Assembly: GCF_009392895.1 (NCBI RefSeq)
Contig: NZ_CP045489.1
Coordinates: 186,001-250,000, forward strand
DNA from: Natronorubrum aibiense
GTDB lineage: Archaea > Halobacteriota > Halobacteria > Halobacteriales > Natrialbaceae
Length of the DNA stretch: 64,000 nucleotides
Reading direction: 5' to 3'
The notes under the pieces are model-generated. The model had not been told where the DNA came from and made no database searches. It saw only the letters and a list, made by a program, of their open reading frames with translations. The position numbers and the translations under genes are program-made. Positions 1 through 64,000 of the stretch are shown here, one piece after another (within the stretch, counting starts at the first letter, position 1; every line of letters begins with the position of its first letter).

Positions 1-41
1 CGCATCGTGTTGGCCGTACTGGTGTCGGTCTCGTCAGTCAT
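1..41 (-). CDS. 5' end of a minus-strand gene running off the window
   Basis: An ATG at 41-39 overlaps the stop of the gene at 38-244 in an ATGA arrangement (TGA at 40-38). The frame stays open to the window edge and reads MTDETDTSTANTM, an acidic, Thr-rich start typical of haloarchaeal proteins. The overlap suggests translational coupling with the upstream DUF4177-like gene. Only 13 codons are visible, so no function can be assigned. Confidence 0.55.
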   Translation of the reverse strand, partial: MTDETDTSTANTM

Positions 42-244
42 ACTGGCTCACTCGATCCGGCAGGTCGCTTGAAAACGAGGTACTTGGTGCCGCCTCCCTC
101 ATAGTCGATCGTCTCGATAAGCTCCCAGCCCTCTGCACCGAGTTGATTCAACTCTGCTTTCGGATCCTCTGCTTCTTTTTTGGTCTCATCGCGCGGCGGG
201 CGAAGCGTCTCGTACTCCCAGCGGGTCGCTTCTGATTCGGACAT
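38..244 (-). CDS. Small DUF4177-like protein
   Basis: The 68-residue protein starts at MSESEATRWEYETL; an upstream in-frame start at 295 would add 17 unlikely residues. The pattern W-E-Y-E-T-L near the start, L-N-Q-L-G-A-E-G-W-E-L in the middle and K-Y-L-V-F-K-R-P at the end matches the small DUF4177 fold, in which a conserved LNxLGxEGWEL helix is diagnostic. The family has no established biochemical function. It overlaps the next minus-strand gene by an ATGA junction, so the two probably form an operon. Confidence 0.7.
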   Translation of the reverse strand: MSESEATRWEYETLRPPRDETKKEAEDPKAELNQLGAEGWELIETIDYEGGGTKYLVFKRPAGSSEPV

Positions 245-528
245 CACGACTAGTAGGTACTGCAGCCCTCTATACCCCCTCTCCACCACCGACATGGAGG
301 GAATATTTTGGCCTTGTTGAAACCCTCAATCGGTGATGGGCTTAAGCGGTCGTGCTGAATAGAGTGCGCGAATGTCGCACGAAGTCTGGCCTAATTGCGA
401 AGGTAGTAACCGGTCAGTATAGGTGAAGAACGGAACAGCAGGTGCTGGAATATCAGTCGCCAACCTTCCCGACAGGTGCAGGAACGTACGCTTTCCTTAA
501 ACAGTGGGTACCTCGAGATGAGGAAATC

Positions 529-963
529 ATGAGCGATACAACAAGAACTGAAACCAACCGTGATAGCCGGAACGACTATGATTCACTGAACACGGACGTA
601 ATGCAGTGGGTGAGCGCCCTTGTCGCACTAATCGGTCTCTACGTTGTCGCGTCGCCGTTCATCTTCGAGTCCACGGATGCAGCGATCTGGAACGACACAC
701 TTGTCGGGACAGGGATTTTCCTGCTCGCGGGGTACAACTTCTACCGGCTGTCAAAGGATCGGTTGGCGAGCGTTGGCATCGCGTCGTTGACTGTCCTGCT
801 GGGTCTCTGGCTGGTCGCCGCACCCACTGTCATCGATATGGGAAGCGACACACTGGCCACTGGGACCGCGATCTCGGGGGCGGCCACCGCGGTTCTCTCG
901 GCGTATAACGCCTACGCTAACAAAAAGGCTGACGCGCCTGAGCATACTCATGCTCGTGCCTAA
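529..963 (+). CDS. SPW-repeat family membrane protein
   Basis: The product is about 144 residues from MSDTTRTETN. An upstream start at 442 is in frame but gives an atypical N-terminus. After about 24 polar residues come four hydrophobic segments (MQWVSALVALIGLYVVASPFIF, then a second, third and fourth span), arranged as two similar halves with W-S-A-L...ASPF and LGLWLVAAP motifs. This is the layout of SPW-repeat (PF03779-type) inner-membrane proteins. The tail is His/Lys-containing and polar. Function is unknown; location is the cytoplasmic membrane. It stands alone. Confidence 0.7.
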   Translation: MSDTTRTETNRDSRNDYDSLNTDVMQWVSALVALIGLYVVASPFIFESTDAAIWNDTLVGTGIFLLAGYNFYRLSKDRLASVGIASLTVLLGLWLVAAPTVIDMGSDTLATGTAISGAATAVLSAYNAYANKKADAPEHTHARA

Positions 964-1170
964 ATTCGCGTTGGAAGACCACTCGTCCTCTGTCGCGCGT
1001 TTTAACGACAGTTCAGTATAGTCGCACCTGTAGTGAGCAGATCACTGCTTTTCGTATCATCCCGTCTTACAAAGATCACGTCGATCAGTGCAGGTGAACG
1101 AGTGAATGGCGTAGGGAATTTCACCCAGATAATCATACAATATTATGACAAGAGAAGGTGAAGCACCTCT

Positions 1171-1359
1171 ATGCCTGATGGGGAGCGTAAAAGAACAATC
1201 GCCAAGTGTTGCTCTTGCAATTCTGCCTATGCTGTTAACGTATGGACTGACGGGACGATTCGACCCATTGGAAGAAGAAACTGTGATTGTGGCTCAACCG
1301 TGTTTCAAATTATAGGAGACTCTTCTGATATCTTCATTCAAGATGATAAGGTTGACTGA
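1171..1359 (+). CDS. Small zinc-ribbon protein
   Basis: The 62-residue protein has C-C-S-C near the start and C-D-C-G about 25 residues later, a two-knuckle pattern suited to one zinc ion. The rest is short and acidic at the C-terminus. Small single-ribbon proteins of this type are abundant in haloarchaea and often have regulatory or RNA/DNA-binding roles, but none can be assigned here. It lies between the SPW gene and an IS6 insertion, with no obvious operon partner. Confidence 0.55.
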   Translation: MPDGERKRTIAKCCSCNSAYAVNVWTDGTIRPIGRRNCDCGSTVFQIIGDSSDIFIQDDKVD

Positions 1360-1588
1360 CCAGATCGCTCAATAAGCACGTATAGTGAGCGGATGGTTCA
1401 CCGATTTCGACGTGAAACAAACGGAGCTATCGTGCTGCAGTCATCCTCTCTATTCAGCAGGCGGCTTTTGACAGAGTTCGGATAAATCGATAGCCGCTTC
1501 GGTAACTGCTTACCCTGTACTGACCGTTCACCGCCTTTCGTAGATCCCCTCTCTCCTCGTGCGACATGCGCTTTGTATTCATCAGTTA

Positions 1589-2333
1589 GGCACTGTCTAG
1601 TTCAGCACCTCGTCGGCTGGCGTTCGTCCGTCGTGCGATTGGTGCGGTCTCTGATAGTTGTAGTAATGCACGAACTGTTCAATCCACTCGCGTGCGCTCG
1701 CCCGACTGCCAACCCATGAGTTATGAAAACGGTCAACCCTCATTTTGAGGGTATGAAACCACTTTTCGATGAGGTTTCGGTCGGTGTAGTTCACTCGACC
1801 GTTCAATCCTAATCGAGCAAGGGCAGTCCGATAGCCGAATTGATCAACGAGAAACTCAGCGTCCGAGAGATCGTGTTTCTCACGAAGTCCATGCAGAAAT
1901 GCAGCCGCCGGATCGGTACCATGCCGACCGAACAACGCGACATCGAGGATCAGCTTTGACTCGATATCTATTGCGTCATACACCCAAGACCATTCTCCGT
2001 TGATCTTGACAGCGGTTTCGTCAACAGCGACCCGCTTCAGCTTCGCCTCAGGCGGGTCGCGTCCACTGTCAGACAGCTGATGTACCCAGTTCCAAACCGA
2101 TCCGTGATAGCGTTCAACGCCTAATTCATCGAGAATCGTTGTTGTCTCTCGAATCGAACAACCGGTCTGATGGAGGCGGACGGCGAACGCCCTAACGGGC
2201 GTCGCCGTCCGCTCGTTCTCCCAAGCTTCTTCTAAATCCGCGTCGTAGCTCTCGCTGAGCAGGTCTGCGAGCATTCTAACCAATTCACTCAACGACCTGC
2301 ACACTTCTCAAACTGGCTCAACTAGACACTGTC
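1589..2333 (-). mobile_element. IS6-family insertion sequence, apparently complete
   Basis: The element is 745 bp. The left end GGCACTGTCTAGTTCAGC and the inverted right end GACAGTGTCTAGTTGAGC match at 15 of 18 positions. The 8-bp flanks are ATCAGTTA (1581-1588) and ATCAGTTC (2334-2341), 7 of 8 identical, as expected for an IS6 target duplication that has since lost one match. It carries one transposase gene. Two related damaged copies occur at 29765-30506 and 59533-59939. Confidence 0.85.
1597..2304 (-). CDS. IS6-family DDE transposase
   Basis: The 235-residue protein begins MCRSLSELVRMLADLL; M11 is an alternative start closer to relatives. An N-terminal helix-turn-helix region (about 35-77) precedes the RNase H-like catalytic core. 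Candidate acidic residues are D95 in VAVDET, D154 in LVDQFGY and E180 in NLIEKWF. The C-terminus has the HYYNYQRPHQSHDGRTP motif shared by IS6/IS240-type enzymes. The stop lies 8 bp inside the left terminal repeat. It appears intact and could mobilise the damaged copies. Confidence 0.88.
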   Translation of the reverse strand: MCRSLSELVRMLADLLSESYDADLEEAWENERTATPVRAFAVRLHQTGCSIRETTTILDELGVERYHGSVWNWVHQLSDSGRDPPEAKLKRVAVDETAVKINGEWSWVYDAIDIESKLILDVALFGRHGTDPAAAFLHGLREKHDLSDAEFLVDQFGYRTALARLGLNGRVNYTDRNLIEKWFHTLKMRVDRFHNSWVGSRASAREWIEQFVHYYNYQRPHQSHDGRTPADEVLN

Positions 2334-2410
2334 ATCAGTTCTAATCTATCAACTACTCGAGAGAAATGAAATAAAACGATGTGTTGCGTTGCTAGTCCCT
2401 ATCTGTTTTG

Positions 2411-2776
2411 CTAGCGTTCTGCGCCGTAGACGATCTGGGAAGGAGCTTCGTAGCCACAGTCAGGACAGTCAAACCATCGCTGGACCTTCGCACCATCAGC
2501 AGCTTTCTGACCGACGATGACGTCGTCGTTCGGACACTCAGGACAAGCGAGTTCGGGGGCTGGTCGGTCCCGAAGTACATCTCGAACGCTGGTCGCTTCT
2601 TTGATCTCGAAGCCGCGTGACCACACTGGATAGCCGTCGACGAGGATTGCTGCCCGCCACTTGTATGCGTAGGAGTCCGGGGCACGATGTAGGACCGCTC
2701 GAGTTCCAGTCTCCGTGTTTCGATATACCAGCGTGGGTATTCGACTCTCTCGTGTCCAATTAGTGATTCGGGGCAT
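2411..2776 (-). CDS. Hypothetical protein with C-terminal zinc ribbon
   Basis: The product is about 121 residues, starting MPRITNWTRESRI; a GTG at 2782 would add two residues. The N-terminal half contains W-R-A-A-I-L-V-D-G-Y-P-V-W-S-R-G. The C-terminal half has C-P-E-C...C-P-D-C-G-Y, a four-cysteine ribbon near residues 78-112. The gene starts directly after the stop of the gene at 2783-3283, so the pair is probably co-transcribed. I do not recognise a named family; the ribbon suggests nucleic-acid or protein binding. Confidence 0.65.
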   Translation of the reverse strand: MPRITNWTRESRIPTLVYRNTETGTRAVLHRAPDSYAYKWRAAILVDGYPVWSRGFEIKEATSVRDVLRDRPAPELACPECPNDDVIVGQKAADGAKVQRWFDCPDCGYEAPSQIVYGAER

Positions 2777-2782
2777 GGTCAC

Positions 2783-3283
2783 TCAGAAATGGACGTCTGC
2801 CGGCACGATCCAGCACGTGTTGTTCTCATCCTCTTCTTCAAGGAGTCGATCGAGGTGTCCACGATGACGAATGCCAGTCGCATGTTGATCGTACAAGCAA
2901 ATCGACGGGCCTCGGGAGGCACCAACCCGCTTGAAGGCATGACGGGCAAGGCCCGCGTCGCGCATAATTTCGTTGTCGCTGTGCTCCTCGAGTGCTTTCT
3001 TTACCCGAGTCAGATTGCGCTGGAACTCTTTCTTGTTGGTCTCCCAGGCCCGCTCGAGGAGTTCTTCACCTTCGTCGGACGTAACGGGTGCAGCTGTCGG
3101 TAGGTCGCCCCACCGTGCTTTTCCAGCCACTGTCGTCTCCTCTTCGTCGAAGGTGACGTAGTAGTCGAACGCTGCGCAGGAATGCGGCCCTGCGCCAACT
3201 AGTCGGTCAAATACGGTCTTTCCGGTTGACAGTGCCTCGTCTGCTGTCGATGCCTCTACCAGCGAATAAATGATCATATGCAT
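2783..3283 (-). CDS. Conserved haloarchaeal hypothetical protein
   Basis: The 166-residue protein (start MHMIIYSLVEAST, or M3) has no signal peptide and no membrane span. Visible features are an alpha/beta start, the block AAFDYYVTFDEEETTVAGKA, a helical stretch with ETNKKEFQRNLTRVKKALEEH, and a C-terminal C-W-I-V-P-A-D-V-H-F. It sits immediately upstream of the zinc-ribbon gene at 2411-2776 (spacing near zero), so the two may act together. Function not recognised. Confidence 0.65.
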   Translation of the reverse strand: MHMIIYSLVEASTADEALSTGKTVFDRLVGAGPHSCAAFDYYVTFDEEETTVAGKARWGDLPTAAPVTSDEGEELLERAWETNKKEFQRNLTRVKKALEEHSDNEIMRDAGLARHAFKRVGASRGPSICLYDQHATGIRHRGHLDRLLEEEDENNTCWIVPADVHF

Positions 3284-3390
3284 CTTGGATATCTCACTGC
3301 GCCGTCGCTCTGGTCAGTGTTTGCTTAGTCCTACTCAGTGCGCCGGCACCCATCACCGGCGCAGAAAATCACTACTGGAGCGCACCTGTC

Positions 3391-3522
3391 TTACGGGGTA
3401 GAGTGATCCGGATCGGTAGTAGCATCGACAGTGGTCGTCAGGTCGCTCGACTCGTCGATAGCTTCGAAAAGACCGCGAGTGCCCTCGGAAATTTGTACCT
3501 CTGCCTCGAGTGGAGTTGCTGG
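3391..3522 (-). pseudogene. Gene remnant, C-terminal end only
   Basis: This minus frame is open between stops at 3523-3525 and 3391-3393 and reads a typical acidic haloarchaeal sequence (LEAEVQISEGTRGLFEAIDE, then S/T/D-rich to STP). No ATG, GTG or TTG start with a plausible N-terminus lies in frame. It is best read as the tail of a decayed gene. The rest of 3284-3666 shows nothing convincing. Confidence 0.35.
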
Positions 3523-3666
3523 TTAGGGAGCACATCATAGAAAGACTCGTAGGTGGTTTGTATCAACTCTCTTTGGTTGAATCAGCCATCAAGTAGATGT
3601 GAGTACTTACCGCGAGTTCCATGCTCAAATCTGAATAACGGAACTGGACTACCAACTACTGTTAAC

Positions 3667-4161
3667 TTAATTTCTTTCGCTATTGAACGTTCTATCCGTT
3701 CCAAAGGGATAATTCTGGAATTCAGTCTGCTGTGTCGTATCGTTCGTTATCTGGTAGGTGACTGAGTAAGTGAACTCCTCCGATTCAGTCGGTTGCGATG
3801 AGTCGGTAACACCGCCACGGCACTCTAACTGGACGTAATACTTGTCTGTACTACCGTTCGAGACTGTGAGGGATGTACAGTTGGTTATCACGCTTTCATC
3901 GTCATGGAGACTGTGGTTATGGCTTGCAACGAGGTCATTATAGAACAGGCGCTCTTCGTACGTAGTAGTGTAGTTCACGATATTCGAGGAATTCAACGGA
4001 GTTGGTTTCTCGGGGCCAACAGGATAACTCTCAGCATCTGAAACACTCCCTCCCGCCGTATTAGGTTGAATCTGGAACACGGTGAACATCCCCGCTCCAA
4101 CAAGAAGTACGACGGCAAAGAATCCAAGTGGGATAACAAGTAATTGGCGTCTGGAAGCCAT
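3667..4161 (-). CDS. Membrane-anchored extracellular hypothetical protein
   Basis: The start MASRRQLLVIPLGFF is preferred over an upstream Met (4182) because it directly begins a signal-anchor: basic MASRR, then about 20 hydrophobic residues. The remaining 135 residues are Asn/Thr/Ser-rich with many N-x-S/T sequons (SSNIVN, NYTT, NGST, NDTT), which suggests a glycosylated extracellular domain. Two cysteines (TNCTSL and LECRGG) could form a disulfide. The upstream spacer has AT-rich promoter-like sequence. It resembles the gene at 4316-4834 in design; function unknown. Confidence 0.65.
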   Translation of the reverse strand: MASRRQLLVIPLGFFAVVLLVGAGMFTVFQIQPNTAGGSVSDAESYPVGPEKPTPLNSSNIVNYTTTYEERLFYNDLVASHNHSLHDDESVITNCTSLTVSNGSTDKYYVQLECRGGVTDSSQPTESEEFTYSVTYQITNDTTQQTEFQNYPFGTDRTFNSERN

Positions 4162-4315
4162 TTGGTAAAAGGAAGTGGTCAATACACATACTATTTCTCC
4201 CTCGCCGGATATTGGTCATTTTGTATTTTATCTGTACTAATCAAATTAGTGTGTCTATATAACCGCGTTCTATGACCTATTTATTGTTCTTTTGAAGGGT
4301 TTTCAGAAAAACTGA

Positions 4316-4834
4316 TTATCTGAAGATCCATCCAAACCCTCCAGCACAGGAAATCGAACTTCCAGATCCAGCCTCCTGAAGCGTGAGCGAGTGCGACTGG
4401 CCGCGGCTCCCACAGGAGACAGTGCGAGAGTTGTCGTGTTTCCGTTCGGGTCCACGCTCGTCGATGTACACTGTTACGTCCCCCTGTGACCACTCGTTAA
4501 CGATACCATGTTTTGTCTCGCCAGGTTTGACGATGAATGTCTGCGTGTTGACGCCGTCATCGACAAGCGTCACGTTCTCGTAGTACCTAGGCCAAACCAG
4601 GTCTTCATATGTGACAAGTCGGCGATCTCCATCGTCAGTCGTCACTTCAAAGTTGAGATAGCCAGCTACGTCTTCGTCGGAGACAGTATACACCGTTACA
4701 TAGTGAGTCTCGTTGTCTTGATTTTCGAGCGTGACTGTCGGTTCAGGTGTGCCGACTGCGAACACGGTTGCGGCGAGGAGGACACATAACACGAGAACAC
4801 CTCCGACGAGGAGGAAAGGGCGACGGAAAGCCAT
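4316..4834 (-). CDS. Exported hypothetical protein with N-terminal signal anchor
   Basis: The 172-residue product opens MAFRRPFLLVGGVLVLCVLL, an uncleaved or Sec-type signal, followed by a beta-rich ectodomain with N-glycosylation sequons (DNETHY, ENVT). Near the C-terminus is GPERKHDNSRTVSCGSRGQS, where a basic patch and a lone Cys precede a Gly/Ser-rich end. The ectodomain (VTLENQDNETHYVTVYTVSDED) resembles small haloarchaeal secreted beta-sandwich proteins. It is on the same strand as the previous gene, but about 150 bp of spacer separates them. No function assigned. Confidence 0.65.
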   Translation of the reverse strand: MAFRRPFLLVGGVLVLCVLLAATVFAVGTPEPTVTLENQDNETHYVTVYTVSDEDVAGYLNFEVTTDDGDRRLVTYEDLVWPRYYENVTLVDDGVNTQTFIVKPGETKHGIVNEWSQGDVTVYIDERGPERKHDNSRTVSCGSRGQSHSLTLQEAGSGSSISCAGGFGWIFR

Positions 4835-4960
4835 GATTCACAATCACCATTCTCAAATAAAAATTCAACCGTTCTAACCGAAATCAGATGGTGGATTCTT
4901 GATTCGTTATAAGACCGACAGAATAAATTAGACGGAGTGACTCATAGCAAGCGGACTTGA

Positions 4961-6175
4961 ATGCCCTCTAGAAGACGTGTCCTTACCGGAGCTGCCGCTA
5001 TTACGGTCGGCGGATATATTGCTACTGTCGCTGGAACGTCAGTTGAGACGACTACATCAGAACGCGACTGGCCGATGTCTCAGTACGATCCGGCGGGGAC
5101 CGGACATAATCCGAACGTGACAGGGCCGACGTCTGACGTCGAACTTGCATGGGTCTACGATGCACCACCGTGGTTTCATGGTGCGAGCGCCCCTATTCGA
5201 CTCGGAGAGACCCTTTACGCAGCCGGGACAGGTGTAGTCGCAGTGAACGTCGAGGATGGAACCGAACGATTTGTTCGACAGGGACCGTACACGTCCAGTT
5301 TCGCTGTTGTCAAAGCGGATCCATACCGAACGCCGACCCTTGCTGTCACGTCAACAGGTGGAGTGTACGGGGTGAACGCTAGTGGCGGGATCAAGGTCCC
5401 GGGAACCAGTCGTGGTATCGGGAGCGAACGCTGGAAAGGACCGCCATACGGAGAGTACCGGCCGACGATCGAGCACACTCCGACGGTTGATCCAGTCGCT
5501 TACGAGGACTCCATCTACACGCCTGTTGTTGGGACAAACGACATCGCTGCGATAAGCGCTAGCGATGGTTCTGTCCACTGGCGCGTGACCGTTGAGGAAG
5601 ACGAGATTGCCTCGGCTTCGTTCGGACGGCCGACGATCCAGGATGAAACACTATTTGTCGCTAACTGGCCAAACCAGGTCTCAGCATATAATCTCGAGGA
5701 CGGATCGCAGATATGGAAACGGGAACGCGCCGATCAGATGCAATTGTGTACACCGGTAACAGATGCTGGAATAGTTGTTATGTCCCGGTCTGGTGTCGCG
5801 TTGCTCAATCTCGACGATGGAGATTCTATCTGGGAACGAGATCTTGATGGAAACGCAACTGAGGGAACAGCGGCCGTGACGGATGACACGGTACTGCTGA
5901 GTGATGGCGATGCTGAATTCCATGCGCTCAATCTTGAAACGGGCGAGTTGCACTGGTCAAGGGAATTCCACGGCGAGACGCAACCAGTCGTTGCTGACGG
6001 CGTCGTCTATGCCGTCGAGCAGGGGTATTCACTTCGCGCGTTCGACGTGAATACAGGTACGGAACTATTCGAATACACGCCATCGGAAGTCCCTCTGTCA
6101 CCGCCGATCGTCGGGGACGGACGACTGTACGTGACGAATCGACACCGCGTTATCGCTCTGGAGGGGACAGCATGA
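4961..6175 (+). CDS. Tat-exported PQQ-like beta-propeller protein
   Basis: The 404-residue protein starts MPSRRRVLTGAAAITVGGY, a twin-arginine (SRRRVLTG) signal. The body consists of PQQ-type beta-propeller blades: DGTERFVRQ, DGSVHWRVTVEEDE, DGSQIWKRER, DGDSIWERDL, ETGELHWSREF and NTGTELFEYTP, each with the A-x-D/N-x-x-T/D-G-x-x-x-W core. Such proteins fold into seven- or eight-bladed propellers that often serve as scaffolds (BamB-like) or pseudo-enzymes; no PQQ-dehydrogenase catalytic residues were identified. Its stop overlaps the next gene by ATGA, so the two are translationally coupled. Confidence 0.85.
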   Translation: MPSRRRVLTGAAAITVGGYIATVAGTSVETTTSERDWPMSQYDPAGTGHNPNVTGPTSDVELAWVYDAPPWFHGASAPIRLGETLYAAGTGVVAVNVEDGTERFVRQGPYTSSFAVVKADPYRTPTLAVTSTGGVYGVNASGGIKVPGTSRGIGSERWKGPPYGEYRPTIEHTPTVDPVAYEDSIYTPVVGTNDIAAISASDGSVHWRVTVEEDEIASASFGRPTIQDETLFVANWPNQVSAYNLEDGSQIWKRERADQMQLCTPVTDAGIVVMSRSGVALLNLDDGDSIWERDLDGNATEGTAAVTDDTVLLSDGDAEFHALNLETGELHWSREFHGETQPVVADGVVYAVEQGYSLRAFDVNTGTELFEYTPSEVPLSPPIVGDGRLYVTNRHRVIALEGTA

Positions 6176-7002
6176 ACGGAATGAAAGACCCCGGGTCGAA
6201 CGACGATAGACACTCGGATTCGATTCCAGAACGCTCTCCCGATGATCAGTTACGAGATACTAATTATGGTGATGACCCATCAGCGATTACACTGATTCTC
6301 TCCGAACTTCGGTCAGACCCCGTGATCTGGAGACCGTTTCTCGTTGCCGGATGCCTGTTGACGTTGGTTGACGTATTTCGAGAGCGAGACCCACTCCCAG
6401 TACAACCGTCTGTTTCAGAATCTACATTGCAGATCACGTACCCACTGTATCCAACGGGAACGACAGGGACAAGTCGATCACTCGATACGCTTGTTGACCT
6501 GCCACTCAGCGTTTTCGCATACGCCACTGGCCTCGAAATCATTGCAATCGGGATTGTCGCCGCTGCTGGCTGGTTAACAATGATTCGTGTGAGTGAAACC
6601 GCATTCCGTACACGGCGGTTTGGTGCCTACATTGGTGGGATCTTACTTTTGTCTCTCCTCGAGCACTCGGGTTCAGCGATAGACCTGGATTTCTCACCAA
6701 ACTCGTTACTTGTCACAGTTGCCGCGTTCGCTGTGTTAACCTTCGTTGTAGTTCGGCTATTCTACCTCCCAATTGCTGTTCTACACGTAGAAACGTTACG
6801 AGCCGCGCCAAAAGAGAGCTGGCAGCGGTCGCGTGGTCACGGTATCTTGTTGTTCATGCTAATCGTGGTGTTTGGACTGGTCTCGGGATGGCTTGCTAAT
6901 CTCCCGTATATTGGCGTTCTTCTCAGTATGACCGTCATTGGAACGGCTCATGCGGTGTCGATCGCCGTTCTGTATGACCAATCAGCGACCGCAACTCATT
7001 AA
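6172..7002 (+). CDS. Polytopic membrane protein coupled to the PQQ-propeller gene
   Basis: The 276-residue protein has about 70 polar N-terminal residues, then five or six hydrophobic segments (VIWRPFLVAGCLLTLVDVF, ALEIIAIGIVAAAGWLTMI, GAYIGGILLLSLLE, LLVTVAAFAVLTFVVVRLFY, GILLFMLIVVFGLVSGWLA and the last span). The style (APKESWQRSRGHG between spans) matches haloarchaeal DUF7847/glycerophosphodiester-type membrane proteins, but no catalytic motif is visible. The ATGA overlap implies a membrane partner for the exported propeller. Confidence 0.75.
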   Translation: MNGMKDPGSNDDRHSDSIPERSPDDQLRDTNYGDDPSAITLILSELRSDPVIWRPFLVAGCLLTLVDVFRERDPLPVQPSVSESTLQITYPLYPTGTTGTSRSLDTLVDLPLSVFAYATGLEIIAIGIVAAAGWLTMIRVSETAFRTRRFGAYIGGILLLSLLEHSGSAIDLDFSPNSLLVTVAAFAVLTFVVVRLFYLPIAVLHVETLRAAPKESWQRSRGHGILLFMLIVVFGLVSGWLANLPYIGVLLSMTVIGTAHAVSIAVLYDQSATATH

Positions 7003-7200
7003 GATCCCACTGAACATCGTCTTCAATTTTCTCCTTCTGGCGATCATTTTCATGGCAGATTTCAGCCGCTCGGCGTACCTGATGAGCATTGTCATATTGT
7101 TAAGATTGTGCCGAATAACACGCGTCATCAACTGAAGGAAGTATTCTCGAGTTTTGTACTCTGTAGTATCGTTTATTGTGATCGCGATCAGTCACGAATC

Positions 7201-7773
7201 CATCGCTGTCGGTTCCTTGATGTGAAGCTTCCGTTCAACGACAGCATGTACATCTGGGCCCTCGAGACCGACTGTGACGGCGTCGGTAACGACGCCAGTT
7301 CGATCGTCAGCTCATAGCCGGCGCCCGATGGTGACCTGATCGTCGAACCTGGTGGAACCGCCGAGACGTCGTATCGTATCTCGAACGCCGGATTCACACC
7401 GGTCATCGCCTACCTCGAGCCAACCGAGGGGGTTGACCTCGAGCGAGAGACTGTGGTAGTGTCGAGGCGTGACAAGGTGACCGTGGCGGCCACGCTCGAG
7501 GCACCTGAAACGACGGGTCACTACGAGCGGTCAATCGACGAGCGTCGGTATCTGCACGTATTGCCCCGGTCCGTGATCGCCGGGCTCTACGACGTCCATC
7601 CGTGGCTGCCGTTCGGTGTGATCACCGCCTCGATCAACGATAGTGCGTACGCGCTCGGTCGTGCTCTCACCGCCGAGGACCTCCGTGAGAGACGGAAACG
7701 GATTCGGTACCGGTGTCACCGCTCGTGCTCGGACCGGACCGATCACAGACAGCGATTCGAAGAGGATGACTGA
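7201..7773 (+). pseudogene. Degenerate signal-peptidase-I-like gene, C-terminal part
   Basis: One frame reads ETDCDGVGNDASSIVSS, then an amber codon at 7315-7317, then DLIVEPGGTAETSYRISNAG, a beta-sandwich region, RYLHVLPRSVIAGLYDVHPW and a final hydrophobic/basic tail. In haloarchaea this C-terminal layout belongs to a signal-peptidase-like protein commonly encoded next to DUF5305 genes (from memory). The catalytic N-terminal part is missing and the internal stop breaks the rest. The 3' end overlaps the DUF5305-like gene by 8 bp, so the original operon order is retained. Confidence 0.55.
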
Positions 7774-8953
7774 TGACAGCATCGACAGCGACCGACGCGA
7801 GGATGTATCGGCGATGAACGAGTTATTCCGACGGATACGGGTCCGCCTCTACGATCAGCGAGTGCTTGCCGTGCTGGCAATCGTCTGCCTGCTGTGTATC
7901 GGCGGCTGGCTGTCGTATACGGTATACGTTGCACCTAGTGAGCAGACCGAACAGCGTGTGACCGACTCGTGGACGCTGTCCGGAACGGTCACACACGGTG
8001 CGGACATCCGTGAGTCGACTCCGATTTACGATGGTGGCGAAGTGGCAACCGACAACGAATCGACGGCTGACACCGTCGCAACTGTCACTGACGAACCGGT
8101 GTACTACACCGACCTCTCGCCGGCGGTACACGGGGACGTTGCCGTCGGCTACGATGCTGACCGCAGCGACAACGTGACTGTCTCTCTCGAACTCGAGCGC
8201 GTGACCCGAGCTGCTGGCGATGACGTCGTCTACTGGTCAGACTCAGAGCAACTTGACCACACCAATCGAACGGATGTTGAGTCCGGGGAGGAGGTCGTCG
8301 CGACGTTCAATCTGAACGTCTCCCATCTCGAAGAGCAAATCGACGAGATTGAGACAAATCTCGGAGCAAGTCCTGGCGATGTCGAGACCTACATCAACGC
8401 AATTGTCACCGTCGAGGGCGAGATCGGGACTGACTCGGTCTCAATGACCCGAACGTTCCGAATCGACCTTACACACGAGGGTTCGATGTACAGCATCGAC
8501 GTCGACGAACCTCTCGAGGAGACGGGGACTGAAACTGAGACCGTAGCGGCGCCGCGAAGCTACGGTCCACTCCACACGATCGGTGGGCCGACGCTGGTCG
8601 CCGTTGGCGTCGTCGGTGCCGGCGCAACCGCCCTCGCGTGCCGGCGGTCACCCACCGACGCTGAACGGGCATGGCTTTCCTACCTGGCCGACCGTGACGC
8701 GGCCGAAGACGTAATCGTCCGTGTCGACTATCCCGTAGAACACGCTGATTGCGACCATCCTGTCGCCACCGTCCCGACGTTAGGAGAACTTGCCCAGTTG
8801 GCTATCGACGTAGAGGCGGCCGTCCTCGAAGATGTGAATCAGGATCGATACGTTGTCGAATACGAAGGTGGAATCTACGTCTATGAGCCACCAGCCGATT
8901 CAGGGCGGGGACAGGAACAGGAAGAGTCACGATTGACATCCTCCTGCGCCTGA
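7766..8953 (+). CDS. DUF5305-like membrane protein
   Basis: The start MTDDSIDSDRRED overlaps the preceding pseudogene by 8 bp. The protein has a short cytoplasmic N-terminus, one span (VLAVLAIVCLLCIGGWLSYTVYV), a large extracellular beta-rich domain (VTDSWTLSGTVTHG, YYTDLSPAVHGDV, TFNLNVSHLEEQ), a second span (GGPTLVAVGVVGAGATALAC) and a cytoplasmic tail of about 100 residues (AERAWLSYLADRDAAEDVIV). This matches the haloarchaeal DUF5305 architecture. The final residues LTSSCA come from the end of the adjoining repeat (8933 onward), so the native stop has been replaced. Confidence 0.75.
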   Translation: MTDDSIDSDRREDVSAMNELFRRIRVRLYDQRVLAVLAIVCLLCIGGWLSYTVYVAPSEQTEQRVTDSWTLSGTVTHGADIRESTPIYDGGEVATDNESTADTVATVTDEPVYYTDLSPAVHGDVAVGYDADRSDNVTVSLELERVTRAAGDDVVYWSDSEQLDHTNRTDVESGEEVVATFNLNVSHLEEQIDEIETNLGASPGDVETYINAIVTVEGEIGTDSVSMTRTFRIDLTHEGSMYSIDVDEPLEETGTETETVAAPRSYGPLHTIGGPTLVAVGVVGAGATALACRRSPTDAERAWLSYLADRDAAEDVIVRVDYPVEHADCDHPVATVPTLGELAQLAIDVEAAVLEDVNQDRYVVEYEGGIYVYEPPADSGRGQEQEESRLTSSCA

Positions 8954-9503
8954 AGACGCAGGAATCCCGAGCGGTGGGAGTTTCAGGTTTACAACCATGA
9001 CTCCGCCACTTTTCGGGAGTTCGCGTCTAACCCAGTCGTCGTGGTCGGTGGCTGTCTGGCCATGCCAAGTGGCCGTTACTCCTATCCTCAGCATCGTTGA
9101 CACCCAGCTGTTGTTTTTGCCAGCAGGAAGTCGCTGACGCGTCGACGGACTCGGAGGTATCATCGGGCTTGCTCAACCGACGGGCATGAGCCGAATCCTT
9201 CAAAGATTCGCGTTCACCGCGTTGGCGTTTCGGATACTGTCTCATTGGATTGGCGGGTTGACCGTGGTTCGAAAATTAAAGATTTTCGTCATCACGAGAG
9301 AGCGACGCTCTCTCGAACGACCTCCGAAGGTCGTTCGGAATCCGCTCCGTTCCGACCTGACCTTGCCATAATGTAGGGTTTCTTGTGATTTGAACGTTAG
9401 GATTGGAAACTCGGGCTATGCTTCTGTCGGTGGGTGGCATCATCGAATGACGGCGCGTATCCACGGCCAGAAGGCCGTGGTATTGCGCCTGTTCCGCATA
9501 TAA
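8933..9503 (-). mobile_element. Diverged IS200/IS605-type non-autonomous element
   Basis: One end reads TTGACATCCTCC followed by a GCGCC/GGAATC hairpin (8933-8970), the form typical of haloarchaeal IS200/IS605 right ends. The other end has a strong hairpin, GGCGCGTATCCACGGCC with GGCCGTGGTATTGCGCC (9452-9489). The interior shares short blocks with the 358-bp repeats (GTTAC.CCTATCC, GATACTGTCTCATTGG). No intact transposase is present. It supplies the stop codon of the DUF5305-like gene. Confidence 0.55.
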
Positions 9504-9671
9504 CAGCCGACTCGAGCGAGCGCCAAGAGGCGTAAGATGCTGTTGATGTTACGATCAACTGGAGGACAACGGTGATCGAAATTTTCGGCTCTGCTGGAAT
9601 CCTTAGAACATGATCGGTTTTGCACCCTCTGCGGTAAGTGCAGGTCAAGTAGGCAACGGAGCAGCAATCAT

Positions 9672-9760
9672 TTACTCACGGGCCACCGCGAGAAGTTTCC
9701 CACTGTCAGCAGATTCAATCTGTACTACAGCGGGAAACACAGGCCACTGGTCGGTCAATT
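9672..9760 (-). pseudogene. Fragment of a duplicate of the gene at 10934-11818
   Basis: The minus frame reads LTDQWPVFPAVVQIESADSG and then KLLAVARE before a stop at 9672. The intact gene has LTDQWPVLPAAVRISSTDGE followed by QLFAAAHD. The fragment covers about 28 residues and has no start. It shows that an ancestral copy was lost or truncated here, next to the IS605-type remnant. Confidence 0.6.
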
Positions 9761-9763
9761 AGG

Positions 9764-10177
9764 CTACGACTTGGCGGGACGTGGTGCGTTCTCGTACTTA
9801 ATCATCTTCTCAGGCTTATCGGAGATCGTCTCGTAGATCTGTTGTAGCGTCTCCTCGGCTGCGAGGAGATTGTGATTGTCGAGGAACTCACGCCCCTCCT
9901 TAGTGAGTCCGTAGAACTTCCATGGGTATCCTTGCCTGCGCTCGCCGTCGTCGAGTGCGACCTCTTTGACGATACCGGCGTCGATCAGCTTTTGAACGTG
10001 TTTGTAGACGGTAGCGTCGCTGACACTAGGGTTGAGTTCCTCGAGTTCGTACATCGACGGGAGTTGATCAGGATGCTGGAGGATGTTGCTGACGAGGGCG
10101 AATCGCGTCTGCTGGGTGACGAAGTGGACGAGTTCGCGAGGTTCCATCTCCCCAGTAGTCCCAAGTTCGGTGCTCAT
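9764..10177 (-). CDS. Winged-helix transcriptional regulator
   Basis: The start MSTELGTTGEMEPRELVHFV is chosen because the upstream in-frame extension reads poorly and crosses the operator-like spacer. The 137-residue protein is a compact wHTH: LVHFVTQQTRFALVSNILQH, a recognition region LEELNPSVSDATVYKHVQKL, and a wing ending in YPWKFYGLTKEGREFLD, as in PadR/ArsR-like haloarchaeal regulators. A C-terminal helix likely dimerises it. It is divergent from the gene at 10303, with three TTTAC/GTAAA motifs between, consistent with autoregulation. Confidence 0.8.
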   Translation of the reverse strand: MSTELGTTGEMEPRELVHFVTQQTRFALVSNILQHPDQLPSMYELEELNPSVSDATVYKHVQKLIDAGIVKEVALDDGERRQGYPWKFYGLTKEGREFLDNHNLLAAEETLQQIYETISDKPEKMIKYENAPRPAKS

Positions 10178-10207
10178 ACCATACGATACACGGCATGGCG
10201 ACAAGTA

Positions 10208-10275
10208 GTTTACCCCTAAGTAAATCACTCTACAGTAAATCATACATTCTTGAGTGGGTAATTTACTCCGTAAAC
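10208..10275. promoter_or_regulatory. Operator-like TTTAC/GTAAA repeats between divergent genes
   Basis: Two inverted pairs are visible: GTTTAC-N6-GTAAAT (10208-10225) and ATTTAC-N3-GTAAAC (10261-10275), with a lone CAGTAAATC half-site at 10232-10241 between them. They fill the 125-bp spacer between the minus-strand wHTH gene and the plus-strand gene at 10303. Binding by the wHTH product is inferred from position only. Confidence 0.55.
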
Positions 10276-10302
10276 CATATCTCCCCGTCACAAGAGGCTT
10301 AC

Positions 10303-10854
10303 ATGATGACTGACGAGGAGTCGCCTGTTCCTGATGACGTTCTCAAAAGCGCCAAAAATCGACTTGACGAAGAAGAAATAACGCTGGTCAATAACGAAGA
10401 GATCCTCCACTCTCTGAGTGAGTTGAACCCTATCTACGAGAATGACCGGTCGTACTTCGTGCTCGGGAACTACGATCGAGAGCCGATCCGACGGCTAAAT
10501 TTGGTGGTTGACCGTCTCAACCGTCGCACCGATGCGTATGCGTTCCGGATGGTCGACATCCGTGGAGAGTGGGACAACAGCATTCAGAAATTTTGTCTGA
10601 TAGCTGATATCGTGACGTTCCTCGTTGGTGTCGCCGAAAAAGAGCCAAGTGACTTCCTTGTTGAACAGGGATTGCTCGTCGGCACGACCGAGTACTTCGC
10701 GAAAAGTCACGTTCTTAAGCGAGAGTACGAGGACGAGGAGCATCCGTTCGGTTGGATGCAAGACGGTGTCTTCGAGCTATTTGACCGAGAAGAACGGCTG
10801 CATCAGTGGCGAACCGAAGAGAACCTTGTCGACGTGACGGGCGAGCTACCGTGA
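10303..10854 (+). CDS. Hypothetical haloarchaeal protein
   Basis: The 183-residue acidic protein starts MMTDEESPVPDD. It has no membrane span or metal motif. Visible blocks are YFVLGNYDREPIRRLNLVVD, RMVDIRGEWDNSIQKFCLIA and HQWRTEENLVDVTGELP. The middle resembles a small alpha/beta domain (DNSIQKFCLIADIVTFLVGV). It is divergent from the wHTH gene, which probably controls it. I do not recognise the family; a toxin or nuclease role cannot be argued from motifs. Confidence 0.65.
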   Translation: MMTDEESPVPDDVLKSAKNRLDEEEITLVNNEEILHSLSELNPIYENDRSYFVLGNYDREPIRRLNLVVDRLNRRTDAYAFRMVDIRGEWDNSIQKFCLIADIVTFLVGVAEKEPSDFLVEQGLLVGTTEYFAKSHVLKREYEDEEHPFGWMQDGVFELFDREERLHQWRTEENLVDVTGELP

Positions 10855-10933
10855 GCTAAGCTTGAAGCAGTGGTTAACCAACATCCACGCTGCACCATCG
10901 TCGTCTGTTGGTTAAGACATGACGCGGAGCACC

Positions 10934-11818
10934 TCATTCTGGGCTCGGCCCATAGCGCGGCGTCCCGCAAACCAGACACTCCCAGATTGCGTGGCCGGTC
11001 CAGGTTTCGTCGGGAACCGATTCATGATCACTGAATCGATGATCGGTTGTGCGTCCGCACTGGTGACACTCGAGGCGTTCTTTGGTTGGAATGCCACTGT
11101 CCTGATGCTCAAGTTCACTCTCGCCAGGTGCCTGCTGGAGAGCAATTGTGGGGACTAGCCACGCATCATCGCCGGAATTGTCGAGCAGCGTCGCAAGTCG
11201 CTTCTCATCGCGAATGCCGGATCCACCCTCATCGTAGAGATAGGTTGTTGGTTCGCAGTCGCTATCCACTGCTGATTGGTCAGTCCACGCTGTTCGATCA
11301 TGGGCCGCTGCGAAAAGCTGCTCACCGTCAGTGGACGAGATCCGTACTGCAGCGGGTAGTACAGGCCACTGATCGGTCAATTGAGCTGCGGGCTCGTCCT
11401 CGAGATCGTAGATGATCGTGCAGTCATCGACGGTTGATTCCGTCGCACTCGAGGCAAGGAGCGTCGCAGCGGCCCCGCCTTTCGCGACAGCGCCGTAGAA
11501 CGTCGACGACTCAACAAGCATGTGAACGACGCCAAGCAGTGTCCACTCTGTTGCTGGTGCGTCTGTCTCAGAAGAGAAGTTCTCGAGATGGTTGGTGAGA
11601 CAGAACAGGCATTTGGTTCGGTCGGCTGGAATCGATGCCACACAGGAGCGACACTCGGTATCCGTTTCCGTTGGTGTATCTGGATATCCAGCCGTCGCCG
11701 TCGCAACTCGCTGTCGATCAGGTTCACCGTCAGTACACTCGCTGAGTGTCCCATCTGGGATATGCGACGCTTCGCCGGTCGGACGGAGCTCCTCAAAGTC
11801 AGAATCTCGATCAGTCAT
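10934..11818 (-). CDS. Plasmid-type protein with two zinc-binding sites
   Basis: The 294-residue protein has an N-terminal C-R-S-C...C-L-F-C pair (about 55-73), a central domain with Asp/Glu/Thr-rich strands (VVHMLVESSTFYGAVAKGGA, LTDQWPVLPAAVRISSTDGE), and a C-terminal ribbon C-H-Q-C...C-L-V-C-G-T-P-R. The DDAWLVPTIALQQ segment precedes the last ribbon. Similar proteins recur on haloarchaeal plasmids; the role is unknown. A fragment of a second copy lies at 9672-9760, so the locus has been partly duplicated. Confidence 0.7.
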   Translation of the reverse strand: MTDRDSDFEELRPTGEASHIPDGTLSECTDGEPDRQRVATATAGYPDTPTETDTECRSCVASIPADRTKCLFCLTNHLENFSSETDAPATEWTLLGVVHMLVESSTFYGAVAKGGAAATLLASSATESTVDDCTIIYDLEDEPAAQLTDQWPVLPAAVRISSTDGEQLFAAAHDRTAWTDQSAVDSDCEPTTYLYDEGGSGIRDEKRLATLLDNSGDDAWLVPTIALQQAPGESELEHQDSGIPTKERLECHQCGRTTDHRFSDHESVPDETWTGHAIWECLVCGTPRYGPSPE

Positions 11819-11903
11819 TGATTGGGTAGTGGGTTGTATGCTCTCACGTCTTGATCAGGTCCCAGTTCGGTAGAGAAGATCTAGAAATGATACCACTGAG
11901 ACG

Positions 11904-12041
11904 CTATTGCTGGCGGAGTCCTGCTTCTCGAACTTCACGGTTGCTGGCACAATGGATACACGCTGGCAGATTCCCATCAACAGCGAAAACCCGGAAATAG
12001 TTCTCGGTGACATGGGAGCCACACCCATCACATTTCGGCAT
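11904..12041 (-). CDS. DUF7563-like tiny zinc protein (45 aa)
   Basis: A 45-codon minus gene reads MPKCDGCGSHVTENYFRVFA, then VDGNLPACIHCASNREVREA and a short tail. C-D-G-C-G and C-I-H-C give a four-Cys zinc ribbon. The pattern MPxCDxCGxHVTxxFxRVF...C..C matches a widespread family of tiny haloarchaeal proteins called DUF7563 (name from memory). It is co-directional with the zinc-ribbon genes on either side. Function is unknown. Confidence 0.7.
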   Translation of the reverse strand: MPKCDGCGSHVTENYFRVFAVDGNLPACIHCASNREVREAGLRQQ

Positions 12042-12116
12042 TATTCAAATCTATGTTGCTACTGTAGTAAATATCTTGTTCCAATGCTTGTGTTATTTCT
12101 CTCAATAGCATTCTAT

Positions 12117-12302
12117 CTAAGTGAGATTGACTCTTTTCTGGGTCTGGTATTGTTGCGGTTCAATAAGGAGTCCGCAGTCCTCACAACGAGTTTCGACTGC
12201 GTTAGTGGTCACCCGTCCGTTGCAGTTGGGACACGGACTGGCGCTCGAGTCGGGCTGGATGTCTTCGTCGAACGTTGTCTCGTAAATCTCTTTGAGAGTC
12301 AT
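12117..12302 (-). CDS. Stand-alone TFB-type N-terminal zinc ribbon
   Basis: The 61-residue protein starts MTLKEIYETTFDEDIQ and contains C-P-N-C-N-G-R-V-T-T-N...C-E-D-C-G-L-L-I, almost the exact N-terminal zinc ribbon of haloarchaeal transcription factor B, which recruits RNA polymerase. After the ribbon the normal B-finger and cyclin folds are absent; it ends EPQQYQTQKRVNLT. It may be a truncated tfb remnant or a free ribbon that could compete with TFB. No cyclin-fold sequence follows in any frame. Confidence 0.6.
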   Translation of the reverse strand: MTLKEIYETTFDEDIQPDSSASPCPNCNGRVTTNAVETRCEDCGLLIEPQQYQTQKRVNLT

Positions 12303-12469
12303 GATGTTCACGAGGGGCGATGTGTAACTCTGAGCGCCCCTCACCCCACGTGGGGCACAGAAACCGCTCTATCAGTAGGCAGTAGCAGGATTCCTTTGTT
12401 CAGGACTCTTTGCGAAACTCGCGGTCAGTACAGAGAAAACACTTACCGCAGGAAAAGAGTAGACAAGAT

Positions 12470-12922
12470 ATGGGCCGAAAACCATCCGTTGCGTACCTCT
12501 TAGCGTCGATATTAGGCGCCGTGATGGTTGTCGTGGGGGCGTGGATCCCTTGGGTACGCAAACAGCCAGTCGGTTCTACTGATGGGCAATCGTACTATAC
12601 GTCTGAATGGGTTTCTGGGTTAGAGACTGGTCTTCAAGGGTTCGACGCGGTCGGTGTGCTACTTGCTGTCTCCGTCGTATTGGCTGTCGTCGTAGCTTGG
12701 AAACAGGATTGGAACCCTGATGGATTTCTCATCGGAGCCGGGGGCATCCTGCTCCTCTGGGGAGGTTCTACATATAATTCCTACAGAACAGTAGACCGAT
12801 ATGTGATTGAGCCAGGGCTATATCTCGTGATAGTCAGCGGGTGTCTGTTCTTACTGCTTGGTGCAGGCAGAATCCTCAAACGACATTTCACGACTACTGC
12901 GAACTCCCAATCCAGTCAATAA
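12470..12922 (+). CDS. Four-span membrane protein
   Basis: The start MGRKPSVAYLLASILGAVMV directly opens a hydrophobic segment; upstream Met codons give a non-membrane leader. The 150-residue protein has four spans (AYLLASILGAVMVVVGAWIPW, GVLLAVSVVLAVVVAW, FLIGAGGILLLWGG, LYLVIVSGCLFLLLGAGRIL). A short extracellular loop (RKQPVGSTDGQSYYTSEW) follows the first span. The layout is like many small haloarchaeal membrane hypotheticals. No motif indicates transport or catalysis. Confidence 0.65.
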   Translation: MGRKPSVAYLLASILGAVMVVVGAWIPWVRKQPVGSTDGQSYYTSEWVSGLETGLQGFDAVGVLLAVSVVLAVVVAWKQDWNPDGFLIGAGGILLLWGGSTYNSYRTVDRYVIEPGLYLVIVSGCLFLLLGAGRILKRHFTTTANSQSSQ

Positions 12923-13148
12923 GCAGATGTAATTACCGAATTGCTTGACTCAGTTCCAGGCATATTTCTGAATGAAGGAGTCGTGTTACTAACTACTACT
13001 AGGTGATGGCAAAGTCGTAGGACGGATTTATGCTGTGGCGAAAGCCCGGCAGCGAAACGGCCACCGGCCGTGAGCAGCCCGGACCGTGGAGGTGGTGGGA
13101 GGTGGCGGTGACTGCGTTTACACCAGCAAAAAAGGGGCTTCGTCTCGG

Positions 13149-14045
13149 CTATTCCCACCAGCGGCCGCGCTCGGGGAAGTGGATCATCGACCACCCGGTC
13201 ACGGCCAGTGAGACACGTCCTTCGTGCCAGTTCCGAGCAGCCTTGTGAATTCGCACCTGCTCGCCTTCTTCGATCCATGGCGCATCCGATGACTTCCAGA
13301 TGGTCACACGCGTCTGGCCACTGTCGTCCGCGATGAGCCCGACCTGTGCGATGCTTGGATGGGAGGGATCCCACAGGGTTTCGACACGCCCTTCAATGCT
13401 CACTTCTTTCCGAGAGACCTCCTCGAGTTTCGCGATGGGGATGACGTGTCCGGGTGCCGTCTGCAGTTCCTCGAACACGTTGACGACCGCACTCGTCAAG
13501 TCCTGGCCACCAACGACGGCCTCTCCCAATCGCCGGCTGATCGCCGCTCGAGACCAGCCATCCAACTGCTTTGCGAGTCGCATCGACTGCTTGTTCACAG
13601 CCGCTAACTGCTCTCGAGAGAGTTCTGCACGGGGATCCGCTCGCTCCGGATCCGCCATCGGATCCACGCTCGCCGCCCGTTTCTGGAACTCGAGACGCCG
13701 CGCTTTGCTCTGGTTCGCAGCGATCGTTCGTGTCCGTTTTGCACGACCTTCTTGTGTTCCTATCTCGGCCTGGGCACTGATTCGCTCGAGTTCGTCTTCT
13801 CGTGCTCGAATGCGCTCTTCCTGCTCGAGGGTGGCACCGTAAATCCGCTCATTGCTCGTATCGACGATCCCGTCTGGGTGGTTCGCATCCACCTTTGCTT
13901 GGACCTCTTGCTCGACCGTTGCCTCGAATTCCGGCGTCTCGTCGACGACCGGGAAGCCGTCTTCATCGACCGTCTGCTTGTCCGCCTGTTTGAGTGCCTG
14001 TTCATCGACCGTAACGACCTTGCTACTCGAGTTGTTACTAGACAT
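13149..14045 (-). CDS. OB-fold RPA/SSB-like DNA-binding protein
   Basis: The 298-residue protein has a charged, coiled-coil-prone N-terminal half (EQEERIRAREDELERISAQAE) and a C-terminal OB fold: VSIEGRVETLWDPSHPSIAQ, VGLIADDSGQTRVTIWKSSD, GEQVRIHKAARNWHEGRVSL and W. The strand order and the V-T-I-W-K motif match archaeal RPA41-type single-strand DNA-binding domains. Plasmid-borne versions are common in haloarchaea and are presumed to assist replication. The GC-rich region upstream (14046-14830) carries large hairpins. Confidence 0.75.
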   Translation of the reverse strand: MSSNNSSSKVVTVDEQALKQADKQTVDEDGFPVVDETPEFEATVEQEVQAKVDANHPDGIVDTSNERIYGATLEQEERIRAREDELERISAQAEIGTQEGRAKRTRTIAANQSKARRLEFQKRAASVDPMADPERADPRAELSREQLAAVNKQSMRLAKQLDGWSRAAISRRLGEAVVGGQDLTSAVVNVFEELQTAPGHVIPIAKLEEVSRKEVSIEGRVETLWDPSHPSIAQVGLIADDSGQTRVTIWKSSDAPWIEEGEQVRIHKAARNWHEGRVSLAVTGWSMIHFPERGRWWE

Positions 14046-14139
14046 TGGAGTTCACTAACTCTGAAGGCGTTCACGCGCCTGCCACCGCGATGCCTCACCA
14101 TCGCGGTTTTCCGACGACACTGACCGACTAGATCTATCT

Positions 14140-14195
14140 GCGCGCTCGCGCTCGCGCCTTCGCGAGCGCCCATCTGGGCGCGAGCGAGAGCGCGC
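14140..14195. repeat. 19-bp GC-rich inverted repeat
   Basis: The arms are GCGCGCTCGCGCTCGCGCC (14140-14158) and, inverted, GGCGCGAGCGAGAGCGCGC (14177-14195), matching 18 of 19 positions around an 18-nt loop. It lies about 95 bp upstream of the RPA-like gene. It could form a strong hairpin or a cruciform, or be a recognition site for plasmid maintenance. No repeat-unit (iteron) series was seen near it. Confidence 0.6.
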
Positions 14196-14656
14196 CTGAA
14201 TGAGCTGTCTCAACCAGCACCGCGCGGCGTCCTGCCGAGCGGAGCGAGGCAGGCTCGAGGCGCGAACGGTGTGAGCGCCTCGGCGACCCGCCCGAAGCGA
14301 GCGGCCAGCTTTAAGCCGTTTCTCGTGTCCGGCCCGGACTGCGGGTCCGTGTCCAGCGCGACTGTCGTCGAGAACGCGCGCAGCGGTGTGGCGCGCGACA
14401 GCGCAGGCGGCACCAAGCGCTGGAACGCGAAAGCCCGCGAGGGGCGCAACCGAAAACGCGCTTAATGCTGGCGTCGAGACCAGATTCACTTTAGCCCGGA
14501 ACGGTGAGCGACGTCAGGAGCGAACCGCAGCCCGGAATGGTCGGTCGCGAGCGACGCGGAGGGCGGCACGCGGCGAGCGGGGCGGGCCGAATACCAAGAG
14601 CGGGCAACCAACGCAACAGCATCCCAATCAGTCCACGTGGGTGGGGCTGAAAGGGG

Positions 14657-14738
14657 CTGGCACGCTCGAGGAACCCCGTCGACACAAGCACCGCAACTTG
14701 TGAGGAGCGCAGCGAGGCGCGGGACTCGAGCGTGCCAG
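14657..14738. ncRNA. Candidate structured element with 14-bp closing stem
   Basis: CTGGCACGCTCGAG (14657-14670) pairs perfectly with CTCGAGCGTGCCAG (14725-14738), enclosing 54 nt with GAGGAGCGCAGCGAGGCGCG inside. Outside it, AAAGGGG and GGGGCTTT could extend the stem imperfectly. I recall similar blocks (GGCACGCTCGAG ... CTCGAGCGTGCCAGGGGCTT) in other haloarchaeal genomes, which suggests a conserved RNA or small repeat element. Strand and transcription are unknown. Confidence 0.35.
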
Positions 14739-14899
14739 GGGCTTTCTCCCTGTTATCGAAAGCGATGATTGCAAGCCACTCACCGAGACTAACTCCTTCA
14801 CAGCTGTTTCGGTGCCACATCCGCACACTATAGGTGATCCACCGAACAGTACAGGAAAGCGAACAGAAAATCTATGTTAGATATCCTTCAATTGAGGTC

Positions 14900-15289
14900 A
14901 TGGTCTCACGTGATACGACCATTCACATTGCCGCCGTGGTGCTGGGGATTGTCGCCTTGTTTCTGATTGACCGCTACACTATCGGTCCAGAAACGGGCAC
15001 AACACCGGTAGCTGGATTCTTCTTGTTCTACGGCCTCGTCCTTGGTGGTGCACATTTCTATCTCGCTGTCCGAGGTGAAGACGGAATGATTCCGATTGAA
15101 GCGCGGTGGAGATACATAGCAATGCTCACTGTCCTCTTCGGCACAGGTGCGGTGATCTTTTACGGTGGTGATAGGACAATTGTGACAATTTCACTCGGCA
15201 CTATCGGACTCGTTGTAATTCTGCTCACAGTAGTCGTCTACGTCCTTGCCGAATCCATTGCAGGGTATCGATCGTCTCGTTCTGAGTGA
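14900..15289 (+). CDS. Small four-span membrane protein
   Basis: The start MVSRDTTIHIAAVVLGIVAL is chosen because it opens the first span; 14834 would add 22 odd residues. The 129-residue product has four hydrophobic segments (IAAVVLGIVALFLIDRY, GFFLFYGLVLGGAHFYLAV, YIAMLTVLFGTGAVIFYGG, GLVVILLTVVVYVLAESI) and a short Arg/Ser-rich tail. It is a stand-alone gene after the GC-rich hairpin region. Function unknown. Confidence 0.65.
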   Translation: MVSRDTTIHIAAVVLGIVALFLIDRYTIGPETGTTPVAGFFLFYGLVLGGAHFYLAVRGEDGMIPIEARWRYIAMLTVLFGTGAVIFYGGDRTIVTISLGTIGLVVILLTVVVYVLAESIAGYRSSRSE

Positions 15290-15360
15290 GCGGACAGTAC
15301 GGTAAGAAGAACTACGAGAACCTGAGTGGTTGCGGGCTTCGTACTCACGTGATTTCGCGA

Positions 15361-15618
15361 CTAATCTAACGCACTGGCTGGTTCGTCAGCCAAAACGTCG
15401 ACACCATCCGACGTCACAGCAATCCGAATACCTTCGACAGTGAATCGAATTTCGAGATCTCGAGTCGCTGAGTCAAGCAACTGTTCAAGTACTTCGGCAT
15501 CAACAGTGTCGTAGAGTTGGTAGTCGTCACGGTCAAGTCCACATGCTTCAAGCGTCTCAATGATTGCAACGACAAGATCGGTTGATGAGCTATCCCCATT
15601 TCTCGATGATCGATCCAT
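15361..15618 (-). CDS. HalOD1 output-domain protein
   Basis: The 85-residue protein starts MDRSSRNGDSSSTDLVVAII. Typical HalOD1 features are LVVAIIETLEACGLDRDDYQ, LYDTVDAEVLEQLLDSA and a final beta pair EIRFTVEGIRIAVTSDGVDV, as in PF18545. HalOD1 is a small haloarchaeal domain thought to act as an output or signalling module, often beside response regulators or alone. It is divergent from the wHTH gene at 15740; the 120-bp spacer between them holds both promoters. Confidence 0.8.
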   Translation of the reverse strand: MDRSSRNGDSSSTDLVVAIIETLEACGLDRDDYQLYDTVDAEVLEQLLDSATRDLEIRFTVEGIRIAVTSDGVDVLADEPASALD

Positions 15619-15739
15619 TTGAACAATCAGTGCTTCGGGTTGACGATGCTTAAAGGGTTTGGAGTCAACTACAGTTGCGTATAGACTCAATACTTGACTT
15701 AGCGCGTGTGGGATACTGTCGGCGCAAGCAGAGTGGAGT

Positions 15740-16000
15740 ATGCGCTTTGACGCTGACTGGATGTCTCGCGCTGACGATCGGATTCTGGAACATCTAGCTG
15801 ACGCTGGACCCGATACACCCAAAGAAATGGCCGAGAGCGACCGTGTACGCTTCTCTAGACAACACATCAACGCTCGCTGCAAGACGCTCGTCGAGTATGG
15901 ACTCCTGGTTCATCTTGGCAACGGTGTCTACGACATCACGCGGCAAGGAGAGCAGTATCTCGCTGGCGAACTTGATGTTCGCAACCTTGAGGCAGAATGA
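15740..16000 (+). CDS. Small winged-helix protein (PhiH1 repressor-like)
   Basis: The 86-residue protein reads MRFDADWMSRADDRILEHLA, then GPDTPKEMAESDRVRFSRQH, a recognition helix INARCKTLVEYGLLVHL and a wing GNGVYDITRQGEQYLAGELD. The form W-M-x-x-x-D-D-R-I-L-E...G...Y-x-I-T-x-x-G-x-x-Y-L-x-G is typical of haloarchaeal PhiH1-repressor-like wHTH proteins. It probably regulates itself and/or the divergent HalOD1 gene. Confidence 0.8.
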   Translation: MRFDADWMSRADDRILEHLADAGPDTPKEMAESDRVRFSRQHINARCKTLVEYGLLVHLGNGVYDITRQGEQYLAGELDVRNLEAE

Positions 16001-16087
16001 ACCCCGCTGGCGACACCCCTGAATCGAAATTCAGCTAGTCGCGAGTCTCGAACGACTCCGCACACAGATCTCTGGAAGAAGAACCGC

Positions 16088-16258
16088 TCACTCGTCTTCG
16101 AGTGCTGCGTAAATCTCCGCGTGGCGGCGTCCGTCAAGTTTCCCCATCTCGAGGGCGATCTCGTGGCGTTCCTCATCACTCTCGGCCGACTGATATCGCT
16201 CATATAGTCGGCGGGCTTCTTCGTCGACCGTCGCCGAGGAATCGGTGCTGGACGCCAT
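16088..16258 (-). CDS. Small acidic helical protein
   Basis: The 56-residue protein starts MASSTDSSATVDEEARRLYE; an earlier Met at 16273 adds five residues. It is almost entirely helical and charged (RYQSAESDEERHEIALEMGK, LDGRRHAEIYAALEDE). No metal or DNA-binding motif is visible. It lies directly downstream of a decayed PadR copy on the same strand, so it may belong to the same module. Not recognised. Confidence 0.5.
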   Translation of the reverse strand: MASSTDSSATVDEEARRLYERYQSAESDEERHEIALEMGKLDGRRHAEIYAALEDE

Positions 16259-16291
16259 CTCTATATTGAACATACTCGTTGTGTCCCTTTA

Positions 16292-16530
16292 TCAGTTGCG
16301 ACGAGCACACGCTCGGAAGTAGATGTAGGAGTTCGTCCGACGATCGACTTGGCCTTTCTCGACAAGCCCTTTGTCGACGACCTCGTCGAGATTCGGATAC
16401 AGTCGTCCGTGGTGGGTCTCGTTCTCGTAGTACTCCTCGAGTACGTCTTTGATCGCGAGGCCATGCGGTCGTCCTGGTCGGCGATCACATACAGCAGGTC
16501 ACGTTGGAAACGGGTGAGGACATCTACTTT
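16292..16530 (-). pseudogene. PadR-like regulator, frameshifted duplicate
   Basis: The sequence parallels the intact PadR gene at 17629-17922: TRFQRDLLYVIADQDD, then a 1-nt loss in GACCGCATGG (the intact gene has GACCCACATGG), then HGLAIKDVLEEYYENETHHG and RLYPNLDEVVDKGLVEK, VDRRTNSYIY and a stop at 16292. The start codon is also lost, and the wing/C-terminus (TITARGRRELEARREW in the intact copy) is replaced. Duplication was followed by decay. Confidence 0.75.
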
Positions 16531-16559
16531 GGCGCAGAAAAACTGCCATCACTGATGGC

Positions 16560-16997
16560 TCATTCGTCCCACAAGCTGGTGATTCGTTCTTCGACCGTAT
16601 CGAGGACGACCCGCAGTACATCCCGATGATCACTTGGCCACGAACTGTCCTCGCCAGGTGTCGGGGCAGTGGGCGGAGGATGAAAGTGGTCTCGCGTATT
16701 GTGAGGGTTCGGATGCCTGTCCCACCGGCACTCCCAGGCGTGATCAGGATGCACCTCTCGGTAATGGATTTTGAAGTCGTCGTTCGTGTACCAGCGAACA
16801 GTGAGACTCGCTTCCTCTACGGTTTCAGGATAGTACGATGGTGCGAGTGTCACATAGAGCTCAAGATGTCCACTCGCATCCGTGATAGTCGCTCGAGCGA
16901 CCTGAGCAGTGGCTTGGAGGCGTGTCTGAAGAAACTCAAGAACTGGACGGTCGATAGGCGCGGGGCTACGTCCATCTCCTGCAGGCGGCGTCATCAA
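16560..16997 (-). CDS. TumE-like (DUF7718-type) putative toxin
   Basis: The 145-residue protein starts MMTPPAGDGRSPAP. Its core is a beta-rich domain (ATITDASGHLELYVTLAPSY, SLTVRWYTNDDFKIHYRE) followed by the conserved H-x-W-E-C-R-W-D-x-H-P-N-x-H-x-x-R-x-H-F-H-P-P block and a C-terminal helix DVLRVVLDTVEERITSLW. This recalls TumE toxins, which have an F-R-x-D-N-x-P-H-H-P...F-P-H-H-K-H block before an acidic helix. It follows the wHTH gene at 17003 with almost no gap. The TumE comparison is inference; a second copy is at 22907. Confidence 0.6.
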   Translation of the reverse strand: MMTPPAGDGRSPAPIDRPVLEFLQTRLQATAQVARATITDASGHLELYVTLAPSYYPETVEEASLTVRWYTNDDFKIHYREVHPDHAWECRWDRHPNPHNTRDHFHPPPTAPTPGEDSSWPSDHRDVLRVVLDTVEERITSLWDE

Positions 16998-17002
16998 TGG
17001 GA

Positions 17003-17536
17003 TTATCCGGATGCTTGGTCGGTCTCGGCGCCAGCGCGTTGCTGACGGGCGCGTTCGTAGCGCTTGCGCTCATCTCGAGCGGTCGCCCAGTCGGCAAGGT
17101 CGCTATATACATCGTCGATTGTCCGTTCGTCGCTCGTCTCTGCAGCATCGACGGCGTCGACGGCTGCCGGCGTTGTGGCATCGTACGTTTCTTCGTAATC
17201 TGTAATCCGTGTCGTGAGCGTGCGGACGTGCTCTTGGAGTTCATCGATGGTGTGCTCGGCAGCGAGCTGATTGATGCGCCGCCACTGGAAGTATGCATCA
17301 TTGCGCTCGTAAGTCGTCGGATGGCCATCGTGGTGCGTGACGATCCCGAGGTCACTGAACCAGCCCAGATATTTTCGGGCTGTCTTCGGGTCGCATTCGG
17401 CCTGCTCTGCGATGGCGCTCGCCGTTGCAGGCTCGCGGGTCTGAAGGATTGTCCCGTAGATGCGCTGTTCGACATCATCGTCACGAAACGCATTCTCAAA
17501 GGATGGGGGACCATCCGGAGACTCTGTGTTGGACAT
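17003..17536 (-). CDS. wHTH regulator (DUF7342-like), putative antitoxin partner
   Basis: The start MSNTESPDGPPSFENAFRDD is preferred because the upstream extension reads through the PadR spacer. The 177-residue protein has a wHTH (VEQRIYGTILQTREPATASA, IAEQAECDPKTARKYLGWFS, GIVTHHDGHPTTYERND) and then a long coiled-coil region (RRINQLAAEHTIDELQEHVR, LTTRITDYEETYDATT). The downstream TumE-like gene follows directly. A duplicate is at 23283-23849. A DNA-binding antitoxin that also represses the pair is inferred. Confidence 0.7.
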   Translation of the reverse strand: MSNTESPDGPPSFENAFRDDDVEQRIYGTILQTREPATASAIAEQAECDPKTARKYLGWFSDLGIVTHHDGHPTTYERNDAYFQWRRINQLAAEHTIDELQEHVRTLTTRITDYEETYDATTPAAVDAVDAAETSDERTIDDVYSDLADWATARDERKRYERARQQRAGAETDQASG

Positions 17537-17628
17537 ACTCGCTCTTGCGTGGCTACGGATATAATTCTTGCTTCGAGGAATAGTTTCCTGACCCGATCCA
17601 ACACGTACGCTCAGCGGCCGCGATCGCC

Positions 17629-17922
17629 TCACTCCGAACTCGAGAGTAGCTCACCGACGTACTGATCTTCCCACTCTCGCCGGGCCTCGAGTTCGCGTCG
17701 GCCACGCGCTGTGATCGTGTAGGAGTTCGTCCGACGATCGACTTTATTTTTCTCGACGAGTCCTTTGTCGACGACGTCATCGAGATTTGGATACAGTCGT
17801 CCGTGGTGGATTTCGTTCTCGTAGTATTCCTCGAGTTCGTCTTTGATCGCGAGGCCATGTGGGTCGCCCTGGCCAGCAATCACGTACAAGATGTCACGTT
17901 GGAATGCAGTGAGATCGTACAT
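17629..17922 (-). CDS. PadR-family transcriptional regulator
   Basis: The 97-residue protein starts MYDLTAFQRDILYVIAGQGD and has the PadR signature HGLAIKDELEEYYENEIHHG, RLYPNLDDVVDKGLVEK, RTNSYTITARGRRELEARRE. PadR proteins are dimeric winged-helix repressors with a C-terminal helix. It lies upstream of the wHTH/TumE-like pair on the same strand, about 90 bp away, and may control it. A frameshifted duplicate is at 16292-16530. Confidence 0.85.
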   Translation of the reverse strand: MYDLTAFQRDILYVIAGQGDPHGLAIKDELEEYYENEIHHGRLYPNLDDVVDKGLVEKNKVDRRTNSYTITARGRRELEARREWEDQYVGELLSSSE

Positions 17923-18146
17923 ATCTGAATGTGAGTATATTGACCGATGAAGGTTTCGGGACCAAGTGACACCACAGAAATTTTTTCTCACCATCCCTGG
18001 CGATTTCCAAGGGGACACAACATGTTACACACACAGGGCGTTCCGAAGTGATGTTGACTGTTCCTGTGAAGGGAAAGTTTCGTCTCTACCCCACTCGCTC
18101 GGCCACTTTTGATGCACCACTCGGAACGTGCCGATCGCAGGACAGA

Positions 18147-18716
18147 CTACTCTTCGAGGCGCTGGAGCAATTGCGTGACATAGGGGCTGTTCTCCCAGCT
18201 ACGATGTGGGCTTATCGTCGTGATCAGTGTTCTCGCTTCCTCCTTGGTCATATGCCCGTTCCGGGAGTAGTCGCAGATGAGCCGCGGCGTCGGGATGATC
18301 CGCGGCCCCTGAAGCACGGCGTGGATGAGTGGAAAGTTCGTTCCGCCGAACTCGTCGGTGAGAAACCCGTCGACGGCGAGCGCGTTCGCGAGAACGATGC
18401 CATCAGTTTCCCCGTCATCGAGGCCGAAAATCGGCCGAGAGTCCGGGATATCGTCGCGTTCGTAGGGATCCTCGACCGTGTAGTGGTTGCGGGCCGCGAG
18501 GACGTTACTCGCAGCCGCGGCGTGGATATCCTGATACTGTGTGATGTCGCGGAGTTCTTCGACCACTTCCGGTGGCACGAACACGTCACAGGAGGTGAGA
18601 AGATACTGGAGTGGGTCCGAAGCGCCGGTGTCAACGGCAGCGTTGGCACGGGGCACGGCGAGACTGACGAGTGCACTGGTGTCGGCGACGACCGTTCGCA
18701 GTCGTGGACCGCTCAT
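18147..18716 (-). CDS. PIN-domain ribonuclease, VapC-like toxin
   Basis: The 189-residue protein starts MSGPRLRTVVADTSALVSLA. PIN features are the first Asp in VVADTSAL, the conserved Glu in VVEELRDI, and later acidic residues in LDDGETDGIVLANAL and FLTDEFGG. Its C-terminal part extends the usual VapC length (about 130-140), with RLICDYSRNGHMTKEEARTL. The gene overlaps the upstream antitoxin by 4 bp (ATGA). VapC enzymes cleave tRNA or rRNA when unbound. Confidence 0.8.
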   Translation of the reverse strand: MSGPRLRTVVADTSALVSLAVPRANAAVDTGASDPLQYLLTSCDVFVPPEVVEELRDITQYQDIHAAAASNVLAARNHYTVEDPYERDDIPDSRPIFGLDDGETDGIVLANALAVDGFLTDEFGGTNFPLIHAVLQGPRIIPTPRLICDYSRNGHMTKEEARTLITTISPHRSWENSPYVTQLLQRLEE

Positions 18717-19081
18717 CGATCATCGTCGGCCGCGGTGTCGACCGTCGTCACATCGCCCTCGTAGACGTCGACGTCGTCGGGGGCAGCGAGATCGAGTGGC
18801 TCGTCTTCGAGGTCCGCTTTGAGGAGGCGGAGCCGCTGGGCCGTCTCAGCATCGACCAACTGCTTGACCGTCTCGAACTCGAGTTGGTCGTCGTAGTACT
18901 TCGTTGCGACCAACTCCTGGAACGTCTCGCTGTCGGCAGTGTCTTCGATGTACTCCCGAATGGCCTCGACGAGGAGATCCGTCCGATCCTTGTCGAAGAG
19001 GTCGGCGATGGCATCAAGCCGGTCGATGAGGTACTCCGGTGACTGGAAATGAACCCGTCGTGGGTCGTTGCTCGTGCCCAT
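18713..19081 (-). CDS. VapB-like ribbon-helix-helix antitoxin
   Basis: The start MGTSNDPRRVHFQSPEYLID is chosen because the upstream sequence contains palindromic repeats, not protein-like codons. The N-terminus RRVHFQSPEYLIDRLDAIAD, LFDKDRTDLLVEAIREYIED is a ribbon-helix-helix DNA-binding domain; the rest (VATKYYDDQLEFETVKQLVD, AETAQRLRLLKADLEDEPLD) is the toxin-binding tail. Its stop overlaps the PIN gene start by 4 bp. The palindromes just upstream suggest autorepression. Confidence 0.8.
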   Translation of the reverse strand: MGTSNDPRRVHFQSPEYLIDRLDAIADLFDKDRTDLLVEAIREYIEDTADSETFQELVATKYYDDQLEFETVKQLVDAETAQRLRLLKADLEDEPLDLAAPDDVDVYEGDVTTVDTAADDDR

Positions 19082-19083
19082 TC

Positions 19084-19143
19084 TATGTGCAAGTTCTGCA
19101 CATAGGGTGATAACGGTTTCGGCGATTGCACAGAGCTTGCACA
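19084..19143. promoter_or_regulatory. Palindromic operator upstream of VapB-like gene
   Basis: TATGTGCA-N5-TGCACATA (19084-19104) is a perfect inverted repeat with 8-bp arms. A second related site, TGCACA-N5-TGCACA (19127-19143), lies 22 bp beyond it. Both abut the antitoxin start at 19081 and use the same TGTGCA half-site, as expected for a cooperative ribbon-helix-helix operator. Confidence 0.6.
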
Positions 19144-19287
19144 TCAAAGTCTCAGAGTCAGGAATCGGATACTCCAATAGCGTCGTGTGCCTGTGACTTT
19201 GATCTCCGTTGGACATCATCGCGACTATGCCTCGGCTATACCTAATACTGCAATCACCGAGTATAACGAGACTAGTAACGGCGGTCG

Positions 19288-19325
19288 TCAACTGCCTCGG
19301 GGTCAAGCCCCGAAGCACTCGCCTT
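19288..19325 (-). mobile_element. IS200/IS605-type right-end remnant
   Basis: CTGCCTCGGGG-TCAA-CCCCGAAGC forms a hairpin preceded by GTCAA, in the orientation expected for the right end of a tnpB-type element read on the minus strand. No tnpB-like protein is readable next to it in either direction, so only the end appears to remain. Confidence 0.3.
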
Positions 19326-19382
19326 GTTTATCTGGAGAATACTGAGCAGCCGGGGACTTTCACGAGATTCGTCTCAGTCGTC

Positions 19383-19700
19383 TTACTGTTCGTTCAGCTC
19401 CTCAAGGAACCAGCCAGCCGTCGTCCCGATACGAATGCCGTCGATGTTGCGCATCTCGAGGTCAGTCGTGGCGGTACGGAACGGATAATGCTCGACGAGG
19501 ACGCGACGGATGACCGTACGGACGGGTTCTGTCCCGTATCTGTCCACGGCGGTTGCCATCGCCGCGTCGAAATGCGCATCCTGGTGATCTTCTCGAGGGT
19601 TCTGTGCGCGCTCGAACACGAGCTTAACTACCTTGTCGACCGATGCGTGCTTGGGGTCTCCGGTTCGTTCACGAACGTCGTACAGGGCGTCGCCATTGGG
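19383..19700 (-). CDS. Conserved plasmid protein, start uncertain
   Basis: From GTG at 19619 the protein is 78 residues (FERAQNPREDHQDAHFDAAM, AVDRYGTEPVRTVIRRVLVE, HYPFRTATTDLEMRNIDGIR). The same frame continues upstream to 19700 with protein-like sequence NGDALYDVRERTGDPKHASV and DKVVKL but has no start before a TGA at 19703-19701. An ATG at 19704-19702, just after the stop of the gene at 19707, is out of frame, so a small indel has probably removed the native start. Function unknown. Confidence 0.55.
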   Translation of the reverse strand, partial: PNGDALYDVRERTGDPKHASVDKVVKLVFERAQNPREDHQDAHFDAAMATAVDRYGTEPVRTVIRRVLVEHYPFRTATTDLEMRNIDGIRIGTTAGWFLEELNEQ

Positions 19701-19706
19701 TCATCG

Positions 19707-20132
19707 CTATTCACCCGTGGTGTCTCTGTCTGTCTCTGTGGTCGTTGGCTCAAGCCGACGCTGCCGGCGGACCTCGGCAAGAGTATCTTTGAGCGTTGCC
19801 AAACTGTCGATGGTCGAGAGTTCGTCGGTGATCTCGTCGAGAAGCATGGCTCGCTCGACAGCGGCCTCGTCTCCTTCGGTCGCCTCAATCGATTCGACGC
19901 GAATCTGTCGGTCTTCGTGCCAGCCACAGGTCCAACAATTTCGGGTAATCTCAATACACTCGTCTTCTTCGGCCGCAAGGAGCGCGTCGGGAAGTGATGT
20001 CGAAGGTGGTTGCTCCGGGCCCACTTCGAGCGTAACCGGTGAGTCGCATGCAGGGCAATCTATAGTCGTCTCGAGGGGCGCTCGTATGTTGAAGATGTGG
20101 GACGACAAGACTGGCCCGCACATGGTCTGCAC
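19707..20132 (-). CDS. Zinc-ribbon protein of plasmid type
   Basis: The 141-residue protein has C-P-A-C near residues 26-29 and C-W-T-C-G about 40 residues later, a four-Cys ribbon. It then has an acidic helical tail (EATEGDEAAVERAMLLDEIT, DELSTIDSLATLKDTLAEVR). Downstream on the same strand lies the conserved gene at 19383, with the two originally adjoining. The sequence type recurs on haloarchaeal plasmids without known function. Confidence 0.65.
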   Translation of the reverse strand: MQTMCGPVLSSHIFNIRAPLETTIDCPACDSPVTLEVGPEQPPSTSLPDALLAAEEDECIEITRNCWTCGWHEDRQIRVESIEATEGDEAAVERAMLLDEITDELSTIDSLATLKDTLAEVRRQRRLEPTTTETDRDTTGE

Positions 20133-20200
20133 CGAACAGGGGTCAAGTACGGACGAGTCCTAAGGCGGTGACTGAGAACCGATGGGCGACAGCGTCGGTG

Positions 20201-20713
20201 TCAGGGCTCCTCGAGCAACGAGCGGGCCCGTTGCACGTAGCTGTTTGCGTCCCAGCTGCGGGCGTCGCTGATCTCGTCGAGAATAGCGCGAGCATCGGCA
20301 GCTGACAGCTGTTCGGTGCGAACAAGTACCGAAAGCAGCGTCGGCGTTGTGACGAGCCGGATGTCAGCGAGCGACGCGTGTATCAAGCCGAGTTGGTTGA
20401 ACTCATCACAGAGCAGTAGTGCAGAATCGAGGTCATTCGCGAGAGTGACAGCCGCGTTTTCGCCGTCATCAAGCGGAAACTCGGCGTCGAAAGCGACCGA
20501 CCGTGTCTCAAGCATCTCAGTTCGGTCAAGGACGGTCGTTGCAGCCCAACCGTGTACGTCATCATACGAGGCGATCTCTCGGAGTTCCTCGATGACCACT
20601 GTTGGGACGATGACCTCGTAGCAGGACAGACAGAGCTCGAGTGGGTCGGGGTCGTCGTCAGCAACGACCCCGAAACTCACGAGGGCAGAGGCGTCAGCGA
20701 TGAGCGTCGACAT
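20201..20713 (-). CDS. PIN-domain ribonuclease, second VapC-like toxin
   Basis: The 170-residue protein starts MSTLIADASALVSFGVVADD, with PIN acidic residues in LIADASAL, VVIEELREI, LDDGENAAVTLANDL and LLCDEFNQLG. The arrangement parallels 18147-18716 (about the same spacing of motifs) but the sequence is clearly diverged. The antitoxin gene at 20714 ends one base upstream of this start, so the pair is coupled. Confidence 0.8.
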   Translation of the reverse strand: MSTLIADASALVSFGVVADDDPDPLELCLSCYEVIVPTVVIEELREIASYDDVHGWAATTVLDRTEMLETRSVAFDAEFPLDDGENAAVTLANDLDSALLLCDEFNQLGLIHASLADIRLVTTPTLLSVLVRTEQLSAADARAILDEISDARSWDANSYVQRARSLLEEP

Positions 20714-21016
20714 TTACGCGTCGGCGACCTCGTCGATGAAGTCGTCGTCCAGTTGCTGTTTCAACACTCGGAGGTTCGCCGCCTCTTCGGCACCGACGAG
20801 CGCTTTGAGTTGCTCGAAGGAGATCTCGTCGTCGTAGTATGCAGCTGCGATTTCCTGCGTGAGCGCGTCGTCATGGGCCGCCTCTTGGAGGTACTCTCGC
20901 AGCGCAGTCACGAGGACATCCGTCCGGTCTTCCCCGAGGACGTCTGCGAGGGCGTCGGCCCGGTCGATAAGTCGGTGGGGCGCCCGGAACTGGACGCGCT
21001 TTTTGTCGCTACTCAT
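20714..21016 (-). CDS. VapB-like ribbon-helix-helix antitoxin, second copy
   Basis: The start MSSDKKRVQFRAPHRLIDRA fits the ribbon-helix-helix pattern KRVQFRAPHRLIDRADALAD, VLGEDRTDVLVTALREYLQE. The tail DDEISFEQLKALVGAEEAAN aligns with the first VapB tail (DDQLEFETVKQLVDAETAQR), so the two pairs share ancestry. The stop abuts the PIN gene. Repeated TGTACA-type boxes sit at the start codon and about 40 bp upstream. Confidence 0.8.
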   Translation of the reverse strand: MSSDKKRVQFRAPHRLIDRADALADVLGEDRTDVLVTALREYLQEAAHDDALTQEIAAAYYDDEISFEQLKALVGAEEAANLRVLKQQLDDDFIDEVADA

Positions 21017-21017
21017 T

Positions 21018-21072
21018 ATGTGTACATTGTGAGCTAGTCCACTTAGCATTTATCGTGTGTACAATGTGAGCC
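21018..21072. promoter_or_regulatory. Repeated TGTGTACAwTGTGAGC boxes upstream of second VapB
   Basis: TGTGTACATTGTGAGC (about 21019-21034) and TGTGTACAATGTGAGC (about 21056-21071) occur in direct orientation about 37 bp apart, the first beginning at the antitoxin start. They differ by one base and contain the palindrome TGTACA. Position and repetition suggest the autoregulatory operator of the VapB-like protein. Confidence 0.5.
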
Positions 21073-21116
21073 TTACTCGCCTCATGTCGACGACCGATCG
21101 GCCGATCAGCCGATCG

Positions 21117-21475
21117 TCAGTCAGACACGGTATGTTTCTCAAGGTCGCGCATCCAGTACGTCGCCGGGCCTCCGGGACTACACCTCGCACACAACTGTAG
21201 AGCCCTCGAGATGGCCGAGTTCAACGCGGAACCGCGTGAGCCAGGCGGGACCGAAGGTCCCGCTGAAAGCCGGCGTGAAACGCCGGCGACGCCGCAATCG
21301 TGTCGACGACCACTCCACACCCGTTGCAAGCATGGTGGTCATGCTCGTCCGGATCCGGCCGCGTCTGGAAGTTGTCACAGATCGGGTGGGAGACTCGCTT
21401 GTCCTGCCACCACGTATTCGTGTTACCTGCTCCGATGTCGCTCCTGCTTCCCGGTGTCGCCGTTGACGACAGCAC
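21117..21475 (-). pseudogene. Decayed copy of the zinc-rich gene at 25132-25470
   Basis: Fragments in two frames match the intact gene: WWQDKRVSHPICDNFQ, DPDEHDHHACNGCGVVVD, then after a frameshift LQLCARCSPGGPATYWMRDL. The intact protein has WGQDERVTHPICVDC, EFDHCTCDGCGLVVDALA and LQLCARCSPGGPATYWTRDL. Indels and loss of a Cys (CVDC to CDNF) show it is no longer functional. Confidence 0.75.
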
Positions 21476-21482
21476 GGTTCGC

Positions 21483-21742
21483 TCAAGAAGAAATGTAGCT
21501 GATTAACTGTGTGGCCACGTCCTCGGTCCGTTCGTCAACAAGAGCGGTCATATGAAATTCCACCTCTGTCGCACTGTTGAGGGTCGCGAGCGACCACGGA
21601 AGGACGTGACTTCGTTCCCCGAGTGGTTCGCCTTCGTAGTCGTCGTCGCGGAGCGTGAGTGACTCCTCGTGGTAGGTCTTCGTGGAGATCAGGACGGTGA
21701 TCAGCTGTACGCCGTGGTTCGGGAACCGAGGTGTTCCCAGAA
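21483..21742 (-). pseudogene. PemK/MazF-like toxin, N-terminally truncated duplicate
   Basis: The frame reads RFPNHGVQLITVLISTKTYH, EESLTLRDDDYEGEPLGERS and so on to SYISS, differing at only a few positions from the intact toxin at 24342-24683. It breaks off at about 21742 (CCCAGAAAG instead of CCCAGAACG), so the first about 30 residues, including GDIIWGTDPLSDKGRP, are missing. It lies next to the same decayed zinc-rich gene, so a block was duplicated. Confidence 0.8.
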
Positions 21743-22102
21743 AGTACAGGAGTGTACAGGTGCCGAGACGGTACAGGAACCCGTTTGGTGCGAACTCGAT
21801 GAAAACGTCTCATTCATTCTTCGTGGGACTGAAAACGAGCAGATAGACGCGCTCTTGAGCTTTTGAGGTGAACCGTTCATGGCCCGAACGACACAGGACG
21901 TCCCTCGCTACATCGTCCACGTTGCAAGAGATTCTGAACTGATCCCACAGTTGCAGGATATCGAGCGCGAACACCGTCTCCAACGAAATTAAGGGGCAAC
22001 CTTTTCCGCTAGGCGACTGTATCTCTGAGTAGAGGCGCAGCATTAGACGATCTTCTCTTCCGAGATGTGGATCGGGCGGCTACTCACCAGAGGTAGGATA
22101 CA
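21743..22102. other. 360-bp gap with remnant-like short frames
   Basis: A plus frame ending at 21866 (ELDENVSFILRGTENEQIDA) and a 37-codon plus frame at 21879-21992 (MARTTQDVPRYIVHVARDSE) look weakly protein-like, but neither has recognisable homology or partner. The segment begins exactly where the truncated toxin copy ends, so it probably holds a recombination junction. Confidence 0.3.
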
Positions 22103-22411
22103 ATGAATCCCCAACAATTACACGATGAGCTTAAAGACGAGTTCGAGTACCCAGTAGATCACGCAACGGTACTCGCTCAAATCGGCGGCGCTACTGTCGA
22201 TGCTCCCGACGACATTGACTCAGAGACGGTCGATGAAATCCTAGCCAGTGACAACGACAAAATATACGAAACCGCCGAGGATCTCGTTGACTCAATTTAT
22301 GGAAATCTCGACGATAGTTACATTGGCAGGAAGTACTACGATGATCGCGGAGCAAACATTGACGGAGACGATTACGAGGATCCGCACGACGACCAGAACC
22401 AATCGTTCTGA
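22103..22411 (+). CDS. DUF5789 family protein
   Basis: The 102-residue acidic protein starts MNPQQLHDELKDEFEYPVDH and continues ATVLAQIGGATVDAPDDIDS, ETVDEILASDNDKIYETAED, ending in Asp/Tyr-rich sequence. The E-F-x-Y-P-V-D-x...I-G...DAP...E-T-V-x-E-I-L layout is the haloarchaeal DUF5789 pattern, a family of small acidic proteins of unknown role. A promoter-like AT stretch is not obvious; the gene stands alone. Confidence 0.75.
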   Translation: MNPQQLHDELKDEFEYPVDHATVLAQIGGATVDAPDDIDSETVDEILASDNDKIYETAEDLVDSIYGNLDDSYIGRKYYDDRGANIDGDDYEDPHDDQNQSF

Positions 22412-22427
22412 AGAGGCTCGTTGTCTG

Positions 22428-22800
22428 TTACCAGAATTTCAGGTTCTGTTTGACTGATTCACGCATCATCTCCTGAATTTCTTCGGTGATTGGGATGTCT
22501 TTCGGACAGACGGCTGTACACGAAAATTGCGTGTGACACTGCCAGACCCTGTGTTCTTTATCGAGTAGCTCCAACCGATGTTCCTTCACGTCTTCCCCTT
22601 CGCGTTCGTCCATGTAGAATCGATACCCCTTGACGATAGCAGCGGGGCCGATATACTCGTCGTCGAACTGTGAGGGATTACACGACGACGTACAACAGCC
22701 ACACTGAATACACCGTGAGGCCATCTTGATCATCTCTCGGTTCTCGGGAGTTGGCGCTGTTCTTCGAGTTCACCGCCTGGGAGATCGTCGGGCTGAAAAT
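22428..22800 (-). pseudogene. sdhB: Succinate dehydrogenase iron-sulfur subunit, C-terminal fragment
   Basis: The last about 98 codons read MASRCIQCGCCTSSCNPSQF, YIGPAAIVKGYRFYMDEREG, HRVWQCHTQFSCTAVCPKDI and PITEEIQEM, which is the SdhB C-terminal domain with cysteine motifs for the [4Fe-4S] and [3Fe-4S] clusters. The plant-type [2Fe-2S] domain (first about 130 residues) is absent. Just upstream, QPDDLPGGELEEQRQLP is readable only in another frame, so the 5' side is frameshifted. A stray fragment, not a working respiratory gene. Confidence 0.8.
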
Positions 22801-22843
22801 ATGGTTGAAGGGACCCGTCTTTCAACATGTGTCCGCTTATCTC

Positions 22844-23290
22844 TCACTCCCAAAACGCTTCGATTCGGTCATCTAGGTCGCCGAGTACGTCCGAGAGCAC
22901 ATCTCGCTAGTCCTCCTCGTACTCGACATCGTCCCCAGGAGTCGTTGCATCCAGTGGTGGGTGAAAATGCGAGCGGATCTTGTGATAGTTTGGATGGTGG
23001 TCCCACCGACACTCCCAGTGGTTTCCAGTGTCGTATTGCTCAGAGTGGTGGATGTTGAAATCGTCTGTCTCGTACCAGCGGACCTGAAGATACGTACGCT
23101 CGATAGCAGTTGGAAAGTACCCCATGTCGTATTCTGCGACGACTGAACTTGGTGCGTATTCCTGCTGAAAGACGGTCTCTGCAAAGCGATTGCTTCGTTT
23201 AAGATGCTGCCCAATTTGTTCGAGAATGTCGGTATCGATGCCACCGACCTTTGGGACAGTATTGTCATCAGTTGGCCGGCGTTCAGGCAT
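22844..23290 (-). CDS. TumE-like protein, second copy, cut short by an amber codon
   Basis: Starting at MPERRPTDDN (overlapping the wHTH stop), the protein carries the same VRWYETDDFNIHHSEQ and HWECRWDHHPNYHKIRSHFH motifs as 16560-16997. Translation ends at TAG (22907-22909), but the frame continues RDVLSDVLGDLDDRIEAFWE to a TGA at 22844, matching the C-terminal helix DVLRVVLDTVEERITSLW of the intact copy. The final 20 residues are therefore lost; the toxin may be inactive. Confidence 0.65.
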
Positions 23291-23849
23291 CGACTTTGGC
23301 ACCGCCACTCGAGGGATGGGCGTTCTGACGCGCTGTATCTAACAGCTCTGCACGTTGTTTGAGCGTTTTCCATTCACTCAGTGCTTCCCACACTTCTTCG
23401 ACCGACGCTTCCTTGGTGTGATCCATGAGAGACACGTCTTCCGGGCTGTCAGCATCGAACTGGGCACGATACTCCTCGAGTTGTTTTATCGTCTCTTTGA
23501 GTTCTTCGACGATCTCTGCCTCAGAGTATTGGTCTCGGATTTGCTCAACTCTGCGCCACTGGAGATAGGATTCGTTGCGTTCGTATCTCACAGGTCGTCC
23601 CGAGATCTCACGTGTCATTCCCATCGAGGTGAACCATTCAAGGTAGTCCCTTGCAGTCTCAGTATCGCAGTCTGCTTGCTCCGCGATTCTGGACACTTTC
23701 GTTGGTGTCCGTAGCTGTAAAATGACACTGAGCAATCGTTCTCGCGTTGGCCCTCCCTTCAAGACCTCTTCAGGGGAGTCCCATTCGGTAAAATCAGGAG
23801 GATTTTTAGTTGAGTCACGAATGTCGTCGGGAGTATCAGTTAAGTCCAT
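23283..23849 (-). CDS. wHTH regulator (DUF7342-like), second copy
   Basis: The 188-residue protein starts MDLTDTPDDIRDSTKNPPDF and contains a wHTH (RERLLSVILQLRTPTKVSRI, AEQADCDTETARDYLEWFTS, GMTREISGRPVRYERNESYL) plus a coiled-coil region (REQYSEAEIVEELKETIKQL-like) and a conserved W-x-x-L-K tail. It aligns along its length with 17003-17536. The TumE-like gene starts inside its last codons (ATG at 23290), so the pair is translationally coupled, as in the first module. Confidence 0.7.
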   Translation of the reverse strand: MDLTDTPDDIRDSTKNPPDFTEWDSPEEVLKGGPTRERLLSVILQLRTPTKVSRIAEQADCDTETARDYLEWFTSMGMTREISGRPVRYERNESYLQWRRVEQIRDQYSEAEIVEELKETIKQLEEYRAQFDADSPEDVSLMDHTKEASVEEVWEALSEWKTLKQRAELLDTARQNAHPSSGGAKVDA

Positions 23850-24012
23850 CAGTGCTCACTTGCATCCGACTAACGATATAGCCGGCCATATATCTACCAC
23901 ACGCTGAATTATTTCTGCTTCGTTCAGCGAGTCATGTCGTTCTCTGTTCAGAACTTTCGACGTATTTTTTGCTCAACAAGAATCTCCAGCAAATTCTCAC
24001 ATTCACATCCAG

Positions 24013-24335
24013 TACTTACGCAGTCTTCACGACGTGCTCCTCGAGATCACGTGTCCAGTAGGTAGCTGGCCCACCGGGACTACATCGCGCACACAGTCGT
24101 ATTGTCCCCTCGAGATTCCGAGCTCAATGCGGAATCGCGTGAGGGCTGCAAGCGCGTCGACGACGAACCACAGCTGTCGCAGGCGTGGTGGTCAAACTCG
24201 TTGGGATTCAGGCATGGCTGGATGGTGCAGTCGACACACATCGGGTGGGTGACACGGTTGTCCTGTCACCACGTATTCGTGTTACCTGCTCCGATGTCGC
24301 TCCTACTTCCCGGTGTCGCCGTTGACGACAGCACG
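24013..24335 (-). pseudogene. Second decayed copy of the zinc-rich gene
   Basis: Pieces of the intact gene (25132-25470) are readable in more than one frame: the C-terminal motif for TYWTRDLEEHVV, the CARCSPGGPATYW region, the C-x-x-C-G pair near 24150-24180 and HPMCVDCT near 24225. Stops and indels interrupt it. From about 24245 toward 24345 it is nearly identical to the first decayed copy, showing that both derive from one damaged ancestor. Confidence 0.65.
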
Positions 24336-24341
24336 GTTCGT

Positions 24342-24683
24342 TCAAGAAGAAATGTAGCTGATTAACTGTGTGGCCACGTCCTCGGTCCGTTCGTCAACGA
24401 GAGCGGTCATATGGAATTCTACCTCTGCCGCACTGTTGAGGGTCGCGAGCGACCACGGAAGGATGTGACTTCGGTCCCCGAGTGGCTCGCCTTCGTAGTC
24501 GTCGTCGCGGAGTGTGAGTGACTCCTCGTGGTAGGTCTTCGTGGAGATCAGGACGGTGATCAGCTGTACGCCGTGGTTCGGGAACCGAGGTGCTCCCAGA
24601 ACGAGCATCGGACGACCTTTGTCCGAGAGCGGATCGGTCCCCCAGATAATGTCACCGCGTTCCAGTTCACCGAACGCGGTCAC
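24342..24683 (-). CDS. PemK/MazF-like toxin
   Basis: The 113-residue protein starts MTAFGELERGDIIWGTDPLS and has the PemK/MazF SH3-like core: GDIIWGTDPLSDKGRPMLVL, VQLITVLISTKTYHEESLTL, SHILPWSLATLNSAAEVEFH and a C-terminal helix VATQLISYISS. Such toxins cleave mRNA. The upstream gene (24680-25039) overlaps by 4 bp and is the likely antitoxin. A truncated copy is at 21483-21742. The usual R-P-x-L-V-x-x-x ligand and conserved Arg/Thr positions are recognisable but not verified. Confidence 0.75.
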   Translation of the reverse strand: MTAFGELERGDIIWGTDPLSDKGRPMLVLGAPRFPNHGVQLITVLISTKTYHEESLTLRDDDYEGEPLGDRSHILPWSLATLNSAAEVEFHMTALVDERTEDVATQLISYISS

Positions 24684-25039
24684 TGCACTTCCTCCATCTC
24701 GTCAGTTTTCAACTCCTCGAGATGCTCCTCGCCGTACTGCTCGTCTGCAGTCTGGTGGTGCTGGTGAAGCCGGTAGGCGGCTCGAAGCCGGTCCTCGTTG
24801 TCTGTGATCGCCCAGTACGGGCGCTTGTGCCGCACAAGACCTCGTTCCTTCAGTCGCGAGAGGATGGCACTGACAGCGTCCGTATCCAGTTCGAGTTGTT
24901 CAGCAATCGTCGCCGCCTTCCACGCCCGGTCGTCGTTCTCGTCAAGGAACAATACGATCCGCTCGGTGTCGTTTCGTTCCTCGAATTCATCGTCGTCGGC
25001 GTTCTCGAACTCGTCGATATCAATGGTGCCGCTCGACAT
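24680..25039 (-). CDS. Winged-helix antitoxin-like regulator
   Basis: The 119-residue protein starts MSSGTIDIDEFENADDDEFE (acidic leader), then NDTERIVLFLDENDDRAWKA, ATIAEQLELDTDAVSAILSR, LKERGLVRHKRPYWAITDNE (wing) and an acidic helical tail. It is a MarR-like wHTH. The stop overlaps the PemK/MazF-like gene by 4 bp, the arrangement of haloarchaeal toxin pairs with wHTH antitoxins. Autoregulation is likely but no operator is obvious. Confidence 0.75.
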   Translation of the reverse strand: MSSGTIDIDEFENADDDEFEERNDTERIVLFLDENDDRAWKAATIAEQLELDTDAVSAILSRLKERGLVRHKRPYWAITDNEDRLRAAYRLHQHHQTADEQYGEEHLEELKTDEMEEVQ

Positions 25040-25131
25040 AGATTATTGTTGGTAGCGTGGGTGCATAGCTATTTTGGGTGTTTGTTACAGGAGGAGCACA
25101 CTCACGTCTGAGGCAGGTCAGACTCTGTCAT

Positions 25132-25470
25132 TCACTCTGTCGGCGTCGCGATGAGGTGCTCCTCGAGGTCGCGTGTCCAGTACGTCGCCGGACCTCCGGG
25201 ACTACATCGCGCACACAGCTGTAGCGAGCCCTCGAGATTGCCGAGTTCGACGCGGAATCGCGTGAGGGCTGCAAGCGCGTCGACGACGAGCCCACAGCCG
25301 TCACAGGTGCAGTGATCGAACTCGTCAGGGTCCGGCTCCGCCTGGATAGCGCAGTCGACACAGATTGGGTGGGTGACTCGCTCGTCTTGGCCCCACGTAT
25401 GCGCCTCGCCAGACTCGACGCCGGGCAGGGCGTCGCAGAACGCACAGCCAGTGAGTGTCTGCTGTGTCAC
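25132..25470 (-). CDS. Small zinc-rich protein (intact copy)
   Basis: The 112-residue protein has C-A-F-C (about 9-12), HPICVDC (about 35-41), C-T-C-D-G-C-G (about 54-60) and CARCSPGGPATYW (about 87-99), giving up to two zinc sites. It starts MTQQTLTGCAFCDALPGVES. Two decayed copies (21117-21475, 24013-24335) lie nearby. The next gene (25467-25757) overlaps its 5' end by 4 bp on the same strand, so they form a pair. Role unknown. Confidence 0.75.
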   Translation of the reverse strand: MTQQTLTGCAFCDALPGVESGEAHTWGQDERVTHPICVDCAIQAEPDPDEFDHCTCDGCGLVVDALAALTRFRVELGNLEGSLQLCARCSPGGPATYWTRDLEEHLIATPTE

Positions 25471-25757
25471 TCACCCACCTCGTCGGCATTGCGAGCAGCC
25501 GTCCAACCTTGATGGAAGACAGCAAGTTGGGTGCTCGAGTCAAAGGCAGTCCCACTTGGCTCGTGGACGAACACCCGCTTGCCAGGGACTGGTGTCACCA
25601 CATCGTTATCGATGAGTTCAGTAACGAGCTTTCGGGCGGTTGTATCGCCGATATCTGCGGTCACGACGCGAGTTGCATCCTGATCACGGGCAACGAGTCT
25701 GGCTTCGAACCGGCTGTAATCGTCTGCAGTGTCGTCAATCGGGTTTGGATCAGTCAT
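25467..25757 (-). CDS. Small hypothetical protein paired with zinc-rich gene
   Basis: The 96-residue protein starts MTDPNPIDDTADDYSRFEAR. Its core, LVARDQDATRVVTADIGDTT, ARKLVTELIDNDVVTPVPGK, RVFVHEPSGTAFDSSTQLAV, looks like a small alpha/beta fold with a terminal helix QGWTAARNAD. The stop overlaps the downstream zinc-rich gene start by 4 bp, as in toxin/antitoxin operons, but no family is recognised. Confidence 0.6.
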   Translation of the reverse strand: MTDPNPIDDTADDYSRFEARLVARDQDATRVVTADIGDTTARKLVTELIDNDVVTPVPGKRVFVHEPSGTAFDSSTQLAVFHQGWTAARNADEVGE

Positions 25758-26342
25758 TGGAAATCACATGACGGCTCACTGTTGAGCGCGCCTCATGCCT
25801 CACGGCGCCGATAAACTCACTGCTGGAAGCACAGTCGAGTCGAAGATACTAGGTGATGCGTACTGGAGTCAGTAACCGATATTCAACAGCGGACTCGAGT
25901 ACTGACGGCTGATGATTACCTCTTGCTGGTCCGTCGGCCTGTTCGCAGCTGCCACGTCGGCTTCACCCGGAACGTATCTGGTTCCTCAACAGGATGGGTA
26001 TGACTCTGATTTGTCGCTAGTGGTGTTTCAACCTTCGACTTGTGAGTATCAGCATCCGTGCAGTGGCAGATTTGAACTGTGAACTGATAGTAATGGCGTG
26101 CAAGATATAGAGGATAGATTCATCAGCGCGGTCGCCCACGAACGAGTCGTTAGATAGGTCTGGGTATTTGTTGCCGATTAGGCACGTGGTAGGAACGACT
26201 CAAGTTGAGAAGTACAGAACGTGCGCGTCCCGTTCATCGAACGAAATTGGCAGCTGCTGTTCAGCGGTGTGAGTTTCAGCTCTGCCAGAAATACTCGGTA
26301 GAGGCGCAATAATGGATTGACGATCGACAGTCTATATCATAT
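25758..26342. other. 585-bp region without a convincing gene
   Basis: A minus frame at about 25916-26130 reads YYQFTVQICHCTDADTHKSK and TFRVKPTWQLRTGRRTSKR but has two stops just upstream and no start. No repeat, hairpin or RNA gene was seen. The last 60 bp before 26343 (GACAGTCTATATCATATATGG) contain AT-rich promoter-like sequence for the TMEM175-like gene. Confidence 0.4.
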
Positions 26343-26999
26343 ATGGCACTTCCGTTCCGCCTCGAATCCGAGGAAACAGACCGACTGATTGCGCTCAGCG
26401 ACGGCGTCATCGCGATTGCTATCACACTGTTGGTGCTGGAAATCAGCGTTCCGACGGTTCCTGCCGGAAGCACGACTGCGGTCGTGCCTGACCTCACCGC
26501 TGAGCAGTGGCCCGAGTTCGTCGGGTACGTGCTGAGCTTTCTAGTGATCGGCCTCTACTGGACGTTACATCGGCGCGTGTTCGTCTACGTTGAGGGCCAC
26601 GACCGCAGCGTGGTCTGGCTCAATCTTCTGTTCTTACTCCTGGTCGCGTTCGTTCCGTACGCCACGAGCGTGTTCGTCGCCTACCCGACCGGGTTCGGCA
26701 TCGCGTTCTACGCAGGGATATTGTCACTCACTGGATTCTCGCTGGCGCTGTTGTGGGGGTACGTCTCCAGAGAACGCCTCCTCGAAGCGGGACTGACCTC
26801 ACGAACGGTCGAGATTCAGGCGGCACGGTTTCTCGTCTCTCCGATCGTGTTCGCGGGATCGGCAATCCTCGCCCAGTATAACCCGCTACTGGCCGTCCTC
26901 TCGTGGGGATTGCTGGTTCCCCTCAACGGCGCTTTCGAGTCACGACTTGTCGCGAGCGTCGAGGAGTCGGTGACCGAGTCAGAGAACCAGCCTCAGTGA
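26343..26999 (+). CDS. TMEM175-family (DUF1211) potassium-channel-like protein
   Basis: The 218-residue protein starts MALPFRLESEETDRLIALSD. R-L-I-A-L-S-D-G-V-I-A-I-A-I-T is the TMEM175 signature (RxxxxSDG followed by pore-lining Ile/Thr residues). Six spans follow (VGYVLSFLVIGLYWTLHRR, NLLFLLLVAFVPYATSVF and others). Prokaryotic TMEM175 proteins are tetrameric leak K+ channels. The stop TGA lies in the first bases of a 357-bp repeat element (26996), so the native 3' end may be changed. Confidence 0.85.
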   Translation: MALPFRLESEETDRLIALSDGVIAIAITLLVLEISVPTVPAGSTTAVVPDLTAEQWPEFVGYVLSFLVIGLYWTLHRRVFVYVEGHDRSVVWLNLLFLLLVAFVPYATSVFVAYPTGFGIAFYAGILSLTGFSLALLWGYVSRERLLEAGLTSRTVEIQAARFLVSPIVFAGSAILAQYNPLLAVLSWGLLVPLNGAFESRLVASVEESVTESENQPQ

Positions 27000-27352
27000 C
27001 ATCCTCTCCGCTGTAAACGGCGGAGCTTCCCACAAGCCGAAGCTTGCTGAGTTGGGAGATTTACGGTTTCACATCCCCGAGAGAATGCTGGCAGTGCCAC
27101 GCTACCGTTACCCCTATCCACCGTTGAGAAGACGGGGATTCGGAGTTATCTTGTGCTTCCTGCACCCTGTTCGTCTGATGGAAGGGGTGCTTCCACGACG
27201 AAAGGGCGAATCCCGATACTGTCTCATTGGGATAGGGCGGATAGACCGCCTCGGATAGCATTCAGTCCGCCGTAGAACCTCTTAAAACTACGTGCGGGCG
27301 CTGTATCCCCGCGCTGAAGCGCGAGGTTTTAGCGCCCTACTCCGCTTGATAA
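26996..27352 (+). mobile_element. PATE-like non-autonomous IS200/IS605 element, copy 1
   Basis: One end is GTGACATCCTCTCCGC, followed by the hairpin of GCCGTTTAC/GTAAACGGC type. The other end has CGGGCGCTGTATCCCCGCGC and the GCGCGAGGTTTTAGCGCCC hairpin with GCTTGATAA beyond. No transposase is encoded; a 68-74 codon open frame is shared by all copies but looks non-coding. Copies 2 and 3 lie at 42222-42579 and 53439-53796 in the opposite orientation. All three have TTATCAAGC at the outer left end. Confidence 0.75.
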
Positions 27353-27540
27353 CCCTCTGTTCGCCCAGCGTTCGTACTGGTAGAGACGTACCCTGTCTCT
27401 CTCACTTCCAACCACCGATAGACGCCAACTGGCCAGTGACCGATACGCGCGTATATCTTGCAGGGCTTCGGAAAAATGAGTTGGAACTGGCAGTTTGATC
27501 GTAGGATGATGTACTCACAAGTTCACCGTTGAAGCTACAC

Positions 27541-27903
27541 TAGTGACGCGGGCCGTGAGAGGCAGTTGATCAGTTCATCACGGACGTCCTGCCGAGGCAT
27601 CGTCTGTTCGTGCCAGCCGAGCCGTTCGTCGTAATGGCGCTTTTTGAATCTCTCGCCAACTGTATCGGCTGCAATGTACTGTGTTCGTTTGACCCCTCAG
27701 ATATTCGATGATTGACACTCGGCACCGACGTCTGCATGCGTGAGTTCGACGAGAACACACTCGACGAATGAAATGAGTGACTCCCGACTTCGGTCGTTCG
27801 GAACGCGTAACTCGAGGCCGGACCAGGGTGGTTCAGAGGGCTGTCGGTGGGTTGGTGCTCGATCGATACCATGGTCTCGTAGATGCTGTCGCTCAGAAGT
27901 CAT
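27541..27903 (-). pseudogene. Unrecognised decayed gene
   Basis: Two separated frames read protein-like sequence on the minus strand: PPWSGLELRVPNDRSRESLI, SFVECVLVELTHADVGAECQ (to about 27717), and RTQYIAADTVGERFKKRHYD, ERLGWHEQTMPRQDVRDEL (27680-27550). A stop and a frame change separate them, so no single protein is made. It lies between repeat copy 1 and the M48 protease gene. No family recognised. Confidence 0.5.
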
Positions 27904-28043
27904 TCGCTATCTCGGGGCAGTTCGACCGCCCCGCACCCATCTCGGGGCGAGAAAACACTCCGATGACATGTTTTAGGATGTGTGCAGCCCTGACTGTACT
28001 GAACGCTACGAATCTCTTTGAGGACCGTCTCTGCACTAGTCAG

Positions 28044-29084
28044 TTAGCGTTCCAGCTCCAGTCGCTCAATATGTGCAATTCGGTCGTCTATCGGGGGATG
28101 TGTAGATAATATGCGTGTCCAGCAGTGGCGGATTCGGCGTATAGCTCTCTCGTATAGCCTTCCTGAAGATTGTTCATCAGCTGTCTCTGTCATCTGGACG
28201 TCTCTAAGTGCGCGCAACCCATTGGCAACTTGGTGTGGGTCATCGAGAAGCTTGGCTGCGTATCTGTCTGCCCGATACTCTAGCTGTCGACGAGCCCACA
28301 CAAAGACAACTCGTCCAACGAGCACTGTGCTACCGGTAACCAAGAACAGCATCCAGTGGTACTGCACAAAATACCGAAGAGAGAGGACAGACAGAGTTGT
28401 CAGCACTACCGTCCCAACCAAGGAGATAACTGCGTGGTTTTCGTCGACATGTCCCAGTTCATGAGCCGCAATCATGGCGATGTACTTGTTGTCAAGTGCT
28501 TCAAACGAGTGCTCGTTGATCAGAATGACTTTGTAAGCCGGAAAGACGCCGGCAGCAACTCCGTTGATCGTCTGTCCGAACTCGCCAGTAGCCACTCGAA
28601 ATGCAACGTCTTGGTCGGCACCAATCTCACATGCAGCGCGTTCTCGCCTATTCAAGGGTCGTGTTGCGACATGATTCCGAATGATTGTACCCGACATCGC
28701 CACTATCCCTGCAAGAAGGAACACCGCAACAACAAGCTCAAGTAGTGATTCTCCAAAGATAAGCAGTGAACCAACGACGAGTGATACAAGAAGACTGGAT
28801 CCGATAACTGCAATCCGTGTAATCGCATCCGTACGAGAGCTCTCTTCATCGAGAATCCGCTGCACTTCTGCCAGCACATGTTGTGCTGAGTAAACGACAG
28901 AGTGTACAAGAGCAGATACCATGATACTCATGACTGCCAAGGGGATGGCAACCATAGAGAGATCGACGGTCGGAACAGCCCATCTGACATAGAGAGTACA
29001 ACCGAGAAACACAGCTACCGAGAGCAGTATCCACGGTATCAGCTCGGCTGCAGATCTGCGTAGTAGATGCAATTGATTCGCCAT
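28044..29084 (-). CDS. M48-family membrane zinc metalloprotease (HtpX-like)
   Basis: The 346-residue protein starts MANQLHLLRRSAAELIPWIL. It has two N-terminal spans, a helical linker, a second pair of spans (about 91-132), then the M48 catalytic motif H-E-L-G-H at 208-212 with the third ligand in E269-Y-R-A-D273, and further C-terminal spans. M48 enzymes degrade damaged membrane proteins. The C-terminal tail has LSTHPPIDDRIAHIERLE, typical of HtpX. It is flanked by pseudogenes; the promoter lies in the 180-bp spacer upstream. Confidence 0.9.
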   Translation of the reverse strand: MANQLHLLRRSAAELIPWILLSVAVFLGCTLYVRWAVPTVDLSMVAIPLAVMSIMVSALVHSVVYSAQHVLAEVQRILDEESSRTDAITRIAVIGSSLLVSLVVGSLLIFGESLLELVVAVFLLAGIVAMSGTIIRNHVATRPLNRRERAACEIGADQDVAFRVATGEFGQTINGVAAGVFPAYKVILINEHSFEALDNKYIAMIAAHELGHVDENHAVISLVGTVVLTTLSVLSLRYFVQYHWMLFLVTGSTVLVGRVVFVWARRQLEYRADRYAAKLLDDPHQVANGLRALRDVQMTETADEQSSGRLYERAIRRIRHCWTRILSTHPPIDDRIAHIERLELER

Positions 29085-29265
29085 TAGATCTGGTGTATAA
29101 TCGAAGAGACCAAATCTCGCTCGGTTGGAACATTGGTTTGTTTCCGGTCCACTTTTAGGGAGTCATAGAACATCATACACCCGATCTATGGGACCCTGAT
29201 TTGATGAATATGGATGTGTTGTCACTTCTAGAAAGGTCAGTTCGTATCGACTCTTCGACTCAACT

Positions 29266-29523
29266 CTACGACTGATAGTTCTTTGACCACTGGTAGATAT
29301 TCCGTGTTAGATAAAGTCCGACGACTATCGGGATGCTCACGGAGATTAAAAAGAGGAGGTTGTAGGTAAGCGAAAATGGTTCGAGATCCCCATCAACTAC
29401 GACCTCTGGTTCTGCCAGCCACAGGTCGTAGCCAGTGGGGATGAACGCAAGCGTGAACAGTAATACTAGCACGGCCGATATCTGTCCAAATCGATATTTT
29501 GCTCGGTGAATTATGTCACCCAT
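29266..29523 (-). CDS. Two-span membrane protein
   Basis: The 85-residue protein starts MGDIIHRAKYRFGQISAVLV, with a span ISAVLVLLFTLAFIPTGY, a short acidic loop (LAEPEVVVDGDLEPF) and a second span NLLFLISVSIPIVVGLYL. It is a haloarchaeal-type membrane hypothetical. It follows the truncated gene at 29527 with a 3-bp gap; insertion of an IS6 copy has cut away the upstream part of that operon. Confidence 0.6.
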   Translation of the reverse strand: MGDIIHRAKYRFGQISAVLVLLFTLAFIPTGYDLWLAEPEVVVDGDLEPFSLTYNLLFLISVSIPIVVGLYLTRNIYQWSKNYQS

Positions 29524-29526
29524 TGA

Positions 29527-29764
29527 TTACTCATCAAATTTAGTAGGGTGAAAATTCTTTGGTAAGATCTTATGCTTATCAAGTTCCTCTATCATACCTT
29601 TCTCTGAATTGGAGAAACTATCCACCCAACGACTGTTATTTGGAGTTATCGCCGAATAATCGTCCCCACAGAGAGGACGTCTCTGAAGTGGGATCACAGT
29701 TGGACGTCGTCTCGGCTTGTTCTTCTCGAGTCTGCTCAATCTCTCGGTTACGCTCTGCAAGTTC
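29527..29764 (-). pseudogene. Gene remnant truncated by the IS6 insertion
   Basis: The minus frame ending at 29636 reads LAERNREIEQTREEQAETTS to LWGRLFGDNSK and is cut at its 5' side exactly where the IS6 element begins (29765). A second frame ending at 29527 reads SNSEKGMIEELDKHKILPKN. The missing 5' part is not found beyond the element, so the insertion was accompanied by deletion or rearrangement. Confidence 0.45.
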
Positions 29765-30506
29765 GGCACTGTCTAGATGAGAGTTTGAGGAACGAGCAGG
29801 TGGTGGCAAGAAGTGTCCATGCAACTTGCCAACCTGCTCAGAGAGAGCTTAGACGTGGATTGTGATGAGGTTTGGGAGAACGAGCGCACCCCGACACCCA
29901 TTAGGGTGTTCGGGGTGCGCCTGCATTCGATGGGTTGTCGGTGCGGGAAGTCGTCGCTGTGCTGGACTTACTTGGTGTCGATCGGTCTCATGGAGCCGTC
30001 TGGAACTGGACGCACGATCTCGCGGAGAGCCAGGCGGACCCGCCGACGGCAGCGCCGTCGCGGGTCGCCGTCGATGAGAAACAGATCGAGGTCGATGGCG
30101 AAAAGAAATGGCTGTACGCGGCGATCGATACGGAGTCGAAGCTCTTGTTCGAAATCGACGTACACAGCCGCCGCGGGACCGATCCCGCGGCGGCATTTTT
30201 GCATCGGCTAACCGAGAAACACGACGTGTCAGACACTGAGTTTCTGGTTGATGGCGGTGGCTATCTGACTGCCCTCTTTCGACACGATCTGAGCGGTCAG
30301 CTCAACTATACAGACCGGAACCACATCGAAAAATGGTTCCAGACTGTGTCGATGCGAATCGACCGCTTTCACTCGTTTTGGCGGGGCAGTCCAGCCAGTG
30401 CACGTCGCTGGCTCAGACGGTTCAGACACCACTACAACCACGATAAGCCGAATCAAGCACTCGATGGCCGAACGCCAGCCCAGGAGGTGCTGAACTAGAC
30501 AGTGCC
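29765..30506 (+). mobile_element. IS6-family element, copy 2 (inactive)
   Basis: The ends are GGCACTGTCTAG (29765-29776) and, inverted, GAACTAGACAGTGCC (30492-30506). The 8-bp flanks GCAAGTTC and CCTTCGCC do not match, so no target duplication remains. The transposase carries a 1-nt deletion, and the element is about 74% related by motif to the copy at 1589 rather than identical. Confidence 0.8.
29813..30498 (+). pseudogene. IS6-family transposase with 1-nt frameshift
   Basis: The N-terminal frame MSMQLANLLRESLDVDCDEV to RVFGVRLHSMGC is followed after a 1-nt loss (TGTCGGTGCGG where TGTTCGGTGCGG is expected) by SVREVVAVLDLLGVDRSHGA to the normal C-terminus QALDGRTPAQEVLN. The catalytic motifs VAVDEK, FLVDGGGY and HIEKWF are present in the second frame, so only the frameshift blocks production of a full enzyme. 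Confidence 0.8.
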
Positions 30507-30593
30507 CCTTCGCCACGATTGTCCGATTGCCAGCTTCATGGCAGACGACGATCGTCAATTCGGCTCTGTTTAAATTCACATCAAATGACAAAT

Positions 30594-30857
30594 TCAGACT
30601 CGGATACGATCTATAGGCAAGAGATAGAACGGACCCCACCCCCGAAACAGGATTGTAATGGTGGATTCTGTCGGTTTCTCACTCATGAGCGTATCGAAAG
30701 AAACGGAATCCTCTTCGAATTCGATCTCGAGCCAAGCTATGTGACGACTCGGACGTACGTCGATCTGTCGAGATATTCGATGAGCCAAATAGCCCCGAGA
30801 TTTCTGATCGAACTCTTCTGGAGTGGGACGTACTGGTGTCTGCTTTCGTTCAACCAC
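30594..30857 (-). CDS. Possible small hypothetical protein
   Basis: The 87-residue frame starts MVERKQTPVRPTPEEFDQKS and contains HRISRQIDVRPSRHIAWLEI, EFEEDSVSFDTLMSEKPTES, RGWGPFYLLPIDRIRV. It looks protein-like with a plausible beta-rich middle. The opposite strand also has an open frame (to 30890), so coding here is uncertain. It lies between the IS6 copy and a lipoprotein gene; no family recognised. Confidence 0.35.
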   Translation of the reverse strand: MVERKQTPVRPTPEEFDQKSRGYLAHRISRQIDVRPSRHIAWLEIEFEEDSVSFDTLMSEKPTESTITILFRGWGPFYLLPIDRIRV

Positions 30858-30909
30858 AGCTCGAGAACCTGTAATATGGAATCAATGTGAAATGTGGTAG
30901 ATTCGCATC

Positions 30910-31908
30910 TTAGTCGCTATCCTCCGACGGGACGTAATGTTCGCGGTGAATGATCCATTCTTTGTCGTCTTCTTCATTGATGGCAGTAACGACGATTTGA
31001 TCACCATCTGGATTGAACTGGATATAGAGCGTTACACCGGTCCACGTTGCGGTGAAATCCTCGTCGTCTCGATCATATGCTTCAGTACTCGCACCGGCAA
31101 TAGTCGACTCAGCTCGGATGCGTCCAGCATCGACTCCGCGTTCATCGGTCAGCACGACCGCAGCCTGCGGCACATCGCTTGTCGGACTATCATACTCCCA
31201 ATCGATCTCCTCGACTACGTCACTGTTTTCGTCCTCGATTGGTTCCTCAAACGCTTCCTCCGGATCATCGGGCGTATCGTCGATGGGGGCTGAGAACAGA
31301 TATTTCCACTCTCCATCTTCGGTTGCTAACACCCAGACGTTCGCCTCCCCCTCAGTCGGATCTTCAGGATGTACCTCGAGTACTGCGATATCCTCACCGT
31401 CGAGTTCCGCTGTAAGCTCATCACGCTCAAACCAGAACTTCGCTCCCTCGAGTTCAAGGAGATCGGCAACTGTTCCATTTTCAGTTCGTAGCTCGATATT
31501 ATATTCGCCGACGTTCTCATCTCCATCGCTACCACGGAATTCCCAGCCACCCTCTACCCACGCAGCGGGGTCGAGTGGGTTCAGCGAATGAGAGACCTCA
31601 CTCATTGTATCAAGATCACCCTCAACGGCTGCCTGAAGGTACGTCTCAATCACTGCAACAAACGTCTCGTCTGGATCAATTTTATTTACCTCTTCTCCAT
31701 CGTTTGATTGGTTACCATCCTCGTTCTGCTCGTCGTTGGTGGTTGTGTTGTTCGGGGACGTACCGTTCATCTCTTCGCTCGTACATCCTGCCAGCGGTAC
31801 AACGCTCACAACGAGACCGACACGGAGTGCACTCCGACGAGAGAGTCTAGTTGAATTAGGACATTCGTCGCTTCGCGACTGGAGGGATAAATCGTGTTCG
31901 GGAGACAT
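30910..31908 (-). CDS. Secreted lipoprotein of unknown function
   Basis: The 332-residue protein has a Tat signal with lipobox: LSRRSALRVGLVVSVVPLAG followed by Cys, then an Asn/Thr/Glu-rich linker. The mature domain has a helical block FVAVIETYLQAAVEGDLDTM (NTF2-like start), then beta segments (AKFWFERDELTAELDGEDIA, WVLATEDGEWKYLFSAPIDD) and an acidic second half with VTLYIQFNPDGDQIVV. The NTF2-like repeat suggests ligand or protein binding; nothing more specific is visible. Confidence 0.75.
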   Translation of the reverse strand: MSPEHDLSLQSRSDECPNSTRLSRRSALRVGLVVSVVPLAGCTSEEMNGTSPNNTTTNDEQNEDGNQSNDGEEVNKIDPDETFVAVIETYLQAAVEGDLDTMSEVSHSLNPLDPAAWVEGGWEFRGSDGDENVGEYNIELRTENGTVADLLELEGAKFWFERDELTAELDGEDIAVLEVHPEDPTEGEANVWVLATEDGEWKYLFSAPIDDTPDDPEEAFEEPIEDENSDVVEEIDWEYDSPTSDVPQAAVVLTDERGVDAGRIRAESTIAGASTEAYDRDDEDFTATWTGVTLYIQFNPDGDQIVVTAINEEDDKEWIIHREHYVPSEDSD

Positions 31909-32436
31909 ACTTTGGCTTATACTATTGGACTTTTGAATGTTTTGGGTTTATTTGAATAATAAGATACTAACAACAACTGCGCCACGAAAGACACTAGCTA
32001 AACTAGAAGAGGGCATCACAAAACGGATTGCAGACTCTCCCCATGACTACCCGATAAACGGTAAGTACAGAGAACGGACTTAGCGAAGGTAGAACCTGAA
32101 AGTATACCAAATATATTGGATCCGTCCCAAACTCGTCTAGAGTTCGCTTCAGGGAGTGTCAACTGACCCTCCCATTGTATGGCTGCTTTGGCTGACCGAC
32201 CGAGCAGTTTCCCGGCGAACGCCGCGGAATCATTCCCAATATCGAGGAATGGCGAACTGCTCGAGTTGTTCTCTCTCTGGTTTATGACGAATGTGAGATA
32301 TTCTCCAGTGTAGGTGAAGATTTCGTCCGTAACACCTACAGTCCATAGCTGAGAAGGAAAAGTACAGTTCCAAAATAAATGAGGTGGAAACTTCGATTGA
32401 AGGAGGTTCTGAATCATATCGCGAACACAAAAATAA
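31909..32436. other. 528-bp region without a convincing gene
   Basis: Short competing frames exist on both strands (for example plus-strand RRGIIPNIEEWRTARVVLSL near 32220-32290), but none has a start, length or homology that supports coding. The segment just before 32437 is AT-rich. It may hold debris of a gene once paired with the PP2C phosphatase. Confidence 0.35.
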
Positions 32437-32986
32437 ATGGCTAGATATACTGAGTCAATTCAAGGGAAGCAACGCGACGAGAACGAAGATTATACGTGCA
32501 ACTACAAATTGGACGATATCTTCGGGTCAGTGGTTGCTGACGGCTTGGGTGGTCACAACGCCGGCCACGTCGCCAGTGAAACTGCAGCAAAGACGTTCGG
32601 AAAGTCTTTTCAGCAATTGAACTCTGACAATCTTGATGAGGAAGTTGTCCGCTTGAGCTTTGAGGATGCGGAGGACGCTGTCCACCAGAAAATGAGTGAA
32701 AAACCGGTTATGAGAGGATGGGTTCGACTCTGGTCACAGCAGTCATCAGGGACGGAAAGCCTTGGTTGGGAATGCTGGTGACAGTTGGGGTTATCTAATC
32801 AGTGGAGACGGAATCCGACAAATCATGAGTGATCATATCGAGAAGCAGCATTACGGAACGGCTGACCACTTACAGATTGCAACATACCTGCATAACGTAG
32901 TCGGTGACTGGGATGACGAGATCCAAGTTAATGTCTTTGAACTTGAGTTTTCTCCAGCTAAACCTGAAATATATTCAAATTCATAA
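32437..32986 (+). pseudogene. PP2C-type Ser/Thr phosphatase, frameshifted
   Basis: The N-terminus carries the PP2C motifs KQRDENEDYTCNY and VVADGLGGHNAGHVASETAA (the D-G-x-G-G metal site). After SEKPVM the frame shifts to MGSTLVTAVIRDGKPWL (M-G-S/T-T motif) and shifts again to VGNAGDSWGYLISGDGIRQI (the G-N-x-G-D-S-R-like motif). Two indels thus split the protein, and the C-terminal S-D-G motif is missing; the last frame ends EIYSNS at 32986. Confidence 0.8.
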
Positions 32987-33541
32987 ATGGGACTAAAAGA
33001 TATTTCGTTTGAAATACTAATGATGATCGACTCAGTCAATCTTGAGGCTGTTGTTGAGTCAGCAACAGGCTGGCCTGGAATGGGCATTATTTTCACGTAC
33101 TCTTTTCTGATTGCGTTTGCGCTCCCTGGCCCAAGCGAGATTGTTTTGGTTGCACCGATCGATCTTGGCTTCCCACCGTGGGCGAACCTCTCGAGTGTTA
33201 TGCTTGTAAGCGCGATCGGCAAGGCCGCCGGAAGTGTATTTGCGTTCCACATCGGCCAAGAGGTCAAACAGTCTGGTCCGGTCACACGCTGGTTACGACA
33301 GTCGAGATGGAATATTTTAGAATGGTCTGAAAAACGATCAGTCCAAATTGCTAAACGATATGGATATAGTGGACTCGCAATGGCACTCTCTGTTCCGTTC
33401 TTTCCTGATACGATATCGATCTACGCCTTCGCTGTCCTAGAGCGGAATTATATAAAATTCGCGATAGCCACGTTTCTTGGGAGTCTCGGTCGACTTTTGG
33501 TTACAGTCGGATTTTTTAGCGGCCTTTCAACGGTGGTCTGA
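32987..33541 (+). CDS. DedA/VTT-domain-like membrane protein (YqaA type)
   Basis: The product is up to 184 residues; M12/M13 (MMIDSVNLEAVVES) are alternative starts. The pattern FLIAFALPGPSEIVLVAPID, LGFPPWANLSSVMLVSAIGK, AAGSVFAFHIGQEV and GYSGLAMALSVPFFPDTISI matches the VTT/SNARE-associated domain, with paired re-entrant loops and conserved G-x-x-x-G/E. Such proteins act as lipid scramblases or in membrane homeostasis. Its 3' end overlaps the convergent CNNM gene by 15 bp. Confidence 0.7.
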   Translation: MGLKDISFEILMMIDSVNLEAVVESATGWPGMGIIFTYSFLIAFALPGPSEIVLVAPIDLGFPPWANLSSVMLVSAIGKAAGSVFAFHIGQEVKQSGPVTRWLRQSRWNILEWSEKRSVQIAKRYGYSGLAMALSVPFFPDTISIYAFAVLERNYIKFAIATFLGSLGRLLVTVGFFSGLSTVV

Positions 33542-34615
33542 TTTGTCAGGCGAACTGGATTTTTCCTGGTCAATCGGATCTTCGATATCACCCATAACCG
33601 CTTCGAGCAGATCTGTTACGGTCACAAGTCCGACGACATCACCGTCTTCGATCACGAGTGCAAGTTCTTGGTTTTCTGCCTGGAACTGATCAATCGCATC
33701 ACTGACGTCCACGTCGGGAGAGAGTGTCATCGGCGGCGCTGCCAGTTCTGCAAAATCAATGTCACCGTCAGCTAACTCTTCACGATGCCTAACTAAAATT
33801 GGCGTATAGATAATTCCCTGGAAGTCAGTTAACTCCTTACCGACCAGCGGATAGCGGGTCTGCGGGCGGTTCTCCATCTTCTGAAAGTTCTCTTCAGGAT
33901 TATCCTCAGTAGATAGTACGACGAACTCTTCTGGCGGAACCATTAACTCACTAATCGGTTGTTCGCCGATCTGAAAGGCATTCATCACTTCCTCACGGCG
34001 CTCGTCCGAAAGATCGCCTTGGCTAAGGACCGAACCAAGTTGATTTCGGAGGTCGGCTCGGGATTCGATAACATCCTGTTCAGTTTCGCGCCAGGCACCA
34101 GTCATCTCGATTCCGAACAAGCCAAGTGTCTTTTTTGCAACCCAATCGCCGAACCAAATCGCCGGGGCGAGCACCTTGGCAAACCAGTACAATGGCCGTG
34201 CGCCGTACTTACAGACCTGCTTCGACCGCTCGACACCAAGGTATGTCGGAGTCTGCTCACCATGGGTAAGATGAATTAGATTAATAAGGAGAAATCCAAG
34301 CATTGAACCAGCACCGACCGAGGCAAGTGCCGTATTTTCGAACAACGGCTCGAATAACGCTGCTAAGCCTGGCTCGGCGACGATTCCGAGTGCGATACTC
34401 GTTCCAGAGATCCAGATCTGACACGATGTAAGATAAAATTCAAGATCCTCAGTCATCTTCCAGGCGAGTTCAAGAGAAGGAGTATCGAATTCAGATTTGG
34501 GGTATTGCCGAGCTCGGGTAAGGCCAAATTCGGTGGCAACGAAAAATGCGTTCAATCCAATAAGAAGTATCCCGGCCAATATTCGTCCGCTGATTTCAAG
34601 AGGCTCCATCGGCAT
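33527..34615 (-). CDS. CNNM/CorC-type DUF21-CBS membrane protein
   Basis: The 362-residue protein has an N-terminal DUF21/CNNM transmembrane domain (RILAGILLIGLNAFFVATEF, CQIWISGTSIALGIVAEPGL, GSMLGFLLINLIHLTHGEQT) and a C-terminal CBS pair (QPISELMVPPEEFVVLSTED and AAPPMTLSPDVDVSDAIDQF to VTVTDLLEAVMGDIED). CNNM/CorC proteins mediate Mg2+/Co2+ export or regulate it through nucleotide-binding CBS domains. It overlaps the VTT gene tail to tail by 15 bp, so each transcript may overlap the other. Confidence 0.85.
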   Translation of the reverse strand: MPMEPLEISGRILAGILLIGLNAFFVATEFGLTRARQYPKSEFDTPSLELAWKMTEDLEFYLTSCQIWISGTSIALGIVAEPGLAALFEPLFENTALASVGAGSMLGFLLINLIHLTHGEQTPTYLGVERSKQVCKYGARPLYWFAKVLAPAIWFGDWVAKKTLGLFGIEMTGAWRETEQDVIESRADLRNQLGSVLSQGDLSDERREEVMNAFQIGEQPISELMVPPEEFVVLSTEDNPEENFQKMENRPQTRYPLVGKELTDFQGIIYTPILVRHREELADGDIDFAELAAPPMTLSPDVDVSDAIDQFQAENQELALVIEDGDVVGLVTVTDLLEAVMGDIEDPIDQEKSSSPDKSDHR

Positions 34616-34833
34616 TCTGTAATATTAGGAGGTATAAATGAATAGGGGAAAGATAAGTGAATATTGTTCTTGTAAAGTGTTATCGTATTTCCCCGCCGCT
34701 ACCGATACTCCTTCAATCACAACTGGCATCCAGTATATTGCATCTCAAAATATAAGAACAGCTGCGGTGACCATTGAGGTAGACCAGTTGTTGGAACAAG
34801 TAATGTTATGGGACAGTCACCTGAGATAAGATT

Positions 34834-35844
34834 ATGAACCTCAGCAAAGGGTATCTTCTTACTCTCGTCGCCGTCTTCCTCACATTATCGATTTTGCTTG
34901 TTGAGCCATTTCTTCAGTACGTTCTTGGGGCCATACTCCTCGCGTACGCGCTCTATCCACTTCAAGTCCGTCTCGAAAAGTATACGTCATCGATGATTGC
35001 CGCACTCTCCCTCGTGATTTTGACTGTCATCGGATTTGTCACCCCCTTCATGTTGATTATCGCGTCCATCATGGGCAATACAACGCGTATTCTCCAAAAC
35101 CTTGAAATTGAATCGAATCCAATTGAAGAAATTGAATCTCTTATTGAGGGATACACTGGACAAGAGATTGATATTGTCGGGGAAATTGCCGGCTCAACAC
35201 AGGAGATCAGAACAGTCGTATTCGAGCAGTCAACCGACGCGTTCAATTCGGTTACTCATTTCGTCATTGGAATTACGTTAGGACTCTTTATTATGTATTA
35301 CTTGCTCAAAGAGGGAGACAAACTCATCGACTGGCTCTATCAAACAGTCCCTCTCCCAATAGACATCCAGCGTAACCTCTATGATGACATTAGCGACATG
35401 ATGTGGGCCGTCCTCTTCGGGCACGTCTTTGTCGCCATAGTCCAGGGGGGCGTCGCTGGGCTTGGATTCTTTGCGACTGGTATCCCCAACGCAACGTTCT
35501 GGACGATCATCATGATGGTTCTTGCAATGGTTCCGCTAGTAGGTGCGATTCCCATCTGGGGGGGTGCTGTAGTCTATTTATTCCTTTTGAATAAGCCGTT
35601 ACTCGCTATCGCGCTATTTGCCTACAGCGTCATCGTGGTCGGACTTACCGACGACTACCTTCGTCCGTTTGCTGTTGAGCGGTATGCCGAACTCAATCCC
35701 GCCGTTATCCTCCTCGGAATCCTTGGTGGCGCGTATACATTTGGGATTATGGGTCTATTCTTCGGCCCTATTATTCTCGGCGGATTGAAAGCAACTCTGC
35801 ATGTCGTTTCCAATAGTTGGGACCGACTTGGCGAAGGGTGGTAG
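34834..35844 (+). CDS. AI-2E-family (UPF0118) transporter
   Basis: The 336-residue protein starts MNLSKGYLLTLVAVFLTLSI. Features are N-terminal spans with Y-A-L-Y-P-L-Q-V-R-L, a soluble middle (about 75-150) with LIEGYTGQEIDIVGEIAGST, then further spans including GHVFVAIVQGGVAGLGFFAT, and the signature P-L-V-G-A-I-P-I-W-G-G-A with DDYLRPFAVERYAELNPAVI. AI-2E-family members include quorum-signal exporters and Na+/H+ antiporters; the substrate here is unknown. A promoter-like AT-rich stretch precedes it. Confidence 0.85.
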   Translation: MNLSKGYLLTLVAVFLTLSILLVEPFLQYVLGAILLAYALYPLQVRLEKYTSSMIAALSLVILTVIGFVTPFMLIIASIMGNTTRILQNLEIESNPIEEIESLIEGYTGQEIDIVGEIAGSTQEIRTVVFEQSTDAFNSVTHFVIGITLGLFIMYYLLKEGDKLIDWLYQTVPLPIDIQRNLYDDISDMMWAVLFGHVFVAIVQGGVAGLGFFATGIPNATFWTIIMMVLAMVPLVGAIPIWGGAVVYLFLLNKPLLAIALFAYSVIVVGLTDDYLRPFAVERYAELNPAVILLGILGGAYTFGIMGLFFGPIILGGLKATLHVVSNSWDRLGEGW

Positions 35845-35849
35845 TCAGA

Positions 35850-35960
35850 GATGACTTCGCCGTCGACTTTGATTTTTGTCTCGTCGATCGCTATCTCTTG
35901 CCGATCTCGAGTCTCGAACACAACAGATACCGAAGCCGATGGAATCATTGTTTGATCGCC
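35850..35960 (-). pseudogene. Transposase fragment
   Basis: The minus frame reads SVVFETRDRQEIAIDETKIK, VDGEVISDY, containing the R-x-x-I-A-I-D-E-T-K-I-K-V-D-G-E core around the first catalytic Asp of haloarchaeal DDE transposases. No more of the enzyme is present. The rest of 35960-36180 shows no coherent gene. Confidence 0.5.
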
Positions 35961-36189
35961 TTGTGTGACCGATCCCAAAGAATTCGATTCGTCGGTAAGG
36001 GTCCAGTTTGATACAGAAACACTGTGAGTACACGCTGTTCCGACGGCGTGTCTTCAGTAGAGAACACTTCTTGCTCGCGCGCTGGTTCTACAGAGATTCG
36101 AGGCGAGTGCCTCAAGACTTGACTCCGAGAGCGAAGCCGACACGAACCTTTACCAACCACGTCACCGTCCATTGATTCAACGGATGTAG

Positions 36190-36420
36190 TAGGTGTTAAA
36201 GACCTTAACGCGAAGCGTCCCTCTGAAGGGAATGCGCCAGCTCTCAAAATACCGCGACACCGGGTTGCGGTTGCGACGGGTGGTGTCAGGCCTTGTGGAC
36301 AGGTTGACCGCATTCCTCGTCGTCCGTTCGAGGCAATCAGGCCGAGGGGCGGCAGGAAGTGTTCATCCCAAATCTGCGGGAAGCCTCGGGGCTTGGCCCC
36401 GAGGCGGTTGAGCATCCTTT
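36190..36420 (+). mobile_element. IS200/IS605 (tnpB-type) 3' end remnant
   Basis: A GCCTCGGGGCTTGGCCCCGAGGC hairpin (36385-36407; arms GCCTCGGGGC) followed by GGTTGA matches the right end of haloarchaeal tnpB-type elements. The preceding about 190 bp reads as degenerate protein-like sequence (PSEGNAPALKIPRHRVAVAT). Nothing of the catalytic RuvC part is left, and no matching left end was found. Confidence 0.4.
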
Positions 36421-36510
36421 GTGTACCATTTTCCCTAGCTCGGCCTTACACTATGGTTGAGATGGCTCTATCTATGGAGTGAGCAACTAATGACAGAGTC
36501 GTAGGTGTGG

Positions 36511-37380
36511 TCAATCTGTACTCTTAACTGTAATGACGGGGACTGGAACCGAGCGGACAACCTTCTCAGCAAGACTTCCAAGTAGTATACGTTCAGTCCC
36601 GCGCTTTCCTGTTGTTCCCATCACAACAGTATCGATATCATGTGACTCAATATACTCGAGAATTACATTAATAGGCGTTCCATGTTCAACGTGGTGCACG
36701 ATATTTGTGATCCCGTATGTCTCTGCCTCTGAGGCGAGATTGTCAACGGCCTTGCTTGCCGCTTGTTCTCCAGTTTGATCAGATGACGTTGACAAGAGAC
36801 CCAAACCATGCGGAACATCGTTCACTACGGATAGAATATGAACGGTTGAATCGAGGGTCGCTGCCAATGAGAGCCCATGGTTGGCAGCACGGGTTACTGC
36901 AGGACTTCCATCCGTTAGAATGAGAATATTTTTATATGGGAATGTAACTTGTTCGTCAGGTTGCATCCTCACTGAGAGAACTGGGACAGAAGAGAGTCGA
37001 ACCACTTTCTCAGATGTACTCCCGAGGAGATATCGTGACAACCCCTCTCGGCCGTGAGTTGGCATCACGATTAGATCATATCCGTAATGCTCGGCGTATT
37101 CGACTATCTGCGGGGCTGGATTACCTTGAACAACGTCGGTGTCATACGAGACACCGAGTGTATCCAAGGTTTTTGCTGCCTCTTTGACGATATCATCTCC
37201 TTTTTTAACAAGTGCATCAACAACTTCATCGCCAACGACTGTGACACTATCACGAGTTGTATCTGCAACAAAGAGAATATGGATAGTGGCATCCAGTCGA
37301 TGCGCAATTTCGCTGGTATGATGAAGTGCTTCTGCTGCTCCCTCACTATTATCAAATGGGAGAAGAATGTCCTCGTACAT
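36511..37380 (-). CDS. Tandem universal stress protein (two UspA domains)
   Basis: The start MYEDILLPFDNSEGAAEALH is preferred over Met 2 codons upstream. Domain 1 (about 1-145) ends PTHGREGLSRYLLGSTSEKV; domain 2 (about 150-289) begins ILILTDGSPAVTRAANHGLS and ends GTTGKRGTERILLGSLAEKV. Both have the ATP-binding G-x-x-G-x9-G-[ST] motif, and both keep the conserved acidic strand-1 region. Usp proteins accumulate under stress. The gene stands alone; a promoter is likely in 37381-37430. Confidence 0.88.
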   Translation of the reverse strand: MYEDILLPFDNSEGAAEALHHTSEIAHRLDATIHILFVADTTRDSVTVVGDEVVDALVKKGDDIVKEAAKTLDTLGVSYDTDVVQGNPAPQIVEYAEHYGYDLIVMPTHGREGLSRYLLGSTSEKVVRLSSVPVLSVRMQPDEQVTFPYKNILILTDGSPAVTRAANHGLSLAATLDSTVHILSVVNDVPHGLGLLSTSSDQTGEQAASKAVDNLASEAETYGITNIVHHVEHGTPINVILEYIESHDIDTVVMGTTGKRGTERILLGSLAEKVVRSVPVPVITVKSTD

Positions 37381-37660
37381 ACTCACTGCAAAGAATACTA
37401 TGGGAGTCTCTAAGGTCTTTTCCCTCTCTCCACTTAGAGAGCTATCTCCGATGGATAGATGACCGACCTCTCACTCGCGGCTACATGATCTCGAGCGACT
37501 GTTTGGTTCGCTTTTGCGGTCGCTGGTTCCGAAGTTTCATGTACGATCCAATCACGCTGCCGTCGAAGTCGACCCCATCGACGACGCTTGCCTCGTCGAG
37601 GATGCTGTTCTGGACGGACGCATCGAGTTTAAAAGTGGCCCCACAGACATGTTTTCTCTT

Positions 37661-39043
37661 TCACGATATATTAGAAATGTCGTTTAGGTCGAACAATTGG
37701 AGATCGTCACGCTCGGACACGGCTTCCTGTACTGATTGTGTTACTCCACTCCGTGTAAAAAATGCATATTCCGTGTCAACTTCGCCAGTATCCGGCGTCC
37801 AGCGAATCTCCGACGCATGATCTTCGAGTGAGGCGAGCGCACTGTAGTCAAGCGGCGCGCTAGTGAACTTGCATTCTCCCACGACCATTGTCCCGTCTGT
37901 GGTAAACCCGACAACATCGACCTCGTGTTCCTTGTACCACCAGCGGCCGATATCGAGGAACAACTTCTCTGGATACAGATTCGGGAGGGCATCCTGGCAA
38001 AGCGTTTCGAACTCTTGACTGACGAAATCAGGGAGTTCTGGTTCGATAACTGCGTCGTAGGCATCCTCACCTAGACGTTCGTATCGATCTTCTTTGCCGT
38101 AAACGAAGCGGAACCAGAATCGAAAGAGGGGATCCAAGATTCGATATCGTCCGCGGCGTGACTTCGCTTTCTCCTCGGTGATCGGAACTTCCCGTTCAAT
38201 GAGCCGCAATCGTTCTAACTTCTGGGTGTACGTCGAGATTTGCTTCCCGTCAATTCCCACCGTTTGGGCAATCTCGTTTGATGTCGTCTTCCCCGCGGCT
38301 ATTGCGGTGAGGATCGCAAAGTACCGATTTGGGTCTGTGAGTTCGGTTCGGAGGACGTATTCTGGTTCGTTGTGGAGGTACCCTTTCTGAGAGAGCACTT
38401 CCTTCGTGAGGACTGTGCCGAGGTCCTGGTTGAGATCGATACCGTCAAGATAGTATGGTACACCACCAAAAATACCCCACGCGAAAACACGCTCTTCAGG
38501 GGAGTAATCGCCTGGAAGGAACTCTTGTGCAGCGGCGAAGTCGAGTGGCCGGAGATCAAGTTTCTCGGTGAAGCGCCCGTACAGGGGACTGTTCCCAAGA
38601 AGCGTCGCTTCTTCCATCATGCTGATTGACGAGCCAACCAGAATGAGGGTTCCCGATGTATTTTGGAATCGCTGATCCCATAATCGCTGGATGGCCGAGG
38701 GAAGGCTCGCGTCGGCATCGATCAAGTAGGGAAATTCGTCGAGGACGATGATTCCGTCTTGGTCACCAAGATATCCCAGAAGCGCTTCCCAGTTTTGCTT
38801 GATATCCGTAATTCCTGGAAACGTGTCGGCAGCGACGTCGACAAACTCGTCGAGTTGTATCTGTGAAGTGGTTTCCGTAGCCTGATAGACGACGGCATCG
38901 TCGCGCTCGGCAAGGGAGTGCTGGACGAGTTGTGTTTTCCCAAGGCGCCGTCGGCCGAAAATAACAACCATCTCAGCATCGTCGGAATCGTAGCACCTGC
39001 GGAGCCGTGAAAGCTCATTTTCCCGGTTGACGAAGCGCACCAT
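37661..39043 (-). CDS. Archaeal ATPase with DUF234 nuclease-like domain
   Basis: The 460-residue protein starts MVRFVNRENELSRLRRCYDS. A P-loop GRRRLGKTQ (30-38) and Walker B GIIVLDEFPYL (about 96) belong to an archaeal ATPase (PF01637). A wHTH follows (NEIAQTVGIDGKQISTYTQK, RLRLIEREVPITEEK), then a C-terminal DUF234 (PF03008) region with YKEHEVDVVGFTTDGTMVVG, ECKFTSAP, which resembles a PD-(D/E)xK nuclease core (D...E-x-K). Members are mobile archaeal genes of unclear role. AAATAGGCTATTT repeats just upstream suggest regulation. Confidence 0.88.
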   Translation of the reverse strand: MVRFVNRENELSRLRRCYDSDDAEMVVIFGRRRLGKTQLVQHSLAERDDAVVYQATETTSQIQLDEFVDVAADTFPGITDIKQNWEALLGYLGDQDGIIVLDEFPYLIDADASLPSAIQRLWDQRFQNTSGTLILVGSSISMMEEATLLGNSPLYGRFTEKLDLRPLDFAAAQEFLPGDYSPEERVFAWGIFGGVPYYLDGIDLNQDLGTVLTKEVLSQKGYLHNEPEYVLRTELTDPNRYFAILTAIAAGKTTSNEIAQTVGIDGKQISTYTQKLERLRLIEREVPITEEKAKSRRGRYRILDPLFRFWFRFVYGKEDRYERLGEDAYDAVIEPELPDFVSQEFETLCQDALPNLYPEKLFLDIGRWWYKEHEVDVVGFTTDGTMVVGECKFTSAPLDYSALASLEDHASEIRWTPDTGEVDTEYAFFTRSGVTQSVQEAVSERDDLQLFDLNDISNIS

Positions 39044-39081
39044 ATCTGTACATTATCCCACCAGAAGATAACACTTCCGAG

Positions 39082-39123
39082 TAGCCTATTCTAAAATAGG
39101 CTATTTCAAAATAGGCTATTTTA
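39082..39123. promoter_or_regulatory. Direct AAATAGGCTATTT repeats upstream of ATPase gene
   Basis: AAATAGGCTATTT occurs at 39094-39106 and 39109-39121 (15 bp apart), each a near-perfect palindrome with AAATAG and CTATTT arms. A third degenerate unit TAGCCTATTCT lies at 39082-39092. They lie 39-80 bp upstream of the ATPase start at 39043, so they probably form an operator or a strongly AT-rich promoter. The ATPase has a wHTH, so autoregulation is possible. Confidence 0.55.
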
Positions 39124-39190
39124 AAGCTGTCTACAAGGACCTCTCTGTATTCTTGGAATCGCTGTACTGAAGCGGGTGACTCGAGTCCGT

Positions 39191-39455
39191 TCACCCACGC
39201 ACGTCGTCAATCGAATCAGAGACGGCCTTCATTTTGACGTCGGCGTAGGCCTCGTGGGTGGTCTCGATCGAGTTGTGTCGTAACGGTTCCTGAGCCTTTT
39301 CGGACATCCTGCTGGTTAGAGGTCGCGCCCGAGTGCCCGGCGAGCGCCGTGCAAGGTGAGATAGTCGTACTCGCACGGACAGAAGTAGTAACCACTCAGA
39401 ATTTCTCGGTTGACTCGACGGAAACTACCGATTCTCTCGTCGTAGCTGTTCAGTT
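39191..39455 (-). pseudogene. Tyrosine integrase, C-terminal fragment
   Basis: The frames read SYDERIGSFRRVNREILSGY, YFCPCEYDYLTLHGARRALG, RDL, then a stop and frame change, then SEKAQEPLRHNSIETTHEAY, ADVKMKAVSDSIDDVRG. The H-G-A-R-R, R-H and final Y-catalytic neighbourhood are those of tyrosine recombinases (XerC/D-like haloarchaeal integrases). Only the C-terminal half remains. It may be left from an integrative element that brought in the adjoining genes; no att repeat was found. Confidence 0.7.
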
Positions 39456-39544
39456 GCAATTATGCAAATACATGGTAACTGCATTATTATATTCGGATTA
39501 CAGTCAATAACAGAATACTCACTTCGAATCTGCTAAGTCACGTC

Positions 39545-41125
39545 ATGGTAGACGATCAATCGAACCGCGACGGGCTGAAGCGGAGAGGCTACCTCAAAGG
39601 GGTCGTGGGAACTGGACTCGGCATCGGCATACTAAGCATGTCGACTGCCACCACGCACGCGAGCGATGACGAGAACGATACCGAGGACGACGCCGAGAAC
39701 AAGGGTAATACGCATAATGTTGATGGCGACAGCGTATACTTGGTCTTCGGTGCCGATACGTCCGAGGACGATCTCGACGCGTGGGTCGCCGAACACAAAG
39801 ACGAGATCACCGAGGGATCGAGAGACTCCATCACACAAGTTGTTCAATATCATGATGTCTCCCAGCTTAACGTCAATCAGCAGGCTACCGCCGTCAGTAT
39901 CGCTATTGATGACGGAGAGGCGACGGCAATTCAGCAGGCCAACCAGAATAACAACAATACCCAAAAGGGACACGCTGAGTCGATAAACATCTCAGAAACA
40001 GAGAACAGTGAGACGTTCAACGACGTCAGCAACGTGTACATTGTCTTCGCCGAGGAGACCGGATACCGAGAATTCAACGGCTGGGTCGTGAGGGACGAGA
40101 CCTACCAAAGCGAGCAGTCTGCCCAGGTGACGATTGAGCAGTCTCAGACGGTCAATCAGTTGAACTACAGCAGCCAGAGCGCTGCCGTCGCCATCGCTGA
40201 AGGTGGCAGCGACGCCGAGGCCTACCAGCAGAGTGCGCAGACGAACGAGAACTACCAGCACGCCGAGGCAGCCGCGGTGAATGTCAGTAGTAACGAGAAG
40301 GAGACAGGTGACGGTCAGGAGGCACTGGAATCGGTTGAACAGTGGCAGGAAGTGGCCCAACTCAACGTCAGTGAGCAGGGCGTCGCGATCGCGATCGCCG
40401 TCGGTAGTGGCAGCGTTGCGGAGGCGTGCCAAGTAAGTGCACAGTGTAATCTCAACGAGCAGGTCGCTGACGCGACCGCGATCAACTTTGAATGGACGTC
40501 CGCCGACGAAGTCGTCGCTAACGCGGACATGGTCGGCGAATTCTCAGACGAGGAGATGAACCGCACTGATGATGGTTCGTCTCAATCGAACACCCAGGAA
40601 GAATCCGCTAATATCACGCAGGTTCAGAGCGTCGGACAAGAGAACATCAGCTTACAGAACGCCGCGATCGCCGTCGGAACCGACGATAGCACCGCAACAG
40701 CTCGACAGGAGAGCTATCAGGCAAACTTGAATGCACAGGTCGCATCCGTGGAAGCGCTGAACGTCCAAGATTCTCACTGCAGCGCGACCGTAGTGGTGAG
40801 CGGAAAGGACACGAACGGCGACAAATCGTGGGCTATCGCCTACGAGAATGGCGACAATGAGACCGCACAGCAGATGGCTACCGCTGAAATCAACCAACTA
40901 CAGTTCATTGAACAACTGAACGTCAACGAACAAAACGGCGCGATTGCGTACGCCGCTAACAGCGACGATGCGGTGGCCGAGCAGCTAAATTACCAGTTGA
41001 ACAAGAACGTACAGGTAGCGGAAACAAGCGCTGTCAATGAAGGTGAAGGTGGAGGTAAGAAGGACAAGGGGAAAAAGAAAAAGAAGGTGAGAAAGTGCTC
41101 TATTGAAAATGCGGTACGGCGCTAA
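39545..41125 (+). CDS. Secreted Q/N-repeat protein, curli-like amyloid candidate
   Basis: The 526-residue protein starts with a twin-arginine-like signal LKRRGYLKGVVGTGLGIGIL. After an acidic linker come five about 53-residue repeats (about 96-148, 194-247, 263-314, 356-406, 446-498). Each follows Q-x-x-x-Q-L-N-x-x-x-Q-x-x-A-x-x-I-A, then A-x-A-x-Q-x-x-x-Q-x-N-x-N-x-Q-x-A-x-A. A VY(L/I)VF...W-V module (64-85 and 164-185) precedes repeats 1 and 2. The regular Q/N ladder resembles CsgA-type curli repeats; the C-terminus is Lys-rich. Function is inferred; no chaperone or secretion gene is nearby. Confidence 0.75.
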   Translation: MVDDQSNRDGLKRRGYLKGVVGTGLGIGILSMSTATTHASDDENDTEDDAENKGNTHNVDGDSVYLVFGADTSEDDLDAWVAEHKDEITEGSRDSITQVVQYHDVSQLNVNQQATAVSIAIDDGEATAIQQANQNNNNTQKGHAESINISETENSETFNDVSNVYIVFAEETGYREFNGWVVRDETYQSEQSAQVTIEQSQTVNQLNYSSQSAAVAIAEGGSDAEAYQQSAQTNENYQHAEAAAVNVSSNEKETGDGQEALESVEQWQEVAQLNVSEQGVAIAIAVGSGSVAEACQVSAQCNLNEQVADATAINFEWTSADEVVANADMVGEFSDEEMNRTDDGSSQSNTQEESANITQVQSVGQENISLQNAAIAVGTDDSTATARQESYQANLNAQVASVEALNVQDSHCSATVVVSGKDTNGDKSWAIAYENGDNETAQQMATAEINQLQFIEQLNVNEQNGAIAYAANSDDAVAEQLNYQLNKNVQVAETSAVNEGEGGGKKDKGKKKKKVRKCSIENAVRR

Positions 41126-41137
41126 GATCATAGCTTC

Positions 41138-41480
41138 TTAGCGGTCTTTTTGATGTAATGGAAAGTGAACACGAGGACGATCTCCCGGAACTGGCGGTAC
41201 CAGAACCGCGAATGCAGGGCGAGGCTTGCATTCGCAGTTTTGCAATCTCTTTCGCTTGATCGGCCGTCTCGCCGGTTTCAGCGATCGATTCGTTGACCTC
41301 ATGGATTTGGCTGGCGATCTTCTTGCGGTTGCGCTCGGCACGGCTCTGTTCCTGCTGGAGATCGTCGATACGCTCCTCGAGGCGTCACACTGGAACAATG
41401 TTGACTCCAACCTCGAGGACTCCGGCAATGATGAAGCAGATGGACGCACTCACAATACCATTGAAACACGAGAGCCTGAC
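41138..41480 (-). pseudogene. Remnant of a membrane/coiled-coil gene
   Basis: The minus frame reads RLSCFNGIVSASICFIIAGV to VNIVPV, then a stop codon, then EERIDDLQQEQSRAERNRKK, IASQIHEVNESIAETGETAD, QAKEIAKLRMQ, a long coiled coil. The in-frame stop between the membrane segment and the coil (about 41390) breaks the gene. The C-terminus becomes Arg/Ser-rich and decayed. Not recognised. Confidence 0.4.
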
Positions 41481-41527
41481 GCTGTATGGTGATTCACCAA
41501 AACCAATAATATTATTATCAGCTACTG

Positions 41528-42187
41528 TCAATGGTCATCATCGTGGCTGCCATCCCCGCCTTCACTACTTTCGTGTCCACCGTGCCCGCTGTCACCACCG
41601 CTTCGAACCATCTCATTCAGTTCGCGGATCTTCTCGTGAGTACCGTCGGGTAATTCAGACTGCGGCTCGGCCATTCCAGGCTGGTCGTCGAGCTGGGGAT
41701 CACCGACGACAACGCACCCGAGCATCCCTGTGTTTTCGTGTGGGCGACAGTAATAGTCATAGACTCCTTCAGTTTCGAATGTGTGTTCAAAGGTTGCCCC
41801 TTGGTCGTCGATTTCCCCGCTATCCCATGCCTTAGCGTCATCAGGAATCCTCTGGGGCTTGTCGTTCGCCGGTGCATAAGCGGTCGTCGTATGAGAACCG
41901 CTCTCGAGCGTCCACGTGATCGTCTCTCCAAGTTCGATTTCAGCGACATGGGGCTCGAAGTGAGTTCCAGAGTCATTCGTCACCATTGTCACTTCGGCTA
42001 CACTCTCAGACGTACTATCCGTTTCATTGCTCTCATTGTCGAGATCCTCGCTCGAGTTAGTAGCCCCCTCATCCGAGTTGGCATCGTTCTCTGATTGGTC
42101 GTCTTCGGTCAGACAACCGGCAAGTCCAGTTACAATTGCACCACTAGCTATCCCAAGTACGTGCCGCCGATATGGTTGATCGCTCAT
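41528..42187 (-). CDS. Halocyanin-like blue copper lipoprotein
   Basis: The 219-residue protein has a Tat lipoprotein signal (RRHVLGIASGAIVTGLAG, Cys25) and an acidic Ser/Asn/Glu linker. The type-1 copper domain keeps all ligands: H99 in ESGSHTT, C147 and H150 in YYCRPHENTGM, and M155. The C-terminal tail is Gly/His-rich (GGDSGHGGHESS). Halocyanins are membrane-anchored electron carriers. It opens the copper island; repeat copy 2 lies just upstream of it (42222). Confidence 0.85.
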   Translation of the reverse strand: MSDQPYRRHVLGIASGAIVTGLAGCLTEDDQSENDANSDEGATNSSEDLDNESNETDSTSESVAEVTMVTNDSGTHFEPHVAEIELGETITWTLESGSHTTTAYAPANDKPQRIPDDAKAWDSGEIDDQGATFEHTFETEGVYDYYCRPHENTGMLGCVVVGDPQLDDQPGMAEPQSELPDGTHEKIRELNEMVRSGGDSGHGGHESSEGGDGSHDDDH

Positions 42188-42221
42188 TGTGATTGCTAAA
42201 TTGGCGATTCGTCTCCTTTCC

Positions 42222-42579
42222 TTATCAAGCAGAGTAGGGCGCTAAAACCTCGCGCTTCAGCGCGGGGATACAGCGCCCGCACGTAGTTTTAAGAGGTTCT
42301 ACGGCGGACTGAATGCTATCCGAGGCGGTCTATCCGCCCTATCCCAATGAGACAGTATCGGGATTCGCCCTTTCGTCGTGGAAGGCACCCCTTCCATTAG
42401 ACGAACAGGGTGCAGGAAGCACAAGATAACTCCGAATCCCCGTCTTCTCAACGGTGGATAGGGGTAACGGTAGCGTGGCACTGCCAGCATTCCCTCGGGG
42501 ATGTGAAACCGTAAATCTCCCAACTCAGCAAGCTTCGGCTTGTGGGAAGCTCCGCCGTTTACGGCGGAGAGGATGTCAC
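42222..42579 (-). mobile_element. PATE-like element, copy 2
   Basis: Same 358-bp sequence as copies 1 and 3, in reverse orientation: TTATCAAGCAGAGTAGGGCG at 42222 and GGATGTCAC at 42571-42579. Its hairpin ends are intact. It differs from copy 3 at only a few positions (for example CGTCTTCTC versus CGTCTCCTC). It adjoins a SHOCT-type gene whose frameshifted reading frame ends inside the element. Confidence 0.75.
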
Positions 42580-42917
42580 TCGGCATATAATGTCAAACTC
42601 GTTGGTTTACTTCGACTGTTCGAGCCTGTCGTGGCGGGCTTCGAACTCTTCGTCAGTGAGATCGCCGCGAGCGTATGCCTGGCGATCTGGAGGAGCGTCG
42701 AGGGACGGTACCAGCTCCACCAGTCGAGGTACGCCACTCCGAACAGACTTCCAACGTAGACGATCCATGCTGTCCAGCCGAGCCAGAACGTCCAGTTGCG
42801 GGTGCCGTGGGTCCAGAACCGGACTGACTGGCTCCGGATACTCACGAGAAGTCCACCGAGCAGTATCCCTCCGGACAGGAGTCCAAGGCCAAACAGCGAT
42901 GTCTTGATGACGGGCAT
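42576..42917 (-). pseudogene. Membrane SHOCT-domain protein with frameshifted C-terminus
   Basis: The start MPVIKTSLFGLGLLSGGILL opens two spans; then the frame reads WYRPSTLLQIARHTLAAISL. In the +1 frame the same DNA reads DAPPDRQAYARGDLTDEEFE, ARHDRLEQSK with a TAA at 42609-42607, which is the SHOCT motif (Y-A-R-G-D-L-T-D-E-E-F-E-x-R). A 1-nt indel near 42700 therefore removes SHOCT, and translation runs on into repeat copy 2, stopping at 42576. Compare the intact SHOCT proteins at 57255 and 58124. Confidence 0.75.
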
Positions 42918-42932
42918 GGGTGAGATTGTGGG

Positions 42933-45260
42933 TTACGCAGGCAGGGAGAGATCTACATTCCCTAGTCTGCGGGCGTTAATCGCGACGATGATCGTCGACA
43001 GCGACATAAACACGGCGCCGATCGCCGGCGACAGGAGGATACCGATGGGTGCGAGAATCCCCGCCGCAAGCGGGAGCGCGAATACGTTGTAGCCGGTCGC
43101 CCAGACAAGATTTTCCTGCATCTTCCGGTAGCTCGCCTTCGACAGTCGGATGAGCCGCACCACATCCACCGGGTTGTTGTCGACGAGGATGATATCGCCC
43201 GATTCGATGGCGACGTCGGTCCCCGATCCGATGGCGATACCGACGTCAGCTCTCGTGAGCGCCGGCGCGTCGTTGACACCGTCGCCGACCATCGCGACGA
43301 ATTTCCCTTCCGACTGGAGCCGTTCGACCTTCGTGTCCTTCTCCTCGGGCAGCACCTCCGCGAAGTACTGGTCAATACCGAGTTCCTCGGACACAGCCCT
43401 CGCGACATCCTCGCTGTCGCCAGTGAGCATTGCCACTTCGATGCCCATCCCGTGCAGCGCCTCGATAGCCTGCCGGCTTTCTTCCCGAATGACGTCTGCC
43501 AGCGCGAACGCTGCGGCGATCTCGGATTCATCGTGGACCAGGTAGATGATCGTCTGTGCGTTCGAGCCGGCTTCCTCAGCGAAGGCAGCGATATCGTCAG
43601 GTCGTTCGATGCCGAGTTTCTCGATCAGGTTGGGGCCACCCAGATGAACCGTCTTGCCATCGACGGTGGCTCTGACACCGAGACCGCGAAGGTTCTCGAA
43701 GTTCGAGACGCTCGCTCGCTGCACCTCCCGTTCCTCAGCAGCATCCCGGATGGCGCGAGCGATCATATGTTCGGAGTCGCCCTCGACACCAGCGGCGATT
43801 TCGAACACGCGCTCTTCACTCCAGTCGCCTGCCGTCTCGACGTCGACGACGCCCTGTTCGCCCTTCGTGAGCGTGCCCGTCTTGTCGAACATCACCGTAT
43901 CGAGGTTACGAGATTCCTCCATGGCTATGCGGTCGCGGATGAGCATCCCGTTCTGGGCAGCGGTCGAGGTGTTGATTGCGACAACGAGCGGGACGGCCAG
44001 GCCAAGTGCGTGGGGACACGCGATGACGAGAACCGTGACCACGCGTTCGAGAACACCGATGTTGAACCCGACTGCGACGATCCACGCGACGGCCGTAATG
44101 CCCGCAACGGCGAGTGCGACGTAGAACAGCCACCCTGCTGCGCGGTCCGCCAGGAGCTGCGTGCGGGATTTGGACTGCCGGGCTTCATCAACGAGCCGCA
44201 TGATGCCTGCCAACGTCGTCTCCTCGCCCGTCTTAGTGATTCTGATGCGGAGGCTCCCGTCCTGGTTGACCGTCCCGGCGACCACTTCTGAGCCGGGTTC
44301 TTTGCCCACGGACCTGGACTCGCCGGTGATCATCGATTCGTCGACGGACGACTCGCCCTCGGCGACCTCGCCGTCGGCGGGAACCGAAGCACCGGGACGA
44401 ACGAGTACGACGTCGTCCTCAGAGAGTTCGTCGACTGGCACTTCCTCGGTATCCCCACTCTCGGTGACGCGCTCGGCGGTGTCGGGCATGAGCTTCGCCA
44501 GTTCGTCGAGCGCACCGGAGGCCTGTCGGACCGAGCGCATCTCCATCCAGTGGCCCAGCAGCATGATGTCGATCAGCGTGACCAGTTCCCAGAAGAACGG
44601 CGTCGTCCCTTCGAGAAACAGGCTCGCGATCGAGTAGACGAACGCAACGGTGATCGCCAGCGAGATCAGCATCATCATCCCTGGCTCACGGTTCTCGAGT
44701 TCCGTCCGGGCCATCGAGAGGAACGGCACGCCACCGTACGCGAAGATCACGACTGAGAGGACGGGTGTGATCCAGACGCTTCCAGGGAACGACGGCGCCG
44801 TGTAGCCGAAGACATCCTGAATGAACTCGCTGAAGAAGATGACCGGCACCGAGAGCACGAGCGACACCCAGAACCGCCGCCGGAACATCTGCTCGTGGCC
44901 CGTGTGGTCCGTGTGGGCGGCGTGATCTTCGTGCCTTCCCTCGTGGACGTCCGCGCCTTGGTCGTGTGCATCGTGATCGTGTTCGCCCTCTCCAGTATGG
45001 GCGTGGCTGTGTCCGGGCTCGGCTTCGGGATTGTGGTGTGCGTGTTCGTCGGTGCTTCCGGGTTCCGTGGTAGTCTCGCCCGTCCGGTCGTGGTTCGTGT
45101 GCTCGGAAGAGTGGGGAGGCTCCGTGGTAGATGAGGGATCTGTCGCTCGCCTCCTTCCATCTGCTTCTAACTGGCAAATACGGCAGCAGTAGACGGGTCT
45201 CTCGGAATTAGTTTCCGACGAAGCGTCCCGTGTACGCTCGTGGTCTATGTGGTTGCTCAT
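42933..45260 (-). CDS. copB: Copper-translocating P1B-type ATPase, CopB-like
   Basis: The 775-residue protein has a long His/Asp/Glu-rich N-terminus with YCCRICQLE and many H-x-H motifs instead of an HMA domain. P-type motifs follow: TGES (actuator), CPH in [12 protein letters not shown] (the CopB-type ion-site signature), [11 protein letters not shown] (phosphorylated Asp) and [20 protein letters not shown]. The membrane topology has eight spans. CPH-type ATPases export Cu2+/Cu+ or Ag+. It lies upstream of the broken SHOCT gene on the same strand. Confidence 0.9.
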
Positions 45261-45384
45261 GGGTTGGGTGTTGGTGCCATTCCCCCATTATTCTGTCCGG
45301 GACCTGATACTGCGCGGGACGATCAGGGCAGGCGGACTCGGAAGAGAACGACGAGGTGGTTGTCCGCGAACGTTCTGGGTGCTC

Positions 45385-45582
45385 TCAGGCGTGGGCTGTG
45401 TATCCAGCGTCTTCGACGGCTTGCACGAGGGCCGTGACGTCGGCGTCACCATCGACACTCGCCTGTTCGGCCTCACGATCGGCGGTGGCGTCAGTCACAC
45501 TAGACACGCCTTGAAGTGCCTCTTCGACTGTCTGTTCACAATGGCCGCAGGTCATTCCCGCGACGGTGATCGTTTGACTCAT
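45385..45582 (-). CDS. copZ: CopZ-like heavy-metal-associated chaperone
   Basis: The 65-residue protein starts MSQTITVAGMTCGHCEQTVE and is a complete HMA domain with the G-M-T-C-x-x-C metal site. The rest (EALQGVSSVTDATADREAEQ, VTALVQAVEDAGYTAHA) keeps the beta-alpha-beta fold. CopZ-type proteins deliver Cu+ to P1B ATPases. It is divergent from the Lrp/TRASH regulator at 45716 across a 133-bp spacer and lies upstream of copB on the same strand. Confidence 0.9.
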   Translation of the reverse strand: MSQTITVAGMTCGHCEQTVEEALQGVSSVTDATADREAEQASVDGDADVTALVQAVEDAGYTAHA

Positions 45583-45715
45583 TCCAGTGAGAGATACGGA
45601 CGGCTCCTCTTTGTCGTTTGCTGCTTCGATACTGCTGTTCGAACGGCCGTAAAACGACGCATTCCAAAGTATCTGCTGGGGAATCGTATTGTATCCTGGA
45701 TCCCTATCGCCTAGT

Positions 45716-46306
45716 ATGCGGGACTTGGACGAAACCGACATGGAGATTCTCTCACAGTTAGCCGAGAACGCCCGTCGCCCGTTCAGCGCGATCGGCGAGG
45801 AAGTTGGCCTCTCGGGGCCAGCGGTTTCAGATCGCGTCACACGGCTCCAAGAGACCGGGGTCATCAACCACTTCACTATCGATGTCGACCGTACCAAACT
45901 CAGAGCTGGTGTGCCGGTACTTGTCCAGCTAGATAACCCATCTGAGTCATTCGACGCGGTTCGTGAGCGGGTCAGGAATGATGACGCCGTCGAACACATG
46001 TTCATTACGTCCGAGGGAGACCTCTGGTTCTACGGACGTGCAGAAGCACAGAACGTCCGGGTGTGGGTGAACACACTTCTGGATGGCGCTGACTCGGTTG
46101 ATTACACAGTCACGTTAGTCGACGAAGTCGAGTGGACGCCATCGATCGACGGCGTCGAGTTCGCACTCACGTGTGCCGAGTGCAGTAATACTGTGGATTC
46201 TGAGGGGGAGACGAGTCGTATTGGCGGAGAACTCTATCATTTCTGTTGTCCATCGTGTCAGAGTCGATTCAAAGATCGACACCAACGTCTCGAAGAGGGC
46301 GTGTAG
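45716..46306 (+). CDS. Lrp/AsnC-type regulator with C-terminal TRASH metal domain
   Basis: The start MRDLDETDMEILSQLAENAR is chosen because it begins the HTH; the upstream start at 45689 adds nine residues. The wHTH (RRPFSAIGEEVGLSGPAVSD, RVTRLQETGVINHFTID) is followed by an Lrp-like ligand domain and a TRASH zinc/copper-binding tail C-A-E-C...C-C-P-S-C-Q-S-R-F. TRASH-Lrp proteins are archaeal copper regulators (CopT/CopR-like). It sits between copZ (divergent) and the CopA-type ATPase, which it probably controls. Confidence 0.85.
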   Translation: MRDLDETDMEILSQLAENARRPFSAIGEEVGLSGPAVSDRVTRLQETGVINHFTIDVDRTKLRAGVPVLVQLDNPSESFDAVRERVRNDDAVEHMFITSEGDLWFYGRAEAQNVRVWVNTLLDGADSVDYTVTLVDEVEWTPSIDGVEFALTCAECSNTVDSEGETSRIGGELYHFCCPSCQSRFKDRHQRLEEGV

Positions 46307-46396
46307 CGCTGACGTTGGTTTGGAACCGAAAGTAAACGCCGTTGATTACCCTCACTATCCAAGTAGAAACTCACCTAACGGAGTAGCCCCTATAGT

Positions 46397-49009
46397 ATGA
46401 TAATGGAAACACGCACAGCACATCTCGACATCACAGGGATGACCTGTGCCAACTGCTCGGGGACAGTTAGCGACGCCCTGGAGTCACTCGACGGCGTCAT
46501 CGAGGCGAACGCCAATTTCGCCACGGATGAGGGCTCCGTCGAGTACAACCCTGACGAGGTATCGCTTGCAGAGATTTACGAGACGATCGAGGACGCCGGC
46601 TACGGTGCGGTGTCTGACACGGTGACCATAGGCATCTCCGACATGACCTGTGCCAACTGTGTACAGACGAACGAGACCGCGCTCGAGAACACGCCGGGTG
46701 TTATCGCGGCCGAGGCAAACTTCGCCACCGACGAAGCGCAGGTCAGGTACAACCCTGCGGACACGTCCCTCGACGCGCTCTACGACGCTATCGAGGACGC
46801 TGGTTACTCGCCGGTCCGTGAAGACAGCGACAGCGGTGAATCGGGTGAAGATGCTCGGGACGCTGCACGACAGGGAGAGATTCGAAAACAGCTTCGACTG
46901 ACGCTGTTCGGAGCCGCGCTGTCGGCCCCGATGCTGTTTTTCCTCGCAGAGAAGTTTCTGCTCGGCGGGGGAATTCTCCCGGAGACGGTCTTCGGCGTCG
47001 AATTTGGGTGGGTTGAGTTCCTGCTGGCGACACCCGTTCAGGCCGTGCTTGGCTGGCCGTTCTACAAGAACTCCTACAACGCGCTGGTCAACAACAGGCG
47101 CGCCAACATGGACGTTCTCATCGCACTGGGTTCGTCCACTGCGTATTTTTACTCCGTTGCAGTACTTGCCGGACTGATCGCGGGAAGCTTGTACTTCGAC
47201 ACTGCCGCGCTCATCCTGGTGTTCATCACCCTTGGGAACTACCTCGAAGCCCGCTCGAAAGGGCAGGCAGGCGACGCCCTTCGGAAGCTCCTCGAAATGG
47301 AGGCCGAGACGGCCACCGTTGTCGACGAGGACGGTACCGAAGTGGAAGTGCCACTCGAAGATGTCACAGTCGGCGACCGCATGAAGGTCCGTCCAGGCGA
47401 GCAGATCCCGACCGACGGCGTCGTCATCGACGGCCAGAGCGCCGTTGACGAGTCGATGGTCACCGGCGAGTCGGTCCCCGTCGAAAAAGGCGAGGGCGAC
47501 GAGGTTGTTGGCTCAACGATCAACGAGAACGGTGTGCTCGTCGTCGAGGCGACGAAGGTCGGAAAGGACACCGCCCTCCAGCAGATCGTTCAGACAGTCA
47601 AGGAGGCCCAGTCCCGCCAGCCAGACATCCAGAACCTCGCCGACCGCATCTCGGCGTACTTCGTCCCAGCAGTCATCGCGAACGCGTTGCTGTGGGGCAC
47701 TGTGTGGTTCCTCTTCCCCGAAGCACTCGCCGGATTCGTCGACTGGCTCCCGCTCTGGGGAGCGGTCGCTGGCGGACCAGCCGTGGCTGGTGGCACTGTC
47801 TCAGTCTTCGAGTTCGCGCTCATCGTCTTCGCGTCGTCCGTGTTGATCGCCTGTCCCTGTGCGCTGGGGTTAGCGACGCCTGCTGCAACGATGGTTGGGA
47901 CGACGATCGGTGCCCAGAACGGCGTCCTGTTCAAGGGCGGTGACATCCTCGAACGGGCGAAAGACGTCGACACGGTCGTCTTCGACAAGACGGGTACGCT
48001 GACGAAAGGCGAGATGGAACTGACCGACGTCGTCGTCTTCGATGGCGACAGACAGTCTATCACAGACGGCGGCGACACCGCTGCCGATGGCGGCCAACTA
48101 ACCGCACGTGACCGCCTCAACGAAAACGACGTGTTGCGGCTCGCGGCCACGGCCGAGAGCGGGAGCGAACACCCGCTCGCCCGGGCCATCGTCGACGGAG
48201 CCAGAGACCGCGGCATCGACGTGAGCGACCCCGACAACTTCGAGAATGTCCCTGGCCACGGTATCAAAGCGACCGTCGGCGAGAATGAGGTGCTGGTCGG
48301 AAACCGAAAGCTCCTCCGCGACAACGGGATCGACCCCTCGCCCGCTCAGGAGACGATGGAGCGCCTCGAGAACGAGGGGAAGACGGCGATGCTCGTCGCC
48401 TACGAGGGCGAACTCGTCGGTGTGGTCGCTGACGCCGACACGATCAAGGAAACTGCGACCGAGGCCGTGAGCCAACTGCAGGAGCGCGGCGTCGACGTGA
48501 TGATGATCACCGGCGACAACGAGCGGACTGCTCGTGCCGTCGCCGAGCAGGTTGGGATCGACCCCGAGAATGTCCGCGCGGAGGTTCTTCCCGAGGACAA
48601 ATCCGATGCCATCGAGGCCATTCAGGACGAAGGTCGCAAGGCGATGATGGTGGGCGACGGCGTCAACGACGCGCCCGCGCTCGCAGTCGCCCACGTCGGG
48701 ACCGCCATCGGGAGCGGGACGGACGTCGCCATCGAAGCGGCGGACGTGACGCTGATGCGCGACGATCCACTAGACGTGGTGAAGGCCATTCGAATCTCGG
48801 ACGCGACACTCCAGAAGATCAAGCAGAACCTCGTGTGGGCGCTTGGTTACAACACGGCGATGATCCCGTTGGCTTCACTCGGGCTGCTCCAGCCCGTCCT
48901 CGCAGCCGGCGCGATGGCCTTCTCGAGTGTGTCGGTGCTGTCGAACAGTCTACTGTTCCGTCGGTACACTCCAGATCACGATTACGAGCTCCTCGGCCGC
49001 CTTCGCTGA
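46397..49009 (+). CDS. copA: Cu+-exporting P1B-type ATPase, CopA-like, two HMA domains
   Basis: The 870-residue protein (start [17 protein letters not shown], or M3) has two N-terminal HMA domains ([11 protein letters not shown] and [11 protein letters not shown]), then CPCALG in [29 protein letters not shown], the [20 protein letters not shown] hinge and [14 protein letters not shown]. The CPC motif marks a P1B-1 Cu+/Ag+ exporter. A short AT-rich promoter (CCTATAGTATGATAATGG) overlaps the start, consistent with leaderless transcription. It follows the TRASH-Lrp regulator by 90 bp. Confidence 0.93.
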
Positions 49010-49027
49010 ACATCACCTGCTCGACCC

Positions 49028-49270
49028 ATGTCCAATATTTCTCGCCAAACAGTGCACGCGTATCTCGTCGAGATGGCCAGCTCCGAGCCGACGTACCTCC
49101 GTGCTCGGGAGATTGCCAATGATTTAGACGCATCACCGAAAGCTGTCGCACAGTATCTCAGTCAGCTCCAAGAGACCTCGTCGACGTATCGATCGAACAG
49201 CGGCCTGCTCATGGCGCTCTTGGGCGTGATAGTCGTGGTCCCCGGAGAGACTCGAAATACAGGAAATTAA
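49028..49270 (+). CDS. Small wHTH (DUF7123-like) protein, C-terminus possibly frameshifted
   Basis: From MSNISRQTVHAYLVEMASSE the N-terminal 55 residues make a compact wHTH-like unit: PTYLRAREIANDLDASPKAV, AQYLSQLQETS. This resembles haloarchaeal DUF7123 proteins. The C-terminus SNSGLLMALLGVIVVVPGET is unlike the family; the +1 frame reads LVDVSIEQRPAHGALGRDSR, closer to the expected V-S-I-E-Q-W-G-R-S end, so an indel near 49180 is possible. It follows copA by 18 bp and is probably in its operon. Confidence 0.55.
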   Translation: MSNISRQTVHAYLVEMASSEPTYLRAREIANDLDASPKAVAQYLSQLQETSSTYRSNSGLLMALLGVIVVVPGETRNTGN

Positions 49271-49821
49271 CCGAGAAGATATCGAGTCCAGGGATACCGT
49301 TCAACGAGCGGCACTCCACCGACCTCGTACTGTTCGATATACGCATCGAGCCCTAGTATCCGTCCAGCGCCGAACGCGGCGACAGAGAGGAACACGAGCA
49401 TGTACGCGAAATCCCCGTTGATGTAGCCGTGTGCGACGTCCCAGTTGCCGAAGTAGAACATGAGCATCATAAACGCCCCCCAGAACGCAGCGAGCCGAGT
49501 GAGCACGCCGAATAACAATCCGAGGCCGATAAGCACCTCACCCCACGGCACTGCGACGTTCACGAAGTCAACGAACCACGGCGTGTTCCCCATCGCAACG
49601 AACAAATCTGCAAGCGGACTCCCGCTGTTCGGGACGGCCCCTGTTAGATAGCCGCCGGCACTAAAACTCCCCGAGAGAACCTTGTCAAGTCCACTCTGGA
49701 AAAACGCAATTCCCATCATCAACCGAAGCGCGAAGATAAACCAGACACTCAGCGTGTGTAGTCGACCGCTTGCGGTGAACCCCCCGATCGTACTTTCTAG
49801 CTGGACTTCGTGCGATGCCAT
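49267..49821 (-). CDS. DoxX-family membrane protein
   Basis: The start MASHEVQLESTIGGFTASGR is chosen because the upstream 29 residues read poorly. The 184-residue protein has four or five spans with the DoxX pattern: ALRLMMGIAFFQSGLDKVLS, GWGEVLIGLGLLFGVLTRLA, MLMFYFGNWDVAHGYINGD. DoxX/TQO small subunits are membrane components of quinone-linked sulfur or thiosulfate oxidation, but many are stand-alone and of unknown role. Convergent with the wHTH gene (4-bp overlap). Confidence 0.8.
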   Translation of the reverse strand: MASHEVQLESTIGGFTASGRLHTLSVWFIFALRLMMGIAFFQSGLDKVLSGSFSAGGYLTGAVPNSGSPLADLFVAMGNTPWFVDFVNVAVPWGEVLIGLGLLFGVLTRLAAFWGAFMMLMFYFGNWDVAHGYINGDFAYMLVFLSVAAFGAGRILGLDAYIEQYEVGGVPLVERYPWTRYLLG

Positions 49822-49980
49822 ATTATGGGCTGACTCTCGGACGACAAATAAACCCAGGCAGTACTTTGCCTCCTCAGTATCTCTAAATAGAGGCCAGCAG
49901 CCAGACACGTCACAAAGTCAGTTTCACCAGCAGCATTCTTCGTAGTGCTCGGAAAATGGCGATTCTCTGGAGAGAGGCGG

Positions 49981-52761
<2,781 letters not shown>

Positions 52762-52888
52762 ACCTTGTCCTACGGTGACGTGGCTCTTGAATCATCTCCC
52801 CCATGGATGGGGTGACGATGTGGACGGTCACTTCTATCAGTTGGAATGAGAACGTCAGTATACATAATTCGGTTGACAACTGATTCTG

Positions 52889-53422
52889 CTACGAACTCGT
52901 CCCCGGCGACTTCGGTTTTTCAGATGCCGACGATTCGATGCGGTCCTTGAAGAAGACGAGTTCCTTGGTCGTGTGATCGTAGAGTTTCGCCTTCCCATTG
53001 AGAGCGGTCGTGAACACCCATTTCAGCGCCCGTCCCCGTCGGTTATTCGGGAAGTCCATCCAGACGGTGTGTGACATCCGAGTCCCGTCTTCAGTCTCTT
53101 CGAGTCGAATGGTGCCTCCTTCGGGAATCCGAACGGTGACGAATCCTCGAAGGAGCGGGTAGTACGCCGTCCCCGTCCAGACCGCCACGTTGGGATGGTC
53201 AATATACTGGAATCGGCCATGCAGGTCGGCGTACATCCCGGCGACCTCTTCGGCCTGGTGGAACGTTGCGCCCTCTCGGGGACGGTTATCAGGCGTGTCG
53301 TATTCGAGCCCATAGTGTTCTTCGGGGTTCGACGCCGTCCAATGGACTGGGTCGGTTACGTACTCCCAGATCTCCTCGGACGATGCGTCGATGACGATTT
53401 CGGCTTTGTCGGTGACGTACAT
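52889..53422 (-). CDS. SRPBCC-superfamily lipid/ligand-binding protein
   Basis: The 177-residue protein starts MYVTDKAEIVIDASSEEIWE, YVTDPVHWTASNPEEHYGLE, with a central beta-grip segment GATFHQAEEVAGMYADLHGR, FQYIDHPNVAVWTGTAYYPL, and a C-terminal helix region ending NGKAKLYDHTTKELVFFKDR. This is the START/SRPBCC helix-grip pattern. The ligand is unknown. It precedes repeat copy 3 in transcription order and has no obvious operon partner. Confidence 0.75.
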   Translation of the reverse strand: MYVTDKAEIVIDASSEEIWEYVTDPVHWTASNPEEHYGLEYDTPDNRPREGATFHQAEEVAGMYADLHGRFQYIDHPNVAVWTGTAYYPLLRGFVTVRIPEGGTIRLEETEDGTRMSHTVWMDFPNNRRGRALKWVFTTALNGKAKLYDHTTKELVFFKDRIESSASEKPKSPGTSS

Positions 53423-53438
53423 GGATTGGCTCCCTGAT

Positions 53439-53796
53439 TTATCAAGCGGAGTAGGGCGCTAAAACCTCGCGCTTCAGCGCGGGGATACAGCGCCCGCACG
53501 TAGTTTTAAGAGGTTCTACGGCGGACTGAATGCTATCCGAGGCGGTCTATCCGCCCTATCCCAATGAGACAGTATCGGGATTCGCCCTTTCGTCGTGGAA
53601 GGCACCCCTTCCATCAGACGAACAGGGTGCAGGAAGCACAAGATAACTCCGAATCCCCGTCTCCTCAACGGTGGATAGGGGTAACGGTAGCGTGGCACTG
53701 CCAGCATTCCCTCGGGGATGTGAAACCGTAAATCTCCCAACTCAGCAAGCTTCGGCTTGTGGGAAGCTCCGCCGTTTACGGCGGAGAGGATGTCAC
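53439..53796 (-). mobile_element. PATE-like element, copy 3
   Basis: A 358-bp copy nearly identical to copies 1 and 2, ending TTATCAAGCGGAGTAGGGCG (53439 on) and GGATGTCAC (53788-53796). The right-end TGA supplies the stop of the small membrane protein gene next to it (53793). It lies between the SRPBCC gene and that holin-like gene. Confidence 0.75.
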
Positions 53797-54092
53797 GATG
53801 CGAAGGCGTTGTACAGCCACGCGAAGGCGTACATCAAGACGAAGCTGATCACCGCTGCCTCGACCATGCCCGCCACAGTCCCGACGACGGTCGGTTCGAA
53901 GAACAGGTGCCACTGCTCCATCGCTTCGACTGCGCCCTCGTAGACGCCGATCGTTCCGAACACACCGAGCAGGAGCATCGCGATGGCAGAGACGACTGCT
54001 GCTGCGCCCGCCAGTGCCAACGAATCGAGATTCATCACGTTGGTCGTGGAGTCCATTTCGTACGCGTCTTGGTTTGTGGTAGTAGTGCTCAT
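53793..54092 (-). CDS. Small holin-like/DUF5676 membrane protein
   Basis: The 99-residue protein starts MSTTTTNQDAYEMDSTTNVM and continues NLDSLALAGAAAVVSAIAML, LLGVFGTIGVYEGAVEAMEQ, WHLFFEPTVVGTVAGMVEAA and VISFVLMYAFAWLYNAF, the pattern of archaeal DUF5676/holin-like proteins (L-D-x-L-x-x-x...W-L-Y-N-x-F). It forms three spans. Its stop codon TGA is within the end of repeat copy 3, so the native C-terminus may be one or a few residues different. Confidence 0.75.
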   Translation of the reverse strand: MSTTTTNQDAYEMDSTTNVMNLDSLALAGAAAVVSAIAMLLLGVFGTIGVYEGAVEAMEQWHLFFEPTVVGTVAGMVEAAVISFVLMYAFAWLYNAFAS

Positions 54093-54413
54093 GACTAGAG
54101 ATACGCTCTACTCCTTCAATCGGGTTTCTCTTACAATTCGAAAGGGAGTGTTTCCTTGGTAACACGGAGCAAGATTATCGTGGGGGAAACAGCGGTACAA
54201 CCCCCATATCTGTGTGGCCGGTCCGTCGGAAGACCAAGGAGCAACCACCGACTGGAATCAGCGACACGCAAAAACTGATGAGCGCGAACGCAGTCCTCGA
54301 ACGGTTGACCACGTCTGATAGCACGAATTACCTTTGATTGCAAAATTCACTCCGCCCACTGCCTCGGTTTCTTAAGAACAAATAACAAAACAGATGGCTG
54401 CGATAGTCTAGAT
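54093..54413. other. 321-bp spacer before the metal permease gene
   Basis: No coding frame on either strand is convincing (a 70-codon minus frame is Arg/Leu-rich and unlike neighbours). Just upstream of 54414, TTTCTTAAGAACAAATAAC is AT-rich and placed about 30-45 bp before the start, a likely promoter. No hairpin pair or repeat was noted. Confidence 0.4.
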
Positions 54414-55817
54414 ATGCAAGCCGCCCTCATCGACGGAATTCTCGAGTCGCTACGGATCGGCGTCGGGTTCCTCTGGATGGCGACTTGGGCGATCATCATG
54501 GGGCTCGTCATCACGAGCCTCGTCCAAGTCTACGTCTCGAAAGAGCGAATGGCCAACGTACTCGGAGAGGGTGACCTGAGCGGTCTCGCGAAGGCGACGG
54601 TGTTCGGCGCCGCGAGTAGTGGCTGTAGCTTCGGCGCCGTCGCCATCAGTAAGGGCCTGTTCAAGAAGGGCGCGCACGCGGTGAACTTCCTTGCGTTCAT
54701 GTTCGCCTCGACGAACCTCATCGTCGAACTCGGCCTGATGATCCTCATCCTCCTTGGCTGGGAGTTCCTTCTCGCGGAACTCCTCGGCGGCGTCATCCTC
54801 ATCTCCGTGATGGCGCTCCTCGTCCATCTGACGCTCCCCGAGAACCTGTTCGAGCAAGTCCGGCAGGAACTGAATCAACGCGACCACGAGCAGGGAACCA
54901 CCGAGGACCCGACCTGCGGAATGGAAGGCAAAGACGAGTACTCGCTGGTGACTGACGGGGGCGAGACGCTGAAGTTCTGTTCGGAGGGTTGCATGGAGAC
55001 TTACCAGCAGGAGGCCGCAAGTAGCGGCGGGTGGCGCGACGAACTCCTCTCGTGGGGTGGGTGGTACAAAGTCGGGAACCAGTACCGCAAGGAGTGGTCA
55101 ATGATCTGGACGGACGTCATCGCAGGCTTTCTCATTTCGGGGTTCGTCATCGTCTTCGTCCCCCAGCGGGTGTGGAACACCCTGTTCCTCCAGGGCGACG
55201 GACTACTCGTCAGCGCCGAGAACGCCATCATGGGTGTGGCGATCGCCGTCATCAGCTTCGTCGGGAGCATCGGCAACGTCCCGTTCGCCGTCGCATTGTG
55301 GGGAGGCGGTGTCAGCTTCGCCGGTGTCATCGCGTTCGTCTACGCCGATCTCATCACGATTCCAGTCCTGAACGTCTACCGGAAGTACTACGGCTGGAAA
55401 GTGATGCTGTACATCCTCGGCGTCTTCTTCGTCACGATGGCCTTCACCGGCTTCCTCATGGAGCAACTGTTCGCGGCGCTCGACATAATCCCGAACCTCG
55501 CTGGCGGGCAGACGGCGTCCGAACAGACGTACTTCGAGCTCAACTACACCTTCTACCTCAACATCATCGCGTTCGCGCTCTCCGGATTCCTCCTGTACGT
55601 CTACCGACGCGGCCTCGGTGCACCTGGACAGTACCGCGACCCCGTCTGTGGGATGCGAACCGACGATAGCGGGCCAAGTCTCACCCACGACGGCGAGACG
55701 TACTACTTCTGTTCGGATCAATGCAAGCGATCGTTCGAGAAGCGCCCCTCCGAATTTGCACAGCAACACCCACAGGTCTCAGAGACGGGTTCTTCCCAGA
55801 GCCATGAACATCACTGA
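54414..55817 (+). CDS. Permease (DUF318/ArsP type) with two TRASH/YHS metal modules
   Basis: The 467-residue protein has an N-terminal permease half (GILESLRIGVGFLWMATWAI to EQVRQELNQ), a TRASH/YHS module DPTCGMEGKDEYSLVTDGGE to FCSEGCMETYQQ, a second permease half (SMIWTDVIAGFLISGFVIVF to GFLLYVYRRG) and a second TRASH/YHS module DPVCGMRTDDSGPSLTHDGE to FCSDQCKRSFEKRP. The split permease matches DUF318 (PF03773) proteins, which move arsenite or other metal species. The C-terminus ends in S-H-E-H-H. Confidence 0.8.
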   Translation: MQAALIDGILESLRIGVGFLWMATWAIIMGLVITSLVQVYVSKERMANVLGEGDLSGLAKATVFGAASSGCSFGAVAISKGLFKKGAHAVNFLAFMFASTNLIVELGLMILILLGWEFLLAELLGGVILISVMALLVHLTLPENLFEQVRQELNQRDHEQGTTEDPTCGMEGKDEYSLVTDGGETLKFCSEGCMETYQQEAASSGGWRDELLSWGGWYKVGNQYRKEWSMIWTDVIAGFLISGFVIVFVPQRVWNTLFLQGDGLLVSAENAIMGVAIAVISFVGSIGNVPFAVALWGGGVSFAGVIAFVYADLITIPVLNVYRKYYGWKVMLYILGVFFVTMAFTGFLMEQLFAALDIIPNLAGGQTASEQTYFELNYTFYLNIIAFALSGFLLYVYRRGLGAPGQYRDPVCGMRTDDSGPSLTHDGETYYFCSDQCKRSFEKRPSEFAQQHPQVSETGSSQSHEHH

Positions 55818-55949
55818 CCACTGTGTCTCGATACCAAATATCTCGGTGAGGCAGCCCCGGGTATTGCGTTGGCCAATCAAAACTTGTACAGTAATGTCTC
55901 GCGAACTCTTATGCATGAGTAGGTATCTCAGCGGATCGAGGTGGGGGAA

Positions 55950-56543
55950 ATGAATCGACGGCGAGCCGATACAGTAGTCAGTGGCTTGGTCGCCGCCGTC
56001 CTCGTCGTCGGCGGTGTGCTCAGCTGGCAAGCATATCAGCAACAGCAAGCCTTCGACCAGATGGGATCGATGATGGGCACGTCGATGGGGTCCGTTCACG
56101 GAACAAATCCACTCTGGTACATCCTCGGAACCTTCCTCGTCTCGGCTGTCATCGGTGGGGGGTATCTCGTGATTCGGGATGAGGTCACCAGCATAGACGT
56201 AAACGACCGCTCACAGGATGAAATGGCGAATCCGACCGATCCTGAGGAAGACGAATCGCCAGAGGTAGCTATCCAATCGAATGGTGCCATCAATCCGGAG
56301 TCTCAGCCACAGGCTCGCGTGTTAGACCTCTTGCCGGATGATGAGCGACGGATCCTCGAACCGGTCATCTCCTCGCCCGGGATCACACAGGTCGAACTCA
56401 GGGATCGGTCGAACTTCTCGAAGAGCAAAGTAAGTCAGACGGTGAGCGCTCTCGAGAAGCGCGGGCTGCTGTACCGCGAGCGCCAGGGGCGGACATATCG
56501 CATCTATCCGAGCGACGACTTACAACGGAAACAGGCGAACTAG
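55950..56543 (+). CDS. Membrane-anchored wHTH regulator (DUF7343-like)
   Basis: The start MNRRRADTVVSGLVAAVLVV (alternative MGEM at 55941) opens a span, a Met-rich loop QMGSMMGTSMGSVHGTNPLW (a possible Cu+ site) and a second span YILGTFLVSAVIGGGYLVIR. A disordered linker leads to a C-terminal wHTH: RVLDLLPDDERRILEPVISS, TQVELRDRSNFSKSKVSQTV, SALEKRGLLYRERQGRTYRI. This is a membrane-linked MarR-like layout. It lies just downstream of the permease and may sense extracellular copper. Confidence 0.8.
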   Translation: MNRRRADTVVSGLVAAVLVVGGVLSWQAYQQQQAFDQMGSMMGTSMGSVHGTNPLWYILGTFLVSAVIGGGYLVIRDEVTSIDVNDRSQDEMANPTDPEEDESPEVAIQSNGAINPESQPQARVLDLLPDDERRILEPVISSPGITQVELRDRSNFSKSKVSQTVSALEKRGLLYRERQGRTYRIYPSDDLQRKQAN

Positions 56544-56876
56544 TGGACTGTTCCCACGAGTCCAGACCCGTGCTAAAGTTGTTCCACTGTCACAACCTGT
56601 ACCATCTCGATGCAGGGATGGCGCGTGTCGTGAGATACGTCGAGTGACTCGGTTGAAGACCCGGTTTCAGATCGTTCACACTGCCGTTCGTGTGGTCGTG
56701 GTCCTGTCTGGGAGAAGGGGAGAGTGCCAATCCGGCGAATTCGAGCCGGATGAACGATTCCATTCCTGAAAAACGGTTAGAGCGCCCTATATACGTTCTA
56801 GAACGTTCTCCTGCGCGAATTCACACCCACGTCGATAACTCCCGAGCAGTCCTACGAGTAACCGAGGAGAAAGACA
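56544..56876. other. 333-bp spacer with operator upstream of secreted-protein gene
   Basis: No supported gene. A plus frame from 56690 is Ser/Arg-rich and unlike neighbours. It contains the 14-bp palindrome at 56793-56806, a TATA-like CCTATATA just upstream of it, and a purine-rich GAGGAGAAAG before the start at 56877 that could serve as a ribosome-binding site. Confidence 0.4.
56793..56806. promoter_or_regulatory. 14-bp palindrome ACGTTCTAGAACGT
   Basis: ACGTTCTAGAACGT is a perfect 14-bp palindrome, preceded by CCTATATA. It lies 71 bp upstream of the secreted Met/His-rich protein gene. Perfect palindromes of this length are good repressor sites; the membrane-linked wHTH regulator upstream or the TRASH-Lrp protein is a candidate ligand. 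No second copy was noticed elsewhere in the window. Confidence 0.5.
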
Positions 56877-57197
56877 ATGACCAACTTCAAACTCGGCCGC
56901 TGGCTGCTCGTGGCGCTCGCGATCGTCGGACTCGCGTTCGCTGCCCCCGTGGTCAGCGCACACGGCAACGAAACGACCGCAGACGACGCGCCCACGGACA
57001 ATGCCACCGCAGATGAATGGGCCACTTGGATGGAGGCACAGATGACCGAACACATGGGCCCTGGTAGCGTCGAGTGGATGGAGTCGCACATGGGTGTGAC
57101 CGTCGACGAGATGGCCCAGGACACGGCTGACGAGGAATACCACGGCGGGGCTGACGACGAGTACCCCGGTGGGATGTACGGGCAGGGCCACTGCTGA
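56877..57197 (+). CDS. Secreted Met/His-rich putative copper-binding protein
   Basis: The 106-residue protein starts MTNFKLGRWLLVALAIVGLA with a Sec signal cleaved near VVSAHG. The mature part is acidic with repeated Met-His motifs: WATWMEAQMTEHMGPGSVEW, MESHMGVTVDEMAQD, and the C-terminus GGMYGQGHC. Met/His/Cys clustering of this type is typical of periplasmic/extracellular Cu+ scavengers. A run of metal- and redox-related genes follows on the same strand, beginning with the SHOCT gene 57 bp downstream. Confidence 0.75.
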   Translation: MTNFKLGRWLLVALAIVGLAFAAPVVSAHGNETTADDAPTDNATADEWATWMEAQMTEHMGPGSVEWMESHMGVTVDEMAQDTADEEYHGGADDEYPGGMYGQGHC

Positions 57198-57254
57198 CGG
57201 CCCTGACCGTTTCGATCGCTCCAACTGAACACCGCGATTCACCAGCTCAAGATA

Positions 57255-57605
57255 ATGACGCAACTCACCACTCACATCGCACGCACTGCTCGTCGACTCG
57301 CGATACTCTCCGTCCCGCTGCTGGTCGCGGCGACTGGAACGGCTGCTGCCCACGGTAGTGGGAGCTACGGCGGCGGTATGATGGGCGGCTGGGGCCTCTT
57401 CGGCGGAACGATGGGGCTCTGGGGACTCCTCTGGATGGGGGCCCTCATCGCCGTCCCCCTCTACATCGTCTACGCGCTCCTCAACCGAGGATCCGGTGGG
57501 AACGAAGAGCAGTCGCTGTCGGTTCTCCGCGAGCGTTACGCCCGCGGTGAGCTCTCGGACGACGAATTCGATCGACGGCGAAAACAGCTCGAACGTACCG
57601 GATGA
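57255..57605 (+). CDS. SHOCT-domain membrane protein
   Basis: The 116-residue protein has an N-terminal signal (RLAILSVPLLVAATGTAAAH), a Gly/Met-rich segment GSYGGGMMGGWGLFGGTMGL, a span GLLWMGALIAVPLYIVYALL, and a C-terminal SHOCT motif LRERYARGELSDDEFDRRRK. SHOCT domains occur at the ends of many short membrane proteins, with unknown function. The Gly-Gly-Gly-Met-Met run could coordinate copper. It lies between the Met/His-rich gene and a DUF302 gene. Confidence 0.8.
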   Translation: MTQLTTHIARTARRLAILSVPLLVAATGTAAAHGSGSYGGGMMGGWGLFGGTMGLWGLLWMGALIAVPLYIVYALLNRGSGGNEEQSLSVLRERYARGELSDDEFDRRRKQLERTG

Positions 57606-57700
57606 CTGGAACAGTTGCTGTTCCAGCCGATACATCACACTCCCAACGCCCGCCGTTGCGGCACCCAACCGTTAACCCCGTGGACGGGGTATAATATTAC

Positions 57701-58117
57701 ATGGAATACACAATACAGACTTCAGTCACTGGCGATTTCGACGACATCGTCGACACAACGGTTGCTGCGCTCAAAGACGAAGGGTTCGGCATCCTCTGTG
57801 ACATCGACATCCAAGCGACACTCAAAGAGAAACTCGACGAAGAATTCCGCCAGTATCGCATTCTCGGTGCATGCAATCCCCCGATGGCATACGAGGGACT
57901 GACCGAAGAAATCGAACTCGGCGCACTCCTCCCGTGTAACGTCATCGTCTACGAAACCGATGACGGCGATATCGTTGTGAGTGCCGTTGATCCAAAGCAA
58001 TTGGTCGGTATCGCGGACAACGATGCGCTTGACTCCATTGCGACCGAGGTCAACGAGCGTTTCGAGCGTGTTCTCTCGGCCGTCACCGACGAACTAGGAT
58101 CCACGTTGGAGGCCTGA
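57701..58117 (+). CDS. DUF302 family protein
   Basis: The 138-residue protein starts MEYTIQTSVTGDFDDIVDTT and has the DUF302 layout: VAALKDEGFGILCDIDIQAT, LKEKLDEEFRQYRILGACNP, PMAYEGLTEEIELGALLPCN and VIVYETDDGDIVVSAVDP. The E-G-F-G-x-L-x-x-I-D motif and the G-A-C-N-P site, with Cys44/Cys63-type positions, are shared by family members. DUF302 proteins bind hydrophobic or reactive ligands and are often encoded with metal or redox genes, as here. Confidence 0.85.
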   Translation: MEYTIQTSVTGDFDDIVDTTVAALKDEGFGILCDIDIQATLKEKLDEEFRQYRILGACNPPMAYEGLTEEIELGALLPCNVIVYETDDGDIVVSAVDPKQLVGIADNDALDSIATEVNERFERVLSAVTDELGSTLEA

Positions 58118-58123
58118 TCTTCG

Positions 58124-58477
58124 ATGGCTTCATCGAACCAACTCGACACCACGACAATCGTTCTCCTGATACTCGGAGCGATCATCTTGCTCCCGTTGCT
58201 CACAATGGGGATGGGATTCGGCGGGATGATGGGGTACGGTGGGATGATGGGTCAGTATGGCGGTACTGGTGGATGGTGGCCGCTCGTCGGGATGCTCGTC
58301 CCGCTCATCTTCCTCCTTATCCTCCTCGGCGGTGGCTACCTCGTCTTCCGGCGCATGAGCGAAACGCAGACGTCTCGAAATCCCGCGATGGAGGAACTCC
58401 GCACGGCATACGCTCGTGGGGACCTCACTGACGAAGAGTTTGAATCCCGCCGCGAGAGACTCGAACGGTCGGAGTGA
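58124..58477 (+). CDS. SHOCT-domain membrane protein, second
   Basis: The 117-residue protein starts MASSNQLDTTTIVLLILGAI with span ILLPLLTMGMGFGGMMGYGG, a Met/Gly-rich loop MMGQYGGTGGWWPLVGMLVP, a second span LIFLLILLGGGYLVFRRMSE and the C-terminal SHOCT AYARGDLTDEEFESRRERLE. It begins 6 bp after the DUF302 stop, so the two are co-transcribed. It is related to the gene at 57255 and to the frameshifted copy at 42576. Confidence 0.8.
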   Translation: MASSNQLDTTTIVLLILGAIILLPLLTMGMGFGGMMGYGGMMGQYGGTGGWWPLVGMLVPLIFLLILLGGGYLVFRRMSETQTSRNPAMEELRTAYARGDLTDEEFESRRERLERSE

Positions 58478-58647
58478 GCCAACGAGTACGCACCAAGGTG
58501 CGTATTCCCACGCCTGTGTGATCGAATTCGTGATGCTACTCCTGATCGCCACTGTGTGAGCGCACCTTCAAATCGAAGAGATGGAGGCCTCTCAGCTTAC
58601 GATTCTGAATAGTAATGTGATTAAGTCCCAACACAATAGTATACTAT

Positions 58648-58956
58648 GTGACCGAAGTCATCCTCTTCACTCAAGAGACGTGCGGAGCATGCGCAACACA
58701 ACGGGAGAAAAACGAGGGCATCGAGGACGAATACCCCGACGGCGAGTTTCGAGAGGTCGACATCCAGAAAGATCTGGAAACGGCCGAAAAGTACGGCGTC
58801 CGGAAGACGCCGACGACATTCGTCTACGCGAACGGTGAACAGACCGCTGAATTCATTGGCATCGTCGACCGGAACGACCTCGAGTCAGCTATCGAGAGCG
58901 CGACCCAGCAGTCATCTGGATTCGCCCAGCGCCTCGTCGATGTCGTGCGTGGATAA
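58648..58956 (+). CDS. Thioredoxin-fold protein (GTG start)
   Basis: The 102-residue protein starts at GTG 58648 because the nearby ATG (58646) is followed directly by TGA. It reads MTEVILFTQETCGACATQRE, with the redox pair C12-G-A-C15, the cis-Pro region VRKTPTTFVYANGEQTAEFI and a C-terminal helix NDLESAIESATQQ. This is a thioredoxin/glutaredoxin-type fold. It lies with the DUF302 and SHOCT genes and probably reduces disulfides made under copper stress. Confidence 0.85.
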   Translation: MTEVILFTQETCGACATQREKNEGIEDEYPDGEFREVDIQKDLETAEKYGVRKTPTTFVYANGEQTAEFIGIVDRNDLESAIESATQQSSGFAQRLVDVVRG

Positions 58957-58981
58957 CGAACCAGCGACCGATTCAACTCAT

Positions 58982-59341
58982 ATGACGAACTATAGTCGAC
59001 GTCAGTTCCTGGGAGTGCTCGGTACCGGCGCAGTCGCCAGCACAGGCCTCTCTCAGCCAGCGAGCGCACAGGAGACGCCCGTCGTGAAGATGGGCAACAA
59101 CTACTTCGACCCGATCGGGTTCCACGTCGAACCCGGCACGACCGTTCGCTTCGAGATAGCTGCCGGAGCACACTCGGCGACGGCCTACGAGAACCGGATT
59201 CCATCCGACGCCAATGCATTCGATAGTGGCGTCATCTCGTCGAGAGGGTTTGAATACACGTTCGAGGAACCGGGCACGTACGACTATGTACCTCGCGTGT
59301 GCGATCGCCAGCGATGCCGCCATTTGGAGCGACGATTCTGA
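58982..59341 (+). pseudogene. Halocyanin-like protein, C-terminal half lost by frameshift
   Basis: The start MTNYSRRQFLGVLGTGAVAS is a Tat signal. The type-1 copper fold is readable to GVISSRGFEYTFEEPGTYDY, with the first copper ligand H64 (GAHSAT). Instead of the ligand loop Y-C-x-x-H, translation reads VPRVCDRQRCRHLERRF; one frame over, the DNA reads Y-C-T-S, so a 1-nt loss after residue 102 is likely. Another frame continues DSDFDKQDLVDTYSTGDVIN, ending at 59411. Cys/His/Met ligands are missing. Confidence 0.75.
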
Positions 59342-59532
59342 CTTCGACAAACAGGACCTGGTCGATACGTACTCGACGGGTGACGTGATCAACTCGTTTG
59401 ACACGCTCTAACTCTGCGGACCCGTCTCTCAGTTCCACGCGCGTACACACGCAAAGATGACTGAATCACTGAATCGCCACTATACAGCGCCCCAAATTGG
59501 TCAGTATAGGCATACGATGTATGCGTGAAGTT

Positions 59533-59939
59533 GGCACTGTCTAGTTCAGCACCTCGTCGGCTGGCGTTCGTCTGTCGAGCGATTGGTGCGGTCTCTGATA
59601 GTTGTAGTAATGTACGAACTGTTCAATTCACTCGCGTGCGCTCGCCCGACTGCCAACCCATGAGTTATGAAAACGGTCAACTCGCATTTTGAGGGTATGA
59701 AACCACTTTTCGATGAGGTTTCGGTCGGTGTAGTTCACTTGACCGTTCAATCCTAATCGAGCAAGAGCAGTCCGATAGCCGAATTGATCAACGAGAAACT
59801 CAGCGTCCGAGAGATCGTGTTTCTCACGAAGTTCATGCAGAAATGCAGCCGCCGAATCGGTACCGTGCCGACCGAACAACGCGACATCGAGGATCAGCTT
59901 TGACTCGATGTCTATTGCGGCATACACCCAAGACCATTT
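59533..59939 (-). mobile_element. Truncated IS6 copy 3
   Basis: The left end GGCACTGTCTAGTTCAGCAC is intact at 59533, and 400 bp of the transposase 3' end follow, nearly identical to the element at 1589-2333. Homology stops abruptly at about 59939 within AAGACCATT, so the 5' part and the second inverted repeat are missing. The junction lies about 90 bp from the beta-oxidation genes. Confidence 0.8.
59541..59939 (-). pseudogene. IS6 transposase C-terminal fragment
   Basis: The frame carries YAAIDIESKLILDVALFGRH to RASARE with D in FLVDQFGY and E in NLIEKWF, then a stop. Relative to the intact copy, TGG-to-TGA in the codon after RASARE (the W in REWIEQF) interrupts the last part, so even the surviving portion is broken. 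The N-terminal DNA-binding region and first catalytic Asp are absent. Confidence 0.75.
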
Positions 59940-60029
59940 TTGTACGCAATCGCGGATGGGAGCCGTTGTGTCAGCTTCTTTCTCTCCATGTTGTCGAGAG
60001 GTGTTTACAACTCCTCAACCGAAATCTCG

Positions 60030-60902
60030 TCAAGGCGTCCCACTACCGCTTTCTAAGCTGCTGTATTTTTCCGTAATATGAATGAAGTTCGCAAATGTGA
60101 GGAAGATGCATTTCCCTGTGAACTCTGGATCTCGACCCTGGAGGAGGGCTTCAATACCTTCTCTCTTGTCCTCAGTTGCGAACAATTGGATGAACAGTTC
60201 AGACACATATTCAAGTCCTTCTTCAACTCCCATCCGAGAACTCGCTTTGATCGCTTTCTTGGCGAACTCAAGTGTAATTGGACTCTTCTCAGCCATTGAA
60301 CTTGCAAGATTATAGATGGCGTCCGTGTCGTATACCACATCAACTAGTCCAATCTGTCTGGCTTCCTCAGCACCGATCAACTCCCCGGAAAGAATAAGTC
60401 GCATGGCCTGACCTTCTCCGACGAGGTGTACGAGTCGCTGGGTGCCACCACCACCGGGGATCAACCCGAGGTTGATTTCCGGCTGTCCGAGTTTCACTCC
60501 GGTCTCAGCGATCCGGACATCACAGGCTTGTGTGAGTTCACAGCCACCACCGAGTGCATGGCCGTTAATCCAGGCGATGACTGGGATTGTTGCATCGTCG
60601 ACAGTTTCATAGATCCGCGGCCGCTCGCTGGCCGCACGTTGTTTGACAAGATCCCGATCCTTGAATTCAGTGATATCTGCTCCTGCGACAAATGAACCGG
60701 ATCCCCTGCCACCAGTGAGCACAAGCACTCGAATATCGTCATCCTCTTCCGCGGCTTTCACGGTATCTTTCAGTTCCGTTCGAACCTAATTATTGAGTGC
60801 ATTTCGAGCATCCGGACGCTCAATTTCGACTGTCGCGACCCCATCAGCGTGCTCGCCAATCTCGACAGAGAGCATATCGTACTGGTCTTCGAGTTCACTC
60901 AT
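60030..60902 (-). pseudogene. Enoyl-CoA hydratase interrupted by an in-frame amber codon
   Basis: From MSELEDQYDMLSVEIGEHAD the frame reads to RPDARNALNN, then TAG at 60788-60786, then continues VRTELKDTVKAAEEDDDIRV in the same frame. The later part has the crotonase motifs VAGADITEFKD, ALGGGCELTQACDVRIAE and GLIPGGGGTQRLVHLVGEGQ, the oxyanion-hole glycines. The C-terminus EFTGKCIFLTFANFIHITEK continues past the usual end. The start overlaps the upstream dehydrogenase stop (ATGA), so a working gene is damaged, or needs readthrough. Confidence 0.8.
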
Positions 60903-61785
60903 CAGGACCACCCCAGTTGCCACTCGTGCCGACACGTTTTCCGTCCTCCCAGATATAATAACCCTCACCGGTCTTCTTCCCGAGATTGCCAGCCCGGACC
61001 TTCCGTCGCAGTGACTGAGGTGGTTTAAATCGCTCGCCGAGTTCCCTTCGAAGGTGTTCTGCGATGTGTAGGCGGACGTCAAGTCCGACATGGTCACCGA
61101 GTTCGATCGGCCCCATTGGATACCCATACCCAAGTTTCATTGCTTCATCGATGTCTGCTGGGCTTGCAACTCCCTCCTCAACCATTCGAATCGCCTCGAG
61201 TCCAGTCACGAGGCCGAGACGCGAGGTCGCAAAGCCGGCTGTGTCGCGGACGACGACATCCACCTTATCCATGCCCTGAACGTAGTCGATGGCAATCTGC
61301 TCAGTGCGCTCGTCGGTCTGTTCAGCGACGATGATCTCGACGAGGTCCATAATGTGGGGTGGATTAAAAAAATGGAGTCCGACAACGCGCTCAGGATGCT
61401 CAAGGACGCTCGCCATCTCGGTCACGGACAGCGAAGATGTGTTCGAGGCCATGAGCGTGTCGGTATCAGTAGCCTCCTCCACATCTACAAAGACATCTTT
61501 CTTTAGATCCATATCCTCCGGGACGGCCTCGACGACGAGGTCAGCACCTTCGACAGCCGCCTCGAGATCCGTCGTCCCCTTAATGCTCTCGAGCGTCGCG
61601 TCCATCTCTTCTTCGGTGACCTTGTCCCGATTGACGCCACCCTGAAGATTGTCGCGGATTCCCTCGAGGCCATCTTCGACAAACTCGGCTTCAATGTCTC
61701 GCAGCACGACGTTGTGGCCCGCCATTGCGGACACCTGTGCAATCCCGTGACCCATACTGCCAGCTCCGAGCACTGCAATTTGCAT
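60895..61785 (-). CDS. 3-hydroxyacyl-CoA (3-hydroxybutyryl-CoA) dehydrogenase
   Basis: The 296-residue protein starts MQIAVLGAGSMGHGIAQVSA. G7-A-G-S-M-G12 is the NAD-binding Rossmann loop. The later motifs HFFNPPHIMDLVEIIVAEQT and RDTAGFATSRLGLVTGLEAI, with DIDEAMKLGYGYPMGPIELG, are the HAD family fingerprint (catalytic His/Glu pair). The enzyme oxidises L-3-hydroxyacyl-CoA in beta-oxidation. Its stop overlaps the enoyl-CoA hydratase start. It is divergent from the thiolase gene. Confidence 0.92.
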   Translation of the reverse strand: MQIAVLGAGSMGHGIAQVSAMAGHNVVLRDIEAEFVEDGLEGIRDNLQGGVNRDKVTEEEMDATLESIKGTTDLEAAVEGADLVVEAVPEDMDLKKDVFVDVEEATDTDTLMASNTSSLSVTEMASVLEHPERVVGLHFFNPPHIMDLVEIIVAEQTDERTEQIAIDYVQGMDKVDVVVRDTAGFATSRLGLVTGLEAIRMVEEGVASPADIDEAMKLGYGYPMGPIELGDHVGLDVRLHIAEHLRRELGERFKPPQSLRRKVRAGNLGKKTGEGYYIWEDGKRVGTSGNWGGPDE

Positions 61786-61941
61786 GCGTAAACGAACTCA
61801 AGTCGCGATCAAAAGCGTTCCCCTTCCTTAGACCGAACACACGTGTTCAAAGCTGATGAACTACATGGAAGCGATGGTATTCGCCTTCGCTACCAGATAT
61901 AGACGGAACTACTATATCCACAAGTGAGAGAGAGACTCACA

Positions 61942-63084
61942 ATGAGCGATCAACAGCCAGTAATTGTTTCGGCAGTCAGAACTCCACAAGGCAAACACGG
62001 CGGCATCTTCGCTGAGACGGGAAGCGAGGAACTTTCAGTACCGCTAGTAAATGAGATGCTCGCGGAAACAGGGCTCACAGGCGACGACGTCGATGATATT
62101 CGCTGGGGTTGTGCAAAGCAAGTGAACGAACAGAGCAACAACATTGCCCGCATCATTGCGCTGCTCTCTGATTTGGGTGAACGGGTCCCGGGAACAACGA
62201 TCGACCGACTCTGTGCGTCCTCTGCAGAGGCGATTATGAGTGCCAGCGACGCGATACGCGCAGGCCAGCGTGAGGTCATCATCGCCGGGGGCGTCGAGAA
62301 CATGTCTCGAAACGAACGTCGAAACGGAATCGACTCCTACGCTGGCATCCGCGAACAATACGACACGGCCGGCCTCGCAATGGGACAGACCGCTGAAAAG
62401 GTTGCCCGCAAGTACGACATATCTCGCGAGCGTCAGGACGCATACGGTGCTCGAAGTCAACAGCGCGCGGTCGAAGCAGCGGAAGACGGTACGTTTGACA
62501 ACGAGATGATCCCGATCGAGACCGAAGACGGCCTCGTTCAGGAAGACGAGGGCCTTCGTCCCGGCACCACAAAAGAAAAAATTTCGGACCTTCCACCAGT
62601 GTTTGCGGAGGACGGCACCGTCACTGCCGCCAACGCTTCCCAGATCTCTGACGGTGCTGCTGGTGTTGTGATCACGAGCAAAGAATTCGCCGAGGTCGAG
62701 GACCTCGAGATCATGGCTGAGATCAACGATCACAACGTCGCAGGTGTCGATCCAACGATTATGGGAATTGGACCAATCCCTGCCGTGAGAGGGATCTGGG
62801 AACGGAACGGCCGGAGCGCCGAGGAGTACGATTTGGTCGAACTCAACGAAGCGTTCGCCAGCCAGACACTGTACTGTCAGGACGAACTCGGTTTCGATGA
62901 CGACGTGTTCAACGTCAACGGTGGCGCGATCGCCATCGGCCATCCGCTTGGTGCGTCAGGGGCCCGCCTGCCTGTGTCATTAATTCACGAACTCAGACGT
63001 CAGGGTGGTGGACTCGGACTCTCGACGATGTGTGTCGGTTACGGCCAAGGTGCAGCCGTCGAGTTTCGAGTGCCTGAACAGTAA
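61942..63084 (+). CDS. Acetyl-CoA C-acyltransferase (thiolase)
   Basis: The start MSDQQPVIVSAVRTPQGKHG is preferred over the upstream Met at 61924. The 380-residue protein has thiolase signatures: active-site Cys91 in DRLCASSAEAIMS, GGVENMSRN, NVNGGAIAIGHPLGASGARL (catalytic His) and CVGYGQGAAVEFR (second catalytic Cys). It cleaves 3-ketoacyl-CoA or condenses acetyl-CoA. It is divergent from the dehydrogenase gene; a TATA-like ACTATATCC precedes the start. Confidence 0.9.
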   Translation: MSDQQPVIVSAVRTPQGKHGGIFAETGSEELSVPLVNEMLAETGLTGDDVDDIRWGCAKQVNEQSNNIARIIALLSDLGERVPGTTIDRLCASSAEAIMSASDAIRAGQREVIIAGGVENMSRNERRNGIDSYAGIREQYDTAGLAMGQTAEKVARKYDISRERQDAYGARSQQRAVEAAEDGTFDNEMIPIETEDGLVQEDEGLRPGTTKEKISDLPPVFAEDGTVTAANASQISDGAAGVVITSKEFAEVEDLEIMAEINDHNVAGVDPTIMGIGPIPAVRGIWERNGRSAEEYDLVELNEAFASQTLYCQDELGFDDDVFNVNGGAIAIGHPLGASGARLPVSLIHELRRQGGGLGLSTMCVGYGQGAAVEFRVPEQ

Positions 63085-63090
63085 CCTAGT

Positions 63091-64000
63091 CTATAGGATC
63101 TGATCAGCGATAATGTTCTTCTGAATTTCGCTGGTGCCTTCATATATTTTCGTAATACGAGCGTCTCGGTAGTAGCGCTCGGCAGGGTAGTCCGTGACGT
63201 AGCCTGCACCACCATGGACCTGAACACCTTCGTCGGCGACTTCGACCGAAATTTCGGAGGCGAACAGCTTCGCCATACTCGAGTACTGCGCGGCGACATC
63301 CTGATTGTTCTTCTCGACCTGTGACGCTGCACGGTAGGTAAGCGAGCGGGCAGCCTCGACCTTGGTCGCCATCTCAGCAAGCTTGTGCTCGATAGCTTGG
63401 AACTCTTTGATTTTCTGGTCGAACTGCTCGCGCTCGTTGGCGTACTCGATAGCGGCATCAAGTGCACCCTGAGCAGCACCAACGGCCTGCGAAGCAACGC
63501 TGGTGCGGCCGGAGGCGAAGAATTCCATAAGCTGATAGAATCCGTGGTCGACTTCGCCGATAACGTTCTCTTTCGGAACGTGGACGTCGTCGATGATAAC
63601 TTCAGCAAGGTCGGACGCACGGATACCGAGTTTGTTGTCAATCTTCTCGGTTGTGACGCCATCACGGTCCATCTCAACGAGGAAGGCAGTGATGCCCCTG
63701 TGGCCCGCATCAGGACTCGTCTTGGCCATCGCGACGCCGACGTCGGCGACGGTCCCATTGGTGATCCACATCTTGTTTCCGTTGAGGACGTAGCCGTCGG
63801 CATCCTCCTCGGCTACCGTCTCGATGCCAGCGACATTTGACCCGTGTGCAGGTTCGGATATCATGGAGCATGAGGCAGTCTCCCCGTTGGCGACTTTGGG
63901 GAGCCACTCTTCTTTCATCCACTCGTCACCGAACTCGATGATCATGTTCGTTCCAAAGCCGGCACTGCCGACGGCCGACCCGATTCCGGGATCCGCTCGC
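63091..64000 (-). CDS. Acyl-CoA dehydrogenase, 5' end beyond the window
   Basis: The open frame runs off the right edge (upstream residues SAVGSAGFGTNMIIEFGDEW). FAD-dependent ACAD motifs are seen: ASCSMISEPAHGSNVAGIET, GYVLNGNKMWITNGTVADVG, the C-terminal helix bundle LMEFFASGRTSVASQAVGAA and RDARITKIYEGTSEIQKNII. The last motif includes the catalytic base region. It is convergent with the thiolase gene and completes a beta-oxidation set. Confidence 0.9.
   Translation of the reverse strand, partial: RADPGIGSAVGSAGFGTNMIIEFGDEWMKEEWLPKVANGETASCSMISEPAHGSNVAGIETVAEEDADGYVLNGNKMWITNGTVADVGVAMAKTSPDAGHRGITAFLVEMDRDGVTTEKIDNKLGIRASDLAEVIIDDVHVPKENVIGEVDHGFYQLMEFFASGRTSVASQAVGAAQGALDAAIEYANEREQFDQKIKEFQAIEHKLAEMATKVEAARSLTYRAASQVEKNNQDVAAQYSSMAKLFASEISVEVADEGVQVHGGAGYVTDYPAERYYRDARITKIYEGTSEIQKNIIADQIL

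Follow-up and report, generated by a model that had tools for sequence, protein, structure and literature searches.

PDC-S27 is among the commonest unvalidated defence candidates, and in the available text of its description it is an ATPase fused to a PD-(D/E)xK member, abundant in archaea, with 3503 genes of this type counted in archaea and 4562 in bacteria (PMC12988326). Its status as a candidate was assigned by genomic association, and validation is pending for most such candidates; the same text lists PDC-S01 as another single-gene ATPase fused to a PD-(D/E)xK member (PMC12988326). A second report, in the part available, counts PDC-S27 and comments on its origin (PMC13356809), and DUF234 is named in the accessible part of a survey of Campylobacter hypothetical proteins; PF03008 has no mention in the literature searched. 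The nearest regulatory precedent is CapW, which, like BrxR, is reported to repress a defence system in uninfected cells through a palindromic operator in its promoter (CapW: PMC9122588). The main text of PMC12988326 does not mention operator, promoter, repeat array, direct repeat, "autoregulat" or wHTH, and no earlier report of the array described below was found in the literature searched, which excludes most subscription journals and bioRxiv preprints. The protein family is already known as PDC-S27, and what is new to the literature searched is the array, which is conserved and diversifying and is probably the autoregulatory operator of this defence-candidate family.

The gene that led to the array occupies 37661..39043 on the minus strand of the window (the whole 64-kb stretch of DNA analysed here) and encodes an ATPase_2 - winged helix - DUF234 protein of 460 aa, which belongs to the same family as PDC-S27, its best PADLOC model (E 9.7e-45 over residues 1-396). 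The original prediction had described an ATPase-DUF234 gene with a wHTH and a nuclease-like C-terminus, and this description holds in each of its parts. Both Pfam domains score above their cut-offs (ATPase_2, residues 4-199, 90.6 bits against 33.2; DUF234, from residue 310, 66.5 bits against 22.5), and Pfam gives a weak MarR-like match (MarR_2) at residues 241-285. The Walker A motif lies at residues 30-37 (38933..38956, minus strand), with Walker B, D102 E103, further on. The winged helix, residues 238-290 (38174..38332, minus strand), has been delimited from the AlphaFold2 model, the MarR_2 match and the operator covariation discussed below; the model places helices at 255-262 and 266-278 together with wing strands, the recognition helix being predicted at about 266-278. 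The DUF234 region (37673..38128, minus strand) has a PD-(D/E)xK fold whose residues E346, D376, E390 and K392 are invariant across 33 aligned sequences, so that the motif is intact. Among 61 representatives sharing less than 70% identity, all keep G30, K36, D102, E103, R157, E346, D376 and K392, and 57 keep E390.

The full-length AlphaFold2 model, built from 33 aligned sequences, reached a mean pLDDT of 92.3, and its fold matches were the archaeal ATPases 2qen and 2fna, followed by Orc1/Cdc6, plant NLR resistosomes and MuB filaments; a profile search with the protein returned 2fna, 2qen and the transposon ATPase VchTnsC (E 4e-6). Modelled alone, the C-terminal region (pLDDT 80.1) was matched by Foldseek to MspJI, NucS/EndoMS, McrC and Card1, with E <0.001 for three matches only; all four of these proteins are PD-(D/E)xK nucleases. 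Membership of the WYL family did not emerge, Pfam giving no such match up to E 0.1 and PADLOC only one at E 0.037 over residues 239-303, which is the HTH region. From its sequence, the gene product is predicted to be an ATP-driven DNA-binding nuclease and is a suspected antivirus protein. The original statement that DUF234 ATPases are without confirmed function stands, with the addition that the family is already listed as the putative candidate PDC-S27.

Directly before the gene, two perfect copies of the 13-mer AAATAGGCTATTT lie at 39094-39106 and 39109-39121, 15 bp start-to-start, with a degenerate third copy at 39079-39091, as had been claimed. Read in the sense of the gene, the array consists of three operator units on the minus strand, AAATAGCCTATTTTG (39107..39121), AAATAGCCTATTTTA (39092..39106) and the degenerate GAATAGGCTACTCGG (39077..39091), the end of which overlaps the presumed BRE. 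Unit 3 is followed by CGGAAGTGTTATC, which shares the last three bases of the unit and has been taken for BRE plus TATA because its TATA-like part is centred about 27 bp ahead of the ATG. This presumed BRE/TATA, CGGAAGTGTTATCT (39066..39079, minus strand), is assigned from the general features of haloarchaeal promoters, and its spacing fits a leaderless transcript. When up to 2 mismatches are allowed, the 64-kb window contains 4 matches, two sites each counted on either strand, where 0.25 would be expected; none of 100 shuffles had as many. The exact 13-mer occurs in the 4.35-Mb genome only at the two places before this gene. An RNA element was considered as well and rejected, Rfam having no match at 36000-41500.

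The conservation of the array has been followed in relatives picked by protein similarity alone, with the upstream sequence disregarded and the stretches for the listed matches added. From 217 loci, 189 unique ones were retained after 17 without a Walker-bearing ORF of at least 350 aa, 6 duplicate proteins and 5 without a start or with less than 110 nt upstream had been dropped; lags of 8-30 were compared in these loci and in the 61 representatives, with 1220 dinucleotide shuffles and 278 neighbouring ORFs as controls. The persistence of the repeat upstream of orthologues, by which the original prediction was to be judged, is clearly present: lag 15 is the single best in 146/189 unique loci and in 35/61 representatives (57%), against 35/1220 shuffles and 19/278 neighbouring ORFs, and a lag-15 score of at least 19 of 26 is reached by 88/189 loci and 22/61 representatives, against 2/1220 shuffles and 2/278 neighbouring ORFs. 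An earlier test of 133 loci had given the same picture. The neighbouring-ORF control (19/278) also rejects the array as a general feature of haloarchaeal promoters. The 26 of 61 representatives without a unique best lag of 15 comprise ten ties, three at the harmonic 30, and arrays either too short for the lag test or truly departing from it (e.g., L109 at 16). A 16-bp instead of a 15-bp period is seen in two family members, L109 and L255, and some deep-branching archaeal copies seemingly have about one and a half units only.

On inspection of the upstream regions, almost every close orthologue has a 15-bp array, and so do distant subfamilies, whose repeats read quite differently (for instance GTATGATACTTCAGA, GAAATCGTGATTTCC and TATTATAGTTCAAAC); the repeat sequence thus changes by subfamily, and the period and the half-site geometry persist. 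Ten bacterial plasmid copies from six phyla, hand-picked from 60 listed, showed a best lag of 15 in nine cases (Rhodothermus, Mesorhizobium, Rhizobium, Sinorhizobium, Cetobacterium, Vibrio, Parabacteroides, Arcobacter and Streptomyces) and of 16 in Bacteroides uniformis. Dyad axes paired 7.5 bp apart give a mean joint score of 11.69, against 9.95-10.36 at other spacings save 15 bp (11.23), and 7.5 bp is the commonest unique best spacing (14/61 representatives, with 32 ties), so that each repeated 15-bp unit is best described as a pair of inverted half-sites. The sibling DUF4143 ATPases, which we take to be PDC-S01, lack this period (lag 15 in 0 of the 21 loci parsed out of 30), and an array common to all ATPase/PD-(D/E)xK genes is rejected on this ground. 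Three of these 21 loci (L238, L241 and L243) have upstream repeats with a 23-bp period, and the DUF4143 family may have a different operator geometry of its own.

The position of the array differs among lineages. In Halobacteria it spans about -78 to -36 from the ATG and ends at the BRE/TATA, in 8 other Halobacteriota it lies at about -27 to +8, in most directly behind the TATA, and in bacteria it covers about -71 to -19. A sigma70-like scan of 34 bacterial arrays placed 21 over the -35 to -10 region, 12 downstream and 1 upstream, although this was a crude best-hit scan and the A+T-rich arrays themselves resemble -10 boxes. A single geometry thus recurs at varied sites that in every case lie at or close to the promoter core, and this favours repression. 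The best surviving alternative keeps the same array and the same binding and has the protein activate its own promoter in a positive feedback, by recruiting TFB or RNA polymerase. The halobacterial arrays, which end at the BRE, upstream of the TATA, lie in the usual position of an activator, so that one could also sit there; however, the arrays of the other Halobacteriota cover the start site and the start codon, and those of bacteria overlap or follow the promoter core in 33/34. Blocking explains one geometry at these sites more easily, and we regard activation as unlikely.

As to which protein reads the array, operator similarity has been compared with domain identity in loci having a lag-15 score of at least 16 (149/189), thinned to 78 under 85% identity. 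With the ATPase domain and the C-terminal region held constant, operator similarity follows winged-helix identity (partial r = 0.20, 0/500 permutations), and the corresponding values are 0.095 for the ATPase domain (4/500) and -0.07 for the C-terminal region (466/500). Plain, unpartialled correlations hardly separate the domains, and for divergent pairs they all but disappear (r of 0.04 to 0.08). The partial correlation is modest and relatedness is only partly controlled in it, and it is supportive, not proof, of a reading of the array by the encoded winged helix. The paralogues L001, L002 and L003 of one genome have differing repeats, and the presence of a subfamily-specific repeat before most relatives suggests that the protein both recognizes and operates the switch of its own gene. 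The self-regulated unit of the original prediction is borne out to this extent, the array lying near the promoter in most relatives tested and its sequence tracking the wHTH. It is improbable that a host regulator binds the arrays in place of the encoded protein: one genome holds different repeats before its paralogues, the repeat covaries with the encoded wHTH, and the exact repeat is found in its own genome only before this gene.

The limits of the unit are apparent from comparisons of DNA. Six close loci are homologous to the window from about 37623-37689 to 39130-39178, and for 236/259 close pairs the homology has its 5' limit between -60 and -90, whereas 5 pairs have long flanks in common. 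When 41 genomes, the source genome included, were searched with 36500-41100, seven relatives matched the gene in full length, and in all seven the homology ends before the integrase remnant and the flanking genes. Among close copies, homology is usually lost at the edge of the array on one side and close to the stop codon on the other, and the unit is therefore the gene plus its array. The tyrosine integrase fragment noted on the same strand does exist, as a 3' remnant with a 61-aa ORF (39191..39376, minus strand) sharing 80% identity over 55 aa with the C-terminal end of annotated tyrosine integrases from Natrinema and Natribaculum plasmids, but it lies outside the conserved stretch in 7/7 full-length relatives and recurs alone elsewhere. 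An integrase-linked mobile unit is accordingly rejected and the link of the integrase to the ATPase gene is accidental; of the proposed mobile-element linkage only a weaker sense survives, namely a unit that changes its genomic context, as these limits of homology indicate. The integrase 3' end (39182-39374) recurs at about 90% identity and in similar extent in the source genome and its congeners, at places including G000:C2:360371, G943, G944 and G953, which could be the mark of repeated integration or excision. Elsewhere in the window, a 526-aa protein (39545-41125, plus strand) shows an apparent Tat-like signal and Q/N-rich repeats, with a look that we perceive as curlin-like and no Pfam match, and 42933-57000 holds metal-handling genes, with two P-type ATPases (one recognized by eye, one by Pfam) and an ArsP-like permease with a YHS domain. 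The Pfam scan of 16 window proteins reveals no evident defence island.

Family copies occur on many plasmids and also on chromosomes, with three paralogues in one genome, and the annotated plasmid neighbourhoods vary and often contain transposases, toxin-antitoxin genes or integrases. DUF234 is also present in the laboratory haloarchaeon Haloferax volcanii. No conserved neighbour was found, the most widespread neighbouring ORF family occurring in 5 of at most 46 genome_contigs loci scanned, and there on both sides of the gene, and a type II toxin-antitoxin system is rejected for want of a partner gene. It is very doubtful that the array is one end of a transposon-like element with a TnsC-like ATPase and a TnsA-like nuclease. 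The profile match to VchTnsC, the presence of MuB among the fold matches and the sharp unit boundaries would agree with such an element, yet a transposase partner is not conserved, an inverted repeat was not noticed at the 3' boundary near the stop codon, and a 28-nt piece of the array scored hardly above shuffled sequence in the rest of 40 loci (one at 22 of 28 and two at 19, against a shuffled maximum of 18), so that a second array was not found 3' of the gene and a transposon or insertion sequence with matching repeats at both ends is rejected. Equally doubtful, despite Orc1/Cdc6 being among the best fold matches and many copies being plasmid-borne, is an iteron-like replication or partition site bound by an Orc-like initiator of small replicons, because copies are chromosomal too, three paralogues share one genome, the array sits at a promoter and a nuclease domain would be unusual for an initiator.

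Arrays are also found in other arrangements. In G944, at locus L267 (G944:C29, about 1987-2250), a promoter with an L001-type array directly precedes another paralogue, an L003-type ATPase equipped with an array of its own, so that the cassettes are nested. Operator-like sites number 23 in 15/146 genomes, and 18 of them adjoin an ATPase match. The other five, in G108, G014, G057, G040 and G028 (loci L269, L270, L271, L272 and L273), are arrays that lack a neighbouring ATPase gene; seven family members used as tblastn queries found none in the 4-kb stretches. Three of the five belong to one genus (g25) and have no more than about 100 bp in common with the filled site of G029, a similarity that extends no further than the bases just before the ATG. 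These arrays are read as relics after gene loss, and they may alternatively control a second regulated gene; in L270 and L272 the open frame of a possible regulator follows the array, which makes a takeover of the promoter conceivable. These arrangements fit a history in which gene-plus-array units are gained, lost and nested. One scan of viral_contigs with one degenerate operator pattern found none, and therefore no direct link to viruses is drawn.

Taken together, we consider it likely that the locus is a self-contained one-gene cassette whose ATPase-nuclease regulates itself, probably as a repressor, through a private operator. The single gene combines a STAND/Orc-like ATPase, a winged helix and a PD-(D/E)xK nuclease domain, and directly before it about three 15-bp units make up the private operator, in which half-sites alternate at intervals of 7.5 bp. 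The winged helix of the protein may bind this array cooperatively and the bound protein would then hold its promoter low, until ATP binding or hydrolysis together with a trigger, most likely infection or foreign DNA, changes the assembly, lifting repression and activating the putative nuclease. The cassette would be inherited and exchanged as gene plus array, and its putative defence role is carried over from the candidate status of PDC-S27. A more speculative version, to which we give little weight, makes the array part of the sensor, the ATPase-nuclease being parked on it as an inactive oligomer, to be set free and armed once the array is unwound, degraded or outcompeted in infection. If this were true, each operator would act as a tripwire by which the cassette monitors the state of the host chromosome, and the diversified repeats would keep the paralogous tripwires of one cell from crossing. 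The proposed autoregulatory cassette itself offers a direct route to experiment, since the 15-bp geometry is constant across two domains of life and the repeat sequence varies with its reader, which predicts a DNA ligand for each member, and therefore purification, binding, ATP dependence and activation become directly testable. The array is also a promoter signature with which family members can be found and classified.

The closest solved relatives by sequence and fold, 2qen and 2fna, are of about 350 aa and lack the C-terminal nuclease region. Orc1/Cdc6 proteins are similar in fold, with an AAA+ ATPase plus a winged helix, and they bind repeated origin boxes; to our knowledge they have no nuclease domain, and the array described here, in contrast to their origins, belongs to the promoter of a gene whose location varies. 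TnsC and MuB are likewise DNA-bound ATPases related by profile or fold, whereas the source unit has neither a transposase partner nor a second end that could be found. In CapW and BrxR, a separate WYL regulator controls the CBASS or BREX operon and the operator is one palindrome, whereas the source gene combines the sensor ATPase, the DNA reader and the nuclease domain in one protein preceded by a 15-bp array; if the proposed mechanism is true, that single protein would serve a suspected immune system as sensor, repressor and effector at once.

Follow-up and report, generated by a model that had tools for sequence, protein, structure and literature searches.

A haloarchaeal family of secreted proteins with five Q/N-ladder repeats: candidate functional-amyloid-like structural subunits

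The gene described here lies in a 64-kb stretch of DNA from Natronorubrum aibiense (the window, that is, the whole stretch analysed), on a 431 kb contig that is a secondary replicon; its features are collected in Table 1. The open reading frame is an intact gene under purifying selection: the orthologues of its product are 57–83% identical, and dN/dS against four of them is 0.13–0.21 overall and 0.09–0.15 in the repeats. A preliminary description, made from the sequence alone, had noted a Tat-like signal and a Lys-rich C-terminus, and both are present; from the signal motif we judge the protein to be secreted, with a probable cleavage site after THA. Its mature part is acidic and its C-terminal end Lys-rich. 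Two IS240-type transposase genes also lie in the window (1597–2304 and 29935–30498), consistent with a mobile replicon, and a metal-handling cluster adjoins the gene (a plastocyanin-like copper protein, two P-type metal ATPases and an ArsP-type permease with a YHS domain; 41528–49009 and 54414–55817).

Table 1. Features of the window gene (positions in the window).
Feature	Position	Strand	Basis
Long Q/N-ladder gene, type II secreted protein, complete, 526 aa	39545..41125	+	ORF; orthologues; dN/dS
Tat-type signal, twin-arginine motif KRRGYLK (residues 12–18)	39545..39664	+	sequence motif
First VYxVF...WV module, residues 61–92, predicted strand + helix	39725..39820	+	F68, G69, A70 invariant (43 relatives); model E64–68, H74–88
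Repeat unit R1, residues 96–148	39830..39988	+	repeat HMM; column conservation
Second VYxVF...WV module, residues 158–186	40016..40102	+	F158, G179 invariant, W180 nearly so (43 relatives)
Repeat unit R2, residues 193–247	40121..40285	+	repeat HMM; model strands 193–219, 223–247, pLDDT ~90
Repeat unit R3, residues 262–314	40328..40486	+	repeat HMM; model strands 260–286, 291–315
Repeat unit R4, residues 353–407	40601..40765	+	repeat HMM; model strands 352–378, 383–407
Repeat unit R5, residues 445–498	40877..41038	+	repeat HMM; model strands 444–470, 475–498
Lys-rich C-terminal tail, residues 501–526, type II trait, predicted disordered	41045..41122	+	pLDDT <50; type counts

The repeats first read by eye were recovered by a repeat HMM trained on proteins outside the clade of the window protein; this HMM finds exactly five units (i-E 3e-18 to 2e-21 each, 258 bits in total), with boundaries slightly shifted from those drawn before. 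Chance or composition as the source of the repeats is excluded by the scores of 2000 shuffled controls (1000 composition shuffles and 1000 that preserve the odd/even alternation), which reach ≤2.1 bits. The five units share 30–54% pairwise identity. The ladder of Gln and Asn residues proposed for them extends to the family: over 215 units, the ten Q/N columns (8, 10, 14, 16, 20, 38, 42, 44, 46 and 48) are conserved at 95–100%. The ladder residues occupy every second position; on their own face they are interspersed with Ala or other small residues, and the opposite face is variable; the conserved face changes parity near columns 21–23. Among 95 distinct family proteins, the unit is 55–57 residues long and the linkers are 6–79 residues; 93 proteins have exactly five units, and the other two have five plus a partial extra match. 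The doubled VYxVF...WV module of the preliminary description is also conserved in the 43 relatives (Table 1).

No Pfam family covers the long protein (the window protein and 43 relatives), Pfam, NCBIfam and PDB sequence searches with the window protein identified no relative, and our literature searches found no account of the long family; we regard it as haloarchaeal and hitherto undescribed. A match to the PhoQ sensor in the sequence searches is a short Q/N-rich stretch and was taken as chance. Members are present in 99 of 125 genomes of the Natrialbaceae, the taxonomic family of the source genome, in 84 of 391 genomes of a class-wide sample (all but five of the 84 being Natrialbaceae) and in 15 of 393 genomes of a phylum-wide sample (Natrialbaceae only); the carriers include Natrinema, Natronococcus, Natronorubrum, Haloterrigena, Natrialba, Haladaptatus, Halegenticoccus and Halomicrococcus.

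A tree splits the family into type I (68 rows, Natrialbaceae) and type II (27 rows, that is, the window protein and proteins of Haladaptatus, Halegenticoccus and Halomicrococcus). By motif, type I proteins have Sec-type signals; a Tat motif is found by pattern in 23 of the 27 type II proteins and in none of the 68 of type I, and the Lys-rich tail is likewise a type II trait (19/27 and 0/68). Several Haladaptatus copies are plasmid-borne, and the Natrialbaceae type II proteins nest within a Haladaptatus grade; this nesting suggests transfer, a reading that is tentative because the tree is rooted at its midpoint. The source genome has a second long gene on its chromosome (C1:3199910–3201418, 637 aa), a paralogue with 38% identity, a Sec-type signal and a PGF-CTERM-like end. 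Such ends were recognized by pattern in six type I proteins and one of type II, this paralogue among them, and the Pfam PGF-CTERM family (PF18204) matches 2 of the 43 relatives; the motif is absent from the C-terminus of the window protein.

Of 55 distinct type I loci, 48 have a short secreted gene with a single unit divergently upstream of the long gene (median spacing 624 bp), and no locus shows the pair arranged otherwise; two of the seven loci without this partner are near contig ends. The encoded protein (~100–330 aa) has one ladder unit and a signal like MKRTLTITLTVALIGSLMFMGFAGTAAA. No neighbour gene is conserved at type II loci, and the 64-kb window contains no second repeat protein, so the earlier statement that no nucleator is nearby stands for the window but not for the type I copies. 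The source genome has a short gene beside its type I copy and another on the replicon of the window, ~81 kb from the window gene (L158:9201–9635; on contig C2 near position 144.2 kb). The co-occurrence of long and short genes at the genome level is suggestive, but it does not prove partnership because the short-gene profile also matches the repeats of the long gene.

Several observations concern the short genes and their loci. Proteins of the short family keep their signal peptide, MKRxLTxxLTVALIGSLMFMGFAGTAAA, to an unusual degree from genus to genus (e.g., L018:3740–3823), beyond the need of export alone. On the chromosome of Haladaptatus salinisoli, five short single-repeat secreted ORFs lie in tandem with no adjoining long gene (L144:5040–6996); this is possibly a multi-subunit array. 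In Natronorubrum bangense, the chromosome and a plasmid each carry this long/short locus, and the features of the two copies are identical (L103, L104); either the locus was duplicated recently or the assembly is the cause.

The preliminary description had likened the repeats to those of the curli subunit CsgA, and a curlin-repeat profile search did not bear this out. The Pfam curlin family (PF07012) has no match in the window protein (E 10) or its 43 relatives (E 0.1), and a curlin profile search of the source genome also gave no match. In hhalign comparisons, the ladder unit scores 9.6 against the E. coli K-12 CsgA/B repeats, within the noise of shuffled profiles (mean ~7–8, maximum 12.8), and 10.8 against six FapB/C repeats (sequences from PMC11787515; column-shuffled mean 8–9, maximum 16); the Fap repeat motif type, GN-G-N-aaG-gNqQN, was not detected in the ladder unit by hhalign. 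No CsgA or FapC was among the matches in the PDB sequence searches, and no csg- or fap-type neighbours lie by the window gene. The absence of a CsgG-type secretion gene, first noted for the neighbourhood, extends to the whole source genome (PF03783, E 1) and is expected for a cell without an outer membrane. At the sensitivity used, these comparisons detect neither curlin nor Fap repeats and thus give no support to curli membership. Q/N-rich imperfect repeats, a long/short gene pair, CsgA and FapC as the top structure matches (vide infra) and the single archaeal protein with curli-like repeats in a 2012 curli survey (identity not given; PMC3521004) could be taken to indicate a true distant curli (CsgA) or Fap (FapC) family member that haloarchaea acquired; given the negative Pfam result, profile scores equal to those of column-shuffled controls and the missing sequence matches, CsgG and operon neighbours, we consider such an origin very improbable. 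The archaeal protein of the survey could be related to the Q/N-ladder family. Another Natrialbaceae genome has an open frame of 1537 residues, outside this family, that matches the curlin repeat weakly (E 0.1; L052, G053 C1:1361761).

The AF2 model of the window protein (43 sequences) has a mean pLDDT of 60, with the repeats at 85–92 (85–93 when the R2–R3 model is included), disordered linkers and a pTM of 0.5; in this model DSSP assigns two strands of up to 27 residues to each unit, with a short turn between them. In a model of R2–R3 (93 sequences; pLDDT 76), the first strand is interrupted at the parity shift of the conserved face. The structure prediction thus has very long strands, but the beta-solenoid expected earlier is not proven because there is no confident global fold. 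We compared the models with 350,542 PDB chains using Foldseek. The top three matches are FapC 9nqd (E 0.075), CsgA 8c50 (0.14) and FapC 9u4u (4.3) for the whole model and FapC 9u4u (E 0.0064), FapC 9nqd (0.023) and CsgA 8enq (0.9) for R2–R3, all non-significant; the remaining R2–R3 matches are mostly beta-solenoids (e.g., bactofilin, SufBD and ice-binding proteins). The best match (E 0.0064) has a probability of 0.09, a TM-score of 0.13 and an rmsd of 23, and all TM-scores are ≤0.2. Composition may contribute, as 3Di+AA scoring could bias Foldseek toward Q/N-rich targets; we read the ranking as a hint, short of proof, that the local geometry resembles that of amyloids or solenoids. A viral structure library gave no significant match.

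The two strands and short turn per unit would also allow long antiparallel beta-hairpins (strands of ~25 residues) that assemble as, for example, an envelope barrel or sheet with no cross-beta stack. We judge this arrangement improbable: the Foldseek matches are parallel beta-solenoids and amyloids, not barrels; the parity shift at columns 21–23 and the broken first strand in the R2–R3 model suggest a bend; and the identity of the ladder repeat by repeat fits in-register stacking.

The best explanation, which we hold with confidence about evenly divided, is a functional-amyloid-like protein with an architecture nearer to that of FapC than to that of CsgA; the earlier proposal of an independent, amyloid-like archaeal protein is retained in this form, with weak Foldseek pointers in its favour and no detectable curlin kinship. 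Specifically, we propose, judging it neither probable nor improbable, that the protein serves outside the cell as a structural subunit and would stack into fibres like those of curli or Fap, or into a surface mat. The gene, signal motif, repeats, conservation, paralogy and partner synteny are read from sequence, and the long beta strands are predicted; the stacking, the fibres, the matrix function and the roles of partner and tail are what we infer. The window protein would be exported by Tat to the cell exterior, where each monomer would form five homologous cross-beta layers, one per two-strand unit of ~56 residues, with flexible linkers between them. The layers would stack in register within and between molecules, the invariant Gln and Asn residues forming amide ladders along the stack that may provide strength in high salt, and monomers would join end to end into a fibre or surface mat of the haloarchaeal matrix. 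In type I, the commoner system, the short one-layer protein may initiate the fibre, cap it or assemble with it, and the PGF-CTERM end of some long copies would hold them to the cell. We take the window copy as a second paralogue that is mobile; its Lys-rich tail may instead bind to the acidic cell surface, to DNA or to polysaccharide.

Five fixed-length units in 95 of 95 proteins, a conserved one-face ladder, partner synteny, purifying selection and the PGF-CTERM end of some members argue for the stacking model at the level of sequence, as do, among the predictions, the long AF2 strands with disordered linkers and the top Foldseek ranks of FapC and CsgA. Against it count the non-significance of these matches, the pTM of 0.5, the DSSP assignment that also allows hairpins and the lack of detected sequence homology to CsgA, FapC and FapB.

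Tat usually exports folded proteins, whereas CsgA and FapC are exported unfolded; a folded monomer that never polymerizes is therefore possible. The chief rival of the fibre model is a non-polymerizing surface solenoid, that is, a beta-solenoid that acts as an adhesin or scaffold, either soluble or anchored to the surface, is stable as a monomer, is capped by the VYxVF modules and binds S-layer glycan, DNA or other cells. The Tat export of type II (which suggests folding before export), the PGF-CTERM anchors on some copies, the conserved non-repeat modules that could cap a stack and the beta-solenoid matches (bactofilin, SufBD and ice-binding proteins) are consistent with this alternative. However, no binding or catalytic site is apparent, conservation peaks in the repeated ladder, and the existence of a further gene family whose members have one unit each points to stacking between molecules; on this evidence we find the adhesin somewhat unlikely.

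If the fibre model is true, a design with fixed repeats, a Q/N ladder and long and short subunits arose separately from curli and Fap, in high salt and with a single membrane to cross. The long and short type I genes are likely a two-protein system, and the family provides conserved candidate matrix genes in culturable archaea of another haloarchaeal lineage than Haloferax. More tentatively, and with some doubt, we suggest an archaeal-only class of functional amyloids, with a five-layer Q/N subunit for saturated salt, a divergent one-layer nucleator or cap, and Sec/PGF-CTERM or Tat/Lys-tail routes, that would be the protein matrix of most Natrialbaceae.

Known systems place the family as follows. 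The biofilm matrix of Haloferax volcanii binds Congo red and ThT and contains a putative amyloid whose gene was not identified (PMC4180959); like our proposal, it concerns a haloarchaeal matrix. The Q/N-ladder family is seen in Natrialbaceae, Haladaptataceae and Halegenticoccus but was not found in most of the remaining haloarchaeal genomes of the sample, and therefore leaves the Haloferax staining unexplained. The sheath amyloid of Methanospirillum and Methanosaeta (MspA/SH) is, like the proposed subunit, a structural protein of archaea that is secreted, amyloid-like and built of imperfect repeats (PMC6242892, PMC10593813); compared by description, MspA differs in its repeats of ~80 aa, two per protein, and in its tubular sheath. 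Curli CsgA/CsgB share with the family secreted Q/N-ladder repeats (five in E. coli CsgA), two genes with one repeat family and a weak Foldseek match; the family differs in its unit (~56 vs ~22 residues), its linkers of 6–79 residues between units, the absence of the QxGxxN motif, the negative PF07012 search and the absence of CsgG.

FapC has three fixed-length repeats, each forming one cross-beta layer (core segments of ~50 residues), with variable linkers that join the layers and conserved Asn/Gln residues that hold them; its partner, FapB, shares the repeats (PMC12392863). The Q/N-ladder family differs from FapC/FapB in that sequence homology is undetected, there are five units, the one-unit partner is divergent, no fap-type operon is nearby, export is by Tat or Sec over a single membrane, and the family is archaeal only. 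Both have imperfect repeats of fixed length and fixed number (three in FapC, five in the haloarchaeal proteins), conserved Asn/Gln residues, variable disordered linkers (predicted as such in the haloarchaeal proteins) and a repeat-sharing partner; the proposed haloarchaeal layer would be of similar size to the FapC core layer of ~50 residues, and FapC is the top, non-significant, Foldseek match. With fixed-length units joined by variable linkers, the architecture of the family is closer to that of FapC than to that of CsgA.
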